A stretch of 64,000 nt of DNA. Origin: Candidatus Gastranaerophilales bacterium (GTDB taxonomy: Bacteria > Cyanobacteriota > Vampirovibrionia > Gastranaerophilales > Gastranaerophilaceae). A program made the translations under genes and the position numbers. The notes under the pieces were generated by a model that did not search any database, was not told the origin of the DNA, and worked only from the letters and a program-made list of their open reading frames with translations. The stretch is taken from NCBI GenBank assembly GCA_944325885.1, contig CALVBT010000009.1, positions 1 to 64,000 on the forward strand, written 5' to 3'. This document shows positions 1 to 64,000 of the stretch, piece after piece. Within the stretch, counting starts at the first letter, position 1. Every line of letters starts with the position of its first letter.

Positions 1-195
1 TAAAAATAAATATAGAGAATAATTCTCAAATAATCTTTTTAACTGTTACAAATAATCATTTAAGGTGTTTCTTTACAACAACTAATGGTAGTTTTTTTAT
101 CTTACTGTGTTCTAGTGTTAACAAAATTTAATTTTAATACCGTTATTTAGCAATATTTTGTTCTATATATACTTTTTATATATAGAGGAGATTTT

Positions 196-948
196 ATGCC
201 AGAAGAAATTGATTTATTCTGTGACATATTAAAGAGAACAAACTCGGATGACGTGCTGCTAAAAGCTGCAGAAAATTCGTATGAATCTGAGATAAAAAAT
301 GTTGAAGAAAAAGCAGTCGATATCGCAGAAGGTGTTTTAAAAAAACTTAAGCCGACAAAGAAAAATGAAAAACATACTACTCCTACCTTAATTGATGAGA
401 AGGTAGAAGATAATTTAAGAAAAACTACTCCTGATGCCACATCTACTGCAATGAGGCCAAATTTCCCCGTTGTTGAAAAAACATCAAAGTTTTTTAAGGA
501 TTTGAAATATGATGTTAGTCTGGACGGCGTAGAAGCTACTAGAAATTTGAATAACAATTTTTCTGTCAGCACTAATCTTGATGTTTTTGACAAAATGGTT
601 GGCGCAAATATTGAAAAGAAATACAATGACTATGCAAAATTTAAAGCAGGTATTGAATACGAACCTTTTCATAACTCTGGAAAACTAAAAGCAGAATATT
701 CGACAAGAATGTCGAATTTGTATGGAAATGTTTATTTGAACAAAGATAATCCGGGTGTGAATGCCGGTTATAATAAAAAAATTAATAAAAATACTTCTCT
801 AAGTACAAATGTGTCCGTCTTTAAAGAAGACGCTGCTTTTGCCGCTACTTATAACAGAGTTTTAAAAGATAAAAGCGAGCTTTCTTTGGGTGCTTATGGC
901 TCAACAAAATATAAAGAAATTGGTGTAACTGCAAGAATAGGCTTTTAA
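196..948 (+). CDS. hypothetical protein with beta-barrel-like C-terminal half
   Basis: 250 aa, family not recognised. The first 90 residues are charged and look helical or disordered. From about residue 95 the chain alternates polar and hydrophobic residues in short strands (NVYLNKDN, NAGYNKK, STNVSVF, AATYNRV, SLGAYGS) and ends in aromatic Phe (TARIGF), as outer-membrane barrel strands do. There is no signal peptide, so surface export is not shown and the barrel reading is inference. The ATG is preceded by GAGGAG at 184-189. It converges with the next gene with only 3 bases between stops. Confidence 0.75.
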   Translation: MPEEIDLFCDILKRTNSDDVLLKAAENSYESEIKNVEEKAVDIAEGVLKKLKPTKKNEKHTTPTLIDEKVEDNLRKTTPDATSTAMRPNFPVVEKTSKFFKDLKYDVSLDGVEATRNLNNNFSVSTNLDVFDKMVGANIEKKYNDYAKFKAGIEYEPFHNSGKLKAEYSTRMSNLYGNVYLNKDNPGVNAGYNKKINKNTSLSTNVSVFKEDAAFAATYNRVLKDKSELSLGAYGSTKYKEIGVTARIGF

Positions 949-951
949 TCA

Positions 952-1962
952 TTAATTGTTATTTAAATATTCAGCTATGAATTTTCTGAAATTTTCATTG
1001 TTGATGTTTGCCATATTGTTTTTAACAAGGTAGTTTATTAAATCTTTGCACTTTTGTTGAGGAATTTTTCTGTCTATTGTTACTGTTATACAATCCCATT
1101 CGCTTTTTGTTGAAGGGATGAGAATAGCGGTCATATCTTTTTCTTTGCTGTCAGATGTAAATTTGTCATATACAACTGTCATCTTTTTGTCATTCATCAG
1201 AAAATCTCTTAGATAATCTTTGACAAATCTTGTATTATTCTTATCCATATTTCTGTTTATGTTTACGATGTTTATGTCGGTTGTATTTATTTGTGTATCT
1301 TTGTTATTGTTATTAACTTTATCTGTATGAGCGGTTTCTTTAACTTCATATTGATTTAGAAAGTTTGCAATAGCTGTTTTTATCTTTGGATTTTCCATAA
1401 ATATTGCAGGGTTAGTCGAATTTATATAGTATCTTTTATTGTACAGAGGAGTTTTGTCTAAAACTCCGATCTTGTCAAGATAAATTACCAGCTCAAAAAG
1501 AGTTTTGTCAGGAATATCACCGTTCAGAAGTATGACTGCATTGTCTCCTCCTCTGGCACCGTCTGTTCCTGGTTTTAATGGAAATACTATTGCAGTAGAA
1601 TTGCCTTTTATTTTTTCATCCAAATTGCCGTTTCTGATTATGCAGGGCTGATTAAAGTTTTTAGACCAGTTATATCCTTTTGCACTACTCATGTTAGCTC
1701 TGTAATCCTGTACTTCTCTTTTATTAGACCTTATATTTTGCCAGCCTTTGCAAGTTACTGCTATGTTTACGTCGTCTTCTGTAATACGGTTGTTTAATGA
1801 TTGTTTAAAACTTATTCTTTGTGCAGCAATTGCTTTTGCTTGATTCGGAGTGATTTGTGCTGAATTTTGATTAATTGTATTTGCATCTGTGTTATTGTTC
1901 TTTTTCGATGGTGCGAAATGAACTCTGTTTGTATTGATATTTGTATTTAAGTTTACATTCAT
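952..1962 (-). CDS. hypothetical Asn-rich protein with internally duplicated domain
   Basis: 336 aa, family not recognised. It has an Asn/Thr-rich, low-complexity N-terminus with a VHFAP box and a later ISFKQ box, resembling the short F-centred boxes of other proteins in this window. Two halves look related. The segment TAIVFPL...GDIPDKTLFELVIYL...KIKTAIANFLNQY (about 125-210) has the same layout as TAILIPS...RKIPQQKCKDLINYL...FRKFIAEYLNN at the C-terminus. An Asn/Thr linker of about 35 residues joins them. No signal peptide or membrane segment is seen. Function unknown. Confidence 0.75.
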   Translation of the reverse strand: MNVNLNTNINTNRVHFAPSKKNNNTDANTINQNSAQITPNQAKAIAAQRISFKQSLNNRITEDDVNIAVTCKGWQNIRSNKREVQDYRANMSSAKGYNWSKNFNQPCIIRNGNLDEKIKGNSTAIVFPLKPGTDGARGGDNAVILLNGDIPDKTLFELVIYLDKIGVLDKTPLYNKRYYINSTNPAIFMENPKIKTAIANFLNQYEVKETAHTDKVNNNNKDTQINTTDINIVNINRNMDKNNTRFVKDYLRDFLMNDKKMTVVYDKFTSDSKEKDMTAILIPSTKSEWDCITVTIDRKIPQQKCKDLINYLVKNNMANINNENFRKFIAEYLNNN

Positions 1963-2077
1963 AATAAAATCTCCGGATTATTATTTTAAAGTCGTGTGAA
2001 CAGCATTATTGTTAAAGACATGAGTTTATATTAAGAAAGTTTTACACAATGGTTTTTTTTATAATATGATATAAAAT

Positions 2078-3430
2078 ATGGCACAAGATTTAAAAAGAAC
2101 ATTATCTCTCCCCGATGCAATTTCTATAGTAGCAGGCTCAATGATAGGCTGCGGGATTTTTATTGTGTCATCTGATATTGCAAGACAGGTCAATTCCGGT
2201 CTTTTACTTATTTTGATATGGATTATTGCAGGATTTATTACTCTGTGCGGCGGTTTGTCGCTGTGTGAGCTTGCATCAAATATTACTGATGAAGGCGGAC
2301 AGTATGTCTACTTGAAAAAAATCTACAATGAAAAAGTAGCTTTTTTATACGGGTGGACATTGTTTCTTGTAATTCAGACCGGAACAATAGCTGCAGTGTG
2401 TGTGGCTTTTGCAAAGTTCTTCGGCATACTTGTTCCTTGTATTAGCAGCGAAAATATCTTGCTTCATGCAGGCTTTTTCAAGTTATCTTCTCAACAGCTG
2501 TTTTCTATTCTTACGGTAATATTTCTCAGCTTTATAAATTCTCGAGGGATAAAGTACGGTGTAATTACTCAAAATATTTTTACGGTCACAAAGGTTCTGT
2601 CACTTGCAGGATTAATTGTTGTTGGCCTTTTATTCGGTTTTCATTCAACTATTCTGCAGGCTAATCTTCAAATGCCGGTGACTTTCGGGTTCAAAACAAT
2701 AAATGTAATGGCTGTAGCAATTGTAGGAGCATTATTTGCCTCTATCACATGGAATAACATTACTTTTATTGCCGGTGAGGTAAAAAATCCGCAAAAAAAC
2801 ATCTCTAAAGCAATGATATACGGAGTTTTGCTTGTTGTGGCTCTTTATCTTTTGCTGAATACAATTTATATTGGTGTTTTACCTCTTTCCGCAATTCAAA
2901 CAGCACCTCAGGACATAGTTGCCGCAAGGACAGTTTCTGAAATTTTTGGCAGCATAGGCAAAGATATAATAGCTGTGATTATAATGATTTCGGCATTTGG
3001 CTGTGCAAACGGAATGATTTTAACCGGCTCTCGTGTATATTACAAAATGGCAAAGGATCGAGCTTTTTTCAGACCTCTTGCTCTTATTAACAGAAAAACA
3101 AAAGTCCCTGTAAACTCCCTGTGGGCGCAATGTATATGGATTTGTATACTGATATTATGGGGCAGTTATTCTGAACTGCTGGATTTTGTTATATATGTGT
3201 CTTTAATCTTTTATATCCTTGTCACTGCTGGGATTTTTGTGTACCGACATAAATTTCCAACAAAGCAAAAATCTTTCAGGATAAATAATTTCTTTCCTGT
3301 AACTTTTTTGATTCTTGCTACTTACATTGTTGTATGTCTTTCAATATACAAACCATTATACACAATACCCGGATTGCTTATTACAATCGCGGGTATTCCT
3401 GTGTTTCATCTATGGAAAAGATTTTCTTAA
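2078..3430 (+). CDS. APC-superfamily amino-acid permease
   Basis: 450 aa, the usual length for the family, with about 12 hydrophobic segments along the whole chain. The first segment carries the substrate-binding glycine motif GSMIGCGIF at residues 20-28, typical of amino acid-polyamine-organocation transporters (known from the family). It should import or exchange amino acids across the inner membrane; substrate is not predictable. No Shine-Dalgarno is seen before the ATG, and a TATAAT/TATGAT stretch lies only 8-18 bases upstream, so the mRNA may be leaderless. It converges on a minus-strand gene 5 bases away. Confidence 0.88.
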   Translation: MAQDLKRTLSLPDAISIVAGSMIGCGIFIVSSDIARQVNSGLLLILIWIIAGFITLCGGLSLCELASNITDEGGQYVYLKKIYNEKVAFLYGWTLFLVIQTGTIAAVCVAFAKFFGILVPCISSENILLHAGFFKLSSQQLFSILTVIFLSFINSRGIKYGVITQNIFTVTKVLSLAGLIVVGLLFGFHSTILQANLQMPVTFGFKTINVMAVAIVGALFASITWNNITFIAGEVKNPQKNISKAMIYGVLLVVALYLLLNTIYIGVLPLSAIQTAPQDIVAARTVSEIFGSIGKDIIAVIIMISAFGCANGMILTGSRVYYKMAKDRAFFRPLALINRKTKVPVNSLWAQCIWICILILWGSYSELLDFVIYVSLIFYILVTAGIFVYRHKFPTKQKSFRINNFFPVTFLILATYIVVCLSIYKPLYTIPGLLITIAGIPVFHLWKRFS

Positions 3431-3435
3431 AAGTT

Positions 3436-3975
3436 TTACATAACAAACGGGTCAATCCATCCGTGGAAAGGATCGCAGTCGTCATCGTCGTAGAAGATTT
3501 TTTCGTCTTCTTTAATTTTTTCTCTACGTTTTATTGAATCATAATTTTCATCATGCCATTTGGCCAGATCATCAGCCAGCTCTTTTATGTCATTCAATCC
3601 AAGATCACGACCCTGAACCTCTTTTTTTATACAAGGGTCAATGCACAATCCTTCAGTTGTGCCGTTTGGCCCTTCAATAATCAGGGCTATTCTGTCTTTA
3701 TGTCCTCTAATATCAGAGTCCTTAGGGTCAGCGTCAACCAGCATATATCTTGTAAAAGAATCTCTGTATTTGTCATCATTAAATCTGTCACGTGTAAATT
3801 CTACAAGTTTTTTTGCAAGGACTTTTTCATAAATAGTAAATTCCGGTGATTTGTCCAAATCTTTTACAAATCTGTCTTCATCAACAAGTCTTGAAAAAGA
3901 AGGATTTTGTTTTTGTTCGGAACGTTGTACTTTGGATTTTTGAAAATAGTTAGGGGTGATTTGCTGTATTCTCAT
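3436..3975 (-). CDS. hypothetical protein with N-terminal NPSF box
   Basis: 179 aa, family not recognised. The N-terminus is basic with a QNPSFSRL box near residue 24, like the short F-centred N-terminal boxes in other lineage-specific proteins here. The middle is charged and mixed alpha/beta (DRIALIIEGPNG, LCIDPCIKK). The C-terminus is very acidic (EDEKIFYDDDDCDPF). No signal peptide or membrane segment, so probably soluble. It lies downstream of the 4015-6149 gene pair on the same strand and may belong to that transcription unit. Confidence 0.7.
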   Translation of the reverse strand: MRIQQITPNYFQKSKVQRSEQKQNPSFSRLVDEDRFVKDLDKSPEFTIYEKVLAKKLVEFTRDRFNDDKYRDSFTRYMLVDADPKDSDIRGHKDRIALIIEGPNGTTEGLCIDPCIKKEVQGRDLGLNDIKELADDLAKWHDENYDSIKRREKIKEDEKIFYDDDDCDPFHGWIDPFVM

Positions 3976-4014
3976 CTTCGTGTCCTTTATTAATTTGTAC
4001 TATAAATGGGGATT

Positions 4015-4653
4015 CTATTTTAACAAACCTTCAAAACTCTTGAATGTAGAGTTGTTAGAAGTAGAAACAATGTTCAGACTGCCTGTTTGTGGTTTGGCTT
4101 GAATATTGTTTTTATCGTCGGTGTTTACAGCGTTTTCTGCAGGCTTTGTGCCGGCTTCTTTGTTCTCAGAATCAGCAGGTTTATTCATATTAGCTTTTTT
4201 GTCTGCGTATTCTTTAAAATAGTGAGCCATAGGTGTTGCAATGAACGGAGTTAAAACTCTTTTCAATAGTACCTGAGCAAAAACAAGTGTTCCAAATAGA
4301 ACAAATCCGTTTTTAGCAAGTCCGTATGCTGTATTGTTGAGTTTTGATGTTTTAGAGAAGATTGCATCGAACATTTGCGGCAACTGGTTCTTAATAACCA
4401 CACCGAGTGTAGCCTGAGATGCAACGTTCAATACACCGTTAGACAAATCTATACCGGCAACAAATTTTCTTTTTTCTTCCGGTATTTTTTTGTTGGTCAA
4501 ACTCTGATTTGTATAATAAATACAGTTTACAAGGTCTTTTGTTGTAGTAGAAATCAGAGCTATTGTAGCTGCAGCTTCACCTGCCTGTTTTGAGCTGATG
4601 CCATTTAAAATTCGGCTATTTAAGATTTTGTTTCCTATTTTAGTAACGTTCAT
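4015..4653 (-). CDS. hypothetical membrane protein, lineage-specific
   Basis: 212 aa, function unknown. Residues 25-45, 75-95 and 110-145 are hydrophobic stretches compatible with membrane segments. The tail from about 150 is hydrophilic (Lys/Asn/Glu-rich) and ends with SFKSFEGLLK. The ATG overlaps the stop of the upstream gene by one base (TAATG), so the two are probably translationally coupled. I recall similar proteins in gut Melainabacteria genomes, but no functional assignment. Confidence 0.75.
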   Translation of the reverse strand: MNVTKIGNKILNSRILNGISSKQAGEAAATIALISTTTKDLVNCIYYTNQSLTNKKIPEEKRKFVAGIDLSNGVLNVASQATLGVVIKNQLPQMFDAIFSKTSKLNNTAYGLAKNGFVLFGTLVFAQVLLKRVLTPFIATPMAHYFKEYADKKANMNKPADSENKEAGTKPAENAVNTDDKNNIQAKPQTGSLNIVSTSNNSTFKSFEGLLK

Positions 4654-6149
4654 TATTTAGCCTCCTTTGCATCAGGAGCAGGTTTTTTAGATAAGTGAGG
4701 GAACCACTCATCCATAATTCTCGGATAAGCCCAGTTCAATATACCGCAGGTGAACGGTAATATAGCCAGACCTACGACGATACCGCTTTTTTGTTTAAAA
4801 TCTGATAAATATTTTTCTGAATTGTTAATTCTGGCTTTGAGCCATTGTTTAACCTGTACGCTCTTATAAAGTTCTTTAAAAGTAGTACCTTCAGAAGTTC
4901 TCAGGTGTTTGATAAGTCTTTCATTTTTGTCTTTTGATTCGACTTTGTTTTTCAATTTTTCAACAAGAGTAATTGCTTCTTGCTTTGTAAGTGAAATATT
5001 GTTTATATTCCAGCTGTTGCAGTTTTGACCTTTTGGCATTTCATAAGGTGCTTTGTCAACAAGAGATTGTGCATGTTTATACAATCTGTTTAAAATCTCA
5101 TCGTTCTTTTTCATTGCTTGTTTTTCAAATTCTTCTTTTGGAAGATCCTGCAATGTAAGTTGTTTGATGTATTCAGCCATTTCGGCTTTTGCTTTGATAT
5201 AAATTTTGTGGGAATATAGTTTAATTCTTGCTTCTTGAATTAAATGTGATGAAACATTATATTTTGCTCTACCAGAAGCTTTGTCTTTGATAATTTGTTT
5301 TAATTCTTTTTTGTTTTCTTTTGTAAATTCGATACCTGCTTCTTTCAAAGCATTTTTTACAATTTTTTGTTTGAAAGAATCCATGGAATCAATTTTTACT
5401 TTATCATTAAGCTTGATATCTGTTCCAAATTCGACATTAAATTTGTCTTTGAAATATTCTTCAATCAGTTCTTTTGTAGAAAGTTTTATATCTTTGCATG
5501 AAATTAAATCATCTACTTTTATATGACCGTTTTTTCTAAAAGATTTTGCCAGATATTCAGGCGGATTGTTGTTTCTGACAGATTCTCTTAAGAATTTTAG
5601 TTCATCATAAAATGCCTGATATTTTCTTCTCTGGAATAAATATTCTTTAACTTCTTTAGGTGTTTTAAAGTTTTCGCTTATAGCAATAGCTTCAGGGTCA
5701 TTTATCGATTTTTTGTAGAGATAATCAATATAATCTTGTTTTATGCCGTCTTTTAAATAAGCTTTTGTAGGAGCAGCTGCCAAATCACATTTGTCAAAAT
5801 GATGTTTTACAGCCATACGTTCTATCCATTCATTGTATGCCTTCATAATTGGAACCTGCGCACCCAATGTAATAATAGCTGATATAGGCTGTCTGGCTGC
5901 TGTATATTTTTTAGTATTGTCGTCTTCATTAGCGAGCGGGTTGTGAATAATAAAGATAGGTGCAACGCCTGCTGTCCCCACTGCTGTTACAATGTTGTTA
6001 AATGTTTCTCCCTGGCATTCTTTAAATTTAATGAAAAGATTTTCGACCGGAGTGCCGCCTGCTTTGGCCTCAAAAGACCTTTTGGCTTTCATAAACGTAT
6101 ATGCACAGTTTACTGGTTTTAGTGATACCATGTTCCCTACCTTAAACAC
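4653..6149 (-). CDS. large hypothetical membrane-associated protein, lineage-specific
   Basis: 498 aa. A hydrophobic N-terminal region (about residues 45-105: GTAGVAPIFIIHNPLA, PISAIITLGAQVPIM) is followed by about 330 charged, helical residues rich in Lys/Glu. A C-terminal hydrophobic segment (SGIVVGLAILPFTCGILNW) precedes a short polar tail. The topology suggests both ends in a membrane with a long helical middle on one side. Coupled by TAATG to the next gene. The family resembles the proteins at 21129 and 61594 in layout. No catalytic motif recognised. Confidence 0.75.
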   Translation of the reverse strand: MFKVGNMVSLKPVNCAYTFMKAKRSFEAKAGGTPVENLFIKFKECQGETFNNIVTAVGTAGVAPIFIIHNPLANEDDNTKKYTAARQPISAIITLGAQVPIMKAYNEWIERMAVKHHFDKCDLAAAPTKAYLKDGIKQDYIDYLYKKSINDPEAIAISENFKTPKEVKEYLFQRRKYQAFYDELKFLRESVRNNNPPEYLAKSFRKNGHIKVDDLISCKDIKLSTKELIEEYFKDKFNVEFGTDIKLNDKVKIDSMDSFKQKIVKNALKEAGIEFTKENKKELKQIIKDKASGRAKYNVSSHLIQEARIKLYSHKIYIKAKAEMAEYIKQLTLQDLPKEEFEKQAMKKNDEILNRLYKHAQSLVDKAPYEMPKGQNCNSWNINNISLTKQEAITLVEKLKNKVESKDKNERLIKHLRTSEGTTFKELYKSVQVKQWLKARINNSEKYLSDFKQKSGIVVGLAILPFTCGILNWAYPRIMDEWFPHLSKKPAPDAKEAK

Positions 6150-6220
6150 ACTTTCTATTTATAAAAAAAACTAAAAATGAAAAAAATTGCGCATGTTCCC
6201 CTTTAATTGTTAAGCAATAT

Positions 6221-6261
6221 TAAGATAAAAAATTTTATCTTCATGTCGAATAGATGACATG
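6221..6261. promoter_or_regulatory. two adjacent inverted repeats upstream of ftsZ
   Basis: AAGATAAAA-AA-TTTTATCTT (6222-6241) is a near-perfect palindrome, followed directly by TCATGTC-N8-GACATGA (6241-6261). They sit in the 288-base gap between divergent genes. The first could be a minus-strand or plus-strand hairpin; the second has operator-like 7-8-7 geometry. Function is inference. Confidence 0.35.
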
Positions 6262-6369
6262 ATTAATTTTACATCAGATAAAAAAAATGTTAAGCGAATT
6301 TTTAACTTATATTAAAAAAATTAATTAAAAATTCTTAAATTTCTTTACTATTTAATTTTTTTAAAATAG

Positions 6370-6375
6370 TATAAT
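6370..6375 (+). promoter_or_regulatory. probable -10 element for ftsZ
   Basis: A perfect TATAAT lies 63 bases before the GTG start. No good -35 is visible at standard spacing, so the assignment rests on the -10 and position. Confidence 0.4.
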
Positions 6376-6437
6376 GATTAAGTTATAGTAAAAAAATAAC
6401 CTTTCTAGTAAAAGTTTAGATTGAAAGAGGTCAATAA

Positions 6438-7646
6438 GTGGAAAATTTCGGACCAGATATCTTCGGCAGAAGAGACAAAGAACAGGATATGGAAGCTCCG
6501 CAAGTATCGAACGTAGCAGATATTAAGGTTATCGGTGCCGGTGGCGGCGGCGGTAACGCTGTTAATAGAATGATAAAAGCTGGCCTGACAGGTGTTGATT
6601 TCTGGGCAATGAATACAGACGCTCAGGTATTAAAAATGTCATTGGCAGATAATAAAATTCAACTCGGCAACAAGCTGACAGAAGGTTTGGGTGCTGGCGG
6701 TGATCCTTCAGTCGGCGAAAAAGCTGCAGAAGAAACAAGAGATCAAATTGTACAGGCACTCGATGGTGCTGATATGGTATTTGTTACAGCCGGTATGGGT
6801 GGCGGTACAGGTACCGGTGCAGCTCCTGTTATTGCTAAAATTGCTAAAGAATTGGGCGCATTGACTATCGGTGTTGTTACAAAACCTTTCAGCTTCGAAG
6901 GTAAAAGAAGAATGAATCAGGCTCAACAGGGTCTTGAAAAGCTCAAAGAAACTGTTGATGCTCTTATTGTTATACCGAATGACAAGCTTTTGGAAGTTGT
7001 TGAAAGAAGAACAACTATGAAAGAAGCTTTTCAGGTTGTTGACGAAGTTCTGTTAAGAGGTGTTCAGGGTATTTCTGATATCATTACTGTTCCCGGCCTT
7101 ATTAACGTTGACTTTGCTGACGTAAAAGCTGTTATGCAGTCCAGCGGTTCCGCTCTTATGGGTATCGGTAGAGGTACAGGCGAAGGCAGAGCTATGGAAG
7201 CTGCAAAACTGGCTATCAATTCACCGTTGCTTGAAACTTCTATCAATGGTGCTTCCGGCATAATTATGAACGTAACAGGCGGTTCTGATATGACTCTGCA
7301 TGAAGTTACAGAGGCTGCTCAGGTTATCCACGATGCTGTTGCTGAAGACGCTATTGTTACATTCGGTTCTGTAATCGATGACAGAATTCAAGGAGAAATC
7401 CAAATCACTGTTATTGCTACAGGCTTTGAAATGAAAACATCAGAAATGGGACAGAAAAAAGAAGCTGCAAAAACACTGAGTGCAGCAGATTTCTTCTCCG
7501 GTTCATTTAATACAGGCAGCTCTGCAAACAACACAGCTCCTTCATTAAATCCTTCAGCTCCACAGCCTAAACCGGCTATTGCTCCACAAAAATCACAAAA
7601 TGATTTGATGAGTATAATAGACATTCCGCCATTCCTTCAAAAGTAA
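6438..7646 (+). CDS. ftsZ: cell division protein FtsZ
   Basis: 402 aa tubulin-like GTPase that polymerises into the cytokinetic Z-ring. It carries the N-terminal nucleotide motif [13 protein letters not shown], the tubulin signature [10 protein letters not shown] (about residue 120), the T7 synergy loop [11 protein letters not shown], and after a variable linker the C-terminal docking peptide DIPPFLQK, close to the usual DIPxFL(R/K). The start is GTG with GAAAGAGG 7 bases upstream. Unlike many bacteria it stands alone, without ftsA/ftsQ or mur genes next to it, and is bounded by its own terminator. Confidence 0.98.
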
Positions 7647-7663
7647 TGGTAACAAATATAGTA

Positions 7664-7696
7664 AAAAGCTCTGATATTTAATCAGAGCTTTTTTAT
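7664..7696. terminator. ftsZ terminator, possibly bidirectional
   Basis: Stem AAGCTCTGAT / ATCAGAGCTT with loop ATTTA, flanked by A-run and T-run. It lies between ftsZ and the convergent UDG gene, overlapping the end of the latter. Confidence 0.9.
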
Positions 7697-8319
7697 TGAA
7701 GAATTTCATCGAGTTTTACCTTAACATTTTGCAGGTCTTTTTTCATAAGCCACCTAGGGCTGCCTGTGTCTGTGGAATGGTTTCTTAAAAGATAAGACGG
7801 ATGAAATATGGCCATTACTTCTATATTGTCAAAAATATTCAGCCATTTGCCTCTTAACATTGATATTTTAAAATCCTGTTCTACAAAACTCTGTACTGCA
7901 GTTGAACCGCACAGCAGAATTATTTTGGGTTTAACAACAGAAATTTGACCCATTAAATAAGCCTGACATGCCAGCTTTTCTTCCTGTGTAGGCACTCTGT
8001 TTTGAGGCGGACGGCATTTAATTGTATTGCAGATGTACAAATCGTTTTTTCTGCTCAAGCCTGCTTCTTCAAGAAACTGGTTTAAAAGTTGTCCTGCTCT
8101 GCCGACAAAAGGTATGCCTGATGCATCTTCATCCGCACCGGGAGCCTCGCCTATAAGCATAATAGGCGCAGACGGTGAACCGTCAGAAAATACCGTAGAT
8201 GTCCTTGTTTTGCACAGCTCACAGGCTCTGCATTGCTCGCAGATATTTTTTAATTCTTTTAATGCCTTTGCTTTGATGTCATTGTCTGCACAATTAACAT
8301 CAACCAAAAGATGCTTCAT
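7693..8319 (-). CDS. family 4/5-type uracil-DNA glycosylase
   Basis: 208 aa, typical of the [4Fe-4S] uracil-DNA glycosylase family, which removes uracil from DNA to start base-excision repair. It has an N-terminal cysteine cluster CxxCxxCxxC (residues 27-36) followed by KTRTSTVFSDG, catalytic motif GEAPGADED, FVGRAGQLL, the NTIKCRPP segment and the C-terminal HPSYLL motif. The extra cysteine in EEKLACQAYL is where the family places a cluster ligand. Start ATG has GAGGG upstream. Likely first of a loose minus-strand group with the SEC-C gene upstream. Confidence 0.92.
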   Translation of the reverse strand: MKHLLVDVNCADNDIKAKALKELKNICEQCRACELCKTRTSTVFSDGSPSAPIMLIGEAPGADEDASGIPFVGRAGQLLNQFLEEAGLSRKNDLYICNTIKCRPPQNRVPTQEEKLACQAYLMGQISVVKPKIILLCGSTAVQSFVEQDFKISMLRGKWLNIFDNIEVMAIFHPSYLLRNHSTDTGSPRWLMKKDLQNVKVKLDEILQ

Positions 8320-8347
8320 TAATAACCCTCAATTGACTATAGTATTA

Positions 8348-9658
8348 TTATACCATAGCTCCGCAGCATTTTTTATATTTTTTGCCGCTGCCGCACGGGC
8401 AAGGGTCATTACGGCCTATTGTTGCGCCTTGATTTTCCTGTATTTCTTTTGCTTTTAGCTGTTCTTCGTTAGGAATAAAGCCCATTAAATCACTAAATGC
8501 TTTAGAAGAGTACAGCACGCTCGTAGGCGAATAAATTTTGTTTTTGAGGTAATGAAGTTTGTATTCTTCTAAAAACTCCTCCAGCGACCTGTCAGTGCCG
8601 TATACTTCATTTAATATGCTAATAAAGTTTGGATATTTAGCCGCAAGTTTTTTTACAAGGTTTGCAGGGATTTTGTCATTTTCCATAAAAGATTTTATAC
8701 ATTCGTCCCAGCCGGTAATTTCCTTATAATTTTCAGTTTCACAAATATGGCAGAGTGTTCCGTAAAAAGGCACAATAAACATACCCAGCTCTCTGTCGAA
8801 TATTACACCAACGTCATATTGTGAGCTGTGGCTTGCAAAGCCCGCCATTGAAGACTCAATATAGTTGTCATAGCTGCTTGTGAACTCAGGAACCTTGAAA
8901 TATCCGTATGTTTCTATTGGTTGGATTAGTTTGTTGATTTCTTCCGGAGATTTTGACGCATCAAAATAATAATCATTAAAATCACTTATTAGCTGGTCAA
9001 CCATGCGATTTGTTGTGATTATTTCGTCCTTGCCAAAGCAAGAAATAAATTTGTCAGTAAATTTTTCAATTTCCGATTCTATCTCTTTAAGCTTTGGTTC
9101 GTTGTCTTTGTAGAGGTTTTCTGGCTGTTCGATAATTTTTGCCACTGCATATTTTAAAACCTTATCTCTATCAACAAAAGAGTAGGTATCTCTGATTTCT
9201 ATAATGTAATATTCATTTTCAAAGGGGAATATTCTGGCGAGTATATAATTCCCTTTATAGATGCCTCTCAGGTGGCTCATTTTAACTAAAGGAAGTGCAA
9301 AGTATTTTTTTTCGTTAACAAGGCTGTACAGGTCAAAGCCGTTTTTCTGCACTGCTTTTACTTCAAATATCGCATCAATAGACTTTTGGAGTGCTTTTAC
9401 TACATTTTTTGTATTTTCATCTATGTCAGTTTTTTCCTTTAAAAACATTGAAAATACGCTGTCAGCACCTTTGTGAAACATTCTTTCAAACACATAAGTT
9501 ACAAGTATAGAATTCAGCTGTGATTGAGGTGCATTGTAGGCGCCTATTGTTTTTAAGTACTCTTCAAAATCCTCTTTTATTTCAGGTTGTTCCTGTGCAA
9601 ACTGAAAAACACTGCTTAATGTTTCACTTATTGATGATAATTTGTCTATTACTGACAT
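8348..9658 (-). CDS. SEC-C motif protein of unknown function
   Basis: 436 aa. The C-terminus carries a textbook SEC-C zinc-binding motif, [18 protein letters not shown], the module found at the end of SecA and in many uncharacterised proteins. The preceding 400 residues are mostly helical and charged and were not recognised. No membrane segment or signal peptide. Start ATG is preceded by GGGGAG. In SecA the module binds zinc and contacts SecB/ribosomes; whether it does so here is unknown. It lies between pgeF and the uracil-DNA glycosylase, same strand. Confidence 0.85.
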
Positions 9659-9685
9659 TGATTGACTCCCCTTGTCTTTTGCCGG

Positions 9686-10435
9686 TTATTTTATTAATTT
9701 TAGTACAGCACTGTGTCTGGCTGTTTTTCCGTTTTCTCTCCTGTATGAAAAGAATACATCAACCGAATCATAAGTACAATATTCGCACTTGTCAATTGTC
9801 TTTAAACCTAGTTCTTCAAGCTGATGTTGATTTACTGTTTTCAAATCAAGATTATATTTGCCTGTAGTATTGTCCGCCAGAAAATAGTCTGTATATTTCT
9901 TCTCAAGCGTTGCTGATACTTTGTTAAACACATCTTTGTCTACCTGATAATTTTTCATAGAAATAGCAGGGCCTATCACTGCAGTAATGTTTTCCGGTTT
10001 TGAAGCGTAATTTTGAATCATAAATTCTGCCGTCTTTTTTGCTATCGACGCTGCTGTTCCACGCCAGCCTGCATGTGCAATGGCACCTATGTTGTTGATT
10101 GTGTCATAAAGTACAACAGGTGTGCAGTCAGCAAAGTTCAACAGTATAGCAATATCTTTGTCCTCTAAAATCAGCGCATCTGTTTGAGGATATAAACTGC
10201 CCTTGTGTGCTACAGCAATATTTGCAGAATGAGTTTGTTCTGGTACGATTATGCAATCGGGTGTTATTCCAAGGTAATTTGCTATATCATTAATGTTCTC
10301 ATTGCACAGCTTTTGTAATTGTGATTGCTCTTTTGGTGTTACAACGCTTTCTCTGGTGGTGAAAAAGTGCTGCGCACCTTTGAGTATATCTGATTTAAGA
10401 ACTTTTTTGTTGTTGATTAATTCAAATTTAAACAT
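9686..10435 (-). CDS. pgeF: peptidoglycan editing factor / polyphenol oxidase family (YfiH/PgeF)
   Basis: 249 aa, normal length for the YfiH (multicopper polyphenol oxidase-like, DUF152) family. Conserved metal/active-site segments are visible: ALILEDKDIAILLNFADCTPV (Cys) and AIAHAGWRGT (His), plus the C-terminal FFSYRRENGKTAR. In E. coli PgeF removes wrongly incorporated amino acids from peptidoglycan precursors; other members act as purine nucleoside phosphorylases. It starts 2 bases after the upp stop, so the two are probably co-transcribed, which fits a nucleoside/base salvage role as well as cell-wall editing. Confidence 0.88.
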   Translation of the reverse strand: MFKFELINNKKVLKSDILKGAQHFFTTRESVVTPKEQSQLQKLCNENINDIANYLGITPDCIIVPEQTHSANIAVAHKGSLYPQTDALILEDKDIAILLNFADCTPVVLYDTINNIGAIAHAGWRGTAASIAKKTAEFMIQNYASKPENITAVIGPAISMKNYQVDKDVFNKVSATLEKKYTDYFLADNTTGKYNLDLKTVNQHQLEELGLKTIDKCEYCTYDSVDVFFSYRRENGKTARHSAVLKLIK

Positions 10436-10437
10436 GA

Positions 10438-11106
10438 CTATTTCTCAAATGTATTAAAGAGCCTATCACCTGCATCACCCAGACCCGGTATTATGTAGCC
10501 TCTGTTGTTTAAGCCTTCATCAATTTTTGCAGTAATAATTTTTAAGTTAGGAAAATCTTTTGTCAGCAGTTCAAGGCCCTGAGGACAGCTTAATATAGAA
10601 ACGAACGTCATGTTTTCAATTAAAATACCTTTTTTTAAAAACAGAGAAACAGCTGCATGGCCGGAGTTTCCTGTTGCAATCATCGGGTCAAGAATAAATA
10701 CCTTAATATTTTCAGGATGCTCGTATCTGACAGGTGTTTTGTCATAGTACCAGACAGGCTCCAGCGTTGTTTCATCTCTGTACATTCCGACATGCTGTAT
10801 GCTTGCATCAGGTACAATTTCACTGGCAACGTCTGATATTGCCAAACCCGCACGCAATATTGGTGCAAATATGATTTTGTATTCATCACTGATTTTTTGT
10901 ACTTTGCACTCTGTAATAGGAGTTTGCACCGTGTACTCTTTTGTTGGCAGAGTCTTTGTTGCTTCAAGCACAAGTATAGTAGCCAGACGTTTTAGCGAGT
11001 TTTTAAACCCGTCAGAATTTATATCTTTATCTCTTATTATCCCCAGATTGTGGTCGCATAGGGGATGATTTACTACAATAACGTTATTTGTCATGACGGT
11101 TTTCAT
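10438..11106 (-). CDS. upp: uracil phosphoribosyltransferase
   Basis: 222 aa. Converts uracil and PRPP to UMP in pyrimidine salvage. It shows the family motifs PILRAGL, VGMYRDETTLEP and the PRPP loop DPMIATGNSG, ending with GLGDAGDRLF. The ATG lies 8 bases after GGAGAAG within the end of the upstream MCE gene, which it overlaps by 23 bases. A later ATG (codon 5) is possible but less well spaced. pgeF follows 2 bases downstream. Confidence 0.97.
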   Translation of the reverse strand: MKTVMTNNVIVVNHPLCDHNLGIIRDKDINSDGFKNSLKRLATILVLEATKTLPTKEYTVQTPITECKVQKISDEYKIIFAPILRAGLAISDVASEIVPDASIQHVGMYRDETTLEPVWYYDKTPVRYEHPENIKVFILDPMIATGNSGHAAVSLFLKKGILIENMTFVSILSCPQGLELLTKDFPNLKIITAKIDEGLNNRGYIIPGLGDAGDRLFNTFEK

Positions 11107-11695
11107 TGCTTCTCCATTTGTTTATAATTGTGTTTTCGCTGCTTTCAACTTTATCCAGCGTATGTCTGGCTTCATGCAGCATAACAGGGTTTCTTATAAA
11201 ATCTTTTAGCAGACGTGTTGTTCTGTCATCAAACATTTCCATAAAACTGGTCGTCATTGTTAATATGTTTTGTGCAATTTGTGTTTGGTATACATAAAAT
11301 TCCTGCAGCCTTCTCGGTTCTACAGTTGTTATGTAGTTTTTTACTTTTGTATTTTTATCAGGAACGGAAAGCTCAAGGGATTTTGACCCGCCCATGCCTG
11401 TAAATGCTATTGTTGCAATAATATTGTCAGGCATTACGAGTTCATTATCAGTGATAATAAAGGTAATAAAAACATCATCATTGACTATCGCAATGTCAGA
11501 AACATATCCGACTTGGTATCCTTGAATTTTTACCGGAGAACCTTTAATCAGCCCGTCAACATCCTTAAAAAAGACATAGTAGGTGTGTTTTTCACGCACA
11601 TTTTTGTTGTAAACATAAAGACTTACAAAAAGCGTTGAAAATATAATCAAACCCCATATTATAAATTCTATAATCCATAGTAGTCTTTTATTCAT
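11084..11695 (-). CDS. MlaD-type MCE-domain protein
   Basis: 203 aa. One N-terminal membrane anchor (residues 8-28, IIEFIIWGLIIFSTLFVSLYV) and one MCE domain (about 38-115) with the conserved segment VDGLIKGSPVKIQGYQVGYV. MCE proteins form hexameric rings that carry lipids between inner and outer membranes, working with an ABC transporter (MlaEF). No permease or ATPase gene is adjacent, so partners must be elsewhere. Supports a diderm envelope. Followed by upp with overlap, an unusual neighbour. Confidence 0.85.
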   Translation of the reverse strand: MNKRLLWIIEFIIWGLIIFSTLFVSLYVYNKNVREKHTYYVFFKDVDGLIKGSPVKIQGYQVGYVSDIAIVNDDVFITFIITDNELVMPDNIIATIAFTGMGGSKSLELSVPDKNTKVKNYITTVEPRRLQEFYVYQTQIAQNILTMTTSFMEMFDDRTTRLLKDFIRNPVMLHEARHTLDKVESSENTIINKWRSNENRHDK

Positions 11696-11737
11696 GTCTA
11701 CAATTATACTCTATTTGGCTGTTAAATAGAAATTTTT

Positions 11738-12577
11738 TTAAAAAAAGTTATTTATAAAATCTGCAAGTTCTAAATACCTGTTGTTTGCAAGCTCTTTGCA
11801 AAATACCAGATATGTGTATGGCGCAAGTTCCGTAACTTTGTTTGTGTCAGCAAAAAGTGCCTCAACAAATCTGGCAAACAGCTCTGACGGCCTTTTGTAG
11901 TACGAATTCAGCTTTGTTAACCTTGAACTAATCCTTTTCAAATTTCTCTGTGCTGATTTTAGTCTTATGTAATCCCTGACAAGAGTGCTGAGTTGCGGAA
12001 AATCAGAATCAATAGTTTCTATGCTGTAGTTGTTTGTTTTGCCGAGAAACATAGCTTTTACGCACACTCTGTCGTATTTTAGAAGATATTTTGCATCAGT
12101 TTTTTTTATGATTCTATCAAATTTTGGATACGGGTATGAACGCTTAAAATCAGGCTCTATAGCTTTAATTTGTTTGTCCAGCTCTTTTATTTTTAAAAGA
12201 ACTGCTTCTTTTTTTTGCAAGAGAGTTTTATACCCTTTATTTGTATCAAAATACCTTGTTACCTCAAAGAGTTCCTCTGCTATTTTTTCTGTATCAGCGT
12301 TAGGAAAAAGAGTTTCGAGGCGTCCGTGAGTTCTTCCTATGTCTGAGTCGAGTTTTGAATGTATGTAATGGGTGAATTCGTGGATAAGAACTTCTATTTT
12401 TCTTTTATTTGTTATATCAGTCGAAATGTCTATTCTGTTTTTTAAGAAAAAACCCTGATGTCCTCTTGCTTTGGTGTTTGTATTCACAACCAGCCCGAGA
12501 GAACGCACAAAATTCACCATCAAACGAAATGTTTTGCGGTATTCAATTTCATCCTTATCTATTGTGTTATTTATCAT
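11738..12577 (-). CDS. putative zinc metallopeptidase-like protein (HExxH)
   Basis: 279 aa. An HEFTHYIH motif near residue 67 matches the zincin HExxH, and a distal PSELFARFVEALF segment (about 232-244) supplies a candidate third ligand Glu in the gluzincin arrangement. Between them lies a long charged helical region with coiled-coil character. No signal peptide, so probably cytoplasmic. The ATG overlaps the cutA stop (ATGA), so the two are coupled. The substrate is unknown, and the enzyme assignment rests on the motif alone. Confidence 0.7.
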   Translation of the reverse strand: MINNTIDKDEIEYRKTFRLMVNFVRSLGLVVNTNTKARGHQGFFLKNRIDISTDITNKRKIEVLIHEFTHYIHSKLDSDIGRTHGRLETLFPNADTEKIAEELFEVTRYFDTNKGYKTLLQKKEAVLLKIKELDKQIKAIEPDFKRSYPYPKFDRIIKKTDAKYLLKYDRVCVKAMFLGKTNNYSIETIDSDFPQLSTLVRDYIRLKSAQRNLKRISSRLTKLNSYYKRPSELFARFVEALFADTNKVTELAPYTYLVFCKELANNRYLELADFINNFF

Positions 12578-12888
12578 GAAGTTTTTTCAACAATCCAGTT
12601 TTGGTATTCTTCACTGCCTTTTATTATAGGAATTGCTATAATTTCAGGCAAAGTGTTTTCATGCAGTGATTTTATCTTATTTTCTATTTCTTCGAACTTG
12701 TCTTCCTGTGTTTTTATTATCAATAACAATTCGCTGTCAGTTTGAGTAATGTCTTCCCATTTATAAACAGAAGTAACTGACGGAACAATATTAACGCAAG
12801 CAGCCAGATTTTCTTCAACCAGTGTGGTCGCTATTAAATTTGCGCTAAATTCGTTTGGCACGGTACAGTATATGACACAATTTTTCAC
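12574..12888 (-). CDS. cutA: divalent-cation tolerance protein CutA
   Basis: 104 aa, the normal CutA length. Characteristic segments: YCTVPNE, ATTLVEENLAACVNIVPSVTSVYKWE, LLLIIKTQEDKFEEIENKIKSLH and ALPEIIAIPI-like TLPEIIAIPIIKGSEEYQNWI. CutA forms trimers; it was linked to copper tolerance in E. coli, though its role is unsettled. The start is GTG with GAGGAG 6 bases upstream. Coupled by ATGA to the metallopeptidase-like gene. Confidence 0.96.
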   Translation of the reverse strand: MKNCVIYCTVPNEFSANLIATTLVEENLAACVNIVPSVTSVYKWEDITQTDSELLLIIKTQEDKFEEIENKIKSLHENTLPEIIAIPIIKGSEEYQNWIVEKTS

Positions 12889-12919
12889 AGTGAACTCCTC
12901 ATTATTGTATGATTATATT

Positions 12920-14326
12920 CTACAACATTTTTTCAGGATTCAAAATATAATTCGGATCAAATACTCTTTTTATCTGAACCATTAGCTTTAGCGTAGTTTT
13001 ATCCAGTGCTATGGGCAAAAAGTTTGCCTTCTGGCAGCCAATACCGTGTTCACCTGATAATGTGCCGCCTAGTGACACAGCCAGCCTGAAAAGTTCTGCT
13101 TTTGCTTTTTCAAAATTTTCTTTTTGTTTTTTATCCCGAAGATCCAGTGCAAAATTCGGGTGAATATTTCCGTCGCCAATATGCCCCATAACCATTGTGA
13201 TTATGTTGTATTTTTTGCTTATTTCTATAATTCCGTGAGAGAGTTCTGCTATCTTTGAACGTGGCACCACAACATCCTCTGTTATTACATTTGGTGCAAG
13301 CTGCGCACACGCTGCAAAAGCGGAACGTCTTGCCGTCCAGATTTGTTGTATATGAGTTTCGTCAGCAGCACATTCAATATAGTCTGCATTGTTTTCTTTA
13401 CACAGCTGCAAGATTTTTTGTTGTTGATGTGCTACAGATGCACTGTCACCGTCAATTTCTATTAATAAAGCAGCAGCTTTGTCGCAATGTAGGCCTGATG
13501 GATAGAAATGCTCTATTGTCTGAACTGTTTTCTGGTCAATTAAATCCACAACAGCCGGTGTTAAATGGTTGTTGATTATCGAACTTACACAGTTTACAGC
13601 TTCTTCTATTGTGTCAAAATAAGCCAGCAGCACATTCGTTGTTTCCGGTGCCGGTATCAATCTCAATGTCGCTTCTGTTATAACAGCCAGTGTCCCTTCA
13701 GAACCAACAATAAGCTGTGTAATATTTAGCCCTGTTACATTTTTTACAGTGGATGCGCCTGTCCTTATTATGCTTCCGTCAGCCAGAACTACTTCCAAAT
13801 CAAGTACATAGTCTTTAAATGTGCCGTACTTAAAAGCTCTCGGCCCGCCTGACGAAAGTGCAATGCCTCCTCCTACTGTAGAAACTGCAAGATTTGACGG
13901 GTCTGGAGGAAAAAACAGTCCGATTTCTTTTGCTTTTTTTTGTAAATCAGCAACAACTACCCCCGGCTGCACTCTGCAGGTCAAATCCTGATTGTTTATT
14001 TCTATGATTTTGTTCATTTTTGAAAAATGCAGAATTATACCGCCTTTTACAGGTGCGCATCCGCCGGCATGGTTTGTACCTGCGCCCCTTTCTATAACCG
14101 GAATGCGGTATTTGTTGGCAAGTTTTAGTATTTCGCTGACCTGCAGTGTATTTTCTGGGAAAACCACAATTGTAGGCTTTTCTTTAGAAAAAGGTATATG
14201 AGCGCAGTCAAAGGCATACAAATACACGCCTTCTATGTCGCTTATTATATTATCTCTGCCTACGATTTTTTCCAGTTTATCAATGATATTTTCGTCAAAT
14301 TTTGCAACTTTTTCTTTTGTGAGCAT
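12920..14326 (-). CDS. FAD-linked oxidase, GlcD / lactate dehydrogenase LctD type
   Basis: 468 aa. N-terminal PCMH/FAD_binding_4 domain (KPTIVVFPEN, PVIERGAGTNHAGGCAP, GGIALSSGGPRAFKYG) and a C-terminal FAD-oxidase domain ending with MGHIGDGNIHPNF, GEHGIGCQK and IKRVFDPNYILNPEKM. It oxidises a 2-hydroxyacid such as glycolate or D-lactate. A longer reading from GTG at 14341 is possible, but AAAGAGG sits inside that extension 5 bases before ATG 14326, which I take as the start. Members 460-470 aa long pair with EtfAB in bifurcating lactate dehydrogenase. EtfAB is encoded 15 kb away; the link is inference. Confidence 0.9.
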   Translation of the reverse strand: MLTKEKVAKFDENIIDKLEKIVGRDNIISDIEGVYLYAFDCAHIPFSKEKPTIVVFPENTLQVSEILKLANKYRIPVIERGAGTNHAGGCAPVKGGIILHFSKMNKIIEINNQDLTCRVQPGVVVADLQKKAKEIGLFFPPDPSNLAVSTVGGGIALSSGGPRAFKYGTFKDYVLDLEVVLADGSIIRTGASTVKNVTGLNITQLIVGSEGTLAVITEATLRLIPAPETTNVLLAYFDTIEEAVNCVSSIINNHLTPAVVDLIDQKTVQTIEHFYPSGLHCDKAAALLIEIDGDSASVAHQQQKILQLCKENNADYIECAADETHIQQIWTARRSAFAACAQLAPNVITEDVVVPRSKIAELSHGIIEISKKYNIITMVMGHIGDGNIHPNFALDLRDKKQKENFEKAKAELFRLAVSLGGTLSGEHGIGCQKANFLPIALDKTTLKLMVQIKRVFDPNYILNPEKML

Positions 14327-14515
14327 AAAAACCTCTTTCACAAAAATTATAGAACAGAAAATTCAAAAAATCAGAGATCTGAATATTTATTTTACATTAT
14401 GATTTTAATCGTTAGTTTAATAATTATTTTGCTTTTCCTACTATGTATTAAATATTTTAAAACTCAAACGCATAATCATCACATAACACACTTATCGGTT
14501 GAGAGAGGAGTTTTT

Positions 14516-15229
14516 ATGCGCAAATTTATAGTTACTATGCTGGTATTTACAGGAATGTTCTGTTCTGCACAAGACAAAGGTTTTTGCGGTATACTTGACG
14601 CTGCTAGATATGATGAGGACGCCACTATTTCTGAAATATATGAAAAGATGTCACCCGCAATCGTTCTTATAGAAGCTGATGTGAAAGACGGACTTTCCAG
14701 CGGTACGGGGTGTATTATTGACTCAAAAGGCCTTATTTTAACAAGTTCTCACGTTATATCAGGTGCGCCTGCTATTCAGGTTACAATTTCAACAGGAGAG
14801 GTCTTTAAAGGCGAAGTCGTTTCTGTAATGGGCAAGGACAATGATTTGGCGTTGATTAAAATAAAAGCAAATAAAGAACTCCCTGTAATAGCTCTGGGCG
14901 ACTCTGAAAAGGTTAAAGTAGGTCAAAAAGTATTGGCAATAGGCAATCCGTTCGGCTTTAACGGAACTTTGACTACAGGTATTGTGTCTAGGATTGATTA
15001 TTCAAAAAATAAAATACAGACTGATGCTGCTATAAACCCCGGTAACTCCGGCGGCCCTATAATCAATATCCACGGCGAAGTCATTGGCATAAGCCAGTCA
15101 ATTTACAATCCTGATAACAACATATCAAATATCGGCATAGGATTTGCTGTGCCGATAAATGAAGCTAAAAATTTTATAAAATTGTCTATGTCTAACAATT
15201 CAAAGTTAAGTAAAACTACTACAAATTAG
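14516..15229 (+). CDS. HtrA/Deg-type secreted serine protease without PDZ domain
   Basis: 237 aa. Signal peptide MRKFIVTMLVFTGMFCSA, then a trypsin-like S1C domain with all three catalytic residues: His79 (LTSSHVISG), Asp110 (KDNDLALIK), Ser178 (NPGNSGGPI). It ends about 50 residues after the serine, where DegP/DegS family members normally continue into PDZ domains. It probably degrades damaged envelope proteins in the periplasm. The reading frame is open upstream to 14198, but GAGAGAGGAG 5 bases before ATG 14516 and the signal peptide fix the start. Stops of this and the next gene overlap. Confidence 0.9.
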   Translation: MRKFIVTMLVFTGMFCSAQDKGFCGILDAARYDEDATISEIYEKMSPAIVLIEADVKDGLSSGTGCIIDSKGLILTSSHVISGAPAIQVTISTGEVFKGEVVSVMGKDNDLALIKIKANKELPVIALGDSEKVKVGQKVLAIGNPFGFNGTLTTGIVSRIDYSKNKIQTDAAINPGNSGGPIINIHGEVIGISQSIYNPDNNISNIGIGFAVPINEAKNFIKLSMSNNSKLSKTTTN

Positions 15230-15549
15230 TATTTAAATGAACGCTCGATATTCTTTTGCAGCAGCTGATCGCAGGAATCAAATTCAGTATCAATCATTTT
15301 CAATTTATCTTTGTACTCCTGCAGCTGCATATCGAGTTTCTTTTCCATTATATTTAAACGCTCTTTACGGGCCTCCAGTTTTTTGACCATCGGATCATCA
15401 GCGTCAAGATCTGTACCGACGTTAATCAAATCTGTGCAGGTCTTTGCCAGATTCATCTTTGCTTCGGTAATCAGCTGTATTTTATACTCCAGATCCAGCC
15501 TGTAAGCATTTAAATACATTAATCTCAATTGTGACGTTGCCATTCCCAT
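15226..15549 (-). CDS. short paired-helix family protein (MGMA-SQ paralogue)
   Basis: 107 aa. It begins MGMATSQLRLMYLNAYRLDLEY, clearly related to the starts of the 17075 and 18305 proteins, and ends in a coiled coil finishing LLQKNIERSF, matching their KVIDKNI...FKTF tails. It lacks their ~200-residue central domain. The DADDPMVKKLEAR segment matches NDPRVKQLQAM in the 44248 protein. Predicted to be almost wholly helical; no signal peptide. Function unknown; last gene of a minus-strand cluster of related proteins. Confidence 0.8.
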   Translation of the reverse strand: MGMATSQLRLMYLNAYRLDLEYKIQLITEAKMNLAKTCTDLINVGTDLDADDPMVKKLEARKERLNIMEKKLDMQLQEYKDKLKMIDTEFDSCDQLLQKNIERSFKY

Positions 15550-15573
15550 AATGGACCTACCCCTATCTAGTTG

Positions 15574-15846
15574 TTATCTTTGCAGATTGAGTTTGTTTCC
15601 TCTGAGGAAAACGTGTTCGTTATTTTCGGCAATCAGCTGCTCCATTTGGTTCAGTTTGTACAATTGATAATTAACTCTGTATTTGGCCATTTTCAGTTTT
15701 CTGTTCATAGTCAAATAGTCTTTTATCATTGTCACAATCTGGTTTGCAAAAATTTGCAGCGGATTGTGTCTTCTAAAATAAGACATCAAGTATCCAAAGA
15801 AGTTCACTATTTTCTGCAAGTTTGTCATTAATACTTCTTGAAACAA
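15574..15846 (-). CDS. small hypothetical helical protein
   Basis: About 90 aa, family not recognised. Helical and basic, with an amphipathic N-terminal stretch (LQKIVNFFGYLMSYF) and a Lys/Asn/Gln-rich second half. The open frame extends to a GTG at 15864, but AAGGAG lies inside that extension exactly 6 bases before TTG 15846, so TTG is the likelier start; ATG 15828 is a third option. It sits between related helical genes on the same strand, 24 bases from the next. Confidence 0.6.
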   Translation of the reverse strand: MFQEVLMTNLQKIVNFFGYLMSYFRRHNPLQIFANQIVTMIKDYLTMNRKLKMAKYRVNYQLYKLNQMEQLIAENNEHVFLRGNKLNLQR

Positions 15847-15935
15847 TGTTGACTCCTTGTCCACTTGGACCTACATAACTATAAAAACAGAACGCCTGAC
15901 TTTATTGCCTTATATTGAGATTATTTTAATATTTC

Positions 15936-16157
15936 TTAATATATGAAATTTATATTGCTGTCAGTAGCTGCTTTTAAAAAGGCTAAGCAGTTTTTGTGTT
16001 CTGTAGTATTTATCGGCATTTTTTCATTGTTCTTGAATATATTAGGGTGATAAATAAAAGAATTGTAATAAAAAGTTACAATCTTTTTTAATACGGAGAA
16101 AACAATAAATCTGTCAAATAATGCATTGTTAAGGGTTCTTATATAAGTTCTGTCCAT
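15936..16157 (-). CDS. small hypothetical protein
   Basis: 73 aa, no family recognised. Aromatic-rich (FIVFSVLKKIVTFYYNSFIYHP) with no obvious signal peptide or membrane helix. Support is the AAGAGG 4 bases before the ATG and the position on the same strand within a run of lineage-specific genes. Could be spurious. Confidence 0.4.
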   Translation of the reverse strand: MDRTYIRTLNNALFDRFIVFSVLKKIVTFYYNSFIYHPNIFKNNEKMPINTTEHKNCLAFLKAATDSNINFIY

Positions 16158-16210
16158 TTAACCTCTTATTTTTAGCTTCCACACTTTATTAATAGCAAAT
16201 TAAAAATAAA

Positions 16211-17038
16211 CTACATATTCTGAACCTGTTTGCTGTCACTTTCAATAGAGTCTTTGAGCATTTTCTTAACAATATCGCCCTGAGTATCGAGCATTTTTAC
16301 AACAGTTTCAATGTTTCTTACTTTATTTGAAAGGATTGTATCAGCGTTAGACAAAATGCTGCCTGAAATATTTTGATAAGCTGCAAGACCTGCAGAAGAA
16401 GTACCCTGCAACAAGTTACCAAGTACTGTTGCACCAAGGCCAAATCCACCCATATAAGGTGCCATAGCCTGAACAACACCGGCAAAACCGGAAATTACAC
16501 CTGCCGTTGGTAATACCCAGCTTGTACCCGGAACACCAAAGCCTGAAGCAATACCTGCACCGTAAGCAGCTGCATTAAGACCGACTGAACCGCCAATGCT
16601 GCTTGCTGAATATAAGCTGGATGCACCGCCTGTGACTGTTCCGCCTTCATAACTGGTGTCCATACCGAAGCCCCATGCAACAGGTGCTGCACCGCTTGGA
16701 AATCCGGGATAATTACCCAAATCAGTAATACCAAAAGCAGCACTGCCGCTATCTAGTATTGCGTTGCCGCCGCTGATTGGCGACCAGTATGATGTACCCG
16801 GTATGTTCATTGATGTGTTTCCTCCAAGAACCGGCATAAACGCACTGGGTGAAATTAATCGTGCAATCTGCCATAAAAAGCTTCCGGCAGTACCAAAGCC
16901 TGCACCGTCAAGAGCAGAACCGCTTACGGTCAAATCTCTTAACCTGTCGTAAGTTTCGAAAAGCTGTGCTTTTGCATCGGAGCTTGCTTTACCGAATTTG
17001 TTTGCTATTACCAGATATCCATCATTTTTATAAGACAT
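16211..17038 (-). CDS. Gly/Ala/Ser-rich hypothetical protein, possibly exported
   Basis: 275 aa. The N-terminal 35 residues are helical and charged (FGKASSDAKAQLFETYDRLRDL). Residues 38-225 are strikingly rich in Gly, Ala and Ser with long weakly hydrophobic runs (GGSVGLNAAAYGAGIASGFG, MAPYMGGFGLGATVLGNLL). The last 50 are helical again (ILSNKVRNIETVVKML, KKMLKDSIESD). This helix / variable middle / helix plan resembles the neighbouring paired-helix proteins and type III translocators or needle-associated proteins in layout only. No signal peptide. CGAGGAT precedes the ATG. Function unknown. Confidence 0.75.
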   Translation of the reverse strand: MSYKNDGYLVIANKFGKASSDAKAQLFETYDRLRDLTVSGSALDGAGFGTAGSFLWQIARLISPSAFMPVLGGNTSMNIPGTSYWSPISGGNAILDSGSAAFGITDLGNYPGFPSGAAPVAWGFGMDTSYEGGTVTGGASSLYSASSIGGSVGLNAAAYGAGIASGFGVPGTSWVLPTAGVISGFAGVVQAMAPYMGGFGLGATVLGNLLQGTSSAGLAAYQNISGSILSNADTILSNKVRNIETVVKMLDTQGDIVKKMLKDSIESDSKQVQNM

Positions 17039-17074
17039 TTTATCCTCGCATATAAATAATTACCAATTAACCTG

Positions 17075-18061
17075 CTAGCTCTGGAAGGTTTTGAATACGT
17101 TATCAATATTTTTATCAATAACCTTTTTAACAGAATCAAGTTCTGTTTGAAGAGCTTCCTGCTCAGTATCGAGCTGTTTTAGTCTTAACTCAAGGGTTCT
17201 GTCTGTTTCTTGGAGTTCTTGAGTTTTTGCATTTATATCTGCAATTTCTTTGTCATAATTTGCTCTATCAATATTGTATTGATCCATTGCCTGATCATAA
17301 GCCTGTTCATCATAGCTCTGTCCGGCAGTCAATGTACGATTTTGAGTAACACCCTGGTCATCAGTCCAGCTCATCTGTGTATATGTGCCGGATGAAGTCT
17401 GAGACATTGTTACATTGTGCAATTGTTCGTTGACTTGTTCTGTAGTCTGGATTGCTGAATACAGAGTAACAGGCTGCCAATCATTAGTCGTATCCGGATT
17501 AAAGCCAGAAACAGTAGCGTTTATATAATAAGTCGCATTATTAGCAGTATTTGTATACATATAGTATGTGTCTGTAGCTTTGTTTTCATTGGTACCGGCA
17601 GCCTTGTTCATTTCGTTAACAAGAGCATCTGAAATATTGCCCTCAATTTGTTTGATAGTAGTAGATGTCCCGTCTTCAAAATGCAATTCATAGCTTCCGT
17701 CATCATTTACTGTTGTATAAACATTTTGATTTTTTGTTGCCTGATATTGCATTATATTCCTGTTATATGAGATATCAACAGTGTATGTTGGCGGATTTGA
17801 GCCTTCTTCTGGTGCAATATTTGATATAGTAACTTGCCCGTCGGTAGTTGCTGAAGAATCTGTGTATGTATAAGTGTCTGTATAGTACTCAGCCTGAGTC
17901 GGAGCTGTAGGTGCTTCCAAAGAAAGAAGTCTTCTAAATAATCCGGCACTTTCATTGGCCAGTGCTGTACGTTGTTGGTTGACCTGCTGTCCTTCATACT
18001 CAACATTCGTTTTTCTTGCTGTCAAGCCTAGATATCTGGCTTGTGATGCTGCCATACCCAT
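17075..18061 (-). CDS. MGMAASQ-family paired-helix protein with central variable domain
   Basis: 328 aa. The first 45 residues (MGMAASQARYLGLTARKTN, EYEGQQVNQ) and last 75 residues (heptad-rich, LKQLDTEQEALQTELDSVKKVIDKNI, FKTF) are nearly identical to the 18305 protein. Residues 55-240 differ and are Thr/Tyr/Asn-rich and strand-like. Helical ends flanking a variable middle is the plan of flagellins, hook and type III filament proteins; this is a structural analogy, not a homology claim. No Sec signal. GGAG lies upstream of the ATG. Second of a tandem pair. Confidence 0.85.
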   Translation of the reverse strand: MGMAASQARYLGLTARKTNVEYEGQQVNQQRTALANESAGLFRRLLSLEAPTAPTQAEYYTDTYTYTDSSATTDGQVTISNIAPEEGSNPPTYTVDISYNRNIMQYQATKNQNVYTTVNDDGSYELHFEDGTSTTIKQIEGNISDALVNEMNKAAGTNENKATDTYYMYTNTANNATYYINATVSGFNPDTTNDWQPVTLYSAIQTTEQVNEQLHNVTMSQTSSGTYTQMSWTDDQGVTQNRTLTAGQSYDEQAYDQAMDQYNIDRANYDKEIADINAKTQELQETDRTLELRLKQLDTEQEALQTELDSVKKVIDKNIDNVFKTFQS

Positions 18062-18157
18062 ATATTAAGTCTCCATTCTTGTTTCTTGCTAACCTATTAA
18101 AATTTAATTATCCTTTTTTAAAAGTCATATTTTTCGTGTTCATTGTTAAGATTTATT

Positions 18158-18175
18158 ACCCTTATTATAAAGGGT
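18158..18175 (-). promoter_or_regulatory. palindrome around a -10 box upstream of the 17075 gene
   Basis: ACCCTT-ATTATA-AAGGGT: on the minus strand the six-base centre reads TATAAT, a perfect -10, and 6-base inverted repeats flank it exactly. It lies about 100 bases upstream of the gene starting at 18061. Looks like a promoter-operator, but no -35 or regulator was identified. Confidence 0.4.
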
Positions 18176-18237
18176 TGCAGCTTCTTTTTTAAAGCCTCTT
18201 TTCTTAAAAATACTCTGTTTGGTGTACTCAGATTTTA

Positions 18238-18290
18238 GTAAAAACCGGCTTTCGCAGAGACTTTCAGAAAATCCTTTTTGGAAAGCCGGT
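18238..18290 (-). terminator. terminator of the 18305-19318 gene
   Basis: Perfect 10-bp stem ACCGGCTTTC / GAAAGCCGGT (18244-18253 and 18281-18290) with a 27-base loop, followed on the minus strand by TTTTTACT. It separates the two tandem paralogues into separate units. Confidence 0.75.
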
Positions 18291-18304
18291 ATAGAATCGG
18301 AGTA

Positions 18305-19318
18305 TTATGCAAATGTTTTAAATGTTTCTTCGATGTTTTTATCAATAACCTTTTTAACTGCGTCTAACTCTGTTTGAATTGCCTGTTGTTCTGTATCTAA
18401 CTGGTCAAGGTGCAATTCAAGTGTTTTATCTTGTTGTTGAATGATTGTTGTTTTAGCGTTTATATCAGCAACCTGTTTTTCGTAAATATCTTTTTTAGCT
18501 TGATATGTTTCCATAGCAGCGTTATATGCATCTTCGTCCTGTGTAGTTTGCTGAGTCAAAGAGCAGGTAACGAGTGTGCCGTCTGCATTTGTGAAAGTAA
18601 TTTTTGACCATCTGCCTGTGCCGTCACCAGCTGAAGTGAGGATTGCATCATTGCTGAAGTCCATTACATCTCTTGTTGTACTTTCTGCAGAGTAAATATC
18701 CAGGCTGCCTGCAGCATTGATTCTGTTTACCATTTCTTCAGTTGTTTCTTCGCCGCTTGCAGCAAGTATGTAGTATTCCGTACCTGTTGCAGTATCGCTG
18801 AATTTGAAGTAATAAGCATCGTCATTGATATTTTCATTTTCAGGATCTGTTTCTTTAAAATCTTCTGTTAAAGCAGGAGCCTGAACAGGGCCTGAAATAG
18901 TTTTTGGCGAATTACCTGCAAATTGGATTGTATATACACCTTTATTTTTATCATCTTCAGTAAAGATAAATCTGTTTGTACCTGTGCCGTCAGCTTTATA
19001 ATTTGCTTTATTGGCTAATATTTCAGGTTGTTTTTTTGTATAATGCACTGTATAAGTGTCTGAATCTTTATTTGGAAGGATAGAGTTTACTGTATAGCTT
19101 TCAGAAGTAGTGTAATCAGTAAATACATACTCAGTTTTTGTATAATCAGTAGCATTAGGAGGTGTTGGCACATCCAATGCTAACATCTGGTTGAATAAAC
19201 CTGCGCTCTGGTTTGCCAGTGCTGTTCTTTCCTGGTTAACCTGTTGACCTTCATACTCTGTATTTGTCTTTCTTGCTGTTAAGCCGAGGTATCTGGCTTG
19301 TGATGCTGCCATTCCCAT
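18305..19318 (-). CDS. MGMAASQ-family paired-helix protein with central variable domain
   Basis: 337 aa paralogue of the 17075 protein. Same N-terminal box (MGMAASQARYLGLTARKTN, then EYEGQQVNQERTALANQSAG) and same C-terminal coiled coil (DQLDTEQQAIQTELDAVKK, VIDKNIEETFKTF). The middle, about residues 55-250, is different in sequence but again Thr/Asp/Tyr-rich (TKTEYVFTDYTTSESY, YTVHYTKKQP). AAAGGAG stands 8 bases before the ATG. It has its own terminator downstream and about 200 bases of leader region upstream. Probable secreted or surface structural protein; export route unknown. Confidence 0.85.
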   Translation of the reverse strand: MGMAASQARYLGLTARKTNTEYEGQQVNQERTALANQSAGLFNQMLALDVPTPPNATDYTKTEYVFTDYTTSESYTVNSILPNKDSDTYTVHYTKKQPEILANKANYKADGTGTNRFIFTEDDKNKGVYTIQFAGNSPKTISGPVQAPALTEDFKETDPENENINDDAYYFKFSDTATGTEYYILAASGEETTEEMVNRINAAGSLDIYSAESTTRDVMDFSNDAILTSAGDGTGRWSKITFTNADGTLVTCSLTQQTTQDEDAYNAAMETYQAKKDIYEKQVADINAKTTIIQQQDKTLELHLDQLDTEQQAIQTELDAVKKVIDKNIEETFKTFA

Positions 19319-19514
19319 TGCTAATACTCCTTTTGTTATTGCATATCTGTTTTTATAATCGACATTTGTAGTTGAAAACTTTAGGAATATTGTTTTAAAT
19401 GTTACAAAACTGTTACATTAAAATCTTAATTCCAGTTAATTATCTTATTATTACTGGAACTTTAACCTATCACACTATCTGTTTTTTATATAATGACAGT
19501 TTGAAAAAAATCAA

Positions 19515-19547
19515 TAAAAAATCCCGAACATTGACTTGTTCGGGATT
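19515..19547 (-). terminator. ilvC terminator
   Basis: 11-bp stem AATCCCGAACA / TGTTCGGGATT with loop TTGACT, followed on the minus strand by TTTTTTATTG; 20 bases past the ilvC stop. Confidence 0.9.
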
Positions 19548-19566
19548 TTGGTATGTTAAGAACAAT

Positions 19567-20595
19567 TTAGTTTTTATCTCTGTTGATAATTTTATCATTG
19601 TCTTTCCAGGCAAATTTAGAACGGAGTTCTTTACCAACTTTTTCAATAAGGTGTTCTTCGCCTTCTTTTTCGAGCTGTCTGAACTTTTTCATGCCTGAAT
19701 TGTATTCATTCAGCCATTCTGTAGCAAATTTGCCGTCTTGAATTTCTTTTAAGACTTTTTTCATTTCTTCTTTTACTTCTGGAGTAATTATTCTCGGACC
19801 GATAGTCAAATCACCCCATTCAGCAGTGTTGGAAATTGAATATCTCATATCAGAAATACCGCCCTGATTTACAAGGTCAACGATTAGTTTCATTTCGTGC
19901 AGACATTCAAAATAAGCCATATAAGGAGAATATCCTGCTTCTACAAGAACCTCGAACCCTGTTTTTATCAGAGCTGACAGACCACCACAAAGAACAGCCT
20001 GTTCACCGAACAAATCTGTTTCTGTTTCTTCTTTGAAGCTTGTTTCATAAATACCGGCTCTACCGGCACCTATTGCAGAAGCATAAGCAAGAGCAACATC
20101 TTTAGAATCGCCTGACGGATCTTGATATATAGCAATAAGAGAAGGCACGCCTTTGCCTGCGAGGTATTCGCTTCTTACTGTATGGCCCGGGCCTTTTGGT
20201 GCAACCATTAATACGTTTACATCAGCAGGCGGAACAATTTTTTTGAAGTGGATGTTAAATCCGTGTGCAAACATCAAATACTGACCTGCTCTCAGGTGAG
20301 GTTTGATTTGTTCTTCATAAACTTTTGCCTGAACTTCGTCAGGGATAAGAATCTGAATTAAATCAGCCCATTTTACGGCTTCTTCTATGCTGACAACTTT
20401 AAGACCTTCTGCTTCTGCTTTTTTTGCAGAAGAACCGCCCAGTCTTGCGCCGATAACAACATCTACGCCGCTGTCTTTAAGGTTTGTTGATTGGCCGTAA
20501 CCCTGTGAGCCATAACCTATAACCGCAACTTTTTTGTTTAAAATATGGCTTTTGTCAATATCGCTATCCATATAAACTTTTAATTCGTGTGCCAT
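19567..20595 (-). CDS. ilvC: ketol-acid reductoisomerase
   Basis: 342 aa, class I (short) form. Second enzyme of valine/isoleucine/leucine synthesis: rearranges and reduces acetolactate or acetohydroxybutyrate with NAD(P)H and Mg2+. Rossmann motif [11 protein letters not shown] near residue 27 and the knotted C-terminal domain with [17 protein letters not shown] and the Mg-binding [15 protein letters not shown] region. The Arg/Ser stretch [11 protein letters not shown] after the second strand suggests NADPH preference. Stands alone, without ilvB/N/D neighbours, with its own promoter and terminator. Confidence 0.97.
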
Positions 20596-20632
20596 TCTCT
20601 TCTCCTTATTAGTGTAACACCTCTATTCGAGT

Positions 20633-20660
20633 ATTTTATCACATTTTTATTTGCAATCAA
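20633..20660 (-). promoter_or_regulatory. probable ilvC promoter
   Basis: On the minus strand: TTGATT (20660-20655), 16-base spacer, TAAAAT (20638-20633). An AAGGAG ribosome site follows just before the ilvC ATG. Confidence 0.55.
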
Positions 20661-20812
20661 AATAAATATGCAAATTTATTCTACTTTTGTAATAAAACAC
20701 TAGACAAATAATATCTTTTGTGCAAATATATAGTGTACAAAATACATTTGGTATTTGAAAGCAAAGACAATGAGAATTAGAAAGTATCAAAAACGACAAT
20801 TTTATACTAACT

Positions 20813-20907
20813 AGAAGGTCTTTACACAATTTTGAAAAGATTGCGCTATTGCGCATGAGCATAGTAAGAATTTTGTAAAGTCTTCTGAAAATTCGGAAGG
20901 CTTTTTT
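20813..20907 (+). promoter_or_regulatory. terminator with overlapping alternative hairpin (attenuator or small RNA)
   Basis: The terminator stem AAGTCTTCTG (20878-20887) / CGGAAGGCTT (20894-20903) is followed by TTTTTTG. Its left arm can instead pair upstream: 20813-20831 (AGAAGGTCTTTACACAATT) complements 20869-20886 (AATTTTGTAAAGTCTTCT) with two single-base bulges, enclosing a small hairpin TGCGC-TATT-GCGCA (20842-20855). The two folds exclude each other. A TATACT at 20803-20808 could start a transcript right at the first arm. No known riboswitch or T-box sequence recognised. It could equally be the 3' part of a small RNA. Confidence 0.5.
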
Positions 20908-21015
20908 GTCTGCAAAATTACTGAATGTATGTTACAAATTATAAAAAAAATGCTTTTTTATAGCACAAAATCTTATTCAGATTCATTAATACACTTAAAT
21001 CAAGGAGAAAATTAA

Positions 21016-21096
21016 ATGTTTAATAACCGACGAAATACACAATCAAGGGCAAATTCTCAAATAGTATTAGTTATGAACTTGGTATGGGGCCTATAG
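21016..21096 (+). CDS. 26-codon branched-chain-rich leader-like ORF
   Basis: Starts at ATG with AAGGAG 9 bases upstream and reads MFNNRRNTQSRAN, then SQIVLVMNLVWGL and TAG. Seven of eleven residues in IVLVMNLVWGL are Ile, Val or Leu, as in ilv/leu attenuator peptides. Its last codons overlap a stem GGGG-CC-TATAG / CTATA-CCCC (21086-21109) that ends just before the ribosome site of the next gene. The gene downstream is a membrane protein, not an amino-acid enzyme; ilvC is divergent. A genuine tiny protein is an alternative. Confidence 0.5.
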   Translation: MFNNRRNTQSRANSQIVLVMNLVWGL

Positions 21097-21128
21097 TACG
21101 CTATACCCCGTGTGTAAAGGATTTTTAA

Positions 21129-22586
21129 ATGTTAATTAATAAAATTACTTCAACTTTTGGCGATCACTCAAATTTATTACCGTTATTTACAAAAGACGTC
21201 GTAAACAGCACAGGCATGACAGCATTTTCTTACGACGCCGGCGGAAAAATAGAAGCTAAGGACAGATTCATAGATGAATTTGGTACTCAGGCTATCTGGA
21301 TGGGCGGACTTCCCGGTTTCAAATGGATTATTGACAATACTGCCTATAAACTGGCAAAAATGAATCCTGACGTTGATGTCAGACTTTTAAAAGATAAAGA
21401 ACAATTAAGTGTTGCTCAAAATTATGCAAACTCACTTAAAGACAAAAATTTTGCAAAAATATTAGCAGATACAGCTGCTCATACTAAAAAGGCACAAGGC
21501 TTGTTCCTCGGCAAATTCGCAGCTGCTACTGCTTTGACTTTGGCTTCTTTCTTTACGCTTGTTAAAGTTAAACAGCACTATACAAAGAAAGAAATTGAAA
21601 AACAGTTCTGGGCTAAAAAATCAGCTGAACTTCAATATACAAATTCCTTGGCTCAAAGCCCTGCTTTCAAGGCATTTATGCCTGCAAACAAAGCAAATAC
21701 ATCTGATTCCAACAAACAAAATAATAAAAATGTTTCATTTAAAGGTTTGGGGTCCGTGCTTTCAGGCGTTATGTTTGACCCTGTAAAGAACCTGTTTATT
21801 GTTGATGTAGGTATTACAGGTGAAAGACTTGTTAACTCAAGAACAAAAACAGAATTTGCTGAAACAGCAATAAAAGAAGGCAGCCTCTTATTCTTCCTGT
21901 ATGTTGCAGGAAGCTATGTACAAAAAGGTATAGAACAATTCAGTGAAAAACTTATGGGCAAACCAATAGGCCTGCACGCAGAGGTTCTTGCTTCTTCTTA
22001 TATGAATAAGGATATTGCTTCAGGCAAGGCTGATAAAGATGTAAATAAAGTAAAAGAATTGATTAACAATGTAAAAACAGCCAAGCAGCAATATAAAACA
22101 AAACAGTCTGATGCTGCAAAAGAATCTGTAAAAGCTGCTAAAAAAGCTCTTTATGAGTACATATACAGTGCAGAAGCTCAAGAAAATACTGTTATCAAAG
22201 CAGCAAAACATTCCGGCACCATCAAAACAATTGTAAACGGCAGCTGGTGGCAGAAATTAACAGGCAAAGCACAAAATACTCACAAAATTGATCCTTATCA
22301 ATTTATAAAAATCGGTGATATTGATGCAGTTGCTGATAATATTGCTAAATTGTCAAAACAGGCTTCAGGCCAAAAAGACTTAACAAAATTCCTGAAATCT
22401 TGCAGAAATATGAAGATTGCGTCCGTTGCTGCAAATATGGGTATAACCTGCTTGTTCTTAGGTCTGATTGTTCCTTATTCTATGATGAAATACAGAGAAA
22501 AACATCAAGACGGTAAAAAAGAATTCCACGTACAGTCAGAAATAGAAAAACAACTCGAAAAGAGCTTTAAAGGCAGAATCGCATAA
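21129..22586 (+). CDS. large hypothetical membrane protein with VSFKG box
   Basis: 485 aa, function unknown. Hydrophobic segments near residues 55, 130-147 (KFAAATALTLASFFTLV), 250-265 (SLLFFLYVAGSYV) and 440-460 (ANMGITCLFLGLIVPYSMM). The second half between them is Lys/Ala-rich and helical. It contains NVSFKGLGSVLSG near residue 202 and DVGITGERLVNSRTKTEF, features I associate with lineage-specific Melainabacteria membrane proteins (recollection, not a search). AAAGGA is upstream of the ATG. It follows the leader-like ORF by 32 bases and ends in a strong terminator. Confidence 0.8.
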   Translation: MLINKITSTFGDHSNLLPLFTKDVVNSTGMTAFSYDAGGKIEAKDRFIDEFGTQAIWMGGLPGFKWIIDNTAYKLAKMNPDVDVRLLKDKEQLSVAQNYANSLKDKNFAKILADTAAHTKKAQGLFLGKFAAATALTLASFFTLVKVKQHYTKKEIEKQFWAKKSAELQYTNSLAQSPAFKAFMPANKANTSDSNKQNNKNVSFKGLGSVLSGVMFDPVKNLFIVDVGITGERLVNSRTKTEFAETAIKEGSLLFFLYVAGSYVQKGIEQFSEKLMGKPIGLHAEVLASSYMNKDIASGKADKDVNKVKELINNVKTAKQQYKTKQSDAAKESVKAAKKALYEYIYSAEAQENTVIKAAKHSGTIKTIVNGSWWQKLTGKAQNTHKIDPYQFIKIGDIDAVADNIAKLSKQASGQKDLTKFLKSCRNMKIASVAANMGITCLFLGLIVPYSMMKYREKHQDGKKEFHVQSEIEKQLEKSFKGRIA

Positions 22587-22606
22587 TTCAATTCATTATT
22601 AATAAT

Positions 22607-22637
22607 TAAAAAGCCCTCTTTATTGTAGAGGGCTTTT
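22607..22637. terminator. bidirectional terminator between convergent genes
   Basis: AAAAAGCCCTCT / AGAGGGCTTTTTT stem with A-run before and T-run after; serves the 21129 gene and probably the convergent GNAT gene. Confidence 0.9.
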
Positions 22638-22644
22638 TTATACC

Positions 22645-23625
22645 TTATTGTACAGGTCTGTATGCCTGCGTGTAGTAATAATCTTCTTTAAAACCTAATC
22701 TTCTGTACATTTTTAGTGCAGCATAGTTGTCAGTTTCTGTGCTGGCGTTGAGTTCTGATAGGCTCAATCCGCTTTTTTCCGTTAGGAGTTTCATTGTATT
22801 GTATAGCAATGCCTCGCCAAGCCCCTTAGAACAGTGTTCTTTAAGCATCCCGACAAGAGGAATATTAGCTATTCTGCCGGCTGTAATGTTTGCAAAACAA
22901 ATGCCAACAGGTTTCTTTTTATAAAGAAGAACACTTGTCGCATTAGGAAGAAATTTGCCGTACACGCCTGTTACTATTTTATTTAAAATATCTTTTGAGC
23001 CTTCTATAGAAGCAAATCTCGGGTCAAATAAGGCATCAGATGTTTCTTTAAACGCATTGTTTATGACATTTACCATTTCATCACAGTATTTGCCGTCCCA
23101 AGTCTTTATTTCATAGTCTTCCGGTAAAGATTTTTGTTTATAATTTCTATAAACCTCTATGGACTTCAAATTAGTAAAGATAAAGCGTTCTACAGCCAGT
23201 CCTACAAGTTTAAAACCGTAGTTTGTTATTTCCGGCGTAAACTGCTCCTGAGAACCCAGCATAGGGTATGTAACCACCTTATCCTTGATTATATCTTTGT
23301 TTATTTCCATAAATTTGTCCATAAGGACACGTCTTTTTTCGTTAAGATGCTCGTCGCCGAGACAATGTATAATGTTGAGTTCAAGAGCTTCGCTAATTTC
23401 TGTTGTGTAGACCATAAATGCTGTTGGTATTTCGTCTTCAAACAAAATAAGGCAGTCAATCAGCCCTTCTTTCAGGCTGGCAATAAAGTCATCATATTCA
23501 AGAGGCTCAAGCTCAAACTTATAGACTGAGTATGCCTTATTTTTAAAGTCATTGTATACGCCTTTAAAAATGTTTTTTATATCATCTGAATATTTTCCAA
23601 CTTTATACGCTAAAGTTTCTGCCAT
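22645..23625 (-). CDS. GNAT-family N-acetyltransferase
   Basis: 326 aa. The C-terminal 100 residues carry a GNAT fold: substrate strand TSVLLYKKKPVGICFAN, the acetyl-CoA loop region CSKGLGEALLYNTMKLL and the closing motif NYAALKMYRRLGFKED. The N-terminal 180 residues look like a second, degenerate acetyltransferase domain (ECLIDCLILFEDEIPTAFMVY-like). Substrate unknown. The ATG overlaps the ribBA stop (TAATG), so it is the last gene of the rib-containing operon. No signal peptide; cytoplasmic. Confidence 0.82.
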   Translation of the reverse strand: MAETLAYKVGKYSDDIKNIFKGVYNDFKNKAYSVYKFELEPLEYDDFIASLKEGLIDCLILFEDEIPTAFMVYTTEISEALELNIIHCLGDEHLNEKRRVLMDKFMEINKDIIKDKVVTYPMLGSQEQFTPEITNYGFKLVGLAVERFIFTNLKSIEVYRNYKQKSLPEDYEIKTWDGKYCDEMVNVINNAFKETSDALFDPRFASIEGSKDILNKIVTGVYGKFLPNATSVLLYKKKPVGICFANITAGRIANIPLVGMLKEHCSKGLGEALLYNTMKLLTEKSGLSLSELNASTETDNYAALKMYRRLGFKEDYYYTQAYRPVQ

Positions 23626-24908
23626 TATACTTGCTCCGAATTATTTTGTATCTTGTCTATTTCAAGCATGTGATGCATTTTGTTGGCCTTTGTACAAAGA
23701 TATCTGTAATTGTATTTTGTACATTCCGAATCAACGTGGACTCTTTCTGCTATTTCAAGGCCGTAACCTTCTAAACCGACAATTTTTTGCGGGTTATTTG
23801 TAATTAATTTAAATCTTTTAAAGCCCAAATCTAGCAAAATCTGCGCTCCATCGCCATAATCTCTCAAGTCAGAGTTAAATCCAAGTGAAAGATTTGCCTG
23901 TATTGTGTCTTCGCCTTTGTCCTGCAGAACATAAGCTTTGATTTTATTAACAATGCCGATGCCTCTACCCTCGTGGTTCATTAGATAAACAACAGCACCT
24001 TTGCCATAATCGTCTATCATTTTCATAGAGTTTTGAAGCTGGCTGTTGCAGTCGCATCTAAGGCTGTGAAAAGTATCGCCGGTGAGGCAGATGCTGTGCA
24101 TTCTGACCAGAGGAATTTTGTCTGACCCGTCATCTTTTAACAGTGCTACATGCTCTTGCCCTGTTAACTTGTGTCTGTAGCCGATTAGTCTAAATGTGCC
24201 AAACGCAGTGGGCAGGTTTACTTCGGCTTCTCTAATCATTAGCTTTTCATTTTTAAGCCTGTAAGAGATCAGCTGAGCAACTGTAATAAATTTAATACCG
24301 TGTTTTTGTGCAAATTTGTGTAAATCATCTCTGCGAGCCATAGAACCGTCAGGATTTACAATCTCACAGCACACACCAACATCTTTTAGTCCGCCAAGTT
24401 TACATAAGTCAACAGCAGCCTCTGTATGGCCGACACGCTCAAGAACTCCGCCCTGCTTTGCTATCAAAGGAAAGATGTGTCCCGGCTGCCTTAAATCACA
24501 CGGCTGTGCATTATCGTCTGCCATAAGTTTTAGTGTAATTGACCTGTCGTAAGCAGAAACACCTGTTGTTACACCATATTTGGGGTCAGCATCAACACTC
24601 TGAGTAAAGGCTGTTCCTTTTACATCGGTGTTGTTTTTTACCATATAATCAAGGCCGAGCTTTTTTGCACGTTCAAAGCTAATTGGAGCGCAAAGCACGC
24701 CCTTTGCCTCTGAAATCATAAAATTAACATTTTCGGGTGTTGCAAACTCGGCTGCACATATAAGATCGCCTTCGTTTTCACGTGCCTCATCATCGGCTAC
24801 AATAACCATACCGCCGTTTTTGAGGGCTTCCAATGCTTCTTCTACAGTATCAAAACTGCAGTTTGCATCTTTATTAAAAACTTCTTTTATATTTTCAAGT
24901 AACGACAT
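23625..24908 (-). CDS. ribBA: bifunctional DHBP synthase / GTP cyclohydrolase II
   Basis: 427 aa. Residues 1-205 are 3,4-dihydroxy-2-butanone-4-phosphate synthase (DDEARENEGDL, SVDADPKYGVTTGVSAYDR, RQPGHIFPL, GHTEAAVDL). Residues 210-410 are GTP cyclohydrolase II with the three zinc cysteines in SICLTGDTFHSLRCDC and the MNHEGRGIG motif. Makes both precursors of riboflavin from ribulose-5-P and GTP. Overlaps ribE by TAATG upstream and the GNAT gene by TAATG downstream. ribD and ribH are not in the window. Confidence 0.97.
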   Translation of the reverse strand: MSLLENIKEVFNKDANCSFDTVEEALEALKNGGMVIVADDEARENEGDLICAAEFATPENVNFMISEAKGVLCAPISFERAKKLGLDYMVKNNTDVKGTAFTQSVDADPKYGVTTGVSAYDRSITLKLMADDNAQPCDLRQPGHIFPLIAKQGGVLERVGHTEAAVDLCKLGGLKDVGVCCEIVNPDGSMARRDDLHKFAQKHGIKFITVAQLISYRLKNEKLMIREAEVNLPTAFGTFRLIGYRHKLTGQEHVALLKDDGSDKIPLVRMHSICLTGDTFHSLRCDCNSQLQNSMKMIDDYGKGAVVYLMNHEGRGIGIVNKIKAYVLQDKGEDTIQANLSLGFNSDLRDYGDGAQILLDLGFKRFKLITNNPQKIVGLEGYGLEIAERVHVDSECTKYNYRYLCTKANKMHHMLEIDKIQNNSEQV

Positions 24909-25558
24909 TAAACAAACCCGTTTCTTTCTAATAAATCTATACTTATATTGCTTGTTTTATTGATATTATCATTCGATAATAAATATTTTTCAACATATTT
25001 GCCTATCATATCGGTTTCGATATTTACTCTGTCATTAACCTTAAGATACGCAAGGTTTGTGGATTTTAGCGTATGAGAAATTACTGCAATTGTAATCTCT
25101 TTGTTGTTTATAGCAGCTATCGTCAAACTAATGCCATCAACAGTCACCGAGCCTTTTTTTACCATTTGGCTAACAAGTTCAGACGGCACCTCAAACGTAA
25201 ATTCCGTTGTGTCGCCAGATTTAACTATCTTTGTTATTATTGCAGTACCATCTACGTGACCGCTCACAAGATGTCCATCCAGTCTGTCACAGAGTCTTAG
25301 CGTTCTTTCAAGATTAACAATCCGTCCCTCTTTAAACGAGGAAAAAGTTGTCACAGAAAGAGTTTCACACGAAGCAAATACCGTAAAACTATCCTGAGTA
25401 AATTCAATAACGGTCTGGCAGGCACCATTTATTGCAATGCTATCTCCTATTTTTAATCCATCAAGCACTTTGCTGCATTGTACAGTAATATACAGCGAAG
25501 AATCTGCCTTTTTCAGAGATGCTATTTTTCCTGTTTCTTCTACTAAACCTGTGAACAT
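24908..25558 (-). CDS. ribE: riboflavin synthase alpha subunit
   Basis: 216 aa, normal for the trimeric enzyme that dismutates two 6,7-dimethyl-8-ribityllumazines into riboflavin. Two lumazine-binding repeats: MFTGLVEETGKI ... GDSIAINGACQTV in the first and GHLVSGHVDGTAII ... GSVTVDGISLTI in the second. It is followed by ribBA with a TAATG overlap. Only 41 bases separate it from the upstream oxidoreductase gene, so there is no room for an FMN riboswitch directly before it. Confidence 0.96.
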   Translation of the reverse strand: MFTGLVEETGKIASLKKADSSLYITVQCSKVLDGLKIGDSIAINGACQTVIEFTQDSFTVFASCETLSVTTFSSFKEGRIVNLERTLRLCDRLDGHLVSGHVDGTAIITKIVKSGDTTEFTFEVPSELVSQMVKKGSVTVDGISLTIAAINNKEITIAVISHTLKSTNLAYLKVNDRVNIETDMIGKYVEKYLLSNDNINKTSNISIDLLERNGFV

Positions 25559-25599
25559 ATTTACAATTTAGCACAAAATCTGCTGTTAAAAAATATTGT

Positions 25600-26868
25600 T
25601 TAACCTAATAATTTCTTTACTTCTCTGGCAACTGCCTCGCCCATTGAAAAACAAGAGGTCTGTATTCTCAAAGCAGCCTGTGCGCTAAAATCAGTAGAAA
25701 CGCATCTGCCAGCTATAAACAGATTGTCATAATTGGCAGATTTTAATATATCAACGGGTACCTCATAGTCCACAGTCGTATGCTGCAGAGTAGAAGAATC
25801 CTTTTTATACGAATGTATATCAATAGGATAATCAGCGTGCAATACAGGATTTTCGTAGGTTTTGCCGCTTAGTAAATCCTCTTTTGTATAAACGGCTTTG
25901 CCTTTTATTCGTCTTGATTCTCGTATCCCAAGCATATCAGCAATATTGGATATATAAGAGGCCTCAAACCCTGGAAAATAAGCTTTCATAAAGCAATAAA
26001 GCCGCCAAATCTGCTTTCTGGCAGTAATAATGCCCCTTGATACAGAAACAGCATCAAGAGGGTCAATATCCTTGTCCAGTATGATTCTCGGGCAGTTTAG
26101 AGAAACTGTTCCTGGCATTGCAGGTATCGTAAACAGCTGAAAATACGATGCATCAGCCTCATTTATTATCCCGTCTTTAATACCTTGTTCAAACAATGGC
26201 CATAATGCCCATTTGCGGTCTTTATCCCAGGTGCAGGCAGTTGAAAGATGTATTTCTCCATTAATCACATCGCAAGTCGTTACATTTCTGTCTTTATCAA
26301 AATCTAAAAGCCAGTCTGAAAATTTTTTTAAATCAATCCCGGATATATGAAAGCGCAGTGTCATTGGCTGTCTGTGTTCAAAATTTTCCAGAATTTCATT
26401 TTTCAAAATTGCAGAAAAATTTCCATCGCCTGTAGCGTCTAAAAAATATAACGATTCGATATGTAACGATAAAGTTTTTGAGCAAATTTCAATAGAATGT
26501 ACATGATTTTTATCACATTTTGCATTTATGACTTCTGCATCATATATTACTTCGCATCCGACTTTTTCAAGCAAGGAGTCGAGTGCTATTTTAGCAAGTT
26601 CAGGATTGAACCACCCAGTATTGCCGTCGCAGTAAGTAATTTGCCCATTATAGAGAGAAAGCTCATCAATAAAAGCTTTATAAAATTCGCAATTTATATC
26701 TTTTGTATTGGATTTCATAGCCGGCATAACAAGAGCAGACGTTATTGACCCGCCTAGATGAATATTTTTTTCAACAATCAGTGTCTTCAAACCTGATTTT
26801 GCTGCTATATATCCTGCCGCTACTCCGGCTGTCCCGCCGCCGCAAATTACGAGGTCATATTTTTGCAT
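25600..26868 (-). CDS. FAD-dependent oxidoreductase (FAD_oxidored family)
   Basis: 422 aa. N-terminal dinucleotide-binding motif LVICGGGTAGVAAGYIAAKSG followed by EKNIHLGGSITSA, and the C-terminal FAD-contact segment LFIAGRCVSTDFSAQAALRIQTSC. This is the layout of the PF12831-type flavoproteins; the substrate is not predictable. The gene overlaps the end of the MnmD-like methyltransferase by 14 bases, suggesting coupling, and precedes ribE and ribBA, which make its cofactor precursor. No signal peptide. Confidence 0.85.
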   Translation of the reverse strand: MQKYDLVICGGGTAGVAAGYIAAKSGLKTLIVEKNIHLGGSITSALVMPAMKSNTKDINCEFYKAFIDELSLYNGQITYCDGNTGWFNPELAKIALDSLLEKVGCEVIYDAEVINAKCDKNHVHSIEICSKTLSLHIESLYFLDATGDGNFSAILKNEILENFEHRQPMTLRFHISGIDLKKFSDWLLDFDKDRNVTTCDVINGEIHLSTACTWDKDRKWALWPLFEQGIKDGIINEADASYFQLFTIPAMPGTVSLNCPRIILDKDIDPLDAVSVSRGIITARKQIWRLYCFMKAYFPGFEASYISNIADMLGIRESRRIKGKAVYTKEDLLSGKTYENPVLHADYPIDIHSYKKDSSTLQHTTVDYEVPVDILKSANYDNLFIAGRCVSTDFSAQAALRIQTSCFSMGEAVAREVKKLLG

Positions 26869-27997
26869 TTACCTTCTCCCTTTTGTGAAATTTATTATAA
26901 TGGCTGGATGATTCCAGATTAAGCTCTTTTTTTCTTATGGCATATTCCTCAAGAATTTCTGCAGCCGTTAAATTTAAGTCTTTATCTCTGTAATAAACGC
27001 CTGCACCTGTTTTCATCAGCCCGCAATCGTATTCATTCAATGGATTTAAAATAAAATTTTTATTATGCGTTGCGATTGTGCCGCAGCATCTTCCTTCTTT
27101 ATCAAATAACTTTCCGGCATAAAATCCTGCGTCTATCATGGCATGGCGCACAGCCGCAGAATTTGAGTAGGTTAAAAGAATAGTATCATCATTAGAAAGT
27201 GAATTTAAACGTTTAAAAAAATCGTAAGACCAGAGTGTGGGTAATTTTGTCGGGGTAAACGCATCCAAAAATATAATATCGTAAGGCCCGTTTAGTGATT
27301 TTATAGACTTTCTTGCATCCTCATAATATGAGTTAAATATAATTTTGTTTATTTTAAGGGGTTTGAGGTGCTTTTTATTGCGTGGCGATATACAATGATA
27401 ATATATATTATGTAAAAAGCGATTATTTGATTCAAGGGGGTTATAACTATAGGTAAGGTGTTTAAATTTTTTGATTAAACGCCTGTAAAACGGTGCTATA
27501 AATTTCCTGTATTGAGGATGTGTAATGATGTATTTTATAAAATCAGATGAGCTATGTATTTCGTCTGCTAAAGCCCTCAATAGAATAAATGATATCTCAG
27601 GATATTTATCTTCATAGCCGTCTTTGATAAAAGGGGAAATCAATACAAGTTTTTTGTTATACTCCAGAGCATCTATTGTAATTTGTCCGTTATAATTTGT
27701 TGTTATTATTTTTTTTAAAAAAGCTTTTGTGTTGTATCCGATGCCATAGCAAATATCCAGAACTTTTATATTATTTTTATTGATAAAATTATTTTCAAAA
27801 TTTAAAGGCAGTACAAACTTTTCTTCTGCTTCCGTTTTTGCACCATATATTGAGTGATACACATCTTCTACACCTGTATTGTACAATCCCGTTGAACCAT
27901 CCCGGGTAAACTGGAATCTTACTTCGTTCTCAAATGAACTGAAGCAGTTAGGCGAGTCATCATATTCAGATGTTATATTTGAATCGTTTGCACACAT
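26855..27997 (-). CDS. MnmD-like tRNA 5-aminomethyluridine methyltransferase
   Basis: 380 aa. Features of the MnmC N-terminal (DUF752, Methyltransf_30) family: opening TRDGSTGLYN, SAM motif VLDICYGIGYNTKAFL near residue 80, and the hallmark DAFTPTKLPTLWS followed by TYSNSAAVRHAMIDAGF. The family adds the terminal methyl of mnm5U at tRNA position 34. It is longer than usual stand-alone MnmD because of a basic insertion (about residues 160-215). The next gene is an FAD oxidoreductase overlapping by 14 bases, echoing the methyltransferase-then-oxidoreductase order of bifunctional MnmC. Confidence 0.85.
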   Translation of the reverse strand: MCANDSNITSEYDDSPNCFSSFENEVRFQFTRDGSTGLYNTGVEDVYHSIYGAKTEAEEKFVLPLNFENNFINKNNIKVLDICYGIGYNTKAFLKKIITTNYNGQITIDALEYNKKLVLISPFIKDGYEDKYPEISFILLRALADEIHSSSDFIKYIITHPQYRKFIAPFYRRLIKKFKHLTYSYNPLESNNRFLHNIYYHCISPRNKKHLKPLKINKIIFNSYYEDARKSIKSLNGPYDIIFLDAFTPTKLPTLWSYDFFKRLNSLSNDDTILLTYSNSAAVRHAMIDAGFYAGKLFDKEGRCCGTIATHNKNFILNPLNEYDCGLMKTGAGVYYRDKDLNLTAAEILEEYAIRKKELNLESSSHYNKFHKREKVNAKI

Positions 27998-28065
27998 ATA
28001 TTTATTATATTAATTTTGTGATTATAAAGAAAATTGTTAAGACAATATTTATCACTATATAACTA

Positions 28066-28170
28066 TACGATATATTACGATAATATTTAAATCTATTTAA
28101 AGATATTATCAATATATTACGATTAGATATTTATATTTTTGTTTTAAAATATTATCGATATATATCGAAC
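28066..28170. repeat. cluster of related AT-rich inverted repeats containing ATTACGAT / TATCGATA
   Basis: Within the 302-base gap between divergent genes: ATATTACGATAATAT (28072-28086), ATATTATCAATATATTACGATTAGATAT (28103-28130) and AATATTATCGATATATATCGA (28148-28168). The first CGATAATATTT is the inverse of the last AAATATTATCG. These could be binding sites for a regulator, perhaps the response regulator encoded next. Nothing else is apparent in the gap. Confidence 0.45.
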
Positions 28171-28299
28171 AGTTATAATTAAATATTAAATTTTTAATTT
28201 AAAAAATTATGTTACTCACTTTTTTTTCATGGCGATGTAGATTCAGAGTGCTTAAATTATATTTTAATTAGAAAAATTCGAGTGAGAGAGGAATTTGTT

Positions 28300-28962
28300 A
28301 TGAAATCAATATCAATTCTTATGGTAGAAGACCATAAGCTATTGCGAGTTGGACTCAGATCCTTATTTAATGAAACCTCCGACCTTAAGGTTATTGCTGA
28401 AGCTGAAACAGGAAAAGACGCAGTTGAAAAGGCTAAGATAATGAAGCCTGATATAGTGCTTATGGACATAGGCCTACCGGATATTTCAGGCATAGAAGCC
28501 ACAAAACGCATATTAAATGACAATGTAGAACAAAAAATAATGATGCTGACCTCTCATGTAAACGAAAAAGAGGTCATGGATTCGCTCAGCGCAGGCGCTT
28601 ACGCCTATGTACTAAAGGATATAAACACTGAATTGCTCACTATGGTTATAAAATCCGTAAAAGACGGTGCAATATGGCTTGATCCAAAGGTTGTACCCCT
28701 AATTAGAGATAAATCTAGCTGTTTTATACCCCCAAAACAGAACTCCAGAGCGGCTTTTAGAGCGCAGCACGGGAATTTAACGGAAAGAGAATATGAAGTG
28801 CTAAAGCTTGTTGTAGAAGGGCAGTCAAATGCCGAAATAGCCAGCACTCTTACGATTAGCGAGCATACGGCAAAGGCTCATGTATGCAATATAATACAAA
28901 AACTGGTAGTTGATGACAGAACACAGGCAGCTGTAAAAGCTATCAAAGAGGGGTTAGTCTGA
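28300..28962 (+). CDS. NarL/FixJ-family response regulator, orphan
   Basis: 220 aa. Receiver domain (1-120) with acidic pocket Glu10/Asp11, phospho-acceptor Asp56 in LMDIGLPD, and Lys106 in YVLKD; then a LuxR-type helix-turn-helix (about 155-220: LTEREYEVLKLVVEGQSNAEIA, ISEHTAKAHVCNI). A sensor kinase should phosphorylate it; none is nearby. The frame extends to GTG 28282, but GAGAGAGGA before ATG 28300 falls inside that extension and marks the ATG as start. Its 3' end overlaps etfA convergently. Confidence 0.93.
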   Translation: MKSISILMVEDHKLLRVGLRSLFNETSDLKVIAEAETGKDAVEKAKIMKPDIVLMDIGLPDISGIEATKRILNDNVEQKIMMLTSHVNEKEVMDSLSAGAYAYVLKDINTELLTMVIKSVKDGAIWLDPKVVPLIRDKSSCFIPPKQNSRAAFRAQHGNLTEREYEVLKLVVEGQSNAEIASTLTISEHTAKAHVCNIIQKLVVDDRTQAAVKAIKEGLV

Positions 28963-29928
28963 CAATTTGCCAATCAATGTGTGCAGAAGGCTCACAGCAT
29001 CGCACTCAATGGCTATGTCTGCGCCGGACATTATCGGCGCATCTTTATTTATATTTATTGCTACTATTTTATCGGCATTTGTAATACCTGTCATGTGCTG
29101 CATTGCACCTGAAATACCAAAGGCAATATACAATTTTGGCGAAACAGAGTTCCCGGTTTGTCCTACCTGTATGCTTTGCTCTGCCCAGCCTTGCTCAACG
29201 GCAGCACGTGAGGCAGCAGGCTTTGCACCGAGCAAATCAGCAAGTTTGTAAATCAAATTAAAATTTTCTTTGTTTTGTATGCCAAGCCCGCCTGCAACAA
29301 TAATTTCAGAGCATGTCCAATCCTCTGCCGCAGGTTTGTTTTCGGAATACAATACCTCAAGCAAGCTGCATAATCCGTCAAAAGAGAGCGAAAAGTATTC
29401 AATTTCCGTTTCGTTATTGCAACTTTGCTGTAAATACTTAAAAGCTCCGGGTCTTACTGTAGCAAAATTAGGTTTTGTTTTGGAAACAATTGTTGCCATC
29501 AATTGTCCGCCATAAGTCGGTCTTGTCGCCAGCAGATTTCCATTTTCGTCAACCTCAAGACCTGTACAATCCGCAGTAAGACCTATATCCTGTTTTGATG
29601 CAAGCCTTGGTGCAATATCTCTGCCGTCAGAAGTTGCGCCCATTAGCAGCACATCATATTGATTATTTTCAAGAAATACAGACAGAGCATTTGCATAGAC
29701 CTTAGCATTTGTCATATCAAGAAGGTTATCTTTTATAATATACAGCTTATTTAACCCGAGTTGCTTCAAATCAAATAAAGCGGAATCTATTGATTGTTCA
29801 TCACCCAGAACAATGCCGTCTATGCTGCTTTGCAAAAAATTCTGCTTAGCATGAGATATAATCTCTTTTGACACTCTGGCAACAACGCCGTTATTAACTT
29901 CTATGTATATAAGAACTCTGTTATTCAT
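28954..29928 (-). CDS. etfA: electron transfer flavoprotein alpha subunit
   Basis: 324 aa. The C-terminal FAD domain is intact: EIIVAGGLGIQNKENF, GAKPAASRAAVEQGW, VGQTGNSVSPKLYIAFGISGAMQHMTGI and INKDAPIM. With EtfB it carries electrons between flavin dehydrogenases and a further acceptor. It overlaps etfB by 8 bases and is the last gene of a nadB-nadC-etfB-etfA operon. No acyl-CoA dehydrogenase or ETF-quinone oxidoreductase gene is adjacent. Confidence 0.97.
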   Translation of the reverse strand: MNNRVLIYIEVNNGVVARVSKEIISHAKQNFLQSSIDGIVLGDEQSIDSALFDLKQLGLNKLYIIKDNLLDMTNAKVYANALSVFLENNQYDVLLMGATSDGRDIAPRLASKQDIGLTADCTGLEVDENGNLLATRPTYGGQLMATIVSKTKPNFATVRPGAFKYLQQSCNNETEIEYFSLSFDGLCSLLEVLYSENKPAAEDWTCSEIIVAGGLGIQNKENFNLIYKLADLLGAKPAASRAAVEQGWAEQSIQVGQTGNSVSPKLYIAFGISGAMQHMTGITNADKIVAININKDAPIMSGADIAIECDAVSLLHTLIGKLSD

Positions 29929-30721
29929 CAGCTGTCCTGCATTTATTTACTTCGTTTACAATAAAATCCGCAATATTTTGCACAGATTCATTTTCTATTC
30001 TAATTGATTCTCTGTTATTTAAAGGCCTAAATGCCTTTCTCACCTGCGTTGGTGAACCTTTAATCCCGATACTGTCAGTATCAGCCTTAATATCATCGGC
30101 ATTTAGTACAGTAATTGTTTTGTTCTGTGCTTTTATGTACCCGTTAATATCAGGAATTATATCAATATCTCTCTGAGAAAACGCCATCAAAAACGGATAT
30201 GAGGCTTTTATTTCCTGTTTATAATCATTTGTATCTTTTATGCACACTGAAAAATCATTATTTGCTTCTTTTATTGCAATAACATTGGTAATTTGTTCTA
30301 TATTCAGCTTTTGAGCCATACTCGAAGGAGTTTGTGCAGTGTCACCGTCAACAGCCTGTTGTCCGCAGATAATCAAATCAAAGTCAGGTACAAAGGTTTT
30401 TATATACTGGGATAAGCAATAAGCTGTAGCCAGTGTGTCAGAGCCTGAAAATCTCTTGTCAGAGAGCAAAACAGCATCATCACATCCCATTGCTACTGCG
30501 GTTTTTAATGCATCGATAGCCTGATTTGGCCCCATAGTTACAACGGTAATTTCTGAGTCAGGTATAAGGTATTTAAAGTTTTTTGCTAATTGTATTGCAC
30601 CAATATCATAAGGATTGATAACTGAATCAAGCCCTTCACGCTGAATTGTATTGTGTTCAGTCCATTTAATATCGTTTGTATCAGGAACCTGTTTTATGCA
30701 GACTACAATTTTAAATGTCAT
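29921..30721 (-). CDS. etfB: electron transfer flavoprotein beta subunit
   Basis: 266 aa. Typical opening VVCIKQVPDTNDIKWTE, then VINPYDIGAIQLAKN, VVTMGPNQAIDALKTAVAMGCDDAVLL and the nucleotide-binding IICGQQAVDGDTAQTPSSMAQKL. Binds AMP or, in bifurcating forms, a second FAD. Its ATG overlaps the nadC stop and its end overlaps etfA, so all are translated from one message. Whether it is a bifurcating type cannot be told by eye. Confidence 0.97.
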   Translation of the reverse strand: MTFKIVVCIKQVPDTNDIKWTEHNTIQREGLDSVINPYDIGAIQLAKNFKYLIPDSEITVVTMGPNQAIDALKTAVAMGCDDAVLLSDKRFSGSDTLATAYCLSQYIKTFVPDFDLIICGQQAVDGDTAQTPSSMAQKLNIEQITNVIAIKEANNDFSVCIKDTNDYKQEIKASYPFLMAFSQRDIDIIPDINGYIKAQNKTITVLNADDIKADTDSIGIKGSPTQVRKAFRPLNNRESIRIENESVQNIADFIVNEVNKCRTADE

Positions 30722-31566
30722 TAAGCAATGTCCAATCCTAAATCTATCACTTTTGCACGTGCCACTATTGCGCTTGTTGATATTACATCAACACCTGTAG
30801 AGGCAATTTCATTTATTGTGTTTATTGTAACATTTCCGCTTGCTTCTACAATAGCTCTATGGTCGATAAAATCTACGCATTTTTTCATTTCAGGTACTGG
30901 CATGTTGTCGAGCATGATAATATCACATCCGCAGCCGACAGCTTCTTTTACCTGTTCAAAGGTGTCGCATTCGACTTCAATTTTGTGAGCATGGGACAGA
31001 TTTTTTTTGATTTGTTCTACTGCATTTGTTAAGGAGCCGGCATGCTTTATATGATTGTCTTTAATCATTGCACAATCACACAGATTAAATCTGTGAAGTC
31101 TTGCGCCACCTGTCATGACAGCATATTTTTCAAACATTCTAAACCCCGGTGTATTTTTTCTTGTATCTGTAACTGATGCACAATAGGGTTTTATAGCTTC
31201 TTGATACTTTCTTGTTTCAGTAGCAATGCCGCTCATTCTTTGCATATAGTTCAAGGCAGTGCGCTCGCCTGTCAAAACAGCTCTTGCAGGGCCTTCAATC
31301 CTTGCAATTGTAGTGCCTTTTGCTACAAATTCGCCGTCTTTATGATTAACAGTAACAATAACTTTATCCGAAAGTATTCTATAAACAGCCATTAATACGT
31401 CTATACCGCATACAACAGTGTCTTCTCTTGTATTCAATAAAGCTGTAATTTTGTCGTCTTCGTTATACAAAAAGTCCGTAGTTATGTCGCCGAATCCAAT
31501 GTCTTCCTTTAATGAATTTTTTACATGCTCTTCAATCAAAAAGTCATGCAGTAATTTTTGTCCCAT
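30721..31566 (-). CDS. nadC: quinolinate phosphoribosyltransferase
   Basis: 281 aa. Converts quinolinate and PRPP to nicotinate mononucleotide. Motifs: EDIGFGDITTDFLY, LNYMQRMSGIATETRKY, TRKNTPGFRMFEKYAVMTGGARLHRFNL, IMLDNMP and VEASGNVTINTINEIASTGVDVIS. A GTG 15 bases further upstream (31581) is in frame, but TGAGGA lies inside it 8 bases before ATG 31566, so I take the ATG. It overlaps the end of nadB, giving a nadB-nadC pair. Confidence 0.96.
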   Translation of the reverse strand: MGQKLLHDFLIEEHVKNSLKEDIGFGDITTDFLYNEDDKITALLNTREDTVVCGIDVLMAVYRILSDKVIVTVNHKDGEFVAKGTTIARIEGPARAVLTGERTALNYMQRMSGIATETRKYQEAIKPYCASVTDTRKNTPGFRMFEKYAVMTGGARLHRFNLCDCAMIKDNHIKHAGSLTNAVEQIKKNLSHAHKIEVECDTFEQVKEAVGCGCDIIMLDNMPVPEMKKCVDFIDHRAIVEASGNVTINTINEIASTGVDVISTSAIVARAKVIDLGLDIA

Positions 31567-33184
31567 TTGTGTTATCCTCACTGGCTGAAAAACTGTTTTG
31601 ATGTATGCTGCAGCTTACATTTTTGCTGTCAGCTCTAAAATGTGCGCCTATAGATTCTTTTCTTGCCAGTGCTGCATTAATTATTGCTTTTGCAACATAA
31701 AGCATGTTTCTTAATTCATATTCTTTTAGTGATGAACATTTTGACTTGTCTTTGAACATAGAAAAGATGGTGTCAATTTGTATCATTGCAGTGTTTAATG
31801 ACATTTCAGTCCTGATAATGCCTACATTTTCCCACATAATATCTTTTAATTTTTGGGTAAGTTCATCTATATCATAGCTGTCATCATCACTGTCATTTTC
31901 TTCCGAATACTGCTTTATTGTTTTCATTACAGCTTCATCAATAATTTCTGATGTCTGTAAATTCTTTTGAGAAATAGTATTAACCATCTCATAAGCAGAA
32001 ACAACACATTCCAAAAGCGAGTTGCTGGCAAGTCTGTTTGCACCATGCAAAGATGTGCATGCTACTTCGCCTATTGCGTATAAATTTTCTATAGAAGTTT
32101 TTCCGTTTACTTCTGTCTTTATCCCGCCCATACAGTAGTGTGCAGCCGGTGATACAGGAATATAGTCTTTTGTTACGTCAATACCGTTGTCCATGCAGCT
32201 TTTATAAATATTCGGGAATCTGTGCTTGAATTTTTCTATATTGATTAATGTTGCATCAAGATAAACCTTATTGCCTTTAGAAAGCTGGTCATATATTTCT
32301 CTTGCAACAACATCTCTCGGTGCAAGGTCTTTTTGAGGGTGATTTTCCATAAAATATTCACCCTTATCATTTATAAGTTTTGCACCTTCGCCTCTTACTG
32401 ATTCTGATATAAGGAATCTTGAGTCGTCATTTTCAATAGACAGAGCTGTCGGATGGAACTGAATAAATTCCATGTCTTTAATTTGTGCATTTGTTCTTAT
32501 TCCGAGTGCCAGACCGTCACCGGTTGTGACAGACGGATTTGTTGTATATTTGTAAACCTGACCTGTGCCGCCTGTAGCAAGAACAGTGACAGGTGCATAT
32601 ACAGTTTCATATTCTTGTGTAATTTCGTTGTAAGAAATAATCCCTCTGCATTTATTTTTAGAGTCTACAAGCAAGTCTATGGCAAGAGTTTGCTCGTACA
32701 TTGTCAGATTTGAAGATACATTCGGGTCATTTTTGACCTTGTCAACAAGGGCCTTTTCTATACCGTAACCTGTGGCGTCGCCGCCTACATGCAATATTCT
32801 TCTTACGCTGTGTGCGCCTTCCAGAGTAAAGTTCAGCTTATTTTGTTCATTTCTGTCAAAGTTTACGCCGTATTTCATTAAATCTTTGATAGCATACTGG
32901 CTGTTTTCGGAAATAAACTTAACAACATTAAAGTCACACAGACCGCAGCCGGCTTTGATAGTATCAGAAACATGCAGACTGATTGAATCAGGCTTGTTTT
33001 CAGGCAAAACTCCTACTATCCCGCCTTGTGCGTACCGTGAATTACATTCAGCAAGCTGTGATTTTGTAATCAGTAAAATTCCGTCAGGAAGTTTCATTGT
33101 TTCTGATAATTTTATTGCGGCATACAAACCTGCGATACCGCTCCCTACAATAATTACTGAATATGTTGAATGTTTCATCGGCAT
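31544..33184 (-). CDS. nadB: L-aspartate oxidase
   Basis: 546 aa. Oxidises aspartate to iminoaspartate for quinolinate synthesis; an FAD enzyme of the succinate dehydrogenase/fumarate reductase family. FAD motif IIVGSGIAGLYAAIKLSE, SRYAQGGIVGVLPE, catalytic region FIQFHPTAL, SESVRGEGAKLIN, PRDVVAREI, PAAHYCMGGIKT and GANRLASNSLLE are present. The C-terminus is helical with the usual NTAMIQID region. ACGAGGTAAC precedes the ATG. First gene of the operon; nadA is not in the window. In an anaerobe its FADH2 needs a non-oxygen acceptor, making the downstream etfBA notable. Confidence 0.96.
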   Translation of the reverse strand: MPMKHSTYSVIIVGSGIAGLYAAIKLSETMKLPDGILLITKSQLAECNSRYAQGGIVGVLPENKPDSISLHVSDTIKAGCGLCDFNVVKFISENSQYAIKDLMKYGVNFDRNEQNKLNFTLEGAHSVRRILHVGGDATGYGIEKALVDKVKNDPNVSSNLTMYEQTLAIDLLVDSKNKCRGIISYNEITQEYETVYAPVTVLATGGTGQVYKYTTNPSVTTGDGLALGIRTNAQIKDMEFIQFHPTALSIENDDSRFLISESVRGEGAKLINDKGEYFMENHPQKDLAPRDVVAREIYDQLSKGNKVYLDATLINIEKFKHRFPNIYKSCMDNGIDVTKDYIPVSPAAHYCMGGIKTEVNGKTSIENLYAIGEVACTSLHGANRLASNSLLECVVSAYEMVNTISQKNLQTSEIIDEAVMKTIKQYSEENDSDDDSYDIDELTQKLKDIMWENVGIIRTEMSLNTAMIQIDTIFSMFKDKSKCSSLKEYELRNMLYVAKAIINAALARKESIGAHFRADSKNVSCSIHQNSFSASEDNTNGTKITA

Positions 33185-33260
33185 GTTACCTCGTCAAATA
33201 AATTTTAATACAAAAACAGTTTTTTTACTACTGTCTACGCAGATTATGTAAAGTTTAGGA

Positions 33261-33296
33261 TAACTTTTGATTAACCTATTGTTAACTTTTGTTAAT
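33261..33296. promoter_or_regulatory. direct repeats upstream of nadB (candidate operator)
   Basis: TAACTTTTGATTAA (33261-33274) and TAACTTTTGTTAAT (33283-33296), 22 bases apart, also forming an inverted TTAAC-N5-GTTAA (33271-33285). Located in the 201-base gap between divergent nadB and the 33386 gene. No regulator is assigned. Confidence 0.35.
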
Positions 33297-33385
33297 AATA
33301 GCTCTTTCAGGTAACAAATTTTTTTGTATTCGGTTATTAAGCAAATATAATCAAGATAAACTATCTACAGTTTAACGGAGGAAAA

Positions 33386-33616
33386 ATGATAAACCAACCT
33401 ACAAACTATTTGCCTGTTCAACAAGCAGCAGTGCAGCAACAAATTCAGCAGAATCAGGCTTCTGTCATGCCGCTGCCGCCAAAAGGACCGGAATACAACG
33501 CAATAAAAATTGATATACAAAAGCCGCAAGTTGGTACAGCTGATCCTATATACAGCATGCCATATACACCTATTTATTCATATCCTCCGGCACAAGAACA
33601 GCAGGCTAATCAATAG
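33386..33616 (+). CDS. short Pro/Gln-rich protein with PEYNAIKI box
   Basis: 76 aa. Low-complexity Gln/Pro N-terminus, then PEYNAIKIDIQKPQV and a Pro/Tyr-rich tail (SMPYTPIYSYPP). The same box and YxYPxxPIYxYP pattern recurs in the larger protein encoded next (33784). Also like that gene it begins MI(N)QxP(A/T)NY. CGGAGGAAAA lies before the ATG and it has its own terminator. Function unknown; the shared box looks like a short linear motif or docking peptide. Confidence 0.75.
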   Translation: MINQPTNYLPVQQAAVQQQIQQNQASVMPLPPKGPEYNAIKIDIQKPQVGTADPIYSMPYTPIYSYPPAQEQQANQ

Positions 33617-33623
33617 TTATATT

Positions 33624-33660
33624 AAAAAGCAACCGTTTACAATGGAAGGTTGCTTTTTTT
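33624..33660 (+). terminator. terminator of the 33386 gene
   Basis: AAAAGCAACC / GGTTGCTTTT stem with a 13-base loop and a T7 tract. Confidence 0.9.
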
Positions 33661-33783
33661 AACCTGTGAACAGTTTTAAAAGAAATGTTACAAATTATTA
33701 AATAAAAATGATAAAATAGCAATTTTCAATCTTGAGTTTTATTTAATAAGTATCAAAAAGAAAAGATTGACAAGGGGAAAAAC

Positions 33784-34869
33784 ATGATACAAGCACCAGC
33801 AAATTACACAGTTCCAATGCAAGCTCCGCAGTATTATTCAGCTGCACCGGCTGCTCCGGAATACAATGCTATCAAAATTAATATTGTGGATCCAAAAGTA
33901 AACGCTCCGGGCGCTCAACAACCTCAATCCGTTTACGGTTATCCGCAAGCACCAATATACAACTATCCGCAAACAAACCAGATTCCTGCTTACTACCCAC
34001 AGGTAGTTCAACAGCAAGGTCAGGTAGTTGTACCTCAACCGCAACAGGCACCTGTTCAACCGGCTCCTGTATCAGTTCCAGCTCCTCAAGTAATAAATCA
34101 ACAAACAGTTAATCAGGTTCCGCCGTCAGTAATCCAACCGGAACAACCTGCACAAACAGCTCAACCTGCTCCTGCAGTAGCGGAACAGGCTCCTGTTGAA
34201 CAACCGGCACCTGTAGAAACTCAAACACAGGCTGCAGTTGATGTACCTGCATTCACTCAAAGAATTAAATCTGATGACCTAGCTGATGCAGGCAAAGCAA
34301 TAGAAGAAGTTGCTGATATTGCACAAACAAGACCGGCTCCGGAATTGCTTGATACAGACTTGATGGAAGCATTACTCGGTGTAATCGGCAAAGACAGCAG
34401 CACATTAGAAGGACCTACTGAAAAACAAAAAGAATTAAGACAACAGGTTCTCGAAGGCAAACAGCTTTCTGAAGCTGATATGGCAGAAGCTAATAAAATT
34501 ACACCTCTTGAAATGGCTGAAAGAAATAAACAATACGCTTTATTTACAACAGCAATTTTGCAAAACCAGTTAATAGATGAATTCAAGAAAACAAATAATA
34601 TGACTCCTGACATCAAAGACTTGCCGGGTATGGAACAAATAGTTTCTACTATTAAAGACAACCCGAACCCGATGTTGAGAGCCAGCGGGCTTGCAGCACT
34701 CGCATACAACGCAAGACCTGAATACAAACCTGTTATGAAAGAAATCTTTGAATTGTCTAAACAGGATGCAGATGAAAATGTACAAAAAGTAGCTGATGAA
34801 GGACTTGCAAAACTCGCTACTGTAATGGATGTTCCTTCTAATACAGCAGCTCCTGCTCAAGCAGCTTAA
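33784..34869 (+). CDS. Pro/Gln-rich protein with PEYNAIKI box and helical-repeat C-terminus
   Basis: 361 aa. Residues 1-60 repeat the 33386 protein pattern (PEYNAIKINIVDPKV, YGYPQAPIYNYPQ). Residues 60-155 are a Pro/Gln/Ala/Val-rich linker. Residues 160-355 are helical and end with paired helices of HEAT-like character (NPMLRASGLAALAYN, ENVQKVADEGLAKLATV). No signal peptide or membrane segment. AAGGGG lies before the ATG; a strong terminator follows. Possibly a scaffold or adaptor with an extended N-terminal arm; inference only. Confidence 0.8.
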   Translation: MIQAPANYTVPMQAPQYYSAAPAAPEYNAIKINIVDPKVNAPGAQQPQSVYGYPQAPIYNYPQTNQIPAYYPQVVQQQGQVVVPQPQQAPVQPAPVSVPAPQVINQQTVNQVPPSVIQPEQPAQTAQPAPAVAEQAPVEQPAPVETQTQAAVDVPAFTQRIKSDDLADAGKAIEEVADIAQTRPAPELLDTDLMEALLGVIGKDSSTLEGPTEKQKELRQQVLEGKQLSEADMAEANKITPLEMAERNKQYALFTTAILQNQLIDEFKKTNNMTPDIKDLPGMEQIVSTIKDNPNPMLRASGLAALAYNARPEYKPVMKEIFELSKQDADENVQKVADEGLAKLATVMDVPSNTAAPAQAA

Positions 34870-34892
34870 TCAACCATCAATCTTTTTAATAG

Positions 34893-34925
34893 AAAAAGCA
34901 GACTTTTTTAAGGTCTGCTTTTTTA
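34893..34925 (+). terminator. terminator of the 33784 gene
   Basis: AAAAAGCAGAC / GTCTGCTTTTT stem, TTTTTAAG loop, T-run. Confidence 0.9.
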
Positions 34926-34983
34926 TTATTTTAATATTTGTAAATTGCTAGACCAATATTTTAAATTCCTGTTTAATTAAAAT

Positions 34984-35328
34984 ATGTCTGAAGAAATTAG
35001 TAAAAAAGTAATAAATATTTTTAGCAAACATATTAAAAACAAACCTGTTGATTCGCCGGAAAAAGTCAAAACATTTGCGGGTTTTAGCTATGTACGTCTG
35101 GATAAAGACGTAAACGGATATCCTTTCAAAGCAGAAAAGCTTTTGAACTATGCAAAAGAGTGTCATTACCTCGTAAAGGTAATGAGAGAAAAAAACGGCG
35201 CACCTGCCCTGTACAGCTACAATGTGCCTAATGACAAACTGCTTGATTTTCTTCTTATGTTTAGAAATAATGAACTTAACGGAAGTATTATTGAAATAGA
35301 TAAATTTTTTCCAAAAAGTATAATCTAG
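34984..35328 (+). CDS. hypothetical protein upstream of radical SAM gene
   Basis: 114 aa, family not recognised. Charged, mixed alpha/beta, with no membrane segment, cysteine cluster or known motif. No Shine-Dalgarno is visible before the ATG (ATTAAAATATG), so it may be translated from a short or leaderless message. It ends 14 bases before the radical SAM gene and is probably co-transcribed with it and RNase E/G. Confidence 0.65.
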   Translation: MSEEISKKVINIFSKHIKNKPVDSPEKVKTFAGFSYVRLDKDVNGYPFKAEKLLNYAKECHYLVKVMREKNGAPALYSYNVPNDKLLDFLLMFRNNELNGSIIEIDKFFPKSII

Positions 35329-35342
35329 ATAAAGTGGAAATA

Positions 35343-37847
35343 ATGAAAGTATTAAACACCGAAACACTCGAAAACCTGCTATACAGTGTAAACAAACCAT
35401 ATCAATACGCAGGTCATGAATTTTACTCGTATAATAAAGATTTTGAAAAAGCGTCAGTTCGTTTTGCAATTGCATTTCCTGATAAATACGAAGTAGGCGC
35501 AAGCAATCTCGGACACAGAATAATTTATGAGAAACTTAACTCAATAGACGGCTGTATGTGCGATAGAGCCTATGCTCCTGATACTGACTGTAAATCTGAG
35601 ATAGAAAAAAAGAACCTTTTCTTATATGGAGTTGAGTCTAAAATTTGCTTAAAAGAGTTTGATTTACTGGGCTTTTCTCTGCAATACGAGCTTGCTTATC
35701 CGACGGTTCTGTCAATGTTGAATTTATCTGGCATTGCAGTAAGAAACTCCGACAGACAAGATAATGACCCGATTATATTGGCAGGCGGGCCGTGTGTGTT
35801 TAATCCTGAGCCTATAAAAGAATTTATTGACGGATTTTTAATAGGCGATGGAGAGGATATTCTCGAAGAAGTTGTAGAAACATTCAAGAAGGCAAAATCT
35901 GAAGGCAAAAAAAGAAATGAAATTATAGAAGCACTTTCTCACATTGAAGGGTTGTATGTGCCTGATTTGCATAAAAATAAACAAATCAATAAGCGCATTT
36001 ATGATTTTTCAGTTGATACAGTGCCGACAAAGCCGCCTGTGCCTTTTTCAACCTCTATACACGACAGAGCTGTTATGGAAATAAGACGCGGCTGCGGCCG
36101 TATGTGCAGATTCTGCCAGCCCGGGCATGTTAACCTGCCGATAAGAGAAAGAAAAGCTCAAGACATTATAAATCTGACAAAAGAGCTTGTAAAAAATACC
36201 GGATATGACGAATTTTCAATGCTTTCTCTGTCTTCCAACGACTATACAAATATAGAGCCTGTTCTGGAAGAGCTAACCTGCTATTTTAGCGAAAAAAAGG
36301 TATCAGCATCCCTTCCCAGCCAGAGAATAGACCGCTTTAATATAAGACTTTCAAATCTTGTTAAAGATGTGCGAAAAACTACCATAACACTTGCCCCTGA
36401 AGCAGGGTCTCAAAGGCTCAGAGATGTCATTAACAAAAATATTTCAAGGGAACAGATTGTTAACACTACTCTTGATTGTTACAAAAACGGTTATGACAGC
36501 ATAAAATATTATTTTATTCTTGGCTTGCCGACAGAAACATTCGAGGATATTGACGAAATGCTCGAACTGCTCGCAGGTATCCGTTACAGAGCAAAACAAA
36601 TCAAAAACGAACTTGGGCTAAAGCATGATTTAAAACTAAACTGCACACTTTCTATATTTGTGCCAAAGCCGTTTACACCTTTTCAGTGGGCAGGACAGGA
36701 TTCTCTGGAAAAAATTACGGAAAAAATTGCATACATAAGAGAAAAATCCAGAAGCCTTAAAGGTATCAGGCTAAAAATCCATGAAAAATACATCTCAGAA
36801 ATCGAAGCTGTTTTAACAAGAGGCGACAGCAGCCTGTGTAAATATATTGAAAAGCTTTATGAAAACGGTTGTTACCTCGATACCTGGGATGAAAACTTTG
36901 ATAAAGACAAGTGGGATAACATTGCCAAAGAATGCGGGCTGAATCTTGGCAAACTTTCTCAAAGGCAGTACGATTTGAGTGAAAAACTGCCATGGGATTT
37001 TATAAATGTCGGTATTAAAAAAGAATGGTTTGTTTCCGAATATAAAAAAGCTATGAACAGCGAGGCCTGTGTTCCTTGTGAAACAAAATGCTCTAACTGC
37101 GGTATATGTCAGGAATTCAAGGTAGCAAAGCATCTGGATAAGCCGTATACTCCTGTATTAGACAACACTAAGAATAATGAACAAAAAGAAGTACATAAAT
37201 ACAGGGCCAAAGTTACAAAAAAAGGTTATTTAAAATACCTGTCGCATCTGGACTGGCAAAACACACTGGTAAAAGCGTTATTCCGCTCTCAGCTGCCTGT
37301 TGTGTTTACGGAAGGGTTTAACCCCATACCCAAAATATCGCTAGGTGCAGCTTTGCCGATATTTATTGAAAGCGAAACTGAATTTATCGATTTTGAGCTT
37401 TACGGAGAGCATTCTTTGCAGGAGATTTCCGACACGCTTAACAATTCTCTTGACCCGATGGCTCGAATTATTAATATATATGAAATCGATAAAACAGCAA
37501 AATCACTGGATATTACAACACAATGGGCAAGGTATGAGATAGAGCCTTTAGAAAAAATTCTTTCAAAATTTCAAATTTTAGAGTATATTAAAGATAAGCT
37601 TACTTCAGAAGATGAAATATTCTTAAAGAAGAAGACAAAAAAAGGTATAGACAAATTAGTAAACATTAAACATTCAGTAAAAGATGTTGAATTCAATGGT
37701 AATAAGCTTTATGTAACTTTAAAAACAGGACAGAATCAAGAAATTCCGTCTGTGCGTGCTGATGATTTAATGAAAATTTTCTATCCGGATGAAAAGTTTA
37801 ATATTACAAGACTTACACTCTTTGACGAAAATATGCAAATTTTGTAA
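35343..37847 (+). CDS. radical SAM protein fused to DUF2344 (TIGR03960-TIGR03936 type)
   Basis: 834 aa. N-terminal ~200 residues resemble a degenerate B12-binding fold (AIAFPDKYEVGASNLGH, LILAGGPCVFNPEP-like). The radical SAM core has the cluster motif RRGCGRMCRFCQPG (CxxxCxxC) near residue 245, with ITLAPEAGSQRLRDVINK following. A Cys-rich stretch CVPCETKCSNCGICQEF near 580 precedes a C-terminal DUF2344 domain (YLKYLSHLDWQNTLVKALFRSQLP, EGFNPIPKISLGAALP). In Firmicutes such proteins sit next to rng, as here. The target is unknown. GTG 35334 is an alternative start; TGGA 6 bases before ATG 35343 favours the latter. Confidence 0.9.
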   Translation: MKVLNTETLENLLYSVNKPYQYAGHEFYSYNKDFEKASVRFAIAFPDKYEVGASNLGHRIIYEKLNSIDGCMCDRAYAPDTDCKSEIEKKNLFLYGVESKICLKEFDLLGFSLQYELAYPTVLSMLNLSGIAVRNSDRQDNDPIILAGGPCVFNPEPIKEFIDGFLIGDGEDILEEVVETFKKAKSEGKKRNEIIEALSHIEGLYVPDLHKNKQINKRIYDFSVDTVPTKPPVPFSTSIHDRAVMEIRRGCGRMCRFCQPGHVNLPIRERKAQDIINLTKELVKNTGYDEFSMLSLSSNDYTNIEPVLEELTCYFSEKKVSASLPSQRIDRFNIRLSNLVKDVRKTTITLAPEAGSQRLRDVINKNISREQIVNTTLDCYKNGYDSIKYYFILGLPTETFEDIDEMLELLAGIRYRAKQIKNELGLKHDLKLNCTLSIFVPKPFTPFQWAGQDSLEKITEKIAYIREKSRSLKGIRLKIHEKYISEIEAVLTRGDSSLCKYIEKLYENGCYLDTWDENFDKDKWDNIAKECGLNLGKLSQRQYDLSEKLPWDFINVGIKKEWFVSEYKKAMNSEACVPCETKCSNCGICQEFKVAKHLDKPYTPVLDNTKNNEQKEVHKYRAKVTKKGYLKYLSHLDWQNTLVKALFRSQLPVVFTEGFNPIPKISLGAALPIFIESETEFIDFELYGEHSLQEISDTLNNSLDPMARIINIYEIDKTAKSLDITTQWARYEIEPLEKILSKFQILEYIKDKLTSEDEIFLKKKTKKGIDKLVNIKHSVKDVEFNGNKLYVTLKTGQNQEIPSVRADDLMKIFYPDEKFNITRLTLFDENMQIL

Positions 37848-37893
37848 GCATTGTAGATTATAAGGGTTTATACAAGTTTAAAAGGAAATTAAT

Positions 37894-39783
37894 ATGTCAA
37901 AATCAATTGTTATAGCAGAACGTGATAATATTGCGGCTGTATTTGAGGACAATAGGGTTACAGAATTTTTTATTCACAGAGGTGATATTCTTCTCGGAGA
38001 TGTATACCTGAGTAAGGTAGAAAACATTCTCCCGAGTATCGAGGCTGCTTTTGTCAATGTAGGTTCAGATAAAATGGGCTTTTTACACGCTGCTGACGTA
38101 ATAGGCAAAGGCGGTTTGCAAGACAAACTGTCACCGAAACAAAAATTGATGGTGCAGGTAGTAAAAGAGCCAACAGGACACAAAGGCCCGAGAGTAACTA
38201 CATCTATCAGTTTACCCGGCAGATTCTGCGTGTTGATGCCTCAAGAAAGCGGTATCAGTGTCAGCAAAAAGATTATGTCATCAAAAGAAAGAGCAAGACT
38301 AAAATCTATTGTAAGCCTTTTAAAACCCGTAGGTCTCGGTGTTATTATCCGTACTGAAGCTGAAGGCCAGTCAGAAGCCGAAATTCAAGAGGATTTAGAA
38401 ATACTTCTTGAAAAATGGAACACAATTGTTACTCAGGCTGAACTTGTCGAAGCTCCAAACCTTCTTTACAGAGATCAAGACTTGCTTTATAGAGTAATCA
38501 GAGAAGCTTGCACAGAAGATGTTAAAGAAATTGTTGTGGATACTCCTTTTGCAATGCACAGAACGCAGCAGTTGATTCAAAACTGGAATTTGCATAAAGA
38601 TATAGATATTTCTGTTTACAAAGGAAGTGAACCTCTTCTTGTTGCATCAGGCGTCAAAAAAGAGATTGAGCAGGCACTGCAAATCAAGGTAAACCTTCCG
38701 TCAGGCGGTTATCTGTTTATTCAAACAACAGAAGCATTGACCGTCATAGACGTTAACAGCGGCAAATTTATAAGCTCTGCAACTCAGGATGAAACTATAT
38801 TAAAAACTAACAAAGAGGCTGTTAAAGAGATTGCCAGACAGCTTAAATTGAGAAATATAGGCGGTATGATTATTATCGACTTTATTGATATGCTCAGCCG
38901 CGCTGACAAAATTGCTATCCTTGAAGAACTTGAGCTTGCTGTAGAGTCTGACAAAGCAAAACCACAGGTCGGTCAATTGTCTGACCTTGGTCTTGTTGAA
39001 ATGACCAGACACAGACAGGGACAGAGCCTTGCTGAAATATTCACAAAGAAATGCCCTCACTGCAACGGTACCGGCCATATTCTAGAGGATTTCAGCTTTG
39101 CTTCAGCTGTTTCTGAAGGAGAAATGCGATCTAAAGCAGCAAAACTCAAACTTCCTATGAACGGTAAAAACAAACATAATAATGATAAAAACAAGGTGTT
39201 CAATCATCAGCATAACCAACAGCAAAAAAATGATTATGACAGAAGAAACCATAATCAACAAAAAAATGAAGATGTAGAAACAGCTGCAATTTCAGAAAAC
39301 TCTGAAAATATGCAGCAAGAACAACCGCAAAAGCGTGATAACAGAAACAGACGTTTTAATAAAAACAGAAAAAATAATCAGTCAAAAAGACAGGAATTGC
39401 AGGAACAAACTGTTGATACGGAGCTAAACAATGCTCCAATTGTTCCTCCTGAGCAACCTGCAGCAGAAATTACCGTAGCAGAAACTGTTGTGGAAAACAC
39501 TGCTTCTGAACAGGTTCAAGAAGAAAAACCGGCTAAAAAGTCACGCAAAACAACAAGAAAGTCTTCTAAAAAGATAGAACCTGCAAATGAAACACCTGAA
39601 GAATTAAAAGAAACTGCAAATAACGTACAAACAGAAGCAGAAACTCAGCCGGCTGCGCCTGCAACTGCAGAAGAAAAGCCCGTTAAGAAAACCAAAACAA
39701 GAAAGGCTTCAAGAACACGTAAAAAGACTGCAGAAAAAGCGGAACAGCAGCAGAATACACCTGCAGAAACTACAGTAGTTTAG
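37894..39783 (+). CDS. rng: ribonuclease E/G
   Basis: 629 aa. Catalytic half (1-405): S1 RNA-binding domain (GDILLGDVYLSKVENILPSIEAAFVNVG, KMGFLHAADV), DNase I-like metal site with VIDVNSGKF and IIIDFIDM, and the zinc link CPHCNGTGHI near residue 390 that joins dimers. Degrades and processes mRNA and rRNA. Residues 410-629 are a basic, Asn/Gln/Lys/Arg-rich disordered tail, like the RNA/partner-binding tails of RNase E but without recognisable degradosome motifs. AAGGAA precedes the ATG. Downstream rplU/rpmA, common in other phyla, are absent. Confidence 0.95.
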   Translation: MSKSIVIAERDNIAAVFEDNRVTEFFIHRGDILLGDVYLSKVENILPSIEAAFVNVGSDKMGFLHAADVIGKGGLQDKLSPKQKLMVQVVKEPTGHKGPRVTTSISLPGRFCVLMPQESGISVSKKIMSSKERARLKSIVSLLKPVGLGVIIRTEAEGQSEAEIQEDLEILLEKWNTIVTQAELVEAPNLLYRDQDLLYRVIREACTEDVKEIVVDTPFAMHRTQQLIQNWNLHKDIDISVYKGSEPLLVASGVKKEIEQALQIKVNLPSGGYLFIQTTEALTVIDVNSGKFISSATQDETILKTNKEAVKEIARQLKLRNIGGMIIIDFIDMLSRADKIAILEELELAVESDKAKPQVGQLSDLGLVEMTRHRQGQSLAEIFTKKCPHCNGTGHILEDFSFASAVSEGEMRSKAAKLKLPMNGKNKHNNDKNKVFNHQHNQQQKNDYDRRNHNQQKNEDVETAAISENSENMQQEQPQKRDNRNRRFNKNRKNNQSKRQELQEQTVDTELNNAPIVPPEQPAAEITVAETVVENTASEQVQEEKPAKKSRKTTRKSSKKIEPANETPEELKETANNVQTEAETQPAAPATAEEKPVKKTKTRKASRTRKKTAEKAEQQQNTPAETTVV

Positions 39784-39795
39784 CAGGAGCAGCGT

Positions 39796-40167
39796 ATGAA
39801 GTTAAAGAATAAAGTTATTTCACTTGTTTTATCTTCTGTTATATGCTTAACAGGTGTAATGTCAGCTTATGCTGAAGCACCTGTATCATCAACTGACGGA
39901 GTAACTGCAGACAAACAGACAAAACCTGCTATAACTAAAAAATCTGAAGAAAAACAAAAGAGCGAAGCAAGCCACGTATTATCTAAATTTCTTGTTTCAA
40001 TGTTGTGGGTTGCTGGCTCGTGTGTAGCTATATTTTTGCTTTTGCTTGCTTACAAAAGATTTAAGACAGGTGCAGTAAAAAAGATTGTGGCTGTAGATAT
40101 TTCAAAAAACTTAAACTCACCAGATACAGTCGAAGAGGCAACAAAGCTGTTTATTGAAAAATTCTAA
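39796..40167 (+). CDS. small exported or membrane-anchored hypothetical protein
   Basis: 123 aa. Signal peptide MKLKNKVISLVLSSVICLTGVMSAYAEA, a hydrophilic Lys/Ser-rich spacer, one membrane helix (about 58-80, FLVSMLWVAGSCVAIFLLLLAY) and a short basic-to-acidic cytoplasmic tail. Function unknown. GGAG lies before the ATG, 12 bases after the RNase E/G stop, so co-transcription is likely. The 3' end overlaps the convergent gene by 4 bases. Confidence 0.75.
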   Translation: MKLKNKVISLVLSSVICLTGVMSAYAEAPVSSTDGVTADKQTKPAITKKSEEKQKSEASHVLSKFLVSMLWVAGSCVAIFLLLLAYKRFKTGAVKKIVAVDISKNLNSPDTVEEATKLFIEKF

Positions 40168-40403
40168 AAATTTGCTATTTTTTTTGCTGCTTCTTCAGGC
40201 GTACCATAGGTTTTTAAGAGTGCTTTCACAATCTTTGGCATCTGGCAGACAAAAGAATAGTGTCCTCTTGATAATGAGCATTTTTTGCAATCAGAATTAA
40301 TCTCATAGCATTCAATAGCCTGCAAAGTCCAATTCTGCATAATTGACGGAGAAATTTCTCCATTAGTTTGCGGTACATATACATCTTTTAAAGAAACAAT
40401 CAT
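40164..40403 (-). CDS. small cysteine-containing hypothetical protein
   Basis: 79 aa. The core has four cysteines in CYEINSDCKKCSLSRGHYSFVC, a possible metal or cluster site, followed by a helical C-terminus (VKALLKTYGTPEEAAKKIAN). Family not identified. An in-frame GTG at 40412 exists, but AAGGGTG sits 6 bases before ATG 40403, which is the better start. Located upstream of nothing on its strand; the next minus-strand gene is coaX, upstream. Confidence 0.65.
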   Translation of the reverse strand: MIVSLKDVYVPQTNGEISPSIMQNWTLQAIECYEINSDCKKCSLSRGHYSFVCQMPKIVKALLKTYGTPEEAAKKIANF

Positions 40404-40484
40404 AAAACACACCCTTACACCCTAGCCTTATTATCAATATAACGCATTTTGTTATATAATTACTCGGCTTAATGAAGGATATTA

Positions 40485-41258
40485 CTACACCGGTAGAACA
40501 TGGGCATCGTAAACTATTTTCAAGCCCTCGAGTGTAATATTAGGATTTATATAATCAAACTTTCTTTCCATATACTCTGCAACAATGTCAGAGTATCCGC
40601 CTGTAGCTATAATGACTGCTCTTTCTCCGAGTTCCTGCTCACATTCTTTTATAAGACCGTCTATCATGCAGGCATGGCCTCTTACAATACCGGACAGCAT
40701 TGCATCAATAGTGTTTCTGCCTATTGCATTGTTCGGTGCTTCTATTTTAATCAAAGGCAGCTTGGATGTGAATTTTTTTAAGCTTTCAGCCTGTATTTTC
40801 ATACCGGCACAAATAATACCGCCTATAAATTCCCCGTTGGATTTTACAATATCAAATGATGTTGCTGTCCCCATATCAACAACTATACAGGTTTTGTTAT
40901 ACAATTTGTATGCTGCAAAAGCATTTACAATCCTGTCTGCGCCCACTTCTTCCGGATAATCGACGGAATATTTTAACAGATTTGTTGTCTTGTTGGACAC
41001 AACAAAAGGTTCAATATTGAGGTATCTTTTCAAAGCATTTTTGTATCTTTCCGTAAGACATACCACAACGCTGCATAAGCAGGCAGAATCAACCTTTGTG
41101 TCATAATTGTGTATACGAAGCAAATTTATAAGCAAAATGCCTATCTCGTCTTCTGAACGGTGTTTTTCTGACGCAATAGACCAAGTTTCGACAAGATTGC
41201 TGCCGTCAAAAAGCCCTATTGTTGTAGATGTGTTTCCTATATCCAGTGTTAATAACAT
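40485..41258 (-). CDS. coaX: type III pantothenate kinase
   Basis: 257 aa. First step of CoA synthesis, phosphorylating pantothenate. ASKHA-fold motifs: LLTLDIGNTSTTIGLFDG (phosphate 1), EEVGADRIVNAFAAY, VVDMGTATSFDIVKSNGEFIGGIICAGM and IIATGGYS. Type III enzymes are not feedback-inhibited by CoA (family knowledge). Pantothenate itself is made by panB and panC, 12 kb away. The gene is divergent from the secreted-protein gene at 41336. Confidence 0.97.
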   Translation of the reverse strand: MLLTLDIGNTSTTIGLFDGSNLVETWSIASEKHRSEDEIGILLINLLRIHNYDTKVDSACLCSVVVCLTERYKNALKRYLNIEPFVVSNKTTNLLKYSVDYPEEVGADRIVNAFAAYKLYNKTCIVVDMGTATSFDIVKSNGEFIGGIICAGMKIQAESLKKFTSKLPLIKIEAPNNAIGRNTIDAMLSGIVRGHACMIDGLIKECEQELGERAVIIATGGYSDIVAEYMERKFDYINPNITLEGLKIVYDAHVLPV

Positions 41259-41335
41259 ATTTACCTCGCATAATATTCTATCAAAAAAAGAAATTTTTGC
41301 TATAATATAACTACAGAAGTATAAAGAGAGATAGA

Positions 41336-42268
41336 ATGAAAAGAATATTATTTATTACGGCACTTGCACTGGCTTTATTTTTCCAGGTACCTGCTTTTGC
41401 AGAAGACAATACCGAATTTTTGAATATAGGCTTCCACAAACTTACTGACGCTGAACCAGAACAGCAAATTAGAAATATATTCCAAAATTATCAAAAATAT
41501 TCAAACAGTAAAAATTTGTCCGGATTTTTAAATCTGCATGACGATTCATATTACAGCTCTGACGGTTACGGCAAAGACAGACTGAAAGAACTTGTACAAG
41601 AATCATGGAAAGATTATCCGGGAGTAAAATACCGTGTAAAAATAATGTCTGTAGATGTTGATGTGGACAATGCTACAGTTATTGCAAAAGAAAGACTATA
41701 CGGAAACACTGATTTTACGGTTGAATATGTCAAAGGATACGGTTTTATTGATTCAGAATCAACAACAATCTATTATCTAAAAAGATTTTCTAACGAGTGG
41801 CGTATAACTTCAGACTTTATCGTAAATGAAAAGAACTCAATCAGATACGGACTCGCAAAATATATCCCTATGCGCCTTGATGCTCCTGCATTGATAGGGC
41901 CGGATGAGGATTACACAGCAATACTTAAATTAAATATTCCAAAATCCTATCTTGCACTCATTTCCATCAACAACGAGCCTATTACATATCCGCTGCAAAA
42001 AAGTACGGAGGTTTTCAGAAGCTTAAAACCAACAGGAATACAGGAGCGCATACTCCACAGCAATGACGGAACAAAAAATGAAAACGCAGTTGCATCAATA
42101 GGTATTGCAAAACCTAACATAAAAGATTCAAATATTAACGTTAACATTGTGGGTATTGCTTTTCTTTCAAGCAGGGTGAACGTGGTCAAACATAAGATTG
42201 AAACTCCGGTACAAAAAACAGAAACAAATACCGAAGCAAAAGCAGATACTGCAGGCGGTAAAAAGTAA
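41336..42268 (+). CDS. secreted protein with NTF2-like domain
   Basis: 310 aa. Signal peptide MKRILFITALALALFFQVPAFAE. Residues 35-165 look like an NTF2/SnoaL-type cone fold (helical EQQIRNIFQNYQKYSNSKNLSGFLNLHD, then strands KIMSVDVDVDNATVIAKERL, STTIYYLKRFSNEWRITSD). Residues 170-295 are strand-rich and unassigned, with a Lys/Thr tail. Probably periplasmic. The stop overlaps the lspA start (TAATG), so the two genes are coupled. Substrate unknown. Confidence 0.8.
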   Translation: MKRILFITALALALFFQVPAFAEDNTEFLNIGFHKLTDAEPEQQIRNIFQNYQKYSNSKNLSGFLNLHDDSYYSSDGYGKDRLKELVQESWKDYPGVKYRVKIMSVDVDVDNATVIAKERLYGNTDFTVEYVKGYGFIDSESTTIYYLKRFSNEWRITSDFIVNEKNSIRYGLAKYIPMRLDAPALIGPDEDYTAILKLNIPKSYLALISINNEPITYPLQKSTEVFRSLKPTGIQERILHSNDGTKNENAVASIGIAKPNIKDSNINVNIVGIAFLSSRVNVVKHKIETPVQKTETNTEAKADTAGGKK

Positions 42269-42756
42269 TGGAAATGCTTAAGGATAAAAAACTCTGGATT
42301 TTTACCTTTAGTACACTGATTTTCTGTGTTATTTCTTTTTTGACCAGATACATTCTGGTAGCACATTTTAATAATTTTAATTTCAAAATTTTTACTATAG
42401 AGTACATAAAGAACTACGGTGCGGCTTTTAGCCTTTTTCACACTCATACGTCAATGCTGATAAATGTTTCTATAATAATTTTGTTTCTGGCATTGTTTTA
42501 TATATACAAAAATATCAGCAAATTCACAAAAACTGATGTATTTTTCTCATCAATGCTGTGTGCGGGTATAATTTGCAACCTTTTGGAAAGACTTATGGAC
42601 GGATATGTTACTGACTATTTCAGGCTCAATTTTGTGATGTTTCCGATATTCAATATGTCTGATGTCTTTATTTGTATTGGTGCTTTCATACTTGTTTGTA
42701 ATATACTTTTTAATGATGACCCAGCAGAAGCAACCGAAAATCAAAATAACGATTGA
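42268..42756 (+). CDS. lspA: lipoprotein signal peptidase
   Basis: 162 aa with four membrane segments. Signal peptidase II cleaves prolipoproteins before the lipidated Cys. Motifs: KNYGAAFSLF (residues 48-57), CNLLERLMDGYVTDYF and FPIFNMSDVFICIG, placing the catalytic aspartates at 116 and 132. More divergent than usual: CNLLERL replaces the common GNLIDRL. Start overlaps the previous stop; ATG 42274 is also possible. Coupled to the pseudouridine synthase gene downstream, an order common in bacteria. Confidence 0.88.
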   Translation: MEMLKDKKLWIFTFSTLIFCVISFLTRYILVAHFNNFNFKIFTIEYIKNYGAAFSLFHTHTSMLINVSIIILFLALFYIYKNISKFTKTDVFFSSMLCAGIICNLLERLMDGYVTDYFRLNFVMFPIFNMSDVFICIGAFILVCNILFNDDPAEATENQNND

Positions 42757-43648
42757 ACAAGAAGATGCAGGACAGCGCATTGACAGTTTTCTGTCCAATA
42801 TATACCCCGATTTGTCACGTTCCTATTTGCAAAAACAGATTAAAAATGCAAACATACTGGTCAACAATAACACGACAAAACCCGCTTATATACTAAAAAA
42901 TGATGACACTGTAGAACTGGAATCAGATACAAAACCCGCACTGGTTATTAAACCTGAAAACATTCCTCTTGATATTAAATATGAAGACGAATCAATGCTC
43001 GTGGTCAACAAGCCGGCCGGCATGCTTACACATCCGACTTCAACAGAAACTACAAATACTCTAGTAAATGCTCTTTTGTACTATACAAACGGACATCTCT
43101 CTGATTGCAACGGTATAAACAGGCCGGGTATTGTCCACAGACTTGACAGAAACACATCCGGACTCTTGATGATAGCAAAAACAAATGCTGCCTATGAAAG
43201 CCTTAAAGCTCAAATGCAGGCAAAAACTGTTGAAAAGAAGTATTATGCAATTGTTTGCGGAAATTTTGAAGCAACAGAAGGAACTATAGATAAAAATATA
43301 GGCAGACATCCCACAAAACCTGAAAAAATGGCTGTAGTTCCTGATGGAAAGCCATCTGTTACGCATTATAAAGTGCTGGAACAGTTTAAGAGGTACACAC
43401 TGCTGGAAATCAATCTTGAAACAGGCAGAACGCATCAGATAAGAGTACACATGTCACACATAGGCCATCCGGTTGCAAATGACACAATGTATGGTGCTAC
43501 AAAGTTTCCTGTTAAAACAAAAGAACAGGTACTGGAAGCTTTTTCTCTAAAATTTGTTTCACCAGCTGACAATGCACAAAAGCACATAGAAATCGGTTTT
43601 GATGATGATATAATTAAGTCATTGAATTATTTAAGGAGCAAAAAATGA
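42713..43648 (+). CDS. RluA-family 23S rRNA pseudouridine synthase (RluD-like)
   Basis: 311 aa. N-terminal S4 RNA-binding domain (AGQRIDSFLSNIYPDLSRSYLQKQIKNANILVN) and the catalytic domain with the active aspartate in GIVHRLDRNTSGLLMIAKT, then KKYYAIVCG and LETGRTHQIRVHMSHIGHPV. Converts uridines in rRNA to pseudouridine. An upstream in-frame ATG (42662) would add a hydrophobic stretch copied from the lspA frame, so ATG 42713 (or 42716) inside lspA is preferred; no strong ribosome site, suggesting coupling. Overlaps the next gene by 4 bases. Confidence 0.92.
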   Translation: MMTQQKQPKIKITIEQEDAGQRIDSFLSNIYPDLSRSYLQKQIKNANILVNNNTTKPAYILKNDDTVELESDTKPALVIKPENIPLDIKYEDESMLVVNKPAGMLTHPTSTETTNTLVNALLYYTNGHLSDCNGINRPGIVHRLDRNTSGLLMIAKTNAAYESLKAQMQAKTVEKKYYAIVCGNFEATEGTIDKNIGRHPTKPEKMAVVPDGKPSVTHYKVLEQFKRYTLLEINLETGRTHQIRVHMSHIGHPVANDTMYGATKFPVKTKEQVLEAFSLKFVSPADNAQKHIEIGFDDDIIKSLNYLRSKK

Positions 43649-44007
43649 ATAAAACAATAGAAAAATATTTGTATATATCAATAGAAATAGTTGTTACACT
43701 TATGTTCTTGGCTTTTGTGTATTTCAATTTTTCAAAAGAAGTACAATATTTTTGCCCGTTAATGCAAAAAACATACACAACAAAGCTTGTTTACTTAGCA
43801 CTGCTTATATTTGCTGCTGCGCAGGCAGGCGGTTTTTGTTTGAGCGCATTTCTTAAAACAAAAGTAGATGCACTGTGTAATGCATATCAAAAAAGACATG
43901 AGAGCATTTCTGTTGAAAAAGACAATGACAAGGCAAAGATTGCTGCATTGGAAGCCAAAATCTCAACTTTAGAAGCAGCATTGGACTCTGCATTGAACAA
44001 TAAATAG
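43645..44007 (+). CDS. small membrane protein with C-terminal coiled coil
   Basis: 120 aa. Two membrane helices (about 8-28 and 46-70) and a heptad-patterned C-terminus (VEKDNDKAKIAALEAKISTLEAAL). Resembles LapA-type or other short two-helix proteins in layout; no confident family. The ATG overlaps the rluD-like stop (ATGA), so it closes the operon, followed by a terminator. Confidence 0.75.
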   Translation: MNKTIEKYLYISIEIVVTLMFLAFVYFNFSKEVQYFCPLMQKTYTTKLVYLALLIFAAAQAGGFCLSAFLKTKVDALCNAYQKRHESISVEKDNDKAKIAALEAKISTLEAALDSALNNK

Positions 44008-44025
44008 ATAAAAAGTATATACTCA

Positions 44026-44082
44026 ATTTTAGCCATAGCTAAAGATAATTTCCCAAAAAGTCTTTAGTTATGGCTATTTTAG
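44026..44082 (+). terminator. terminator of the lspA-rlu operon
   Basis: TAGCCATAGCTAAAGA / TCTTTAGTTATGGCTA stem (one G-U pair) followed by TTTTAG. Confidence 0.85.
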
Positions 44083-44247
44083 TATATTGTAAAGAAATGT
44101 AACACAATATATAATAAATATAGCAATTTTCTATAACAATTTTTGTTTATATATATACAAGAGAGAAAAAAGAAAAACTAGATACCAAATACCATTTATT
44201 AAATTATTTACCCGTACCACTAGACAAAAGTTTTAAGGAGAGCAAAA

Positions 44248-44553
44248 ATGACTATAGGGGCTATCAACACAAGATTATTATCTTTGACATTGTACAAAAG
44301 CAACTTGGAATTCAGCATCACTTCTATAAGCAACCAAAGACAACAGATTGCTTATCAAACAGCTACATTATCAAACGTAGACTGGGAAAATGACCCGAGA
44401 GTAAAACAACTTCAGGCTATGGATTCATACCTTGAGTTGCAGCAAAAGAACCTCGAAACTCAACAGAAAGCTGCTGCTTCTGAATTGGAAAGTATGCAGA
44501 AAATCTTAGATACAAACGTCAAGAAAGACTTTACTTTGAACTTGAACGCATAA
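44248..44553 (+). CDS. short paired-helix family protein (dispersed MGMA-SQ paralogue)
   Basis: 101 aa. Opens MTIGAINTRLLSLTLYKSNLEF and SNQRQQIAYQTATL, aligned with the start of the 17075/18305/15226 proteins (LxLTxxKxNxE, QRxxxA). It then has NDPRVKQLQAMDSYLELQQKNLETQQ, matching DDPMVKKLEAR of the 15226 protein, and ends LDTNVKKDF. Wholly helical, no signal peptide, no central domain. AAGGAGAG precedes the ATG. A run of TATATATATA about 90 bases upstream resembles that before the 63630 gene. Confidence 0.8.
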   Translation: MTIGAINTRLLSLTLYKSNLEFSITSISNQRQQIAYQTATLSNVDWENDPRVKQLQAMDSYLELQQKNLETQQKAAASELESMQKILDTNVKKDFTLNLNA

Positions 44554-44678
44554 TCTTTCTGCAATTACTTAGTGCCATTATTTGCGGCAACAAGTAAATA
44601 CCATCAGTATATTATCATTCCGTTATAAATTTAACATTAAAATTGAAATCGGCAGGCTTATTTGTTAATATAAGCTTA

Positions 44679-44969
44679 ATGAATATCTTTCAAACATTTG
44701 AGCTATTCTTGTCGCAACCGTTGAGTATTATTCGAGATAGAATAATACAAATTTGTCATGTGGAAACAAATGGTGTAGAAGTATCAAACAAAATCCAGTT
44801 TAATCTGTCGAATGAATCGGCTCAAATCAATGTTTACAACAGCCCCAAGGTATATAAACTATTAACAACGGTTTTGTACAAAAAAGATAAATTGAGCGAG
44901 ATAAAAAGAAATGATAATAAAAAAAGCCCAATTCATAACAAGCGCCCAAAAACTCTCACAATGTCCTGA
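44679..44969 (+). CDS. doubtful small ORF overlapping engB start
   Basis: 96 aa from ATG 44679 (an extension to TTG 44643 is open). No family, no ribosome site, and it overlaps engB by 59 bases in another frame. Reported because it is the only candidate in the 357-base space between 44554 and 44910, which otherwise shows nothing recognisable. Confidence 0.22.
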   Translation: MNIFQTFELFLSQPLSIIRDRIIQICHVETNGVEVSNKIQFNLSNESAQINVYNSPKVYKLLTTVLYKKDKLSEIKRNDNKKSPIHNKRPKTLTMS

Positions 44970-45483
44970 TTTCAATTTGCCTGAAATTGCACTGTTAGGA
45001 CGTTCAAATGTGGGGAAATCCTCATTTATAAACGCTATAACAAACAATTCAAAGCTTGCCAAAACAAGTAATAAACCGGGTAAAACAAGGCTTATAAACC
45101 TTTTTAACTTTAATGAGAAATTTATAGTAGCTGACCTTCCGGGATACGGCTATGCACAGGTATCTAAAGAAATGCAAAACGAGTGGCAAAAAAATCTTGA
45201 AGAATACCTGCTCAACCGCTCCAGCCTCAAGCTTTTAATTCAATTCATTGATTCCAGACACGAAATACAAAAAAATGACCTGCAGATGCAGGAATGGCTC
45301 TTTCATCACGGGCTAAATTCAATAGTAATAGCGACAAAGATAGATTTGACACCAAAATCAAAAATTTTGTCTAAAATCAATGAACTAAAAAAGGTAACAC
45401 ATAGAGAAGTGTTACCCTTTTCTGCAGTAAATTCACGCTATAATGATGCAATAATAAAATATCTCGAAACAGCACTATTATAA
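44911..45483 (+). CDS. engB: ribosome-biogenesis GTP-binding protein EngB/YsxC
   Basis: 190 aa. GTPase needed for assembly of the large ribosomal subunit. Opening [36 protein letters not shown] contains the G1 loop GRSNVGKS; then [14 protein letters not shown] (switch I), [12 protein letters not shown] (G3 DxPGYGYA) and IATKIDL (G4 TKxD). Length and start match the family. It converges on the next gene with stops overlapping by 6 bases. Confidence 0.97.
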   Translation: [190 protein letters not shown]

Positions 45484-45819
45484 GTTCTTTTTTAAGTTTT
45501 CGGGAATGTACTGCTCCCACTTTTCATCCAGATTCTTAAAGAAATTATGTGCATCAATAACATCGTCATAGCATATCGCATCCGGTCCCTCTTGTATTTG
45601 AAGAGCGACATCAGACGGTGCTGCCGATGCAAGGTCTTTTTCATCGCATCCGCCTAACAGCGCAATGCCGAAAGATTTGCCGCAATGCTGGCAAATAACT
45701 TGAATTACAGTAAGATTCTTTTCCTTTCTTAAGACGAAAACAGAATCTTCCGTAAAGTCGGATTTGCACTCAGAACAGCACATATCCGAAAACAGCATAT
45801 TTACAATTTTCTTGTTCAT
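45478..45819 (-). CDS. hypothetical zinc-ribbon-like protein
   Basis: 113 aa. An MCCSECKSDF and a VICQHCGKSFG provide two CxxC pairs about 27 residues apart, a zinc-ribbon layout. The second half is acidic and contains SAAPSDVALQIQEGPDAICYDDVIDAHNFFKNL, which looks like a conserved helical motif. Family name not recalled. No membrane segment. Own start region; ATG 45819 has GAGGG upstream. Confidence 0.72.
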   Translation of the reverse strand: MNKKIVNMLFSDMCCSECKSDFTEDSVFVLRKEKNLTVIQVICQHCGKSFGIALLGGCDEKDLASAAPSDVALQIQEGPDAICYDDVIDAHNFFKNLDEKWEQYIPENLKKNL

Positions 45820-45909
45820 ACAACCCTCATTTTACTATAAATATTAAGTTTTATATATTTTTATTAAAATTCCACCAAAAAGATGTTTAGAAATTAAAAA
45901 AATGGGCAT

Positions 45910-45915
45910 TATAAT
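45910..45915 (+). promoter_or_regulatory. -10 element for the 31-residue protein gene
   Basis: Perfect TATAAT, 49 bases before the ATG at 45964; a weak -35 (TTTAGA, 45886-45891) lies 18 bases upstream. Confidence 0.45.
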
Positions 45916-45963
45916 CATGTAACAGTTAAATGTTGTAGTTAAATAGATAAAGTAGGTGGCATC

Positions 45964-46059
45964 ATGGAAATTCTAAGTTTAGTAGCATTTGGCGGTTTAA
46001 TGTACCTGTGTTTCATTACTATTCCTGAATTTATGGAAAAAAGAGCTGCACAGCACTAA
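45964..46059 (+). CDS. 31-residue single-helix membrane protein
   Basis: Reads MEILSLVAFGGLMYLCFIT followed by IPEFMEKRAAQH: one membrane helix (residues 4-20) and a short charged tail. GTAGGTGG lies upstream of the ATG, a TATAAT promoter element precedes it, and a terminator follows 33 bases after the stop, so it is an isolated complete transcription unit. Its size and shape are like small subunits or modulators of membrane complexes. No homologue recalled. Confidence 0.6.
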   Translation: MEILSLVAFGGLMYLCFITIPEFMEKRAAQH

Positions 46060-46091
46060 TAAATAGCCAATAAAAAGAAATTATCACGGAT

Positions 46092-46137
46092 ATACCCTTG
46101 AAATCAGTTGTTTACACTGTTTTTAAGGGTATTTCTT
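46092..46137 (+). terminator. terminator of the 31-residue protein gene
   Basis: ATACCCTT / AAGGGTAT outer stem (46092-46099 and 46125-46132) with a CAGT/ACTG inner stem, followed by TTTCTT. Confidence 0.7.
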
Positions 46138-46175
46138 ATTAAATATGACGAACAAAGCGTTTAAAAGTTCCTGGA

Positions 46176-46754
46176 TTATAAAATTCCTTTTGTTGAAGGA
46201 ATGGCATTGCCGCTGCCTTTTTTTGCAGCCTCTGCCGTTGCTCTTGCAAAAGCTTTAAACGCAGCTTCTACTATATGATGAGAATCAACGCCGTCCAGCT
46301 GTTTTATATGGACTGCACACCTTGCATTTTGGGCAAAACTGTTGAAAAAGTGAGGCAGAAGAATAGCAGAAAAATCAGAAATTTTTTCTTCCTTTATATC
46401 CAGAGCCAAACGAGAGCATGCTCTGCCTGAAAAATCCACAGCAGAAAGCACCAGTGCCTCGTCCATGGGCAGAACAAAGTATCCGTATCTATTTATACCC
46501 GCCTTATCATTTAAAGCCTCATTAAAGGCACTGCCCAGTGCAAGAGCAACATCCTCAACCAGATGATGTTCATCCCCGTCAAGAGATTTTGCCTTAATTG
46601 TTAAATCAAAGCCGCTATGGTGACAAAACTGTTCTAACATATGTTTGAAGAACAAACACTCGCACTCAACGTGATAGGCACCGTTTCCGTCAAGATTAAG
46701 CTCTATAGATATTTCTGTTTCCTTGGTATTTCGTTTTACGCAACTATATCTCAT
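46176..46754 (-). CDS. hisB: imidazoleglycerol-phosphate dehydratase
   Basis: 192 aa, monofunctional. Dehydrates imidazole glycerol phosphate in histidine synthesis. Metal-binding motifs FFKHMLEQFCHHSGFDL, GDEHHLVEDVALALG, MDEALVLSAVDFSGRA and DGVDSHHIVEAAFKAFARA are intact, except that the usual FFDHM reads FFKHM and the N-terminus is short and divergent. The frame extends to TTG 46775, but ATG 46754, with GGAG upstream and overlapping the end of the hisC fusion, gives the normal N-terminus. Coupled to that gene. Confidence 0.93.
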   Translation of the reverse strand: MRYSCVKRNTKETEISIELNLDGNGAYHVECECLFFKHMLEQFCHHSGFDLTIKAKSLDGDEHHLVEDVALALGSAFNEALNDKAGINRYGYFVLPMDEALVLSAVDFSGRACSRLALDIKEEKISDFSAILLPHFFNSFAQNARCAVHIKQLDGVDSHHIVEAAFKAFARATAEAAKKGSGNAIPSTKGIL

Positions 46755-48471
46755 CAGACAGTTTCTCCAATACAATCTTTAAATTGTTTATGTTATCAAT
46801 AACATCATTATCGCCATTTTCAAGCAACAATTTTTTGTAATCCTCAGTTTTGTCAGAAGGCGGCAGAACGCCGACACCGTAGGCCCCAAAACCAGCAGCG
46901 CACTTTGCATCATCAACCGTATCGCCAAAGTAAATCAACCTGCTTGTAAAAAATGCGTCCTTTATTATGTTCAAGCCCTGCGGATGCGGTTTTTGCTGGC
47001 TTTTTGACAGATCATTCATTGTCACCATTACAGAAAAATACCTGTCCAAATCAAATTTCTTTAAAGTGTAGAGGGCTTCTTCTCTTGGCCTACCGGTAAA
47101 AAGTGCTATGTTGTATTTTTCAGCGAGATAAGCAAGCAATTTGGGGTCAATAAGCAAGGTTTCGTTGTTTATTGACCCGTTGCCGTCATTCCAGTAATGC
47201 TGTTGAAAAACAGTAACAATATCCTCATAAGCAAAATTAAACCCGTATTTTTCAATTAGGTGAGCTGTCAAGTCCCAATCATTGTTCAAACCGCCTTGAT
47301 TTTTTGCGGCTTTGATTTCCTCATCTGACAGCTCTTTGCCAGTAAAATACTGATAAGTGTATTTTACTGCGGCATAATAAGAATCAGAAACATCGACAAG
47401 CACTCCGTCCATATCAAAGACCAGTGTGTCACGTGAACTTATTACATCAATGATTTTTTTTGCTGCAGCAGCTGTAGGGAGCGTGATACGCAAACAACCT
47501 TTAAGTTCTTCCGAGTCTTTAAACTTTTTGACTATAATTTTGTTAAATTTTAATTTTTCATACAAAACCTCACACCTATTGCCAAAATCTGCAAGCAAGA
47601 AGTTTGCATAAGAATCGTAACATTTAACACCAAGTTTTGATAACTCATCAGTCAAATATTCTTTTGAGTTTTTTATTTCATCTTTAACAAATTTTATGTA
47701 ATTTTTATCACCAAGAGCAGCCTCAACAGCAGCTACAGCAACAGAATTTACGTTATAAGGGCTTAATAATTTTTTTATGTTCTCAATATTTTGAGGTGCA
47801 GATATTACACAGCCGAACCTCAAACCAGCAAGGGCAAAATCTTTTGAAAAAGACCTTACAACAACTACATTGTCGTAACTCTTCACCAGTTTGATATTAG
47901 ATACATCAGAAAAGCTTGAATATGTTTCGTCAATAACAAAACATTTATCCGGATAAGCTTCTATCAGCTCCAAAATCGATTCTGTGCATACAATATCACC
48001 TGTAGGATTGTTAGGTGTTGTAATCAAAACTATTTTTACTCTGTCAGAAATCGCTGCGTTTATTTCATTCAGCGGGTATTCCCACTTTATTGTATAAGGA
48101 ATTTCTATATACTCAGCACCAATTAGCGAAGCATACAACTTTGGCATTGAAAAAGACGGAAATGCTGTCAAAACTGCATCTTCTTTTGTCAAATAAGTAT
48201 TCAAAACAGAGCAGAGAGCTTCATCTGCACCGTTTGTGATAGCAATATGATTTTTAGGTATATCAAAATATTGCGCCAATTTATCATAGACAGAGCCATA
48301 ATATGGATAATGAGATACACTTGAAGAAGGGATGTTTCTTATTGCATCCATCACAAGTGCAGACGGCCCAATATAATTTTCATTGGAATCAAGCTTCATA
48401 TCCCAATTTTCAGGATACGCAGGCGTTTCATATACTTTTATGTTATTTAATTCTTTTCTTGGTTCAATCAT
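46744..48471 (-). CDS. fused histidinol-phosphate aminotransferase and HAD phosphatase
   Basis: 575 aa. Residues 1-345 are a HisC-type class I/II aminotransferase (LDSNENYIGPS, TNGADEAL, TTPNNPTGD, DETYSSFSD, Schiff-base lysine at 210 in VRSFSKDFALAGLRFG, RITLP). Residues 348-575 are a HAD subfamily IA hydrolase with nucleophile and acid Asp353/Asp355 (VFDMDGVLVD), ALFTGRPREEAL and YFGDTVDDAKCA. HisC makes histidinol phosphate and a HAD phosphatase can remove its phosphate, so the fusion may perform two successive steps; this is inference. hisB follows with overlap. Confidence 0.92.
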   Translation of the reverse strand: MIEPRKELNNIKVYETPAYPENWDMKLDSNENYIGPSALVMDAIRNIPSSSVSHYPYYGSVYDKLAQYFDIPKNHIAITNGADEALCSVLNTYLTKEDAVLTAFPSFSMPKLYASLIGAEYIEIPYTIKWEYPLNEINAAISDRVKIVLITTPNNPTGDIVCTESILELIEAYPDKCFVIDETYSSFSDVSNIKLVKSYDNVVVVRSFSKDFALAGLRFGCVISAPQNIENIKKLLSPYNVNSVAVAAVEAALGDKNYIKFVKDEIKNSKEYLTDELSKLGVKCYDSYANFLLADFGNRCEVLYEKLKFNKIIVKKFKDSEELKGCLRITLPTAAAAKKIIDVISSRDTLVFDMDGVLVDVSDSYYAAVKYTYQYFTGKELSDEEIKAAKNQGGLNNDWDLTAHLIEKYGFNFAYEDIVTVFQQHYWNDGNGSINNETLLIDPKLLAYLAEKYNIALFTGRPREEALYTLKKFDLDRYFSVMVTMNDLSKSQQKPHPQGLNIIKDAFFTSRLIYFGDTVDDAKCAAGFGAYGVGVLPPSDKTEDYKKLLLENGDNDVIDNINNLKIVLEKLSDEI

Positions 48472-48483
48472 TATTTAACGGCA

Positions 48484-48891
48484 CTATTTTAGCAGTTTGT
48501 TATCCTGATTTTCTTCTTTAGTACATTCTTCTTCATTGTGTTTTTTTATTGCAGAAGACAATTTTGCATTGCTTTCGTTGATTTGTTTCATTATCTCGTA
48601 TAATCTTTCATCTCTTTCAGGATATCGAGGAACAACAGAGCCGAAAGATATTGCAAAATTACCTTTATTTAAGGCATACATAGAAAGAGCTACAATAGCC
48701 CAAAGCATAGTACCATGCAAAAGAGTCATAACAGGCATATTGTAGAAAAATCCGGCAACAAAATTCCACAGCTGCATGCATACCCAGCCCGGGAAAATCA
48801 AAAAGCCCGCTATCAGGCAGCCTATAATAAAGACAGCCAGTGCAAGGCCTTTAAAACCGTTAATTTTAATTATACTAAATTTTTTATTCAT
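48484..48891 (-). CDS. hypothetical two-helix membrane protein
   Basis: 135 aa. Hydrophobic segments at about 12-38 (GLALAVFIIGCLIAGFLIFPGW) and 54-76 (MTLLHGTMLWAIVALSMYAL), then a charged soluble tail with KQINESNAKLSSAIKKH of coiled-coil character. Family not recognised. It lies between ligA and the hisC fusion on the same strand, 5 bases after the ligA stop, and may be co-transcribed with ligA. Confidence 0.72.
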   Translation of the reverse strand: MNKKFSIIKINGFKGLALAVFIIGCLIAGFLIFPGWVCMQLWNFVAGFFYNMPVMTLLHGTMLWAIVALSMYALNKGNFAISFGSVVPRYPERDERLYEIMKQINESNAKLSSAIKKHNEEECTKEENQDNKLLK

Positions 48892-48896
48892 ATTAA

Positions 48897-50912
<2,016 letters not shown>

Positions 50913-50922
50913 TTATTTCCTG

Positions 50923-50928
50923 TATAAT
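50923..50928 (+). promoter_or_regulatory. -10 element for the decarboxylase gene
   Basis: TATAAT, 39 bases before the ATG at 50967. It lies in the 57-base gap and reads opposite to the ligA ribosome site, so the divergent control regions overlap. Confidence 0.45.
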
Positions 50929-50966
50929 CTAACAGTAGTATTTTACAACAAAAAGCAGCATAAAAG

Positions 50967-52319
50967 ATGAGTCTTATCAAAAAAATTAAAGATTATTATA
51001 AAAAGAATAAAACTTACTTATTCACGACGCCGTCACACTCTCAGGGCAATTTTATAATCCCTGTTTTAAAAGAAATTATAGGTAAAAATTATTTTAAAAA
51101 TGATTTTTCCGAAATTGAAGGGTTTGACAACCTGAGAGAACCTGAAGGCGTAATAAAAAAGCTTTTGAATGACATTTCAAAAATCTATGATACAAAAGCC
51201 ACTTTTATGCTTACAAACGGCTCTACATCTGGTATTGTAGCAGCAATGCTGGCAGTTTTAAAAACAGATGATAAAGTAATTATTGCAAGGAACTGCCATA
51301 TTTCTGTTTATAATGGCCTTGTTTTATCAGGAGCAAGACCGGTCTGGTTTTTGCCTGAATTTGATAACAATTGGGGTATCTACAAAGGAATAACCGGTGC
51401 TGATATAAAAAAACAAATAGCGCAAAATCCCGATGCAAAAGCACTGATAATAACCAGCCCGACCTATGAAGGCACATTTAGCGAAATAGAAGATATTGCA
51501 AAGTTGTGCAAAAAGAAAAACATTACACTGATAGTTGATGAGGCACACGGTGCATTGCTCAACTTCGCCCATTTCAAAGTTAGACCGGCTATTCAGTGCG
51601 GTGCTGATATCAGCATACAGTCACTGCATAAAACAGCAGGTGCGCCGAATCCTTGTGCTGTTTTGCATATTTCAAAAAGCTCAAAAATATCTGCTGAATC
51701 AATTCAACAGGCTCTCAACCTGATAAACACGACATCACCTTCTTACCCTATGATGTGTGCAATAGAAGGCACCGTAAAATATTTAAATTCACAAAAAGGT
51801 AAAAAACATATAACAAAACTTTTTAAAATTATTGATGATTTCAAAAAGACGCTTCCTGATTCTGTTGAAATATACTCTAACAATAACGACATCACAAAAA
51901 TACTCCTTAAAATAAAAGGAGTAAATTCGCTTGCTGTTGCAGAGCTTTTAAATAATAAATTCAATATAGAAGAAGAGTTTTCAACGGATGAGGCCTTATT
52001 GTTTATAACAGGCATTGGCACTGACTCGAAAAAACTCAAAGCACTACAAAAAGCTCTTAAAAAAATCTCAAAAATGCGGATTGACAAACGTGAAGACCAG
52101 TCCACACTTTCATATAGCTTGCCTCAAATGATATACACACCTGCTGAGGCATACAAAAAAAACAAAATAACTATTGATGCAAACAATGCAGAAGGAAAAA
52201 TTTCAGCAGAAGCTATTGTGAAATATCCTCCCGGCATACCGGTGCTGCTTCCCGGCGAAGTTATCGATTTAAATTCAATGTTTTCAATAGAAAAAAGCCA
52301 AATAACTATTTGTGAATAA
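50967..52319 (+). CDS. Orn/Lys/Arg decarboxylase family protein
   Basis: 450 aa, the shorter form without the N-terminal wing domain. PLP-dependent fold type I: TTPSHSQGN, LTNGSTSGIVAA, TSPTYEGTFSEI, DEAHGALL (PLP aspartate 191) and the Schiff-base lysine 212 in SLHKTAGA. C-terminal domain with YPPGIPVLLPGE. Decarboxylates a basic amino acid, probably arginine as for SpeA/YaaO relatives, to feed polyamine synthesis; the substrate is not determined. Ribosome site weak. Divergent from ligA with 57 bases between; converges on the next gene. Confidence 0.92.
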   Translation: MSLIKKIKDYYKKNKTYLFTTPSHSQGNFIIPVLKEIIGKNYFKNDFSEIEGFDNLREPEGVIKKLLNDISKIYDTKATFMLTNGSTSGIVAAMLAVLKTDDKVIIARNCHISVYNGLVLSGARPVWFLPEFDNNWGIYKGITGADIKKQIAQNPDAKALIITSPTYEGTFSEIEDIAKLCKKKNITLIVDEAHGALLNFAHFKVRPAIQCGADISIQSLHKTAGAPNPCAVLHISKSSKISAESIQQALNLINTTSPSYPMMCAIEGTVKYLNSQKGKKHITKLFKIIDDFKKTLPDSVEIYSNNNDITKILLKIKGVNSLAVAELLNNKFNIEEEFSTDEALLFITGIGTDSKKLKALQKALKKISKMRIDKREDQSTLSYSLPQMIYTPAEAYKKNKITIDANNAEGKISAEAIVKYPPGIPVLLPGEVIDLNSMFSIEKSQITICE

Positions 52320-52321
52320 CA

Positions 52322-53251
52322 CTATGATTTTTTCTTAATCGAATAAATCATAACATTTTTTACAAGATCAGGATCTTCACTCAAGTTGTACTCACCCTGA
52401 ACAGAAAAATAGAAACTGTCCGGGAAAATATTTTCGAAATACACCTTAAATCTTGGTGTAACAACTATTTTGTTCGTGATTTTCATATCAATCATTCTGT
52501 CCACATAAGAAGCGGTAGCACTTGCTTCTGAAAGATCATTAAAAAGCTGTGCTGCGCAATAGAACCCTATATCTACTTTAGGTTTGATTTCCTTGCTTAT
52601 CAGTCGAGAAGATTGATTTACCAACTCAACAAAAAAGTCGTGTGCTTGTTCAAAATTTGTTATCAGATAAGTAGCTGTATCGTTTTGCATACCCTTTTTT
52701 TGAATTGCTGGGGAATTTACAGAAGCGAGGATTTCATTTTCTATTTTTTTAGCCAGAGCATTTTCATCAACCGGTGTATCTGTCATTGCTGTAAGGTAAG
52801 ACTTCTGGTACTTTACAACTATTTTTATTTTAACCAGCATATAAGCAGTACGTTTTAAATCCTTAATAAAATCGTTGTGGAGTTCTTTGTTTATATTACT
52901 AGCCAGATGTTCTTTATAATTTTCTACACAAGCCTGATATTTTCTGTGATTGCTTTCCAAAAAGCTGTACAAACAGTTGATTAAATATGTCGCAATGATA
53001 AACACTCCTGATGCCAGTACCGGCAAAATAGGAATAATTTCTTTATACAAAGGCGTATTTTTAAAACCGAAAGCGCACATATCAATTACACCCCAGCTAA
53101 AAACGCTAAGCCATTCCGGCAGAGGCACTTTTGCACTAAAGAGCAGCCAGTATATAAACATATACGATGCCAGTAAAATAAGTATAAATGTGATTATTAT
53201 CAACAGGTATTTAATTTTATCAAAAAATTTGTCTATCAAGCGAAAAAACAT
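52322..53251 (-). CDS. hypothetical membrane protein in pan operon
   Basis: 309 aa. Two N-terminal membrane helices (about 15-40 and 72-95) with a cytoplasmic or periplasmic C-terminal half of about 200 residues, helical then strand-like (KIVVTPRFKVYFENIFPDSFYFSVQGEY). Family not recognised. Its ATG immediately follows the panC stop (TAAATG), so it is translated from the pan message; a role in pantothenate synthesis is not implied. Confidence 0.75.
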   Translation of the reverse strand: MFFRLIDKFFDKIKYLLIIITFILILLASYMFIYWLLFSAKVPLPEWLSVFSWGVIDMCAFGFKNTPLYKEIIPILPVLASGVFIIATYLINCLYSFLESNHRKYQACVENYKEHLASNINKELHNDFIKDLKRTAYMLVKIKIVVKYQKSYLTAMTDTPVDENALAKKIENEILASVNSPAIQKKGMQNDTATYLITNFEQAHDFFVELVNQSSRLISKEIKPKVDIGFYCAAQLFNDLSEASATASYVDRMIDMKITNKIVVTPRFKVYFENIFPDSFYFSVQGEYNLSEDPDLVKNVMIYSIKKKS

Positions 53252-54112
53252 TTACACCTCTACAACAATATTGTCAATAAGTCTAACACCTCCAACCCTT
53301 GCAGCAAGCGCGCATATAGTTGTTTTTGTTATTGATTCAACTGGTTTGAAAGTATCGTTATCAACAAACTCCAGATACTCAAGTTCAACATTTTTATCAA
53401 GATTTGTCAACCCTACATCGAATAATTTTTTTGTTTCTTTTATTCCTGCTTTATATGCATCTCGAATAGCAAACAAAGCTTTGCTTAGGGAAAGGGCAAT
53501 CTCCTTTTGCTCGGGTGAGAGGTATTTGTTTCTTGAACTCAATGCCAGACCACTTTCTTCTCTGACAAGTGGACAAGGCACAATTTCAATAGGAAAATTC
53601 AAATCTCTAACCATTTTTTTAATTAAGAACAATTGTTGTATGTCCTTCATTCCAAAACAAGCAAAATCAGGCTGAACAATATTAAAAAGCTTTGAAACAA
53701 CGGTTTCTACGCCATCAAAATGACCGACTCTGGACTTCCCGCACATTATATCCGTTAATTCATAAGGAGGAACAACCATAGTCAAATCAGAGAATTTGTT
53801 CAAATTCGGATACATTTCATTTACGCTTGGCGCAAAAATTATATCCACGCCTGCGCTTTCAGCCACAACTTTGTCAGCATCAAGGGTTCTCGGATATTTA
53901 TCGTAATCCTCTCCCGGACAAAACTGAATAGGGTTTACAAATACTGATATGACGGTTATATCGGCAATAGAATGAGCTTTTTGCATCAAGGATTTGTGTC
54001 CGTCATGAAGGCAGCCCATTGTCGGCACGAGCGCAACAGTTTTTCCTTCTTTTTTATAATTTTTTATTACCTCTCTGAGTTTTGCAATCTCATTAATTAC
54101 AACCAAACTCAT
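53252..54112 (-). CDS. panC: pantothenate synthetase
   Basis: 286 aa. Joins pantoate and beta-alanine using ATP. Motifs: LVPTMGCLHDGHKSLMQKA (HxGH; the second residue is Asp instead of the common Glu), VSVFVNPIQFCPGEDYDKYPRTL, KSRVGHFDGVETVVSKLFNIVQPD, FGMKDIQQL and SSRNKYLSPEQ. GAGGAG is upstream of the ATG inside panB, which it overlaps by 20 bases. Aspartate decarboxylase panD is not in the window. Confidence 0.97.
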   Translation of the reverse strand: MSLVVINEIAKLREVIKNYKKEGKTVALVPTMGCLHDGHKSLMQKAHSIADITVISVFVNPIQFCPGEDYDKYPRTLDADKVVAESAGVDIIFAPSVNEMYPNLNKFSDLTMVVPPYELTDIMCGKSRVGHFDGVETVVSKLFNIVQPDFACFGMKDIQQLFLIKKMVRDLNFPIEIVPCPLVREESGLALSSRNKYLSPEQKEIALSLSKALFAIRDAYKAGIKETKKLFDVGLTNLDKNVELEYLEFVDNDTFKPVESITKTTICALAARVGGVRLIDNIVVEV

Positions 54113-54971
54113 TTTTAATCATCTCCTCTAAAGCTTTATTTTCTTCTTCACTCAAATGAAAAACCTCGTTTTCATTTGGAAAAACACCTGTAGTAACATC
54201 AGAAACATATTTTTCACCTGCTGAAAGTATTTCTGATTTCAAATCTGCATATCTTCGAGCAAATTTTGGCTTAAACTCCGAGTATTTGCCAAGGATATCA
54301 TCAGCAACAAGCACCTGACCGTCAGTGTATCTGCCGGCTCCGATACCTATTGTCGGTATATATAATTTTTCAGTAATCAGTTTTGCGCATTCTTCAGGAA
54401 CCATTTCAAGTACAACAGCAAAAGCTCCGGCCTTTTGAAGTTCCAAAGCTTGATTTAATATAAATTTTGTATTTTCAGCAGTCTTTCCCTGAACCTTATA
54501 CCCGCCCAGAACATTTAAGTATTGAGGCGTAAACCCGAGGTGGCCCACTACCGGTATCCCTGACTCTACACATCTTTTTACAACAGAAAGGATATGAGAT
54601 GTTGCGCCCTCAAGTTTTACTGCAAAAGCACCTGAACGGATAAGCTCGCCGGCATTTTTTACAGCTTCTTCAATGCTTGCGTGATAGCTCATAAACGGCA
54701 TATCAGCAACAACCATACATCTTTTTGCACCCCTAGATACAGCAGCTGTAAAAATTTGCATATCCTGCATTGTTACGTGTTGTGTGGAGTCATACCCAAG
54801 AACTACCATTCCCAGTGAATCACCAACCAGAATAGAGTCAACACCTGCCTCGTCAAAATACTTTGCTGTTGAACAATCATAAGCTGTCAGCATAGTAATT
54901 TTTTCATTATTCTGTTTTTTCTTCAAAAAAGTTGAAGCAGTGACGTTTTTTGGTTTTGATTCGACTGACAT
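54093..54971 (-). CDS. panB: ketopantoate hydroxymethyltransferase
   Basis: 292 aa. Makes ketopantoate from 2-oxoisovalerate, the keto acid of valine, so it draws on the same pathway as ilvC. Motifs: MLTAYDCSTAKYFDEAGVDSILVGDSLGMVVLGYDST, VVADMPFMSYH, VKLEGA, GHLGFTPQ and IGIGAGRYTDGQVLVADDILG. GTG 54980 is in frame, but AAGGTG sits inside that extension 6 bases before ATG 54971, which is the preferred start. Overlaps panC. Confidence 0.97.
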   Translation of the reverse strand: MSVESKPKNVTASTFLKKKQNNEKITMLTAYDCSTAKYFDEAGVDSILVGDSLGMVVLGYDSTQHVTMQDMQIFTAAVSRGAKRCMVVADMPFMSYHASIEEAVKNAGELIRSGAFAVKLEGATSHILSVVKRCVESGIPVVGHLGFTPQYLNVLGGYKVQGKTAENTKFILNQALELQKAGAFAVVLEMVPEECAKLITEKLYIPTIGIGAGRYTDGQVLVADDILGKYSEFKPKFARRYADLKSEILSAGEKYVSDVTTGVFPNENEVFHLSEEENKALEEMIKNEFGCN

Positions 54972-54999
54972 AAAATTCACCTTATATTAACTATTTATC

Positions 55000-56322
55000 T
55001 TACTTTTTGTTAGCTTTATTCTTTAATTGTTTTTTGTACCAGTAAGCAATAGCTCTTGCAAGACGTGAAGGGCTGTGTCTTACGTATTTTTCTTCGTTTT
55101 CTTCATACAATCTTGTGGAAACCACATTGATATTTTTAGCTTTTATTGCATCTGTATCAACAACAACAGGATAAGAGTTTGCTTTTGCATAATCCGGTGA
55201 AAGATCCTCAGGCAATGAGTTGTTCACAAGAACAGCATCTATCATGTTCGGGTAGCCTGCGTGTTGTAATATAGCCTGTATATGTTCAGAAGCTGTATAA
55301 TTCGTTGTTTCTCCCGGCTGAGTCATTATATTGCACACATAAATCTTTTTTGCAGAGGATTTTGAAATAGCTTCAGATATTTCTGTAATCAAAAGATTCG
55401 GGATAACGCTTGTATAAAGGCTGCCTGGGCCGAGAATAATCAAATCAGCCTCTTTTATAGCCTGTATTACATCCGGCAAAGGCTTGCAATGAGATGGTGT
55501 GGTAAAAAGACGTTTTATTCTTTTTCCTGTTTCAGGAATATTGGACTCACCTTCTACTATAGTTCCGTCTGTCATTTCTGCGGAAAGTTTCATATCATCG
55601 AGGGTAGAAGGCAATACACGGCCTCTGATATTCAAAACCTTTGAAGATTCCTGTACTGCACGCACCATATTACCTGTAATGGCACACAAAGCAGTGAGAA
55701 AAAGATTGCCAAAGCTGTGACCCTCGAGGCCTTCACCTGTTTTAAAACGGTACTGAAAGAGCTTTGTAACAAGGTCTTCGTCATCCGCTAAAGCTGCAAT
55801 ACAATTTCTTATATCTCCTGGTGGTAAAATTCCCATTTCCTGTCTTAATCTGCCTGAGCTTCCGCCGTCATCGCCGACAGTAACAACTGCGGTAATATTA
55901 TTTGTAATTTTTTTAATACCTTTAAGCATAGTAGACAAACCGGTACCGCCGCCTACAGCAACGATTTTCGGGCCGTAATTTAATTTTCTTCTTTTATATA
56001 AAGATTCTAATAAAGCGTGTCTGTCTCTTTCTTCTGTCAAATCCAAAATAGAATAATTTGTATTTTTCCAACCTTTTATAAAGACATAAGCACCTGCAAT
56101 CAAAAGTACCAGCCCTAGAATATCCTGATTTACAGTAACGGCAATATACTTCAAGATACCGACAGCAAAGTAAACAGGCCTCATATCAAACAAAACACAA
56201 AGCCCGAGCAAACTTATTACAGTACCAAGAATAATAAGACCGAACCATCTTTTTACCTGCAAACCCGGAAGAAGCCAGCCGGCATCTTTTGGCATTCTTA
56301 TCTTATATAAAAACTTTTTCAA
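55000..56322 (-). CDS. YvcK/CofD-like protein with N-terminal membrane helices
   Basis: 440 aa. Two N-terminal membrane segments (about 28-48 and 62-85), then the YvcK (CofD-like, UPF0052) domain: IVAVGGGTGLSTMLKGIK, VVTVGDDGGSSGRLRQEMGILPPGDIRNCIAALAD, GHSFGNLFLTAL and IILGPGSLYTSVIPNLL. YvcK proteins bind UDP-sugars and affect cell-wall synthesis and growth on gluconeogenic carbon (family knowledge). The start is TTG with AGGGAG 6 bases upstream. Between the PxpA-like gene and panB, 28 bases from the latter. Confidence 0.9.
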   Translation of the reverse strand: MKKFLYKIRMPKDAGWLLPGLQVKRWFGLIILGTVISLLGLCVLFDMRPVYFAVGILKYIAVTVNQDILGLVLLIAGAYVFIKGWKNTNYSILDLTEERDRHALLESLYKRRKLNYGPKIVAVGGGTGLSTMLKGIKKITNNITAVVTVGDDGGSSGRLRQEMGILPPGDIRNCIAALADDEDLVTKLFQYRFKTGEGLEGHSFGNLFLTALCAITGNMVRAVQESSKVLNIRGRVLPSTLDDMKLSAEMTDGTIVEGESNIPETGKRIKRLFTTPSHCKPLPDVIQAIKEADLIILGPGSLYTSVIPNLLITEISEAISKSSAKKIYVCNIMTQPGETTNYTASEHIQAILQHAGYPNMIDAVLVNNSLPEDLSPDYAKANSYPVVVDTDAIKAKNINVVSTRLYEENEEKYVRHSPSRLARAIAYWYKKQLKNKANKK

Positions 56323-56348
56323 AATTAATCTCCCTGTTTTACTCTATT

Positions 56349-57029
56349 CTATTCAACCCAGCCAGAAGCAACCACATTATTAAAGTTTACCGGTCTTGGC
56401 TCAACTATTTCTTTTGTTTTTTCAATCAATTCTGAAGCATTTTGAGATTGAGCATCAAAATGCAATGTGTCAGGAGTTTTTCCTGATTCTATCAAAGACT
56501 TCAACTGTTCGACTGCGTCCATACTGTCTACTATAAACTCTGATGCGATGTTGATATCAGTTTCTTTTGCAATTTCTTTAAGAATATCTCCTGCACCATA
56601 AAGAATAAACCATTTATTGAATTCTTTAACTGCCTTTGCAACGGACAGCGCAAATGATTTATTGGAATTCATAAGCTCATACATTTTTCCTTCCGGACGG
56701 ACATACTCGATATTTAAGCTGCATGCTTTTGCAAAAGCGGAAATTGCACCTAGCTGATATAAAATTATCGCTTCTATTTCTTCTTCAGAAAGTTCTGCAG
56801 GGTTCTCTATATCCTCTGGCAAACTAACCAGTGCGCCCAGAACTTTGCTTTTAAATTTACAATTTTCTACTGCTCTTTTCATTGCGAGAGGACTCTGCGA
56901 ACGAACAGCACATGCAATATTAACAGAACTAACTGAATCTATTAAAGAAAGTGCTTTATCCTCTTGCGAAACAGAAATCTCTGCAAGATTTATATTAAAA
57001 TCAACACACTTTTTATTATTATCTTCCAT
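56349..57029 (-). CDS. PxpA/LamB-YcsF family homologue lacking catalytic histidines
   Basis: 226 aa. The chain follows the 5-oxoprolinase A (LamB/YcsF) pattern in order: VDFNINLAE for IDLNCDLGE, NIAC (37-40) followed by AVRSQSP where the family has GFHAGDP, GALVSLPED (65-73) for GAHPGYPD, YQLGAISAFAKA, and VRPEGKMYE (110-118) for VKPHGALYN. All three of those histidines are replaced, so normal 5-oxoproline hydrolysis is unlikely. LHFDAQ near 190 keeps the later His-x-Asp. Slightly short for the family; no pxpB/pxpC nearby. The family call is from memory of motifs. Confidence 0.75.
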   Translation of the reverse strand: MEDNNKKCVDFNINLAEISVSQEDKALSLIDSVSSVNIACAVRSQSPLAMKRAVENCKFKSKVLGALVSLPEDIENPAELSEEEIEAIILYQLGAISAFAKACSLNIEYVRPEGKMYELMNSNKSFALSVAKAVKEFNKWFILYGAGDILKEIAKETDINIASEFIVDSMDAVEQLKSLIESGKTPDTLHFDAQSQNASELIEKTKEIVEPRPVNFNNVVASGWVE

Positions 57030-57140
57030 AAAAACTTATTACCAATTCTAAAACTACATTTACAAATTAAATTATAACTCAACAAATTTGTTAGTCTATA
57101 ATTTTAAAATTAAGAATTAATAAAGAAATTTTCGATTAAG

Positions 57141-57168
57141 TTGAAAAATTTCAATTTAATGTTATCAT
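57141..57168 (+). promoter_or_regulatory. promoter of rimP-nusA
   Basis: TTGAAA (57141-57146), 16-base spacer, TATCAT (57163-57168); transcription would begin near 57175, just before a hairpin. Confidence 0.55.
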
Positions 57169-57182
57169 AATATATGTCAGTA

Positions 57183-57213
57183 AAAAGAAACGGCTAAACC
57201 GTTTCTTTTTTTC
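57183..57213 (+). terminator. leader hairpin-terminator before rimP
   Basis: AAAAGAAACGG / CCGTTTCTTTT stem with loop CTAAA and a run of T (TTTTTTTC), placed between the promoter and the rimP ribosome site. As it lies at the very start of the message it may act as an attenuator rather than an end-of-gene signal. Confidence 0.65.
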
Positions 57214-57229
57214 TTAAAATGGAGAAGTA

Positions 57230-57718
57230 ATGGAGCAAAAACATTTTAATAAAAATGAAATACTTGAAAAACTGACACCCCTCATTGACAACACTGCAAT
57301 GAGATACAATATGATTCCGCTCGAAATTGACTTTACAAAAGAAAGCGGAAAATGGTTTCTTCGTATCTTCTTGTATAAAGAAGAAGGGGTAACACTGGAT
57401 GACTGCGAAAATGTTTCTCGCAGTTTGAATCCGTTTTTGGATGAATTAATTCCCGTGAAATTTTATCTGGAGGTAAGCTCACCCGGACTGGACAGGAAGC
57501 TTAAGTCCGAAAAAGAGTTCATTATTTTTCAGGGTAAGACAATAAATCTGAAGCTTAAAACAAAAATAGAAGAAACAGAAGAAAAACAGTTTTTATGCAA
57601 AATACTGGACTATGACAAGGAACAGGGACTAAAGGTAGAAAAACTGGATACAAAAGAAGAACTGATTATACCAAAAGACAAAATATACAAAGCGCAATTA
57701 CATATAGAAGATATATAG
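57230..57718 (+). CDS. rimP: ribosome maturation factor RimP
   Basis: 162 aa. Needed for 30S subunit maturation. Two-domain pattern: EIDFTKESGKWFLRIFLYKEEGVTLDDCENVSRSLNPFLDE then YLEVSSPGLDRKLKSEKEFIIFQGKTINLKL, the standard family core, and a C-terminal Sm-like domain. GGAG precedes the ATG. nusA follows 9 bases after the stop, the conserved rimP-nusA arrangement. Confidence 0.96.
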   Translation: MEQKHFNKNEILEKLTPLIDNTAMRYNMIPLEIDFTKESGKWFLRIFLYKEEGVTLDDCENVSRSLNPFLDELIPVKFYLEVSSPGLDRKLKSEKEFIIFQGKTINLKLKTKIEETEEKQFLCKILDYDKEQGLKVEKLDTKEELIIPKDKIYKAQLHIEDI

Positions 57719-57727
57719 GAGAAAAAG

Positions 57728-58963
57728 ATGATTAAAATAGGGACAGCACTTTTTGAAGCAACAGAAGAACTTGAAAGAGAAAAAGGCATCTCAAAAGAAG
57801 TTATTATTGACTCATTAAAAGATGCTCTAGTTGCTGCATACAAAAAACATATCAAAGCAAAAGAAGCACCGAATGTAGAAGCCATTCTCGATGAAGTAAC
57901 AGGCGAAATCGGCGTATTCAGAACAAAACTCGTTGTCGAAAAAGTAGAAGACGAAAACCTTGAAATCTCTCTTGAAGACGCAAAAGAAATCGATGACGAA
58001 GTTGAACTCGAAGACGAAGTAAAAATTGAAGTTACTCCGGAAAACTTTGGCCGTATTGCTGCACAATCTGCAAAACAGGTTATTACACAAAGAATAAGAG
58101 AAGCTGAAAGAAAACTTGTCCTCGACGAATTTATGGAAAAGAAAGGTACTCTGACAACAGGTATCATCCAGCGTGTAGAAAACAGAAATGTTTTTGTAAA
58201 CATAGGCAAAACAGATGCTATTCTGCCATACAGAGAACAAATTCCGGGCGAATATTACAAACCGGGCAACAGAATCAGAGTATTTGTTCTCAACGTTAAA
58301 GAAACAAACAGATTGCCTCAGGTTATTGTTTCTCACGCACATGCTGAAATTGTCAGAGAGTTGTTTGAACTTGAAGTTCCGGAAATTGAAGACGGCATTG
58401 TAGAAATTAAATCTATTGCAAGAGAAGCAGGATTTAGAACAAAACTTGCCGTACACTCAAATGACCCTGAAATTGATTCTGTCGGCGCATGTATAGGGCC
58501 AAGAGGTTCCAGAATTCAGACAATAGTCGGAGAACTCAAGAACGAAAAAATAGATATCGTAAGATGGTCAGAAGACCCAGTAGAATACATTGTTAATGCA
58601 CTTTCTCCTGCAAGAATTATTTCTGTAGATATTCTTGCTGATGACGAAAACGCTCATGAAGCTCTTGTTGTTGTACCTGATGACCAGTTGAGCCTCGCAA
58701 TCGGAAGAGAAGGCCAAAATGTAAGACTTGCTCATAAATTGACAGGCTGGAAAATCGATATCAAAAACGAATCACAAGCTGCACAGGCTGAAGCTGCATA
58801 TCAGGCACAATATGAAGAAGAACAGCCCGCTGATGACGACTATTCTGATGCAATAGAAAACGAAGAAGAACCTATTGTTGAAGAAGAATACGGCATTGAC
58901 GCAGAAGATATGGTGGAAGAAGTTCCTTCTGAAGAAATCGATGGACAGGAAGACGAAGAGTAA
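57728..58963 (+). CDS. nusA: transcription termination/antitermination factor NusA
   Basis: 411 aa. N-terminal RNA-polymerase-binding domain, S1 domain (GTLTTGIIQRVENRNVFVNIGKTDAILPYREQIPGE), and two KH domains (REAGFRTKLAVHSNDPEIDSVGACIGPRGSRIQTIVGEL; LSLAIGREGQNVRLAHKLTGWKIDI), followed by an acidic tail of about 60 residues and no AR repeats. Controls pausing and termination. In many bacteria ylxR, infB and rbfA follow; here a terminator closes the operon directly after nusA. Confidence 0.97.
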   Translation: MIKIGTALFEATEELEREKGISKEVIIDSLKDALVAAYKKHIKAKEAPNVEAILDEVTGEIGVFRTKLVVEKVEDENLEISLEDAKEIDDEVELEDEVKIEVTPENFGRIAAQSAKQVITQRIREAERKLVLDEFMEKKGTLTTGIIQRVENRNVFVNIGKTDAILPYREQIPGEYYKPGNRIRVFVLNVKETNRLPQVIVSHAHAEIVRELFELEVPEIEDGIVEIKSIAREAGFRTKLAVHSNDPEIDSVGACIGPRGSRIQTIVGELKNEKIDIVRWSEDPVEYIVNALSPARIISVDILADDENAHEALVVVPDDQLSLAIGREGQNVRLAHKLTGWKIDIKNESQAAQAEAAYQAQYEEEQPADDDYSDAIENEEEPIVEEEYGIDAEDMVEEVPSEEIDGQEDEE

Positions 58964-58985
58964 AAACTCTTAAAACATATAAAAA

Positions 58986-59020
58986 GAATAGAGGAGCTTA
59001 TTTTAAGGCTCCTCTATTTT
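58986..59020. terminator. bidirectional terminator of nusA and the U32 gene
   Basis: AATAGAGGAGC / GCTCCTCTATT stem with loop TTATTTTAAG and runs on both sides. The right arm is also the last coding triplets of the convergent gene, whose stop lies in the loop. Confidence 0.85.
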
Positions 59021-60802
59021 CATAATACACTTTTTGCAATCGAATTTTAGCGGAAATTTTGAGCCGTATTCATCAACCAAATAAAGCTGATTTGCCTTAC
59101 CGCCTTTTTTCAAACACATACCCGCAAAATCTCTCAGACAGTGTTTTGTTTTCATCAAAGTGATTTTGCTCTCTGGTTTAGCACATTCAAAAGCAGGCTC
59201 CAACACTCTTGCACCGCATTTTTCATAAAAAGACTTTGCTCTGCTGTTAGAAACATTATAAGAATAATCCAGAGCATTCTTCGGATAATCAATGAACTGA
59301 ATATTAGTATCTCTTCTTTGAAAAACATAGTTCTTTTTGGAAAGAGTCTGCAAATCAAATACCATTTTGCGGCGGATTTCATTCAATTTTGCAACCGGAA
59401 TAAACAGCGAAAAATCAGAGGCCACAGATACGTTTTGTGCGAAGAATTCGGAATCTCCTAGCTTTGAGAGCTGTTTTATTACATTTTCTCTTGCCATAAC
59501 AGGATTATTAGCCTTTTCAAAATTCTCTTCTAATTTATAAATTACGCTGTTGTTTCCAAAAGATTTCATAACAATTTCTGTATTGCTGACAGAAATTGCA
59601 ACCGGTATTTTTCGCTTAAAATATGATGTGTTTAATTTCTTATAAAACTCAGAATCAACGTTTCTGTAAACGACAGTTCCTGATTTCAGAGTGCCTGTAT
59701 TAAACAAAAACACCTTATTTTGCGATAATTTTGTTACAGTTGTACCTGAAAGATTACCTTCATTGTCAAAATATGTAATCTTGTCAGATACGTTCAATTT
59801 TAGTTTAGAATCCAGCTGCACAGCATTGTCATAAACACGGACTACTCGCCCTGCTTTTTCTCCTATGAATTTTGGAGAGGCAGGATTTATGTACTGTTTT
59901 CGTTTTCCGTCAATAAAAAAGTCTGTATAGTCTCTGTTAAATGTCTTATTTACGTCAGGGACAAAATCGGTCATTACATCACCCAGTGAAGGCATCAAGT
60001 TCGCAGAGATTTTATCAATTTCTTTTCTGTAATAAGAAACTACATTTGTTACATACTGCGCATCCTTTAAACGTCCCTCTATTTTTAAAGAAGTAACACC
60101 GGCATCGACCAGGTCTTTTAAGTGTGATGAAAGGTTGTTATCCTTCATAGAAAGAAGATATTGAGGCTTTAAAATAGCTTTGCCGTTTTCATCTTCAAGT
60201 GAATACTTTTTTCTGCAGGGTTGAGCGCATTCACCTCTGTTTGCGCTTCTTCCTCCTATGTAACTGCTAAAATAACACTGACCGCTGTAACAAACACATA
60301 ATGCACCGTGTACAAAAACCTCTGTTTCTATATCAACATTTTGTGTGACCTGTCTTATTTCATCAAGAGAAAACTCTCTTGGCAGCACAGCTCTTTCTAC
60401 ATTCATTTGTTTTAAAAATTTAATTTTTTCAAGAGAATCGTTATTACACTGGGTGCTGGCATGGAGAGCTATTGGAGGCAAATTCATTTCAAAGAAAGAA
60501 AAATCCTGAAAAATTATTGCATCAACGCCTATATCGTACAAATCCCAGATGAGTTTTTCAGCATCTTTCAGTTCACTGTCATACAAGATTGTATTAACAG
60601 TAACATAAACCTTAACAAGAAATTTGTGTGCATAGTCTACTATTTGAGCCAAATCTTCAAGAGAATTTCCTGCTTTTTTGCGTGCGCCAAAAGCCTGCGC
60701 ACCAATATACACAGCATCTGCACCCGCATTAATTGCGGCAAAAGCACATTCTTTATTCTTTGCCGGAGCAAGCAATTCAATTTTTGAATTCTCATTAATC
60801 AT
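59003..60802 (-). CDS. U32-family peptidase/hydroxylase (RlhA-like)
   Basis: 599 aa. U32 domain: LLAPAKNKECAFAAINAGADAVYIGAQAFGARKKAGNS, VYVTVNTILYDSEL, HASTQCNN, EVFVHGALCVCYSGQCYFSSYIGGRSANRGECAQPCRKKY and LLSMKDNNL, SLKIEGRLKDAQYV; then a DUF3656-like C-terminal region. The cysteine set in CVCYSGQC/CAQPC fits an iron-sulfur cluster. E. coli RlhA (23S rRNA C2501 hydroxylation) has this layout and similar length. Protease activity is historical naming; I favour an RNA-modification role, not proven. Confidence 0.88.
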   Translation of the reverse strand: MINENSKIELLAPAKNKECAFAAINAGADAVYIGAQAFGARKKAGNSLEDLAQIVDYAHKFLVKVYVTVNTILYDSELKDAEKLIWDLYDIGVDAIIFQDFSFFEMNLPPIALHASTQCNNDSLEKIKFLKQMNVERAVLPREFSLDEIRQVTQNVDIETEVFVHGALCVCYSGQCYFSSYIGGRSANRGECAQPCRKKYSLEDENGKAILKPQYLLSMKDNNLSSHLKDLVDAGVTSLKIEGRLKDAQYVTNVVSYYRKEIDKISANLMPSLGDVMTDFVPDVNKTFNRDYTDFFIDGKRKQYINPASPKFIGEKAGRVVRVYDNAVQLDSKLKLNVSDKITYFDNEGNLSGTTVTKLSQNKVFLFNTGTLKSGTVVYRNVDSEFYKKLNTSYFKRKIPVAISVSNTEIVMKSFGNNSVIYKLEENFEKANNPVMARENVIKQLSKLGDSEFFAQNVSVASDFSLFIPVAKLNEIRRKMVFDLQTLSKKNYVFQRRDTNIQFIDYPKNALDYSYNVSNSRAKSFYEKCGARVLEPAFECAKPESKITLMKTKHCLRDFAGMCLKKGGKANQLYLVDEYGSKFPLKFDCKKCIMKIEEP

Positions 60803-60947
60803 TACAAAAATTATACAATAATTAAAAAAAATCTCTAAAAACAGGTGACAATTGAATATGTTTTTATTACGATATTATTTGTCACATATTATTGTTATAT
60901 GAGGCTGCTTTTTAAACGATAAATAATATATTAAAGGAGAATAAAAA

Positions 60948-61451
60948 ATGCAGGTTATTTTAAGAAAAGACGTACAAAATGTAGGCGAAGCCGGTGACGT
61001 TGTAAACGTTAAAGACGGTTATGCCAGAAACTTTTTGATTCCTCAAAACTTTGCAGAAGTAGCTACAGACGGCGCTTTGAAAAACAGAGAACAAAACTTG
61101 GCAAGAATTAAAGCAAAACAAGAAAAACTTCATCAGGAAGCTCTTGAACTTGCTAAGAAAATTGAAGCACTTGAAAAACTGGAATTGTCAGCCAGAGCCG
61201 GCGAAACAGGTAAATTGTTCGGTACAATTACAACTAAAAAATTGGCTGAAGAATTAAATGCAAAACTCGGTACTTCAATTGACAGAAAAATCATTTCTTT
61301 AGACGCAGCTATCAACAAAGTAGGCGAGTTCAAAATGCTTATCAAATTGACTTCTAAAGTTAAAACAGAACTCCCTGTTATTGTTACAGCTTCTGAAATT
61401 CTTCAATCAGAAATTGAAGAAGCTCCGGAAACAGAAGAAGCTGCAGAATAG
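60948..61451 (+). CDS. rplI: 50S ribosomal protein L9
   Basis: 167 aa. Opens MQVILRKDVQNVGEAGDVVNVKDGYARNFLIPQNFA, the L9 signature, then the long connecting helix and C-terminal rRNA-binding domain (GKLFGTITTKKLAEEL), with an acidic tail EEAPETEEAAE. AAAGGAG precedes the ATG. Unlike the usual rpsF-ssb-rpsR-rplI or rplI-dnaB arrangement, it stands alone with its own terminator. Confidence 0.98.
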   Translation: MQVILRKDVQNVGEAGDVVNVKDGYARNFLIPQNFAEVATDGALKNREQNLARIKAKQEKLHQEALELAKKIEALEKLELSARAGETGKLFGTITTKKLAEELNAKLGTSIDRKIISLDAAINKVGEFKMLIKLTSKVKTELPVIVTASEILQSEIEEAPETEEAAE

Positions 61452-61468
61452 TTTATTTAAGCAAAATA

Positions 61469-61506
61469 AAAAAATACCCGTCACCATTGCGGGTATTTTT
61501 TTGTTA
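61469..61506 (+). terminator. rplI terminator
   Basis: AAAATACCCG / CGGGTATTTT stem with loop TCACCATTG, then TTTTTG. Confidence 0.92.
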
Positions 61507-61593
61507 CAAAAATTAATATAATTTATTTTTTTGACAAGATTTGTGCGGTAATTGTTTTTATATAAATAGTAGAAGGTATTCGTAGGTTAATTT

Positions 61594-63462
61594 ATGACAC
61601 AAAATATATCTAACATTCAGCCGAATATGCAGATATATAATCAAAATCAATACGCTCAAGCAGGTCAAAATCCGAATTTTGCAGCTAATGGCACACCGAT
61701 TTCTAACGGTGCTGCAATAAATAACAACCCGATTTTGAAACAGGCAGAGAGCGCACAGGACAGCGGTCTGGGTAAACTGGCAATAGGCACTGCCGTATTT
61801 ACCCCGACATTAATGGGTTTGACAAATTTAATCAACAAACCTTTGCTCACAAATAATTATGAAGATACATTTTTCAATAAAATAGAACAAAACGTTAATA
61901 AATTTGGCGAAAAACCGAAAGTCAGTGCTGTAACAGGCTGGTTATCCAATGTAAAAACAAAAGCCAATAACGTAATTAACAACTCTGAAATACTCAGAAC
62001 TCTGTTCCACAAACCAAGTATAGGCGGTTCTCAGGTAGAATCCCAAGCAAAAGGTTCCCGTGGCCACCTTGCTTCACGTGCAATAGAGATAATGAAAAAA
62101 TATAAAAAAGAAAATCCAAACTTCACAGAGTTTGATGATTTGCTTAAAAAATGTGAAAAAGAGTCATACAACTACTATGACGAAATATTTAACAAGCTAA
62201 AAGACTTAGAAAAAAGAAATGTACTCAAACCTCAGGATTTAAACACAGTATTCTCTAAAAAACCCTGGTGGGGTCTTGGCATTGTCAACAACAAATCAAG
62301 CTTAAGAGAAATACTAAACAAACATAAACTCATTGAAAACTATAAAACAGGTACAAAACTCGGTCAAAAAGCATCAGGCTATTTAATAAGAGCAGCTGAA
62401 TGCCTCACTAACGGTATGTTCTCCGGCAAAGGCGCAGTACTTTTACAGGCATTCTTTATTGCACAGTCATTGCAAGAGGCTTCAAAAGCTGAAAAAGGCG
62501 AAAAATTCTCCTCATTTATGGCTTCATTTGCTGAACTTATGGCAATGATGGCAACAATCGGCATTCAAATGAGGGTTGTAAACCACCTTGCAGGTCTTAA
62601 AAATATAGGTATGACACCGGAAAATGTTAAAGCTGCACAAAATGCAGTCAAAGCAGCAAATGCAGCAGCAAAAGCCGGTGACATGGCAGAATACACAAAA
62701 CAGGTAAATCTGGCAAAATCATTGAAAAATGTTTCAAAAACAGCGACAAACGGCAATAAAGCACTCAAATGGTACCAAAAACCCGTAAAATGGCTCGGCA
62801 ATTTGATTAGCTTCGGCAGAATTAATGAAACAATTAAGCCGCTCAAAAACAGCAAAGTTGCAACTGCTTTTGCAAAAATCCCTTACGGATTGAAAGTCGG
62901 CCTTGGTTATGCAGGCAGAGTCGGGCTGATTATGGCAGTAGTAATGCCGTTCTTCTCAGGAATTGCAAAGAAAATATCCTACGGTATTTTTGGAAAACCG
63001 ACCAAAACTCTTGCAAAAGAAAAAGCAGCGGAAGAAGCTGAAAACAAACCTCAAGAACAGCAGCCAGTACAAAACACTAATGCACAACAAACAACTCAAC
63101 AAACTCCGCAGCAGACAGTAACTCAACCGGCAAATGTGCAACAACCGCAAATGCAGCAAAATCCACAAGCAAAACCCGGTAATCTTCTTGATACAGTACA
63201 AAGAAATCAAGCACAAAGAATGCCTCAAAATCAAACCCAAAACCCGATTGCATCTCAAACACTGCAGCCCCAATCAACAATAGCTTCAACTCCGATACAC
63301 AAATCACCGGAAGACGAAGCAGGTGTAAAAAGAAGCTATGTACCAAGCCCTGTTCTCGGATATGAAAACCCGATAAACCCTGCAATGAGCAGATCTGCAC
63401 AAATAGATGCAGTATTAAGACAGGCTGATATAGTCGAAGCAAACGCAGCAAGATATTTATAA
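61594..63462 (+). CDS. large hypothetical membrane protein with Gln/Pro-rich tail
   Basis: 622 aa, function unknown. The N-terminal 50 residues are Asn/Gln-rich. Hydrophobic stretches lie near 62-80 (LAIGTAVFTPTLMGLT), 285-300 (AVLLQAFFIA), 320-335 (FAELMAMMATIGI) and 440-465 (YAGRVGLIMAVVMPFFSGIA). A Gln/Pro/Asn-rich, probably disordered tail covers 485-575. The layout resembles the 4653 and 21129 proteins. No signal peptide. TTGACA at 61531-61536 may belong to its promoter, but spacing to TATAAA (61561) is too long to be convincing. Confidence 0.78.
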   Translation: MTQNISNIQPNMQIYNQNQYAQAGQNPNFAANGTPISNGAAINNNPILKQAESAQDSGLGKLAIGTAVFTPTLMGLTNLINKPLLTNNYEDTFFNKIEQNVNKFGEKPKVSAVTGWLSNVKTKANNVINNSEILRTLFHKPSIGGSQVESQAKGSRGHLASRAIEIMKKYKKENPNFTEFDDLLKKCEKESYNYYDEIFNKLKDLEKRNVLKPQDLNTVFSKKPWWGLGIVNNKSSLREILNKHKLIENYKTGTKLGQKASGYLIRAAECLTNGMFSGKGAVLLQAFFIAQSLQEASKAEKGEKFSSFMASFAELMAMMATIGIQMRVVNHLAGLKNIGMTPENVKAAQNAVKAANAAAKAGDMAEYTKQVNLAKSLKNVSKTATNGNKALKWYQKPVKWLGNLISFGRINETIKPLKNSKVATAFAKIPYGLKVGLGYAGRVGLIMAVVMPFFSGIAKKISYGIFGKPTKTLAKEKAAEEAENKPQEQQPVQNTNAQQTTQQTPQQTVTQPANVQQPQMQQNPQAKPGNLLDTVQRNQAQRMPQNQTQNPIASQTLQPQSTIASTPIHKSPEDEAGVKRSYVPSPVLGYENPINPAMSRSAQIDAVLRQADIVEANAARYL

Positions 63463-63489
63463 TCAAAATAAAAAACAATTGTAATACTG

Positions 63490-63521
63490 AGCCTCTGAAA
63501 AATTTCAGGGGCTTAATATTT
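63490..63521 (+). terminator. terminator of the 61594 gene
   Basis: AGCCTCTGAAA / TTTCAGGGGCT stem (one G-U pair), loop AA, followed by TAATATTTTG. Confidence 0.75.
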
Positions 63522-63629
63522 TGTAACAATTTATTAATTATAACGCAATTAACTAACAAAAATATACTTTATATATATAAGAACTAGACATGTAAATTGC
63601 ATTAAGAGAGACTAAAGGACAAGAGAGAA

Positions 63630-64000
63630 ATGACAGAGAGCTACTCATATGATAGTTCAATAAAAAGATATAGCTATCCTGTTAGCTATACATCTCAAGC
63701 AGACTCTACCGCTGCAAATGACAGCACAAGTCTGCAAGTCTATGGTGCAAACTTACCGGAAGCAGACCAAGCTCAACAAGAAGAAACTAAAACAAGAAAT
63801 TTTGATATAGACGAACTTGTTAAAAAATACAAAGATGACCCGTCAAAAATTTTGGACGAACTGGGCATCAATTTTACTGAAGAACAGAAAAAAGAATTAG
63901 AATCACTTATTAAAGATAAAAAAAGCTTGCGCTCATTCTTAAATATTGCGCAGAACAAAGACCTCAATGCTGCAGACATATTTGAAGGTATGAAAAAGAC
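63630..64000 (+). CDS. partial hypothetical protein, cut by window end
   Basis: Open from ATG 63630 to the window edge, 123 codons so far. The N-terminus is Ser/Tyr/Gln-rich (SYDSSIKRYSYPVSYTSQ), then a charged helical region (IDELVKKYKDDPSKILDELG, EEQKKELESLIKDKKSLRSFL). ACAAGAGAG lies just upstream. No family recognised and no signal peptide. A TATATATATA tract about 55 bases upstream resembles that before the 44248 gene. Confidence 0.7.
   Translation, partial: MTESYSYDSSIKRYSYPVSYTSQADSTAANDSTSLQVYGANLPEADQAQQEETKTRNFDIDELVKKYKDDPSKILDELGINFTEEQKKELESLIKDKKSLRSFLNIAQNKDLNAADIFEGMKK

What the first reader, a model, noticed from the sequence alone, without database searches (positions are those of the whole stretch)
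21016..21096. Orphan branched-chain leader peptide in front of a membrane-protein gene
A 26-codon ORF with a good ribosome site carries the run IVLVMNLVWGL and ends inside a GC-rich stem. It looks like an ilv/leu attenuation peptide, yet the downstream gene is a lineage-specific membrane protein, and ilvC lies divergently 420 bases away. Either the membrane protein responds to branched-chain amino-acid supply, the leader was stranded by a rearrangement, or this is an unrelated tiny protein.
Basis: partly seen in the sequence, partly recalled or inferred. Interest (0 to 1): 0.55.

Follow-up and report, generated by a model that had tools for sequence, protein, structure and literature searches.

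The report
Tandem arginine-codon leaders before membrane gene
The tiny reading frame is a real, strongly conserved leader peptide, the second of two in a row in front of an uncharacterised membrane-protein gene of gut Gastranaerophilales bacteria, and the leaders look built to sense slow reading of rare arginine codons rather than branched-chain amino acids.

Summary
The 26-codon ORF is real: all 29 readable loci among the 30 fetched by the downstream gene carry it, and its last 10 codons have dN/dS 0.02 in the genus. It is not a branched-chain sensor: three of the seven Ile/Val/Leu positions are often other residues elsewhere, and ilvC is a neighbour only in this genus. Conserved instead are L-M-N-L-x-W-G-L-stop and, codon for codon, CGA-CGA (CGA: 13 of 355 Arg codons in window genes). 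The CGA pair sits just 5' of a helix strand whose partner follows the uORF stop; the strands co-evolve (0 of 5,000 permutations). Upstream lies a second, unreported leader with co-evolving antiterminator and terminator; 87 of 121 such leaders carry tandem Arg, mostly CGA-CGN. Paralogous genes carry His-rich leaders (19 of 20). Best reading: tandem attenuators, transcriptional then translational, raising a membrane protein when Arg-tRNA(ICG) runs short. Arginine and the role of WGL-stop are inferred, not shown.

The parts
20770..20814 (+). Leader 1 ORF, MRIRKYQKRQFYTN* (14 codons; Arg codons AGA, AGA, CGA; CGA at 20794-20796)
   Evidence: for coordinates; 18 of 20 same-genus loci have the identical peptide, the 20 loci giving 15 distinct DNA sequences; codon 9 is CGA in 19 and CGC in 1; identical peptide in another family, L080
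20813..20826 (+). Antiterminator strand 1, overlapping the leader 1 stop codon
   Evidence: 1:2 duplex -12.8 kcal/mol; strand 1 x strand 2 co-variation over 87 loci, own -14.0 against permuted -10.1, 0 of 5000
20874..20886 (+). Antiterminator strand 2, also the 5' side of the terminator (mutually exclusive pairing)
20877..20904 (+). Intrinsic terminator hairpin, followed by a run of T from 20905
   Evidence: 12-pair stem; 2 terminator-like sites found in the region against 0.1 in shuffles; -13.7 kcal/mol; terminator string in 20 of 20 same-genus loci
21002..21007 (+). Ribosome site of leader 2 (AAGGAG)
   Evidence: sequence; same-genus alignment
21016..21096 (+). Leader 2 ORF (the finding): MFNNRRNTQSRANSQIVLVMNLVWGL*
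21028..21033 (+). Tandem CGA-CGA arginine codons of leader 2, proposed control codons
   Evidence: Arg at -22/-21 is CGA in 96 of 97; CGA-CGA in 99 of the 113 loci with RR (147 examined); CGA is 13 of 355 Arg codons in 26 window genes and 3 of 725 in 60 orthologous downstream genes
21036..21041 (+). Helix A, 5' strand (inside leader 2, 2 nt after CGA-CGA)
21086..21109 (+). Helix B' hairpin: GGGG of the Trp-Gly codons with CCCC after the stop
   Evidence: sequence; folds; in the long-spacer loci of other genera the same GGGG pairs with CCCC inside the ORF
21111..21116 (+). Helix A, 3' strand, abutting the ribosome site of the main gene
21116..21121 (+). Ribosome site of the membrane-protein gene (AAAGGA)
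   Evidence: sequence; AAAGGA within 45 nt after the uORF stop in 20 of 20 same-genus loci
21129..22586 (+). Regulated gene: 485-aa lineage-specific helical membrane protein

Best explanation
The ORF is leader peptide 2 of a two-step ribosome-controlled leader in front of a lineage-specific membrane-protein gene. Step 1 (transcription): leader 1 ends on strand 1 of an antiterminator; a ribosome that finishes leader 1 covers strand 1 and lets the terminator form, while a ribosome held at the CGN arginine codons leaves strand 1 free, the antiterminator forms and transcription continues. Step 2 (translation): in leader 2 a ribosome held at CGA-CGA covers the 5' strand of helix A and frees the 3' strand next to the main gene's ribosome site; ribosomes running on to the conserved LMNL[IV]WGL-stop melt helix B and terminate a few effective nucleotides from that site, so the two reading frames are translationally coupled. 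CGA, CGT and CGC should be read here by a single tRNA, Arg(ACG, read as ICG), so the signal is most likely shortage of charged Arg-tRNA(ICG), i.e. low arginine, and the output a starvation-induced membrane protein. Shown here by comparison: conservation, exclusive linkage, codon choice, co-varying helices. Inferred: direction of the response, arginine as the signal, ribosome stalling, and any arrest by the WGL-stop end.
For: Peptide selection: dN/dS 0.021 in the last 10 codons. Codon selection: CGA in 96 of 97 Arg codons at -22/-21 against AGA in 16 of 17 at -9; CGA is 3.7% of Arg codons in 26 window genes. Decoding: the places of all 43 tRNA hits of the genome give Arg anticodons TCT, CCT, CCG and ACG, none TCG. 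Helix A co-variation: 60 long-spacer loci, own -10.6 against permuted -7.3 kcal/mol, 0 of 5000; 42 mid-gap loci, -7.3 against -5.1, 0 of 5000. Geometry: helix A starts 0-4 nt after the RR codons in 67 of the 85 loci with RR and a duplex of -5 kcal/mol or better. Coupling: 38 spacers of 35 nt or more fold (mean z -2.5 against 50 plain shuffles each) and collapse to about 21 nt, the 34 shorter ones show no excess (mean z -0.15 for those of 10 nt or more); with gaps of 8 nt or less the Gly codon is GGG in 10 of 13 loci against 6 of 134, so the Trp-Gly codons double as a ribosome site (Fisher 2e-9). Leader 1: of 138 loci with enough upstream DNA 123 have a terminator, 121 a small ATG ORF, 87 an RR; 84 of 102 RR pairs are CGA followed by CGT, CGA or CGC; antiterminator strands co-vary. 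Five loci lacking leader 2 keep a leader 1 with adjacent CGA-CGN (L092, L093, L094, L102, L103). Paralogous genes carry His-rich leaders in 19 of 20 fetched regions, 17 with a terminator-like hairpin. In Salmonella, Arg-Arg pairs with CGA (and with AGA or AGG, also rare there) stall ribosomes in a his-leader assay (PMC4046918, passages read).
Against: In the window's own genus leader 1 has three separated Arg codons (AGA, AGA, CGA), not a tandem pair. 34 of 147 leader 2 loci have no RR. The g36-type loci examined show LMNLIWGL-like ends without RR and without an RR leader 1, so part of the function cannot depend on arginine codons. 15 of 138 loci gave no terminator in the automatic scan, two of them (L012, L016) same-genus loci where the alignment does show one. 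The leader 1 ORF was picked as the most Arg-rich candidate at its place, which favours RR. The window region as a whole is not unusually stable (z +0.94). In the long-spacer loci folded, the main ribosome site is mostly unpaired, so how helix A would block it is unclear. The control stretch for helix A also showed a small excess (-5.4 against -4.9, sd 0.18). Helices B and D are nearly invariant and co-vary weakly (3 pairs with two-sided changes, 69 of 500 shuffles as high; co-variation score 7 of 500). Nine loci have the main gene without leader 2. No arginine gene was shown to share the leader. No expression, toeprint or ribosome-profiling data exist here.
Confidence: 0.6

Rival explanations
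1. Leader 2 is mainly a nascent-chain arrest peptide: the C-terminal LMNL[IV]WGL stalls the ribosome at its own stop codon in response to some ligand or stress, TnaC or SpeFL style, and the CGA codons only pace the ribosome.
For: The conserved residues end exactly at the stop; the distance from RR to the stop is steady (22 residues in 44 of 60 loci with RR); 15-codon forms keep only KKLMNLIWGL* (L083, L117); g36-type loci keep the C-terminus without RR; UAG is enriched at the uORF stop, 65 of 147 against 9 of 60 in the main genes and 15 of 55 in window genes.
Against: L027 reads on three codons (WGLCST*). Two g37 loci keep CGA-CGA and lose the C-terminus (MKRRQNNNAV* and MKRRQKH*). No arrest was measured. 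It does not explain the codon-level selection for CGA or the attenuator of leader 1.
Confidence: 0.25
2. Passive coupling: the uORF merely delivers ribosomes to the main gene by termination and re-initiation, the peptide itself being irrelevant.
For: Short effective stop-to-start distance; GGG ribosome-site tuning in short-gap forms; such leaders are proposed to be common in bacteria (PMC4833913, abstract and first part of the Findings section read).
Against: The last 10 residues are under strong amino-acid selection (dN/dS 0.021), which a passive uORF would not need. The same paper found no distance peak for such leaders in cyanobacteria.
Confidence: 0.08
3. Branched-chain (ilv/leu) attenuator controlling the membrane protein or belonging to ilvC.
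For: The IVLV..L.V...L run, conserved within the genus, and ilvC next door in this genus.
Against: Three of the seven branched-chain positions are often other residues in other genera; ilvC is at 0 of 112 pattern loci and 0 of 9 other-genus loci; no terminator-like site between this ORF and the gene.
Confidence: 0.02
4. Independent small protein or secreted peptide acting in trans.
For: Conserved short basic-then-hydrophobic peptide.
Against: Not found away from the gene: all 107 uncut blind-search loci hold it; two g42 genomes with two copies of the gene have a leader before each (L075 and L089, L072 and L088); only the last 8-9 residues are widely conserved; base-paired helices run through the frame.
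Confidence: 0.04

Closest known systems
Ribosome-mediated transcription attenuators (his, trp, leu leaders of enterobacteria)
   Same: Leader 1: short ORF with candidate control codons, stop codon over antiterminator strand 1, mutually exclusive antiterminator and terminator, rare control codons.
   Different: Proposed control codons are CGN arginine, tandem in 87 of 121 leaders found but not in this genus; order Gastranaerophilales; the target is an uncharacterised membrane protein; followed by a second leader peptide. No Rfam family reached its gathering score in window 18000-24000.
Translational attenuators and stop-codon arrest peptides (ermC leader, TnaC, SpeFL)
   Same: Leader 2: 15-35 codon uORF, conserved residues running up to the stop, helices between uORF and the region of the main ribosome site.
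   Different: No shared sequence motif that I recall; control codons near the start; arrest not demonstrated.
Fungal arginine attenuator peptide (arg-2/CPA1 uORF; recalled, not compared here)
   Same: About 25-codon uORF linked to arginine, conserved Trp near the end, proposed action at the stop.
   Different: Eukaryotic, senses free arginine, reduces expression; no homology claimed.
Sec/YidC-monitoring arrest peptides (SecM, MifM, RAPP-type; PMC10987492 and PMC7897499 seen in a search listing only)
   Same: Upstream peptide of a membrane-related gene.
   Different: 26 residues are too short to reach the translocon while tethered (general knowledge); no RAPP/RAGP motif.

Membership tests
Ribosome-mediated transcription attenuator (leader 1) | Short translated ORF in the transcript leader, conserved as peptide | tested here: met
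   identical 14-residue peptide in 18 of 20 same-genus loci, which give 15 distinct DNA sequences; translation itself not measured
Ribosome-mediated transcription attenuator (leader 1) | Terminator with a mutually exclusive antiterminator, co-varying | tested here: met
   0 of 5000 permutations, 87 loci with RR leaders
Ribosome-mediated transcription attenuator (leader 1) | Repeated control codons for one amino acid | tested here: inconclusive
   RR in 87 of 121 loci with a candidate ORF, 84 of 102 pairs CGA-CGH, ORF chosen as the most Arg-rich; the window's own genus has only separated Arg codons
Ribosome-mediated transcription attenuator (leader 1) | Downstream gene makes or imports the sensed amino acid | tested here: inconclusive
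   no known family or convincing fold match
Translational attenuator (leader 2) | uORF immediately upstream of the regulated gene | tested here: met
Translational attenuator (leader 2) | Alternative helices that can hide the main ribosome site | tested here: inconclusive
   Helix A co-varies and includes the site in L151, but the site is mostly unpaired in the long-spacer loci folded
Translational attenuator (leader 2) | Ribosome stall in the uORF changes main-gene translation | not testable with these tools
   Needs reporters, toeprinting or ribosome profiling
ilv/leu branched-chain attenuator | Run of Ile/Val/Leu control codons conserved | tested here: not met
   Kept within the genus but three of seven positions often differ between genera
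ilv/leu branched-chain attenuator | Controls an ilv or leu gene | tested here: not met
   the next gene is the membrane protein; ilvC at 0 of 112 pattern loci
TnaC/SpeFL-type stop-codon arrest peptide | Ligand-dependent arrest at the stop codon | not testable with these tools
   Only the conservation pattern is compatible

The most novel reading that the evidence does not exclude
A two-input leader unknown so far: the same mRNA is read first by an arginine-codon transcription attenuator and then by a second leader peptide that combines tandem CGA codons with a new stop-codon arrest sequence, LMNL[IV]WGL, so that tRNA(ICG) charging and a second signal (possibly free arginine, as in the fungal arginine attenuator peptide) jointly set the level of an amino-acid-starvation membrane protein whose paralogue is under histidine control.
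Probability: 0.25. Interest if true: 0.82.

Novelty: new variant of a known kind. Interest (0 to 1): 0.62.

Why it matters
It suggests regulation, and a first hint of function, for an uncharacterised membrane-protein family with a match in 198 of 289 sampled genomes of the class (E 0.001): paralogues seem tied to arginine and histidine supply, which predicts amino-acid uptake or a related starvation role in gut bacteria mostly known from metagenomes. It adds a codon-specific arginine sensor and a candidate new arrest sequence to a lineage next to the cyanobacteria, for which a 2016 paper states that there was no reliable data on attenuation (PMC4833913). The codon dependence is directly testable by swapping CGA for AGA in a reporter.

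Tried and rejected
Branched-chain attenuation, stranding by rearrangement and a trans-acting small protein were considered and rejected (see rivals). Stop-codon read-through or bypassing into the main gene was considered: the frames agree in some short-gap loci (gap 6 nt) but not in others (gaps 4, 14 nt), and the main gene has its own start, so it was dropped. A pseudoknot within leader 2 (helix D GGCGA/UCGUC crossing helix B) fits the third-base bias but co-varies only weakly and is left open. The Rfam search of 18000-24000 gave nothing above gathering scores; a Phe_leader match over leader 1 (24.6 bits, cut-off 55) is below threshold. Fold searches with the predicted main protein (pLDDT 88) gave no convincing match: best Foldseek E 0.035, best VIA Z 6.3, mostly ABC-exporter membrane domains, a level the tool warns is common for unrelated helical bundles; the PDB sequence search gave nothing below E 0.7 and Pfam nothing above cut-off for the window protein. 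The class-level search with the leader 2 model matched 171 of 289 genomes at E 0.05, all in families f1, f6 and f7 of the own order. The order search at E 1 (343 of 383 genomes) includes chance hits and is not used as a count. Paper searches for this or a like system: Gastranaerophilales with leader peptide, 0 papers; the peptide letters, 0; Melainabacteria with attenuation and leader peptides, 0; apart from the three papers named in the report as read, all were seen as listings only. Supplementary catalogues of small genes could not be searched, so the peptide may already sit unnamed in one.

Full report
What is there. The ORF at 21016-21096 is present exactly as described. Its stop lies 32 nt before an ATG that opens a 485-aa helical membrane protein with no Pfam or NCBIfam assignment above cut-off. 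Loci found blind by its motif are titled mostly Candidatus Gastranaerophilales, Melainabacteria, cyanobacterial or unnamed gut MAGs, so the window is placed in that order by inference.

Conservation. Searching 59 related genomes with the main protein returned 30 loci; all 29 with readable upstream DNA carry the peptide. In the genus (20 loci, 16 distinct) the last ten codons change almost only synonymously (dN/dS 0.021; preceding twelve codons 0.62), and between ten genera the last eight codons have pS 0.90 against pN 0.077. The core is M-N-L-x-W-G-L-stop: six residues invariant in 18 peptides, N, W, G, L invariant and M nearly so in 28. Forms range from 15 codons (MHKHSKKLMNLIWGL*) to about 35, with start codons chosen by a simple score.

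Linkage. All 80 listed parse as a uORF, and in the 75 with enough sequence a gene with the same kind of N-terminus starts 2-129 nt later. By tblastn 107 of 112 loci hold the main gene; the other five have the motif within 200 nt of the end of the DNA held. The reverse is not true. A cis-acting leader explains this asymmetry.

Not branched-chain. Among 80 loci position -9 is K or R in 72, -10 is Q or K in 23 and -11 is not I, V or L in 14; position -4 is R, K, S or A in some other loci, though the scan pattern itself forced I, V or M there. The Leu at -5 and -1 are fixed, but so are Trp and Gly. ilvC is adjacent in 16 of 20 same-genus loci with upstream DNA, 0 of 9 other-genus loci of that set and 0 of 112 pattern loci.

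Codon-level signal. Arg at -22/-21 is CGA in 96 of 97 cases while Arg at -9 is AGA in 16 of 17. CGA makes up 13 of 355 Arg codons in 26 window genes and 3 of 725 in 60 orthologues of the main gene. In 147 distinct loci 113 have RR in leader 2, 99 of them as CGA-CGA. ARAGORN on the places of all 43 tRNA hits of the genome (96.75% complete) found Arg anticodons TCT, CCT, CCG and ACG and no TCG, so CGA should be read only by the inosine tRNA (that ACG becomes ICG is general knowledge). In Salmonella, Arg-Arg pairs with CGA, AGA or AGG stalled ribosomes in a his-leader assay, CGA being the poorest of CGU/C/A (PMC4046918, passages), and attenuator theory expects control codons read by an isoacceptor that loses charge easily (PMC1183508, passages).

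RNA structure of leader 2. Helix A pairs bases just after the RR codons with bases just after the uORF stop. Its sequence differs between lineages but the partners fit each other: mean duplex energy -10.6 kcal/mol for own pairs against -7.3 for permuted pairs in 60 long-spacer loci (0 of 5000 as low), and -7.3 against -5.1 in 42 mid-gap loci (0 of 5000). A control stretch at the spacer end gave -5.4 against -4.9, a smaller excess of the same sign. Helix A begins 0-4 nt after the RR codons in 67 of the 85 loci that have RR and a duplex of -5 kcal/mol or better, the search being limited to 26 nt after RR. In the window it is 21036-21041 with 21111-21116, next to the ribosome site; L015 shows a two-sided change of the same helix. 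In L151 the 3' strand includes the ribosome site itself; in the long-spacer loci folded the site is mostly free. Helix B uses the GGGG of the Trp-Gly codons, pairing inside the ORF in the long-spacer alignment and after the stop in this genus; the 11 pairs of B and the crossing helix D are 92% paired but nearly invariant. Spacers of 35 nt or more (38 loci) fold (mean z -2.5) to an effective length of about 21 nt; the 34 shorter ones show no excess. Where the gap is 8 nt or less the Gly codon is GGG in 10 of 13 loci against 6 of 134 elsewhere, making GGGGG at ribosome-site distance. This points to coupling between the two frames.

The second leader. In all 20 same-genus loci examined a 14-codon ORF (window 20770-20814, MRIRKYQKRQFYTN*, identical in 18) is followed by a terminator (window 20877-20904) and a competing antiterminator whose first strand overlaps the ORF's stop. 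Over all loci, of 138 with 420 nt or more upstream, the automatic scan found a terminator in 123, a small ATG ORF at the right place in 121 and an RR in 87, typically like MQNRTRRIVRLLKGLF*; 84 of 102 RR pairs are CGA followed by CGT, CGA or CGC. The ORF was taken as the most Arg-rich candidate, a bias towards RR but not towards CGA. The strands co-vary (own -14.0, permuted -10.1, 0 of 5000, 87 loci); in the KGLF-type leaders the last codons form strand 1. Of the nine loci without leader 2, five keep a leader 1 with adjacent CGA-CGN (L092, L093, L094, L102, L103), L101 has CGA-AGA-CGC, L095 and L096 a single CGA there (but CGA-CGA in a shortened leader 2), and L104 shows no terminator (L093 read by eye). 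The g36-type loci examined have the LMNLIWGL-like end without RR and without an RR leader 1. So the arginine-codon module and the C-terminal peptide module are separable.

Paralogues. Upstream regions of 20 more distant paralogue matches (14 from the genus, 6 from others; E 3.2e-12 or lower) were fetched: 19 have a short ORF with 3-5 His such as MNTLLFTKHHHNHHIVPIRL*, 17 of them with a terminator-like hairpin after it; the 20th (L245) appears to lie inside a gene. The most His-rich ORF was chosen in each. Histidine-type leaders in front of paralogues make amino-acid control of this family the natural reading.

The regulated protein. AlphaFold2 from 58 sequences gives a confident all-helical model (pLDDT 88) with four hydrophobic segments in a simple hydropathy scan. 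No solved fold or family matches convincingly. The family has a match in 198 of 289 sampled genomes of the class.

How it most likely works. See Best explanation. Shown by comparison: both leaders are conserved coding sequences, both have co-varying helices, CGA is selected at codon level, leader 2 was not found apart from the gene. Inferred: that ribosomes stall there, that the signal is Arg-tRNA(ICG), that expression rises on starvation, and what WGL-stop adds. Literature: PMC4833913 abstract and first part of its Findings section read; PMC1183508 and PMC4046918 passages read; all other papers seen only in search listings.

Noticed in passing
L226-L244 (upstream of paralogues of window 21129-22586 in other genomes): His-rich leader peptides (for example MNTLLFTKHHHNHHIVPIRL*), 17 of 19 with terminator-like hairpins, in front of membrane-protein paralogues: apparent histidine attenuators.
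   Followed up: partly
L105 and L107, upstream of a paralogue: A different conserved leader, MTKISRQQHHFHPNPKGLGVLLFL* and a close variant, ahead of another paralogue.
   Followed up: no
L162 and L165 spacers between leader 2 and the gene: Nearly the same GC-rich repeat-like element sits inside the spacer hairpin of two species, with an outer stem kept; L173 has a somewhat similar long spacer.
   Followed up: no
L080 against the window: Leader 1 peptide MRIRKYQKRQFYTN is identical in a genome of another family of the order (f7), a striking depth of conservation for 14 residues.
   Followed up: partly
L184: A 3.7-kb contig in a MAG named Muribaculaceae carries this leader and gene; probably a binning error.
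   Followed up: no
window 46176-48471: A 575-aa ORF that looks like histidinol-phosphate aminotransferase fused to a HAD phosphatase, followed by a hisB-like ORF (names recalled from the sequence, no search run).
   Followed up: no
window 17075-18061, 18305-19318, 15226-15549: Genes sharing an N-terminus like MGMAASQARYLGLTARKTN, apparently a lineage-specific paralogous family.
   Followed up: no
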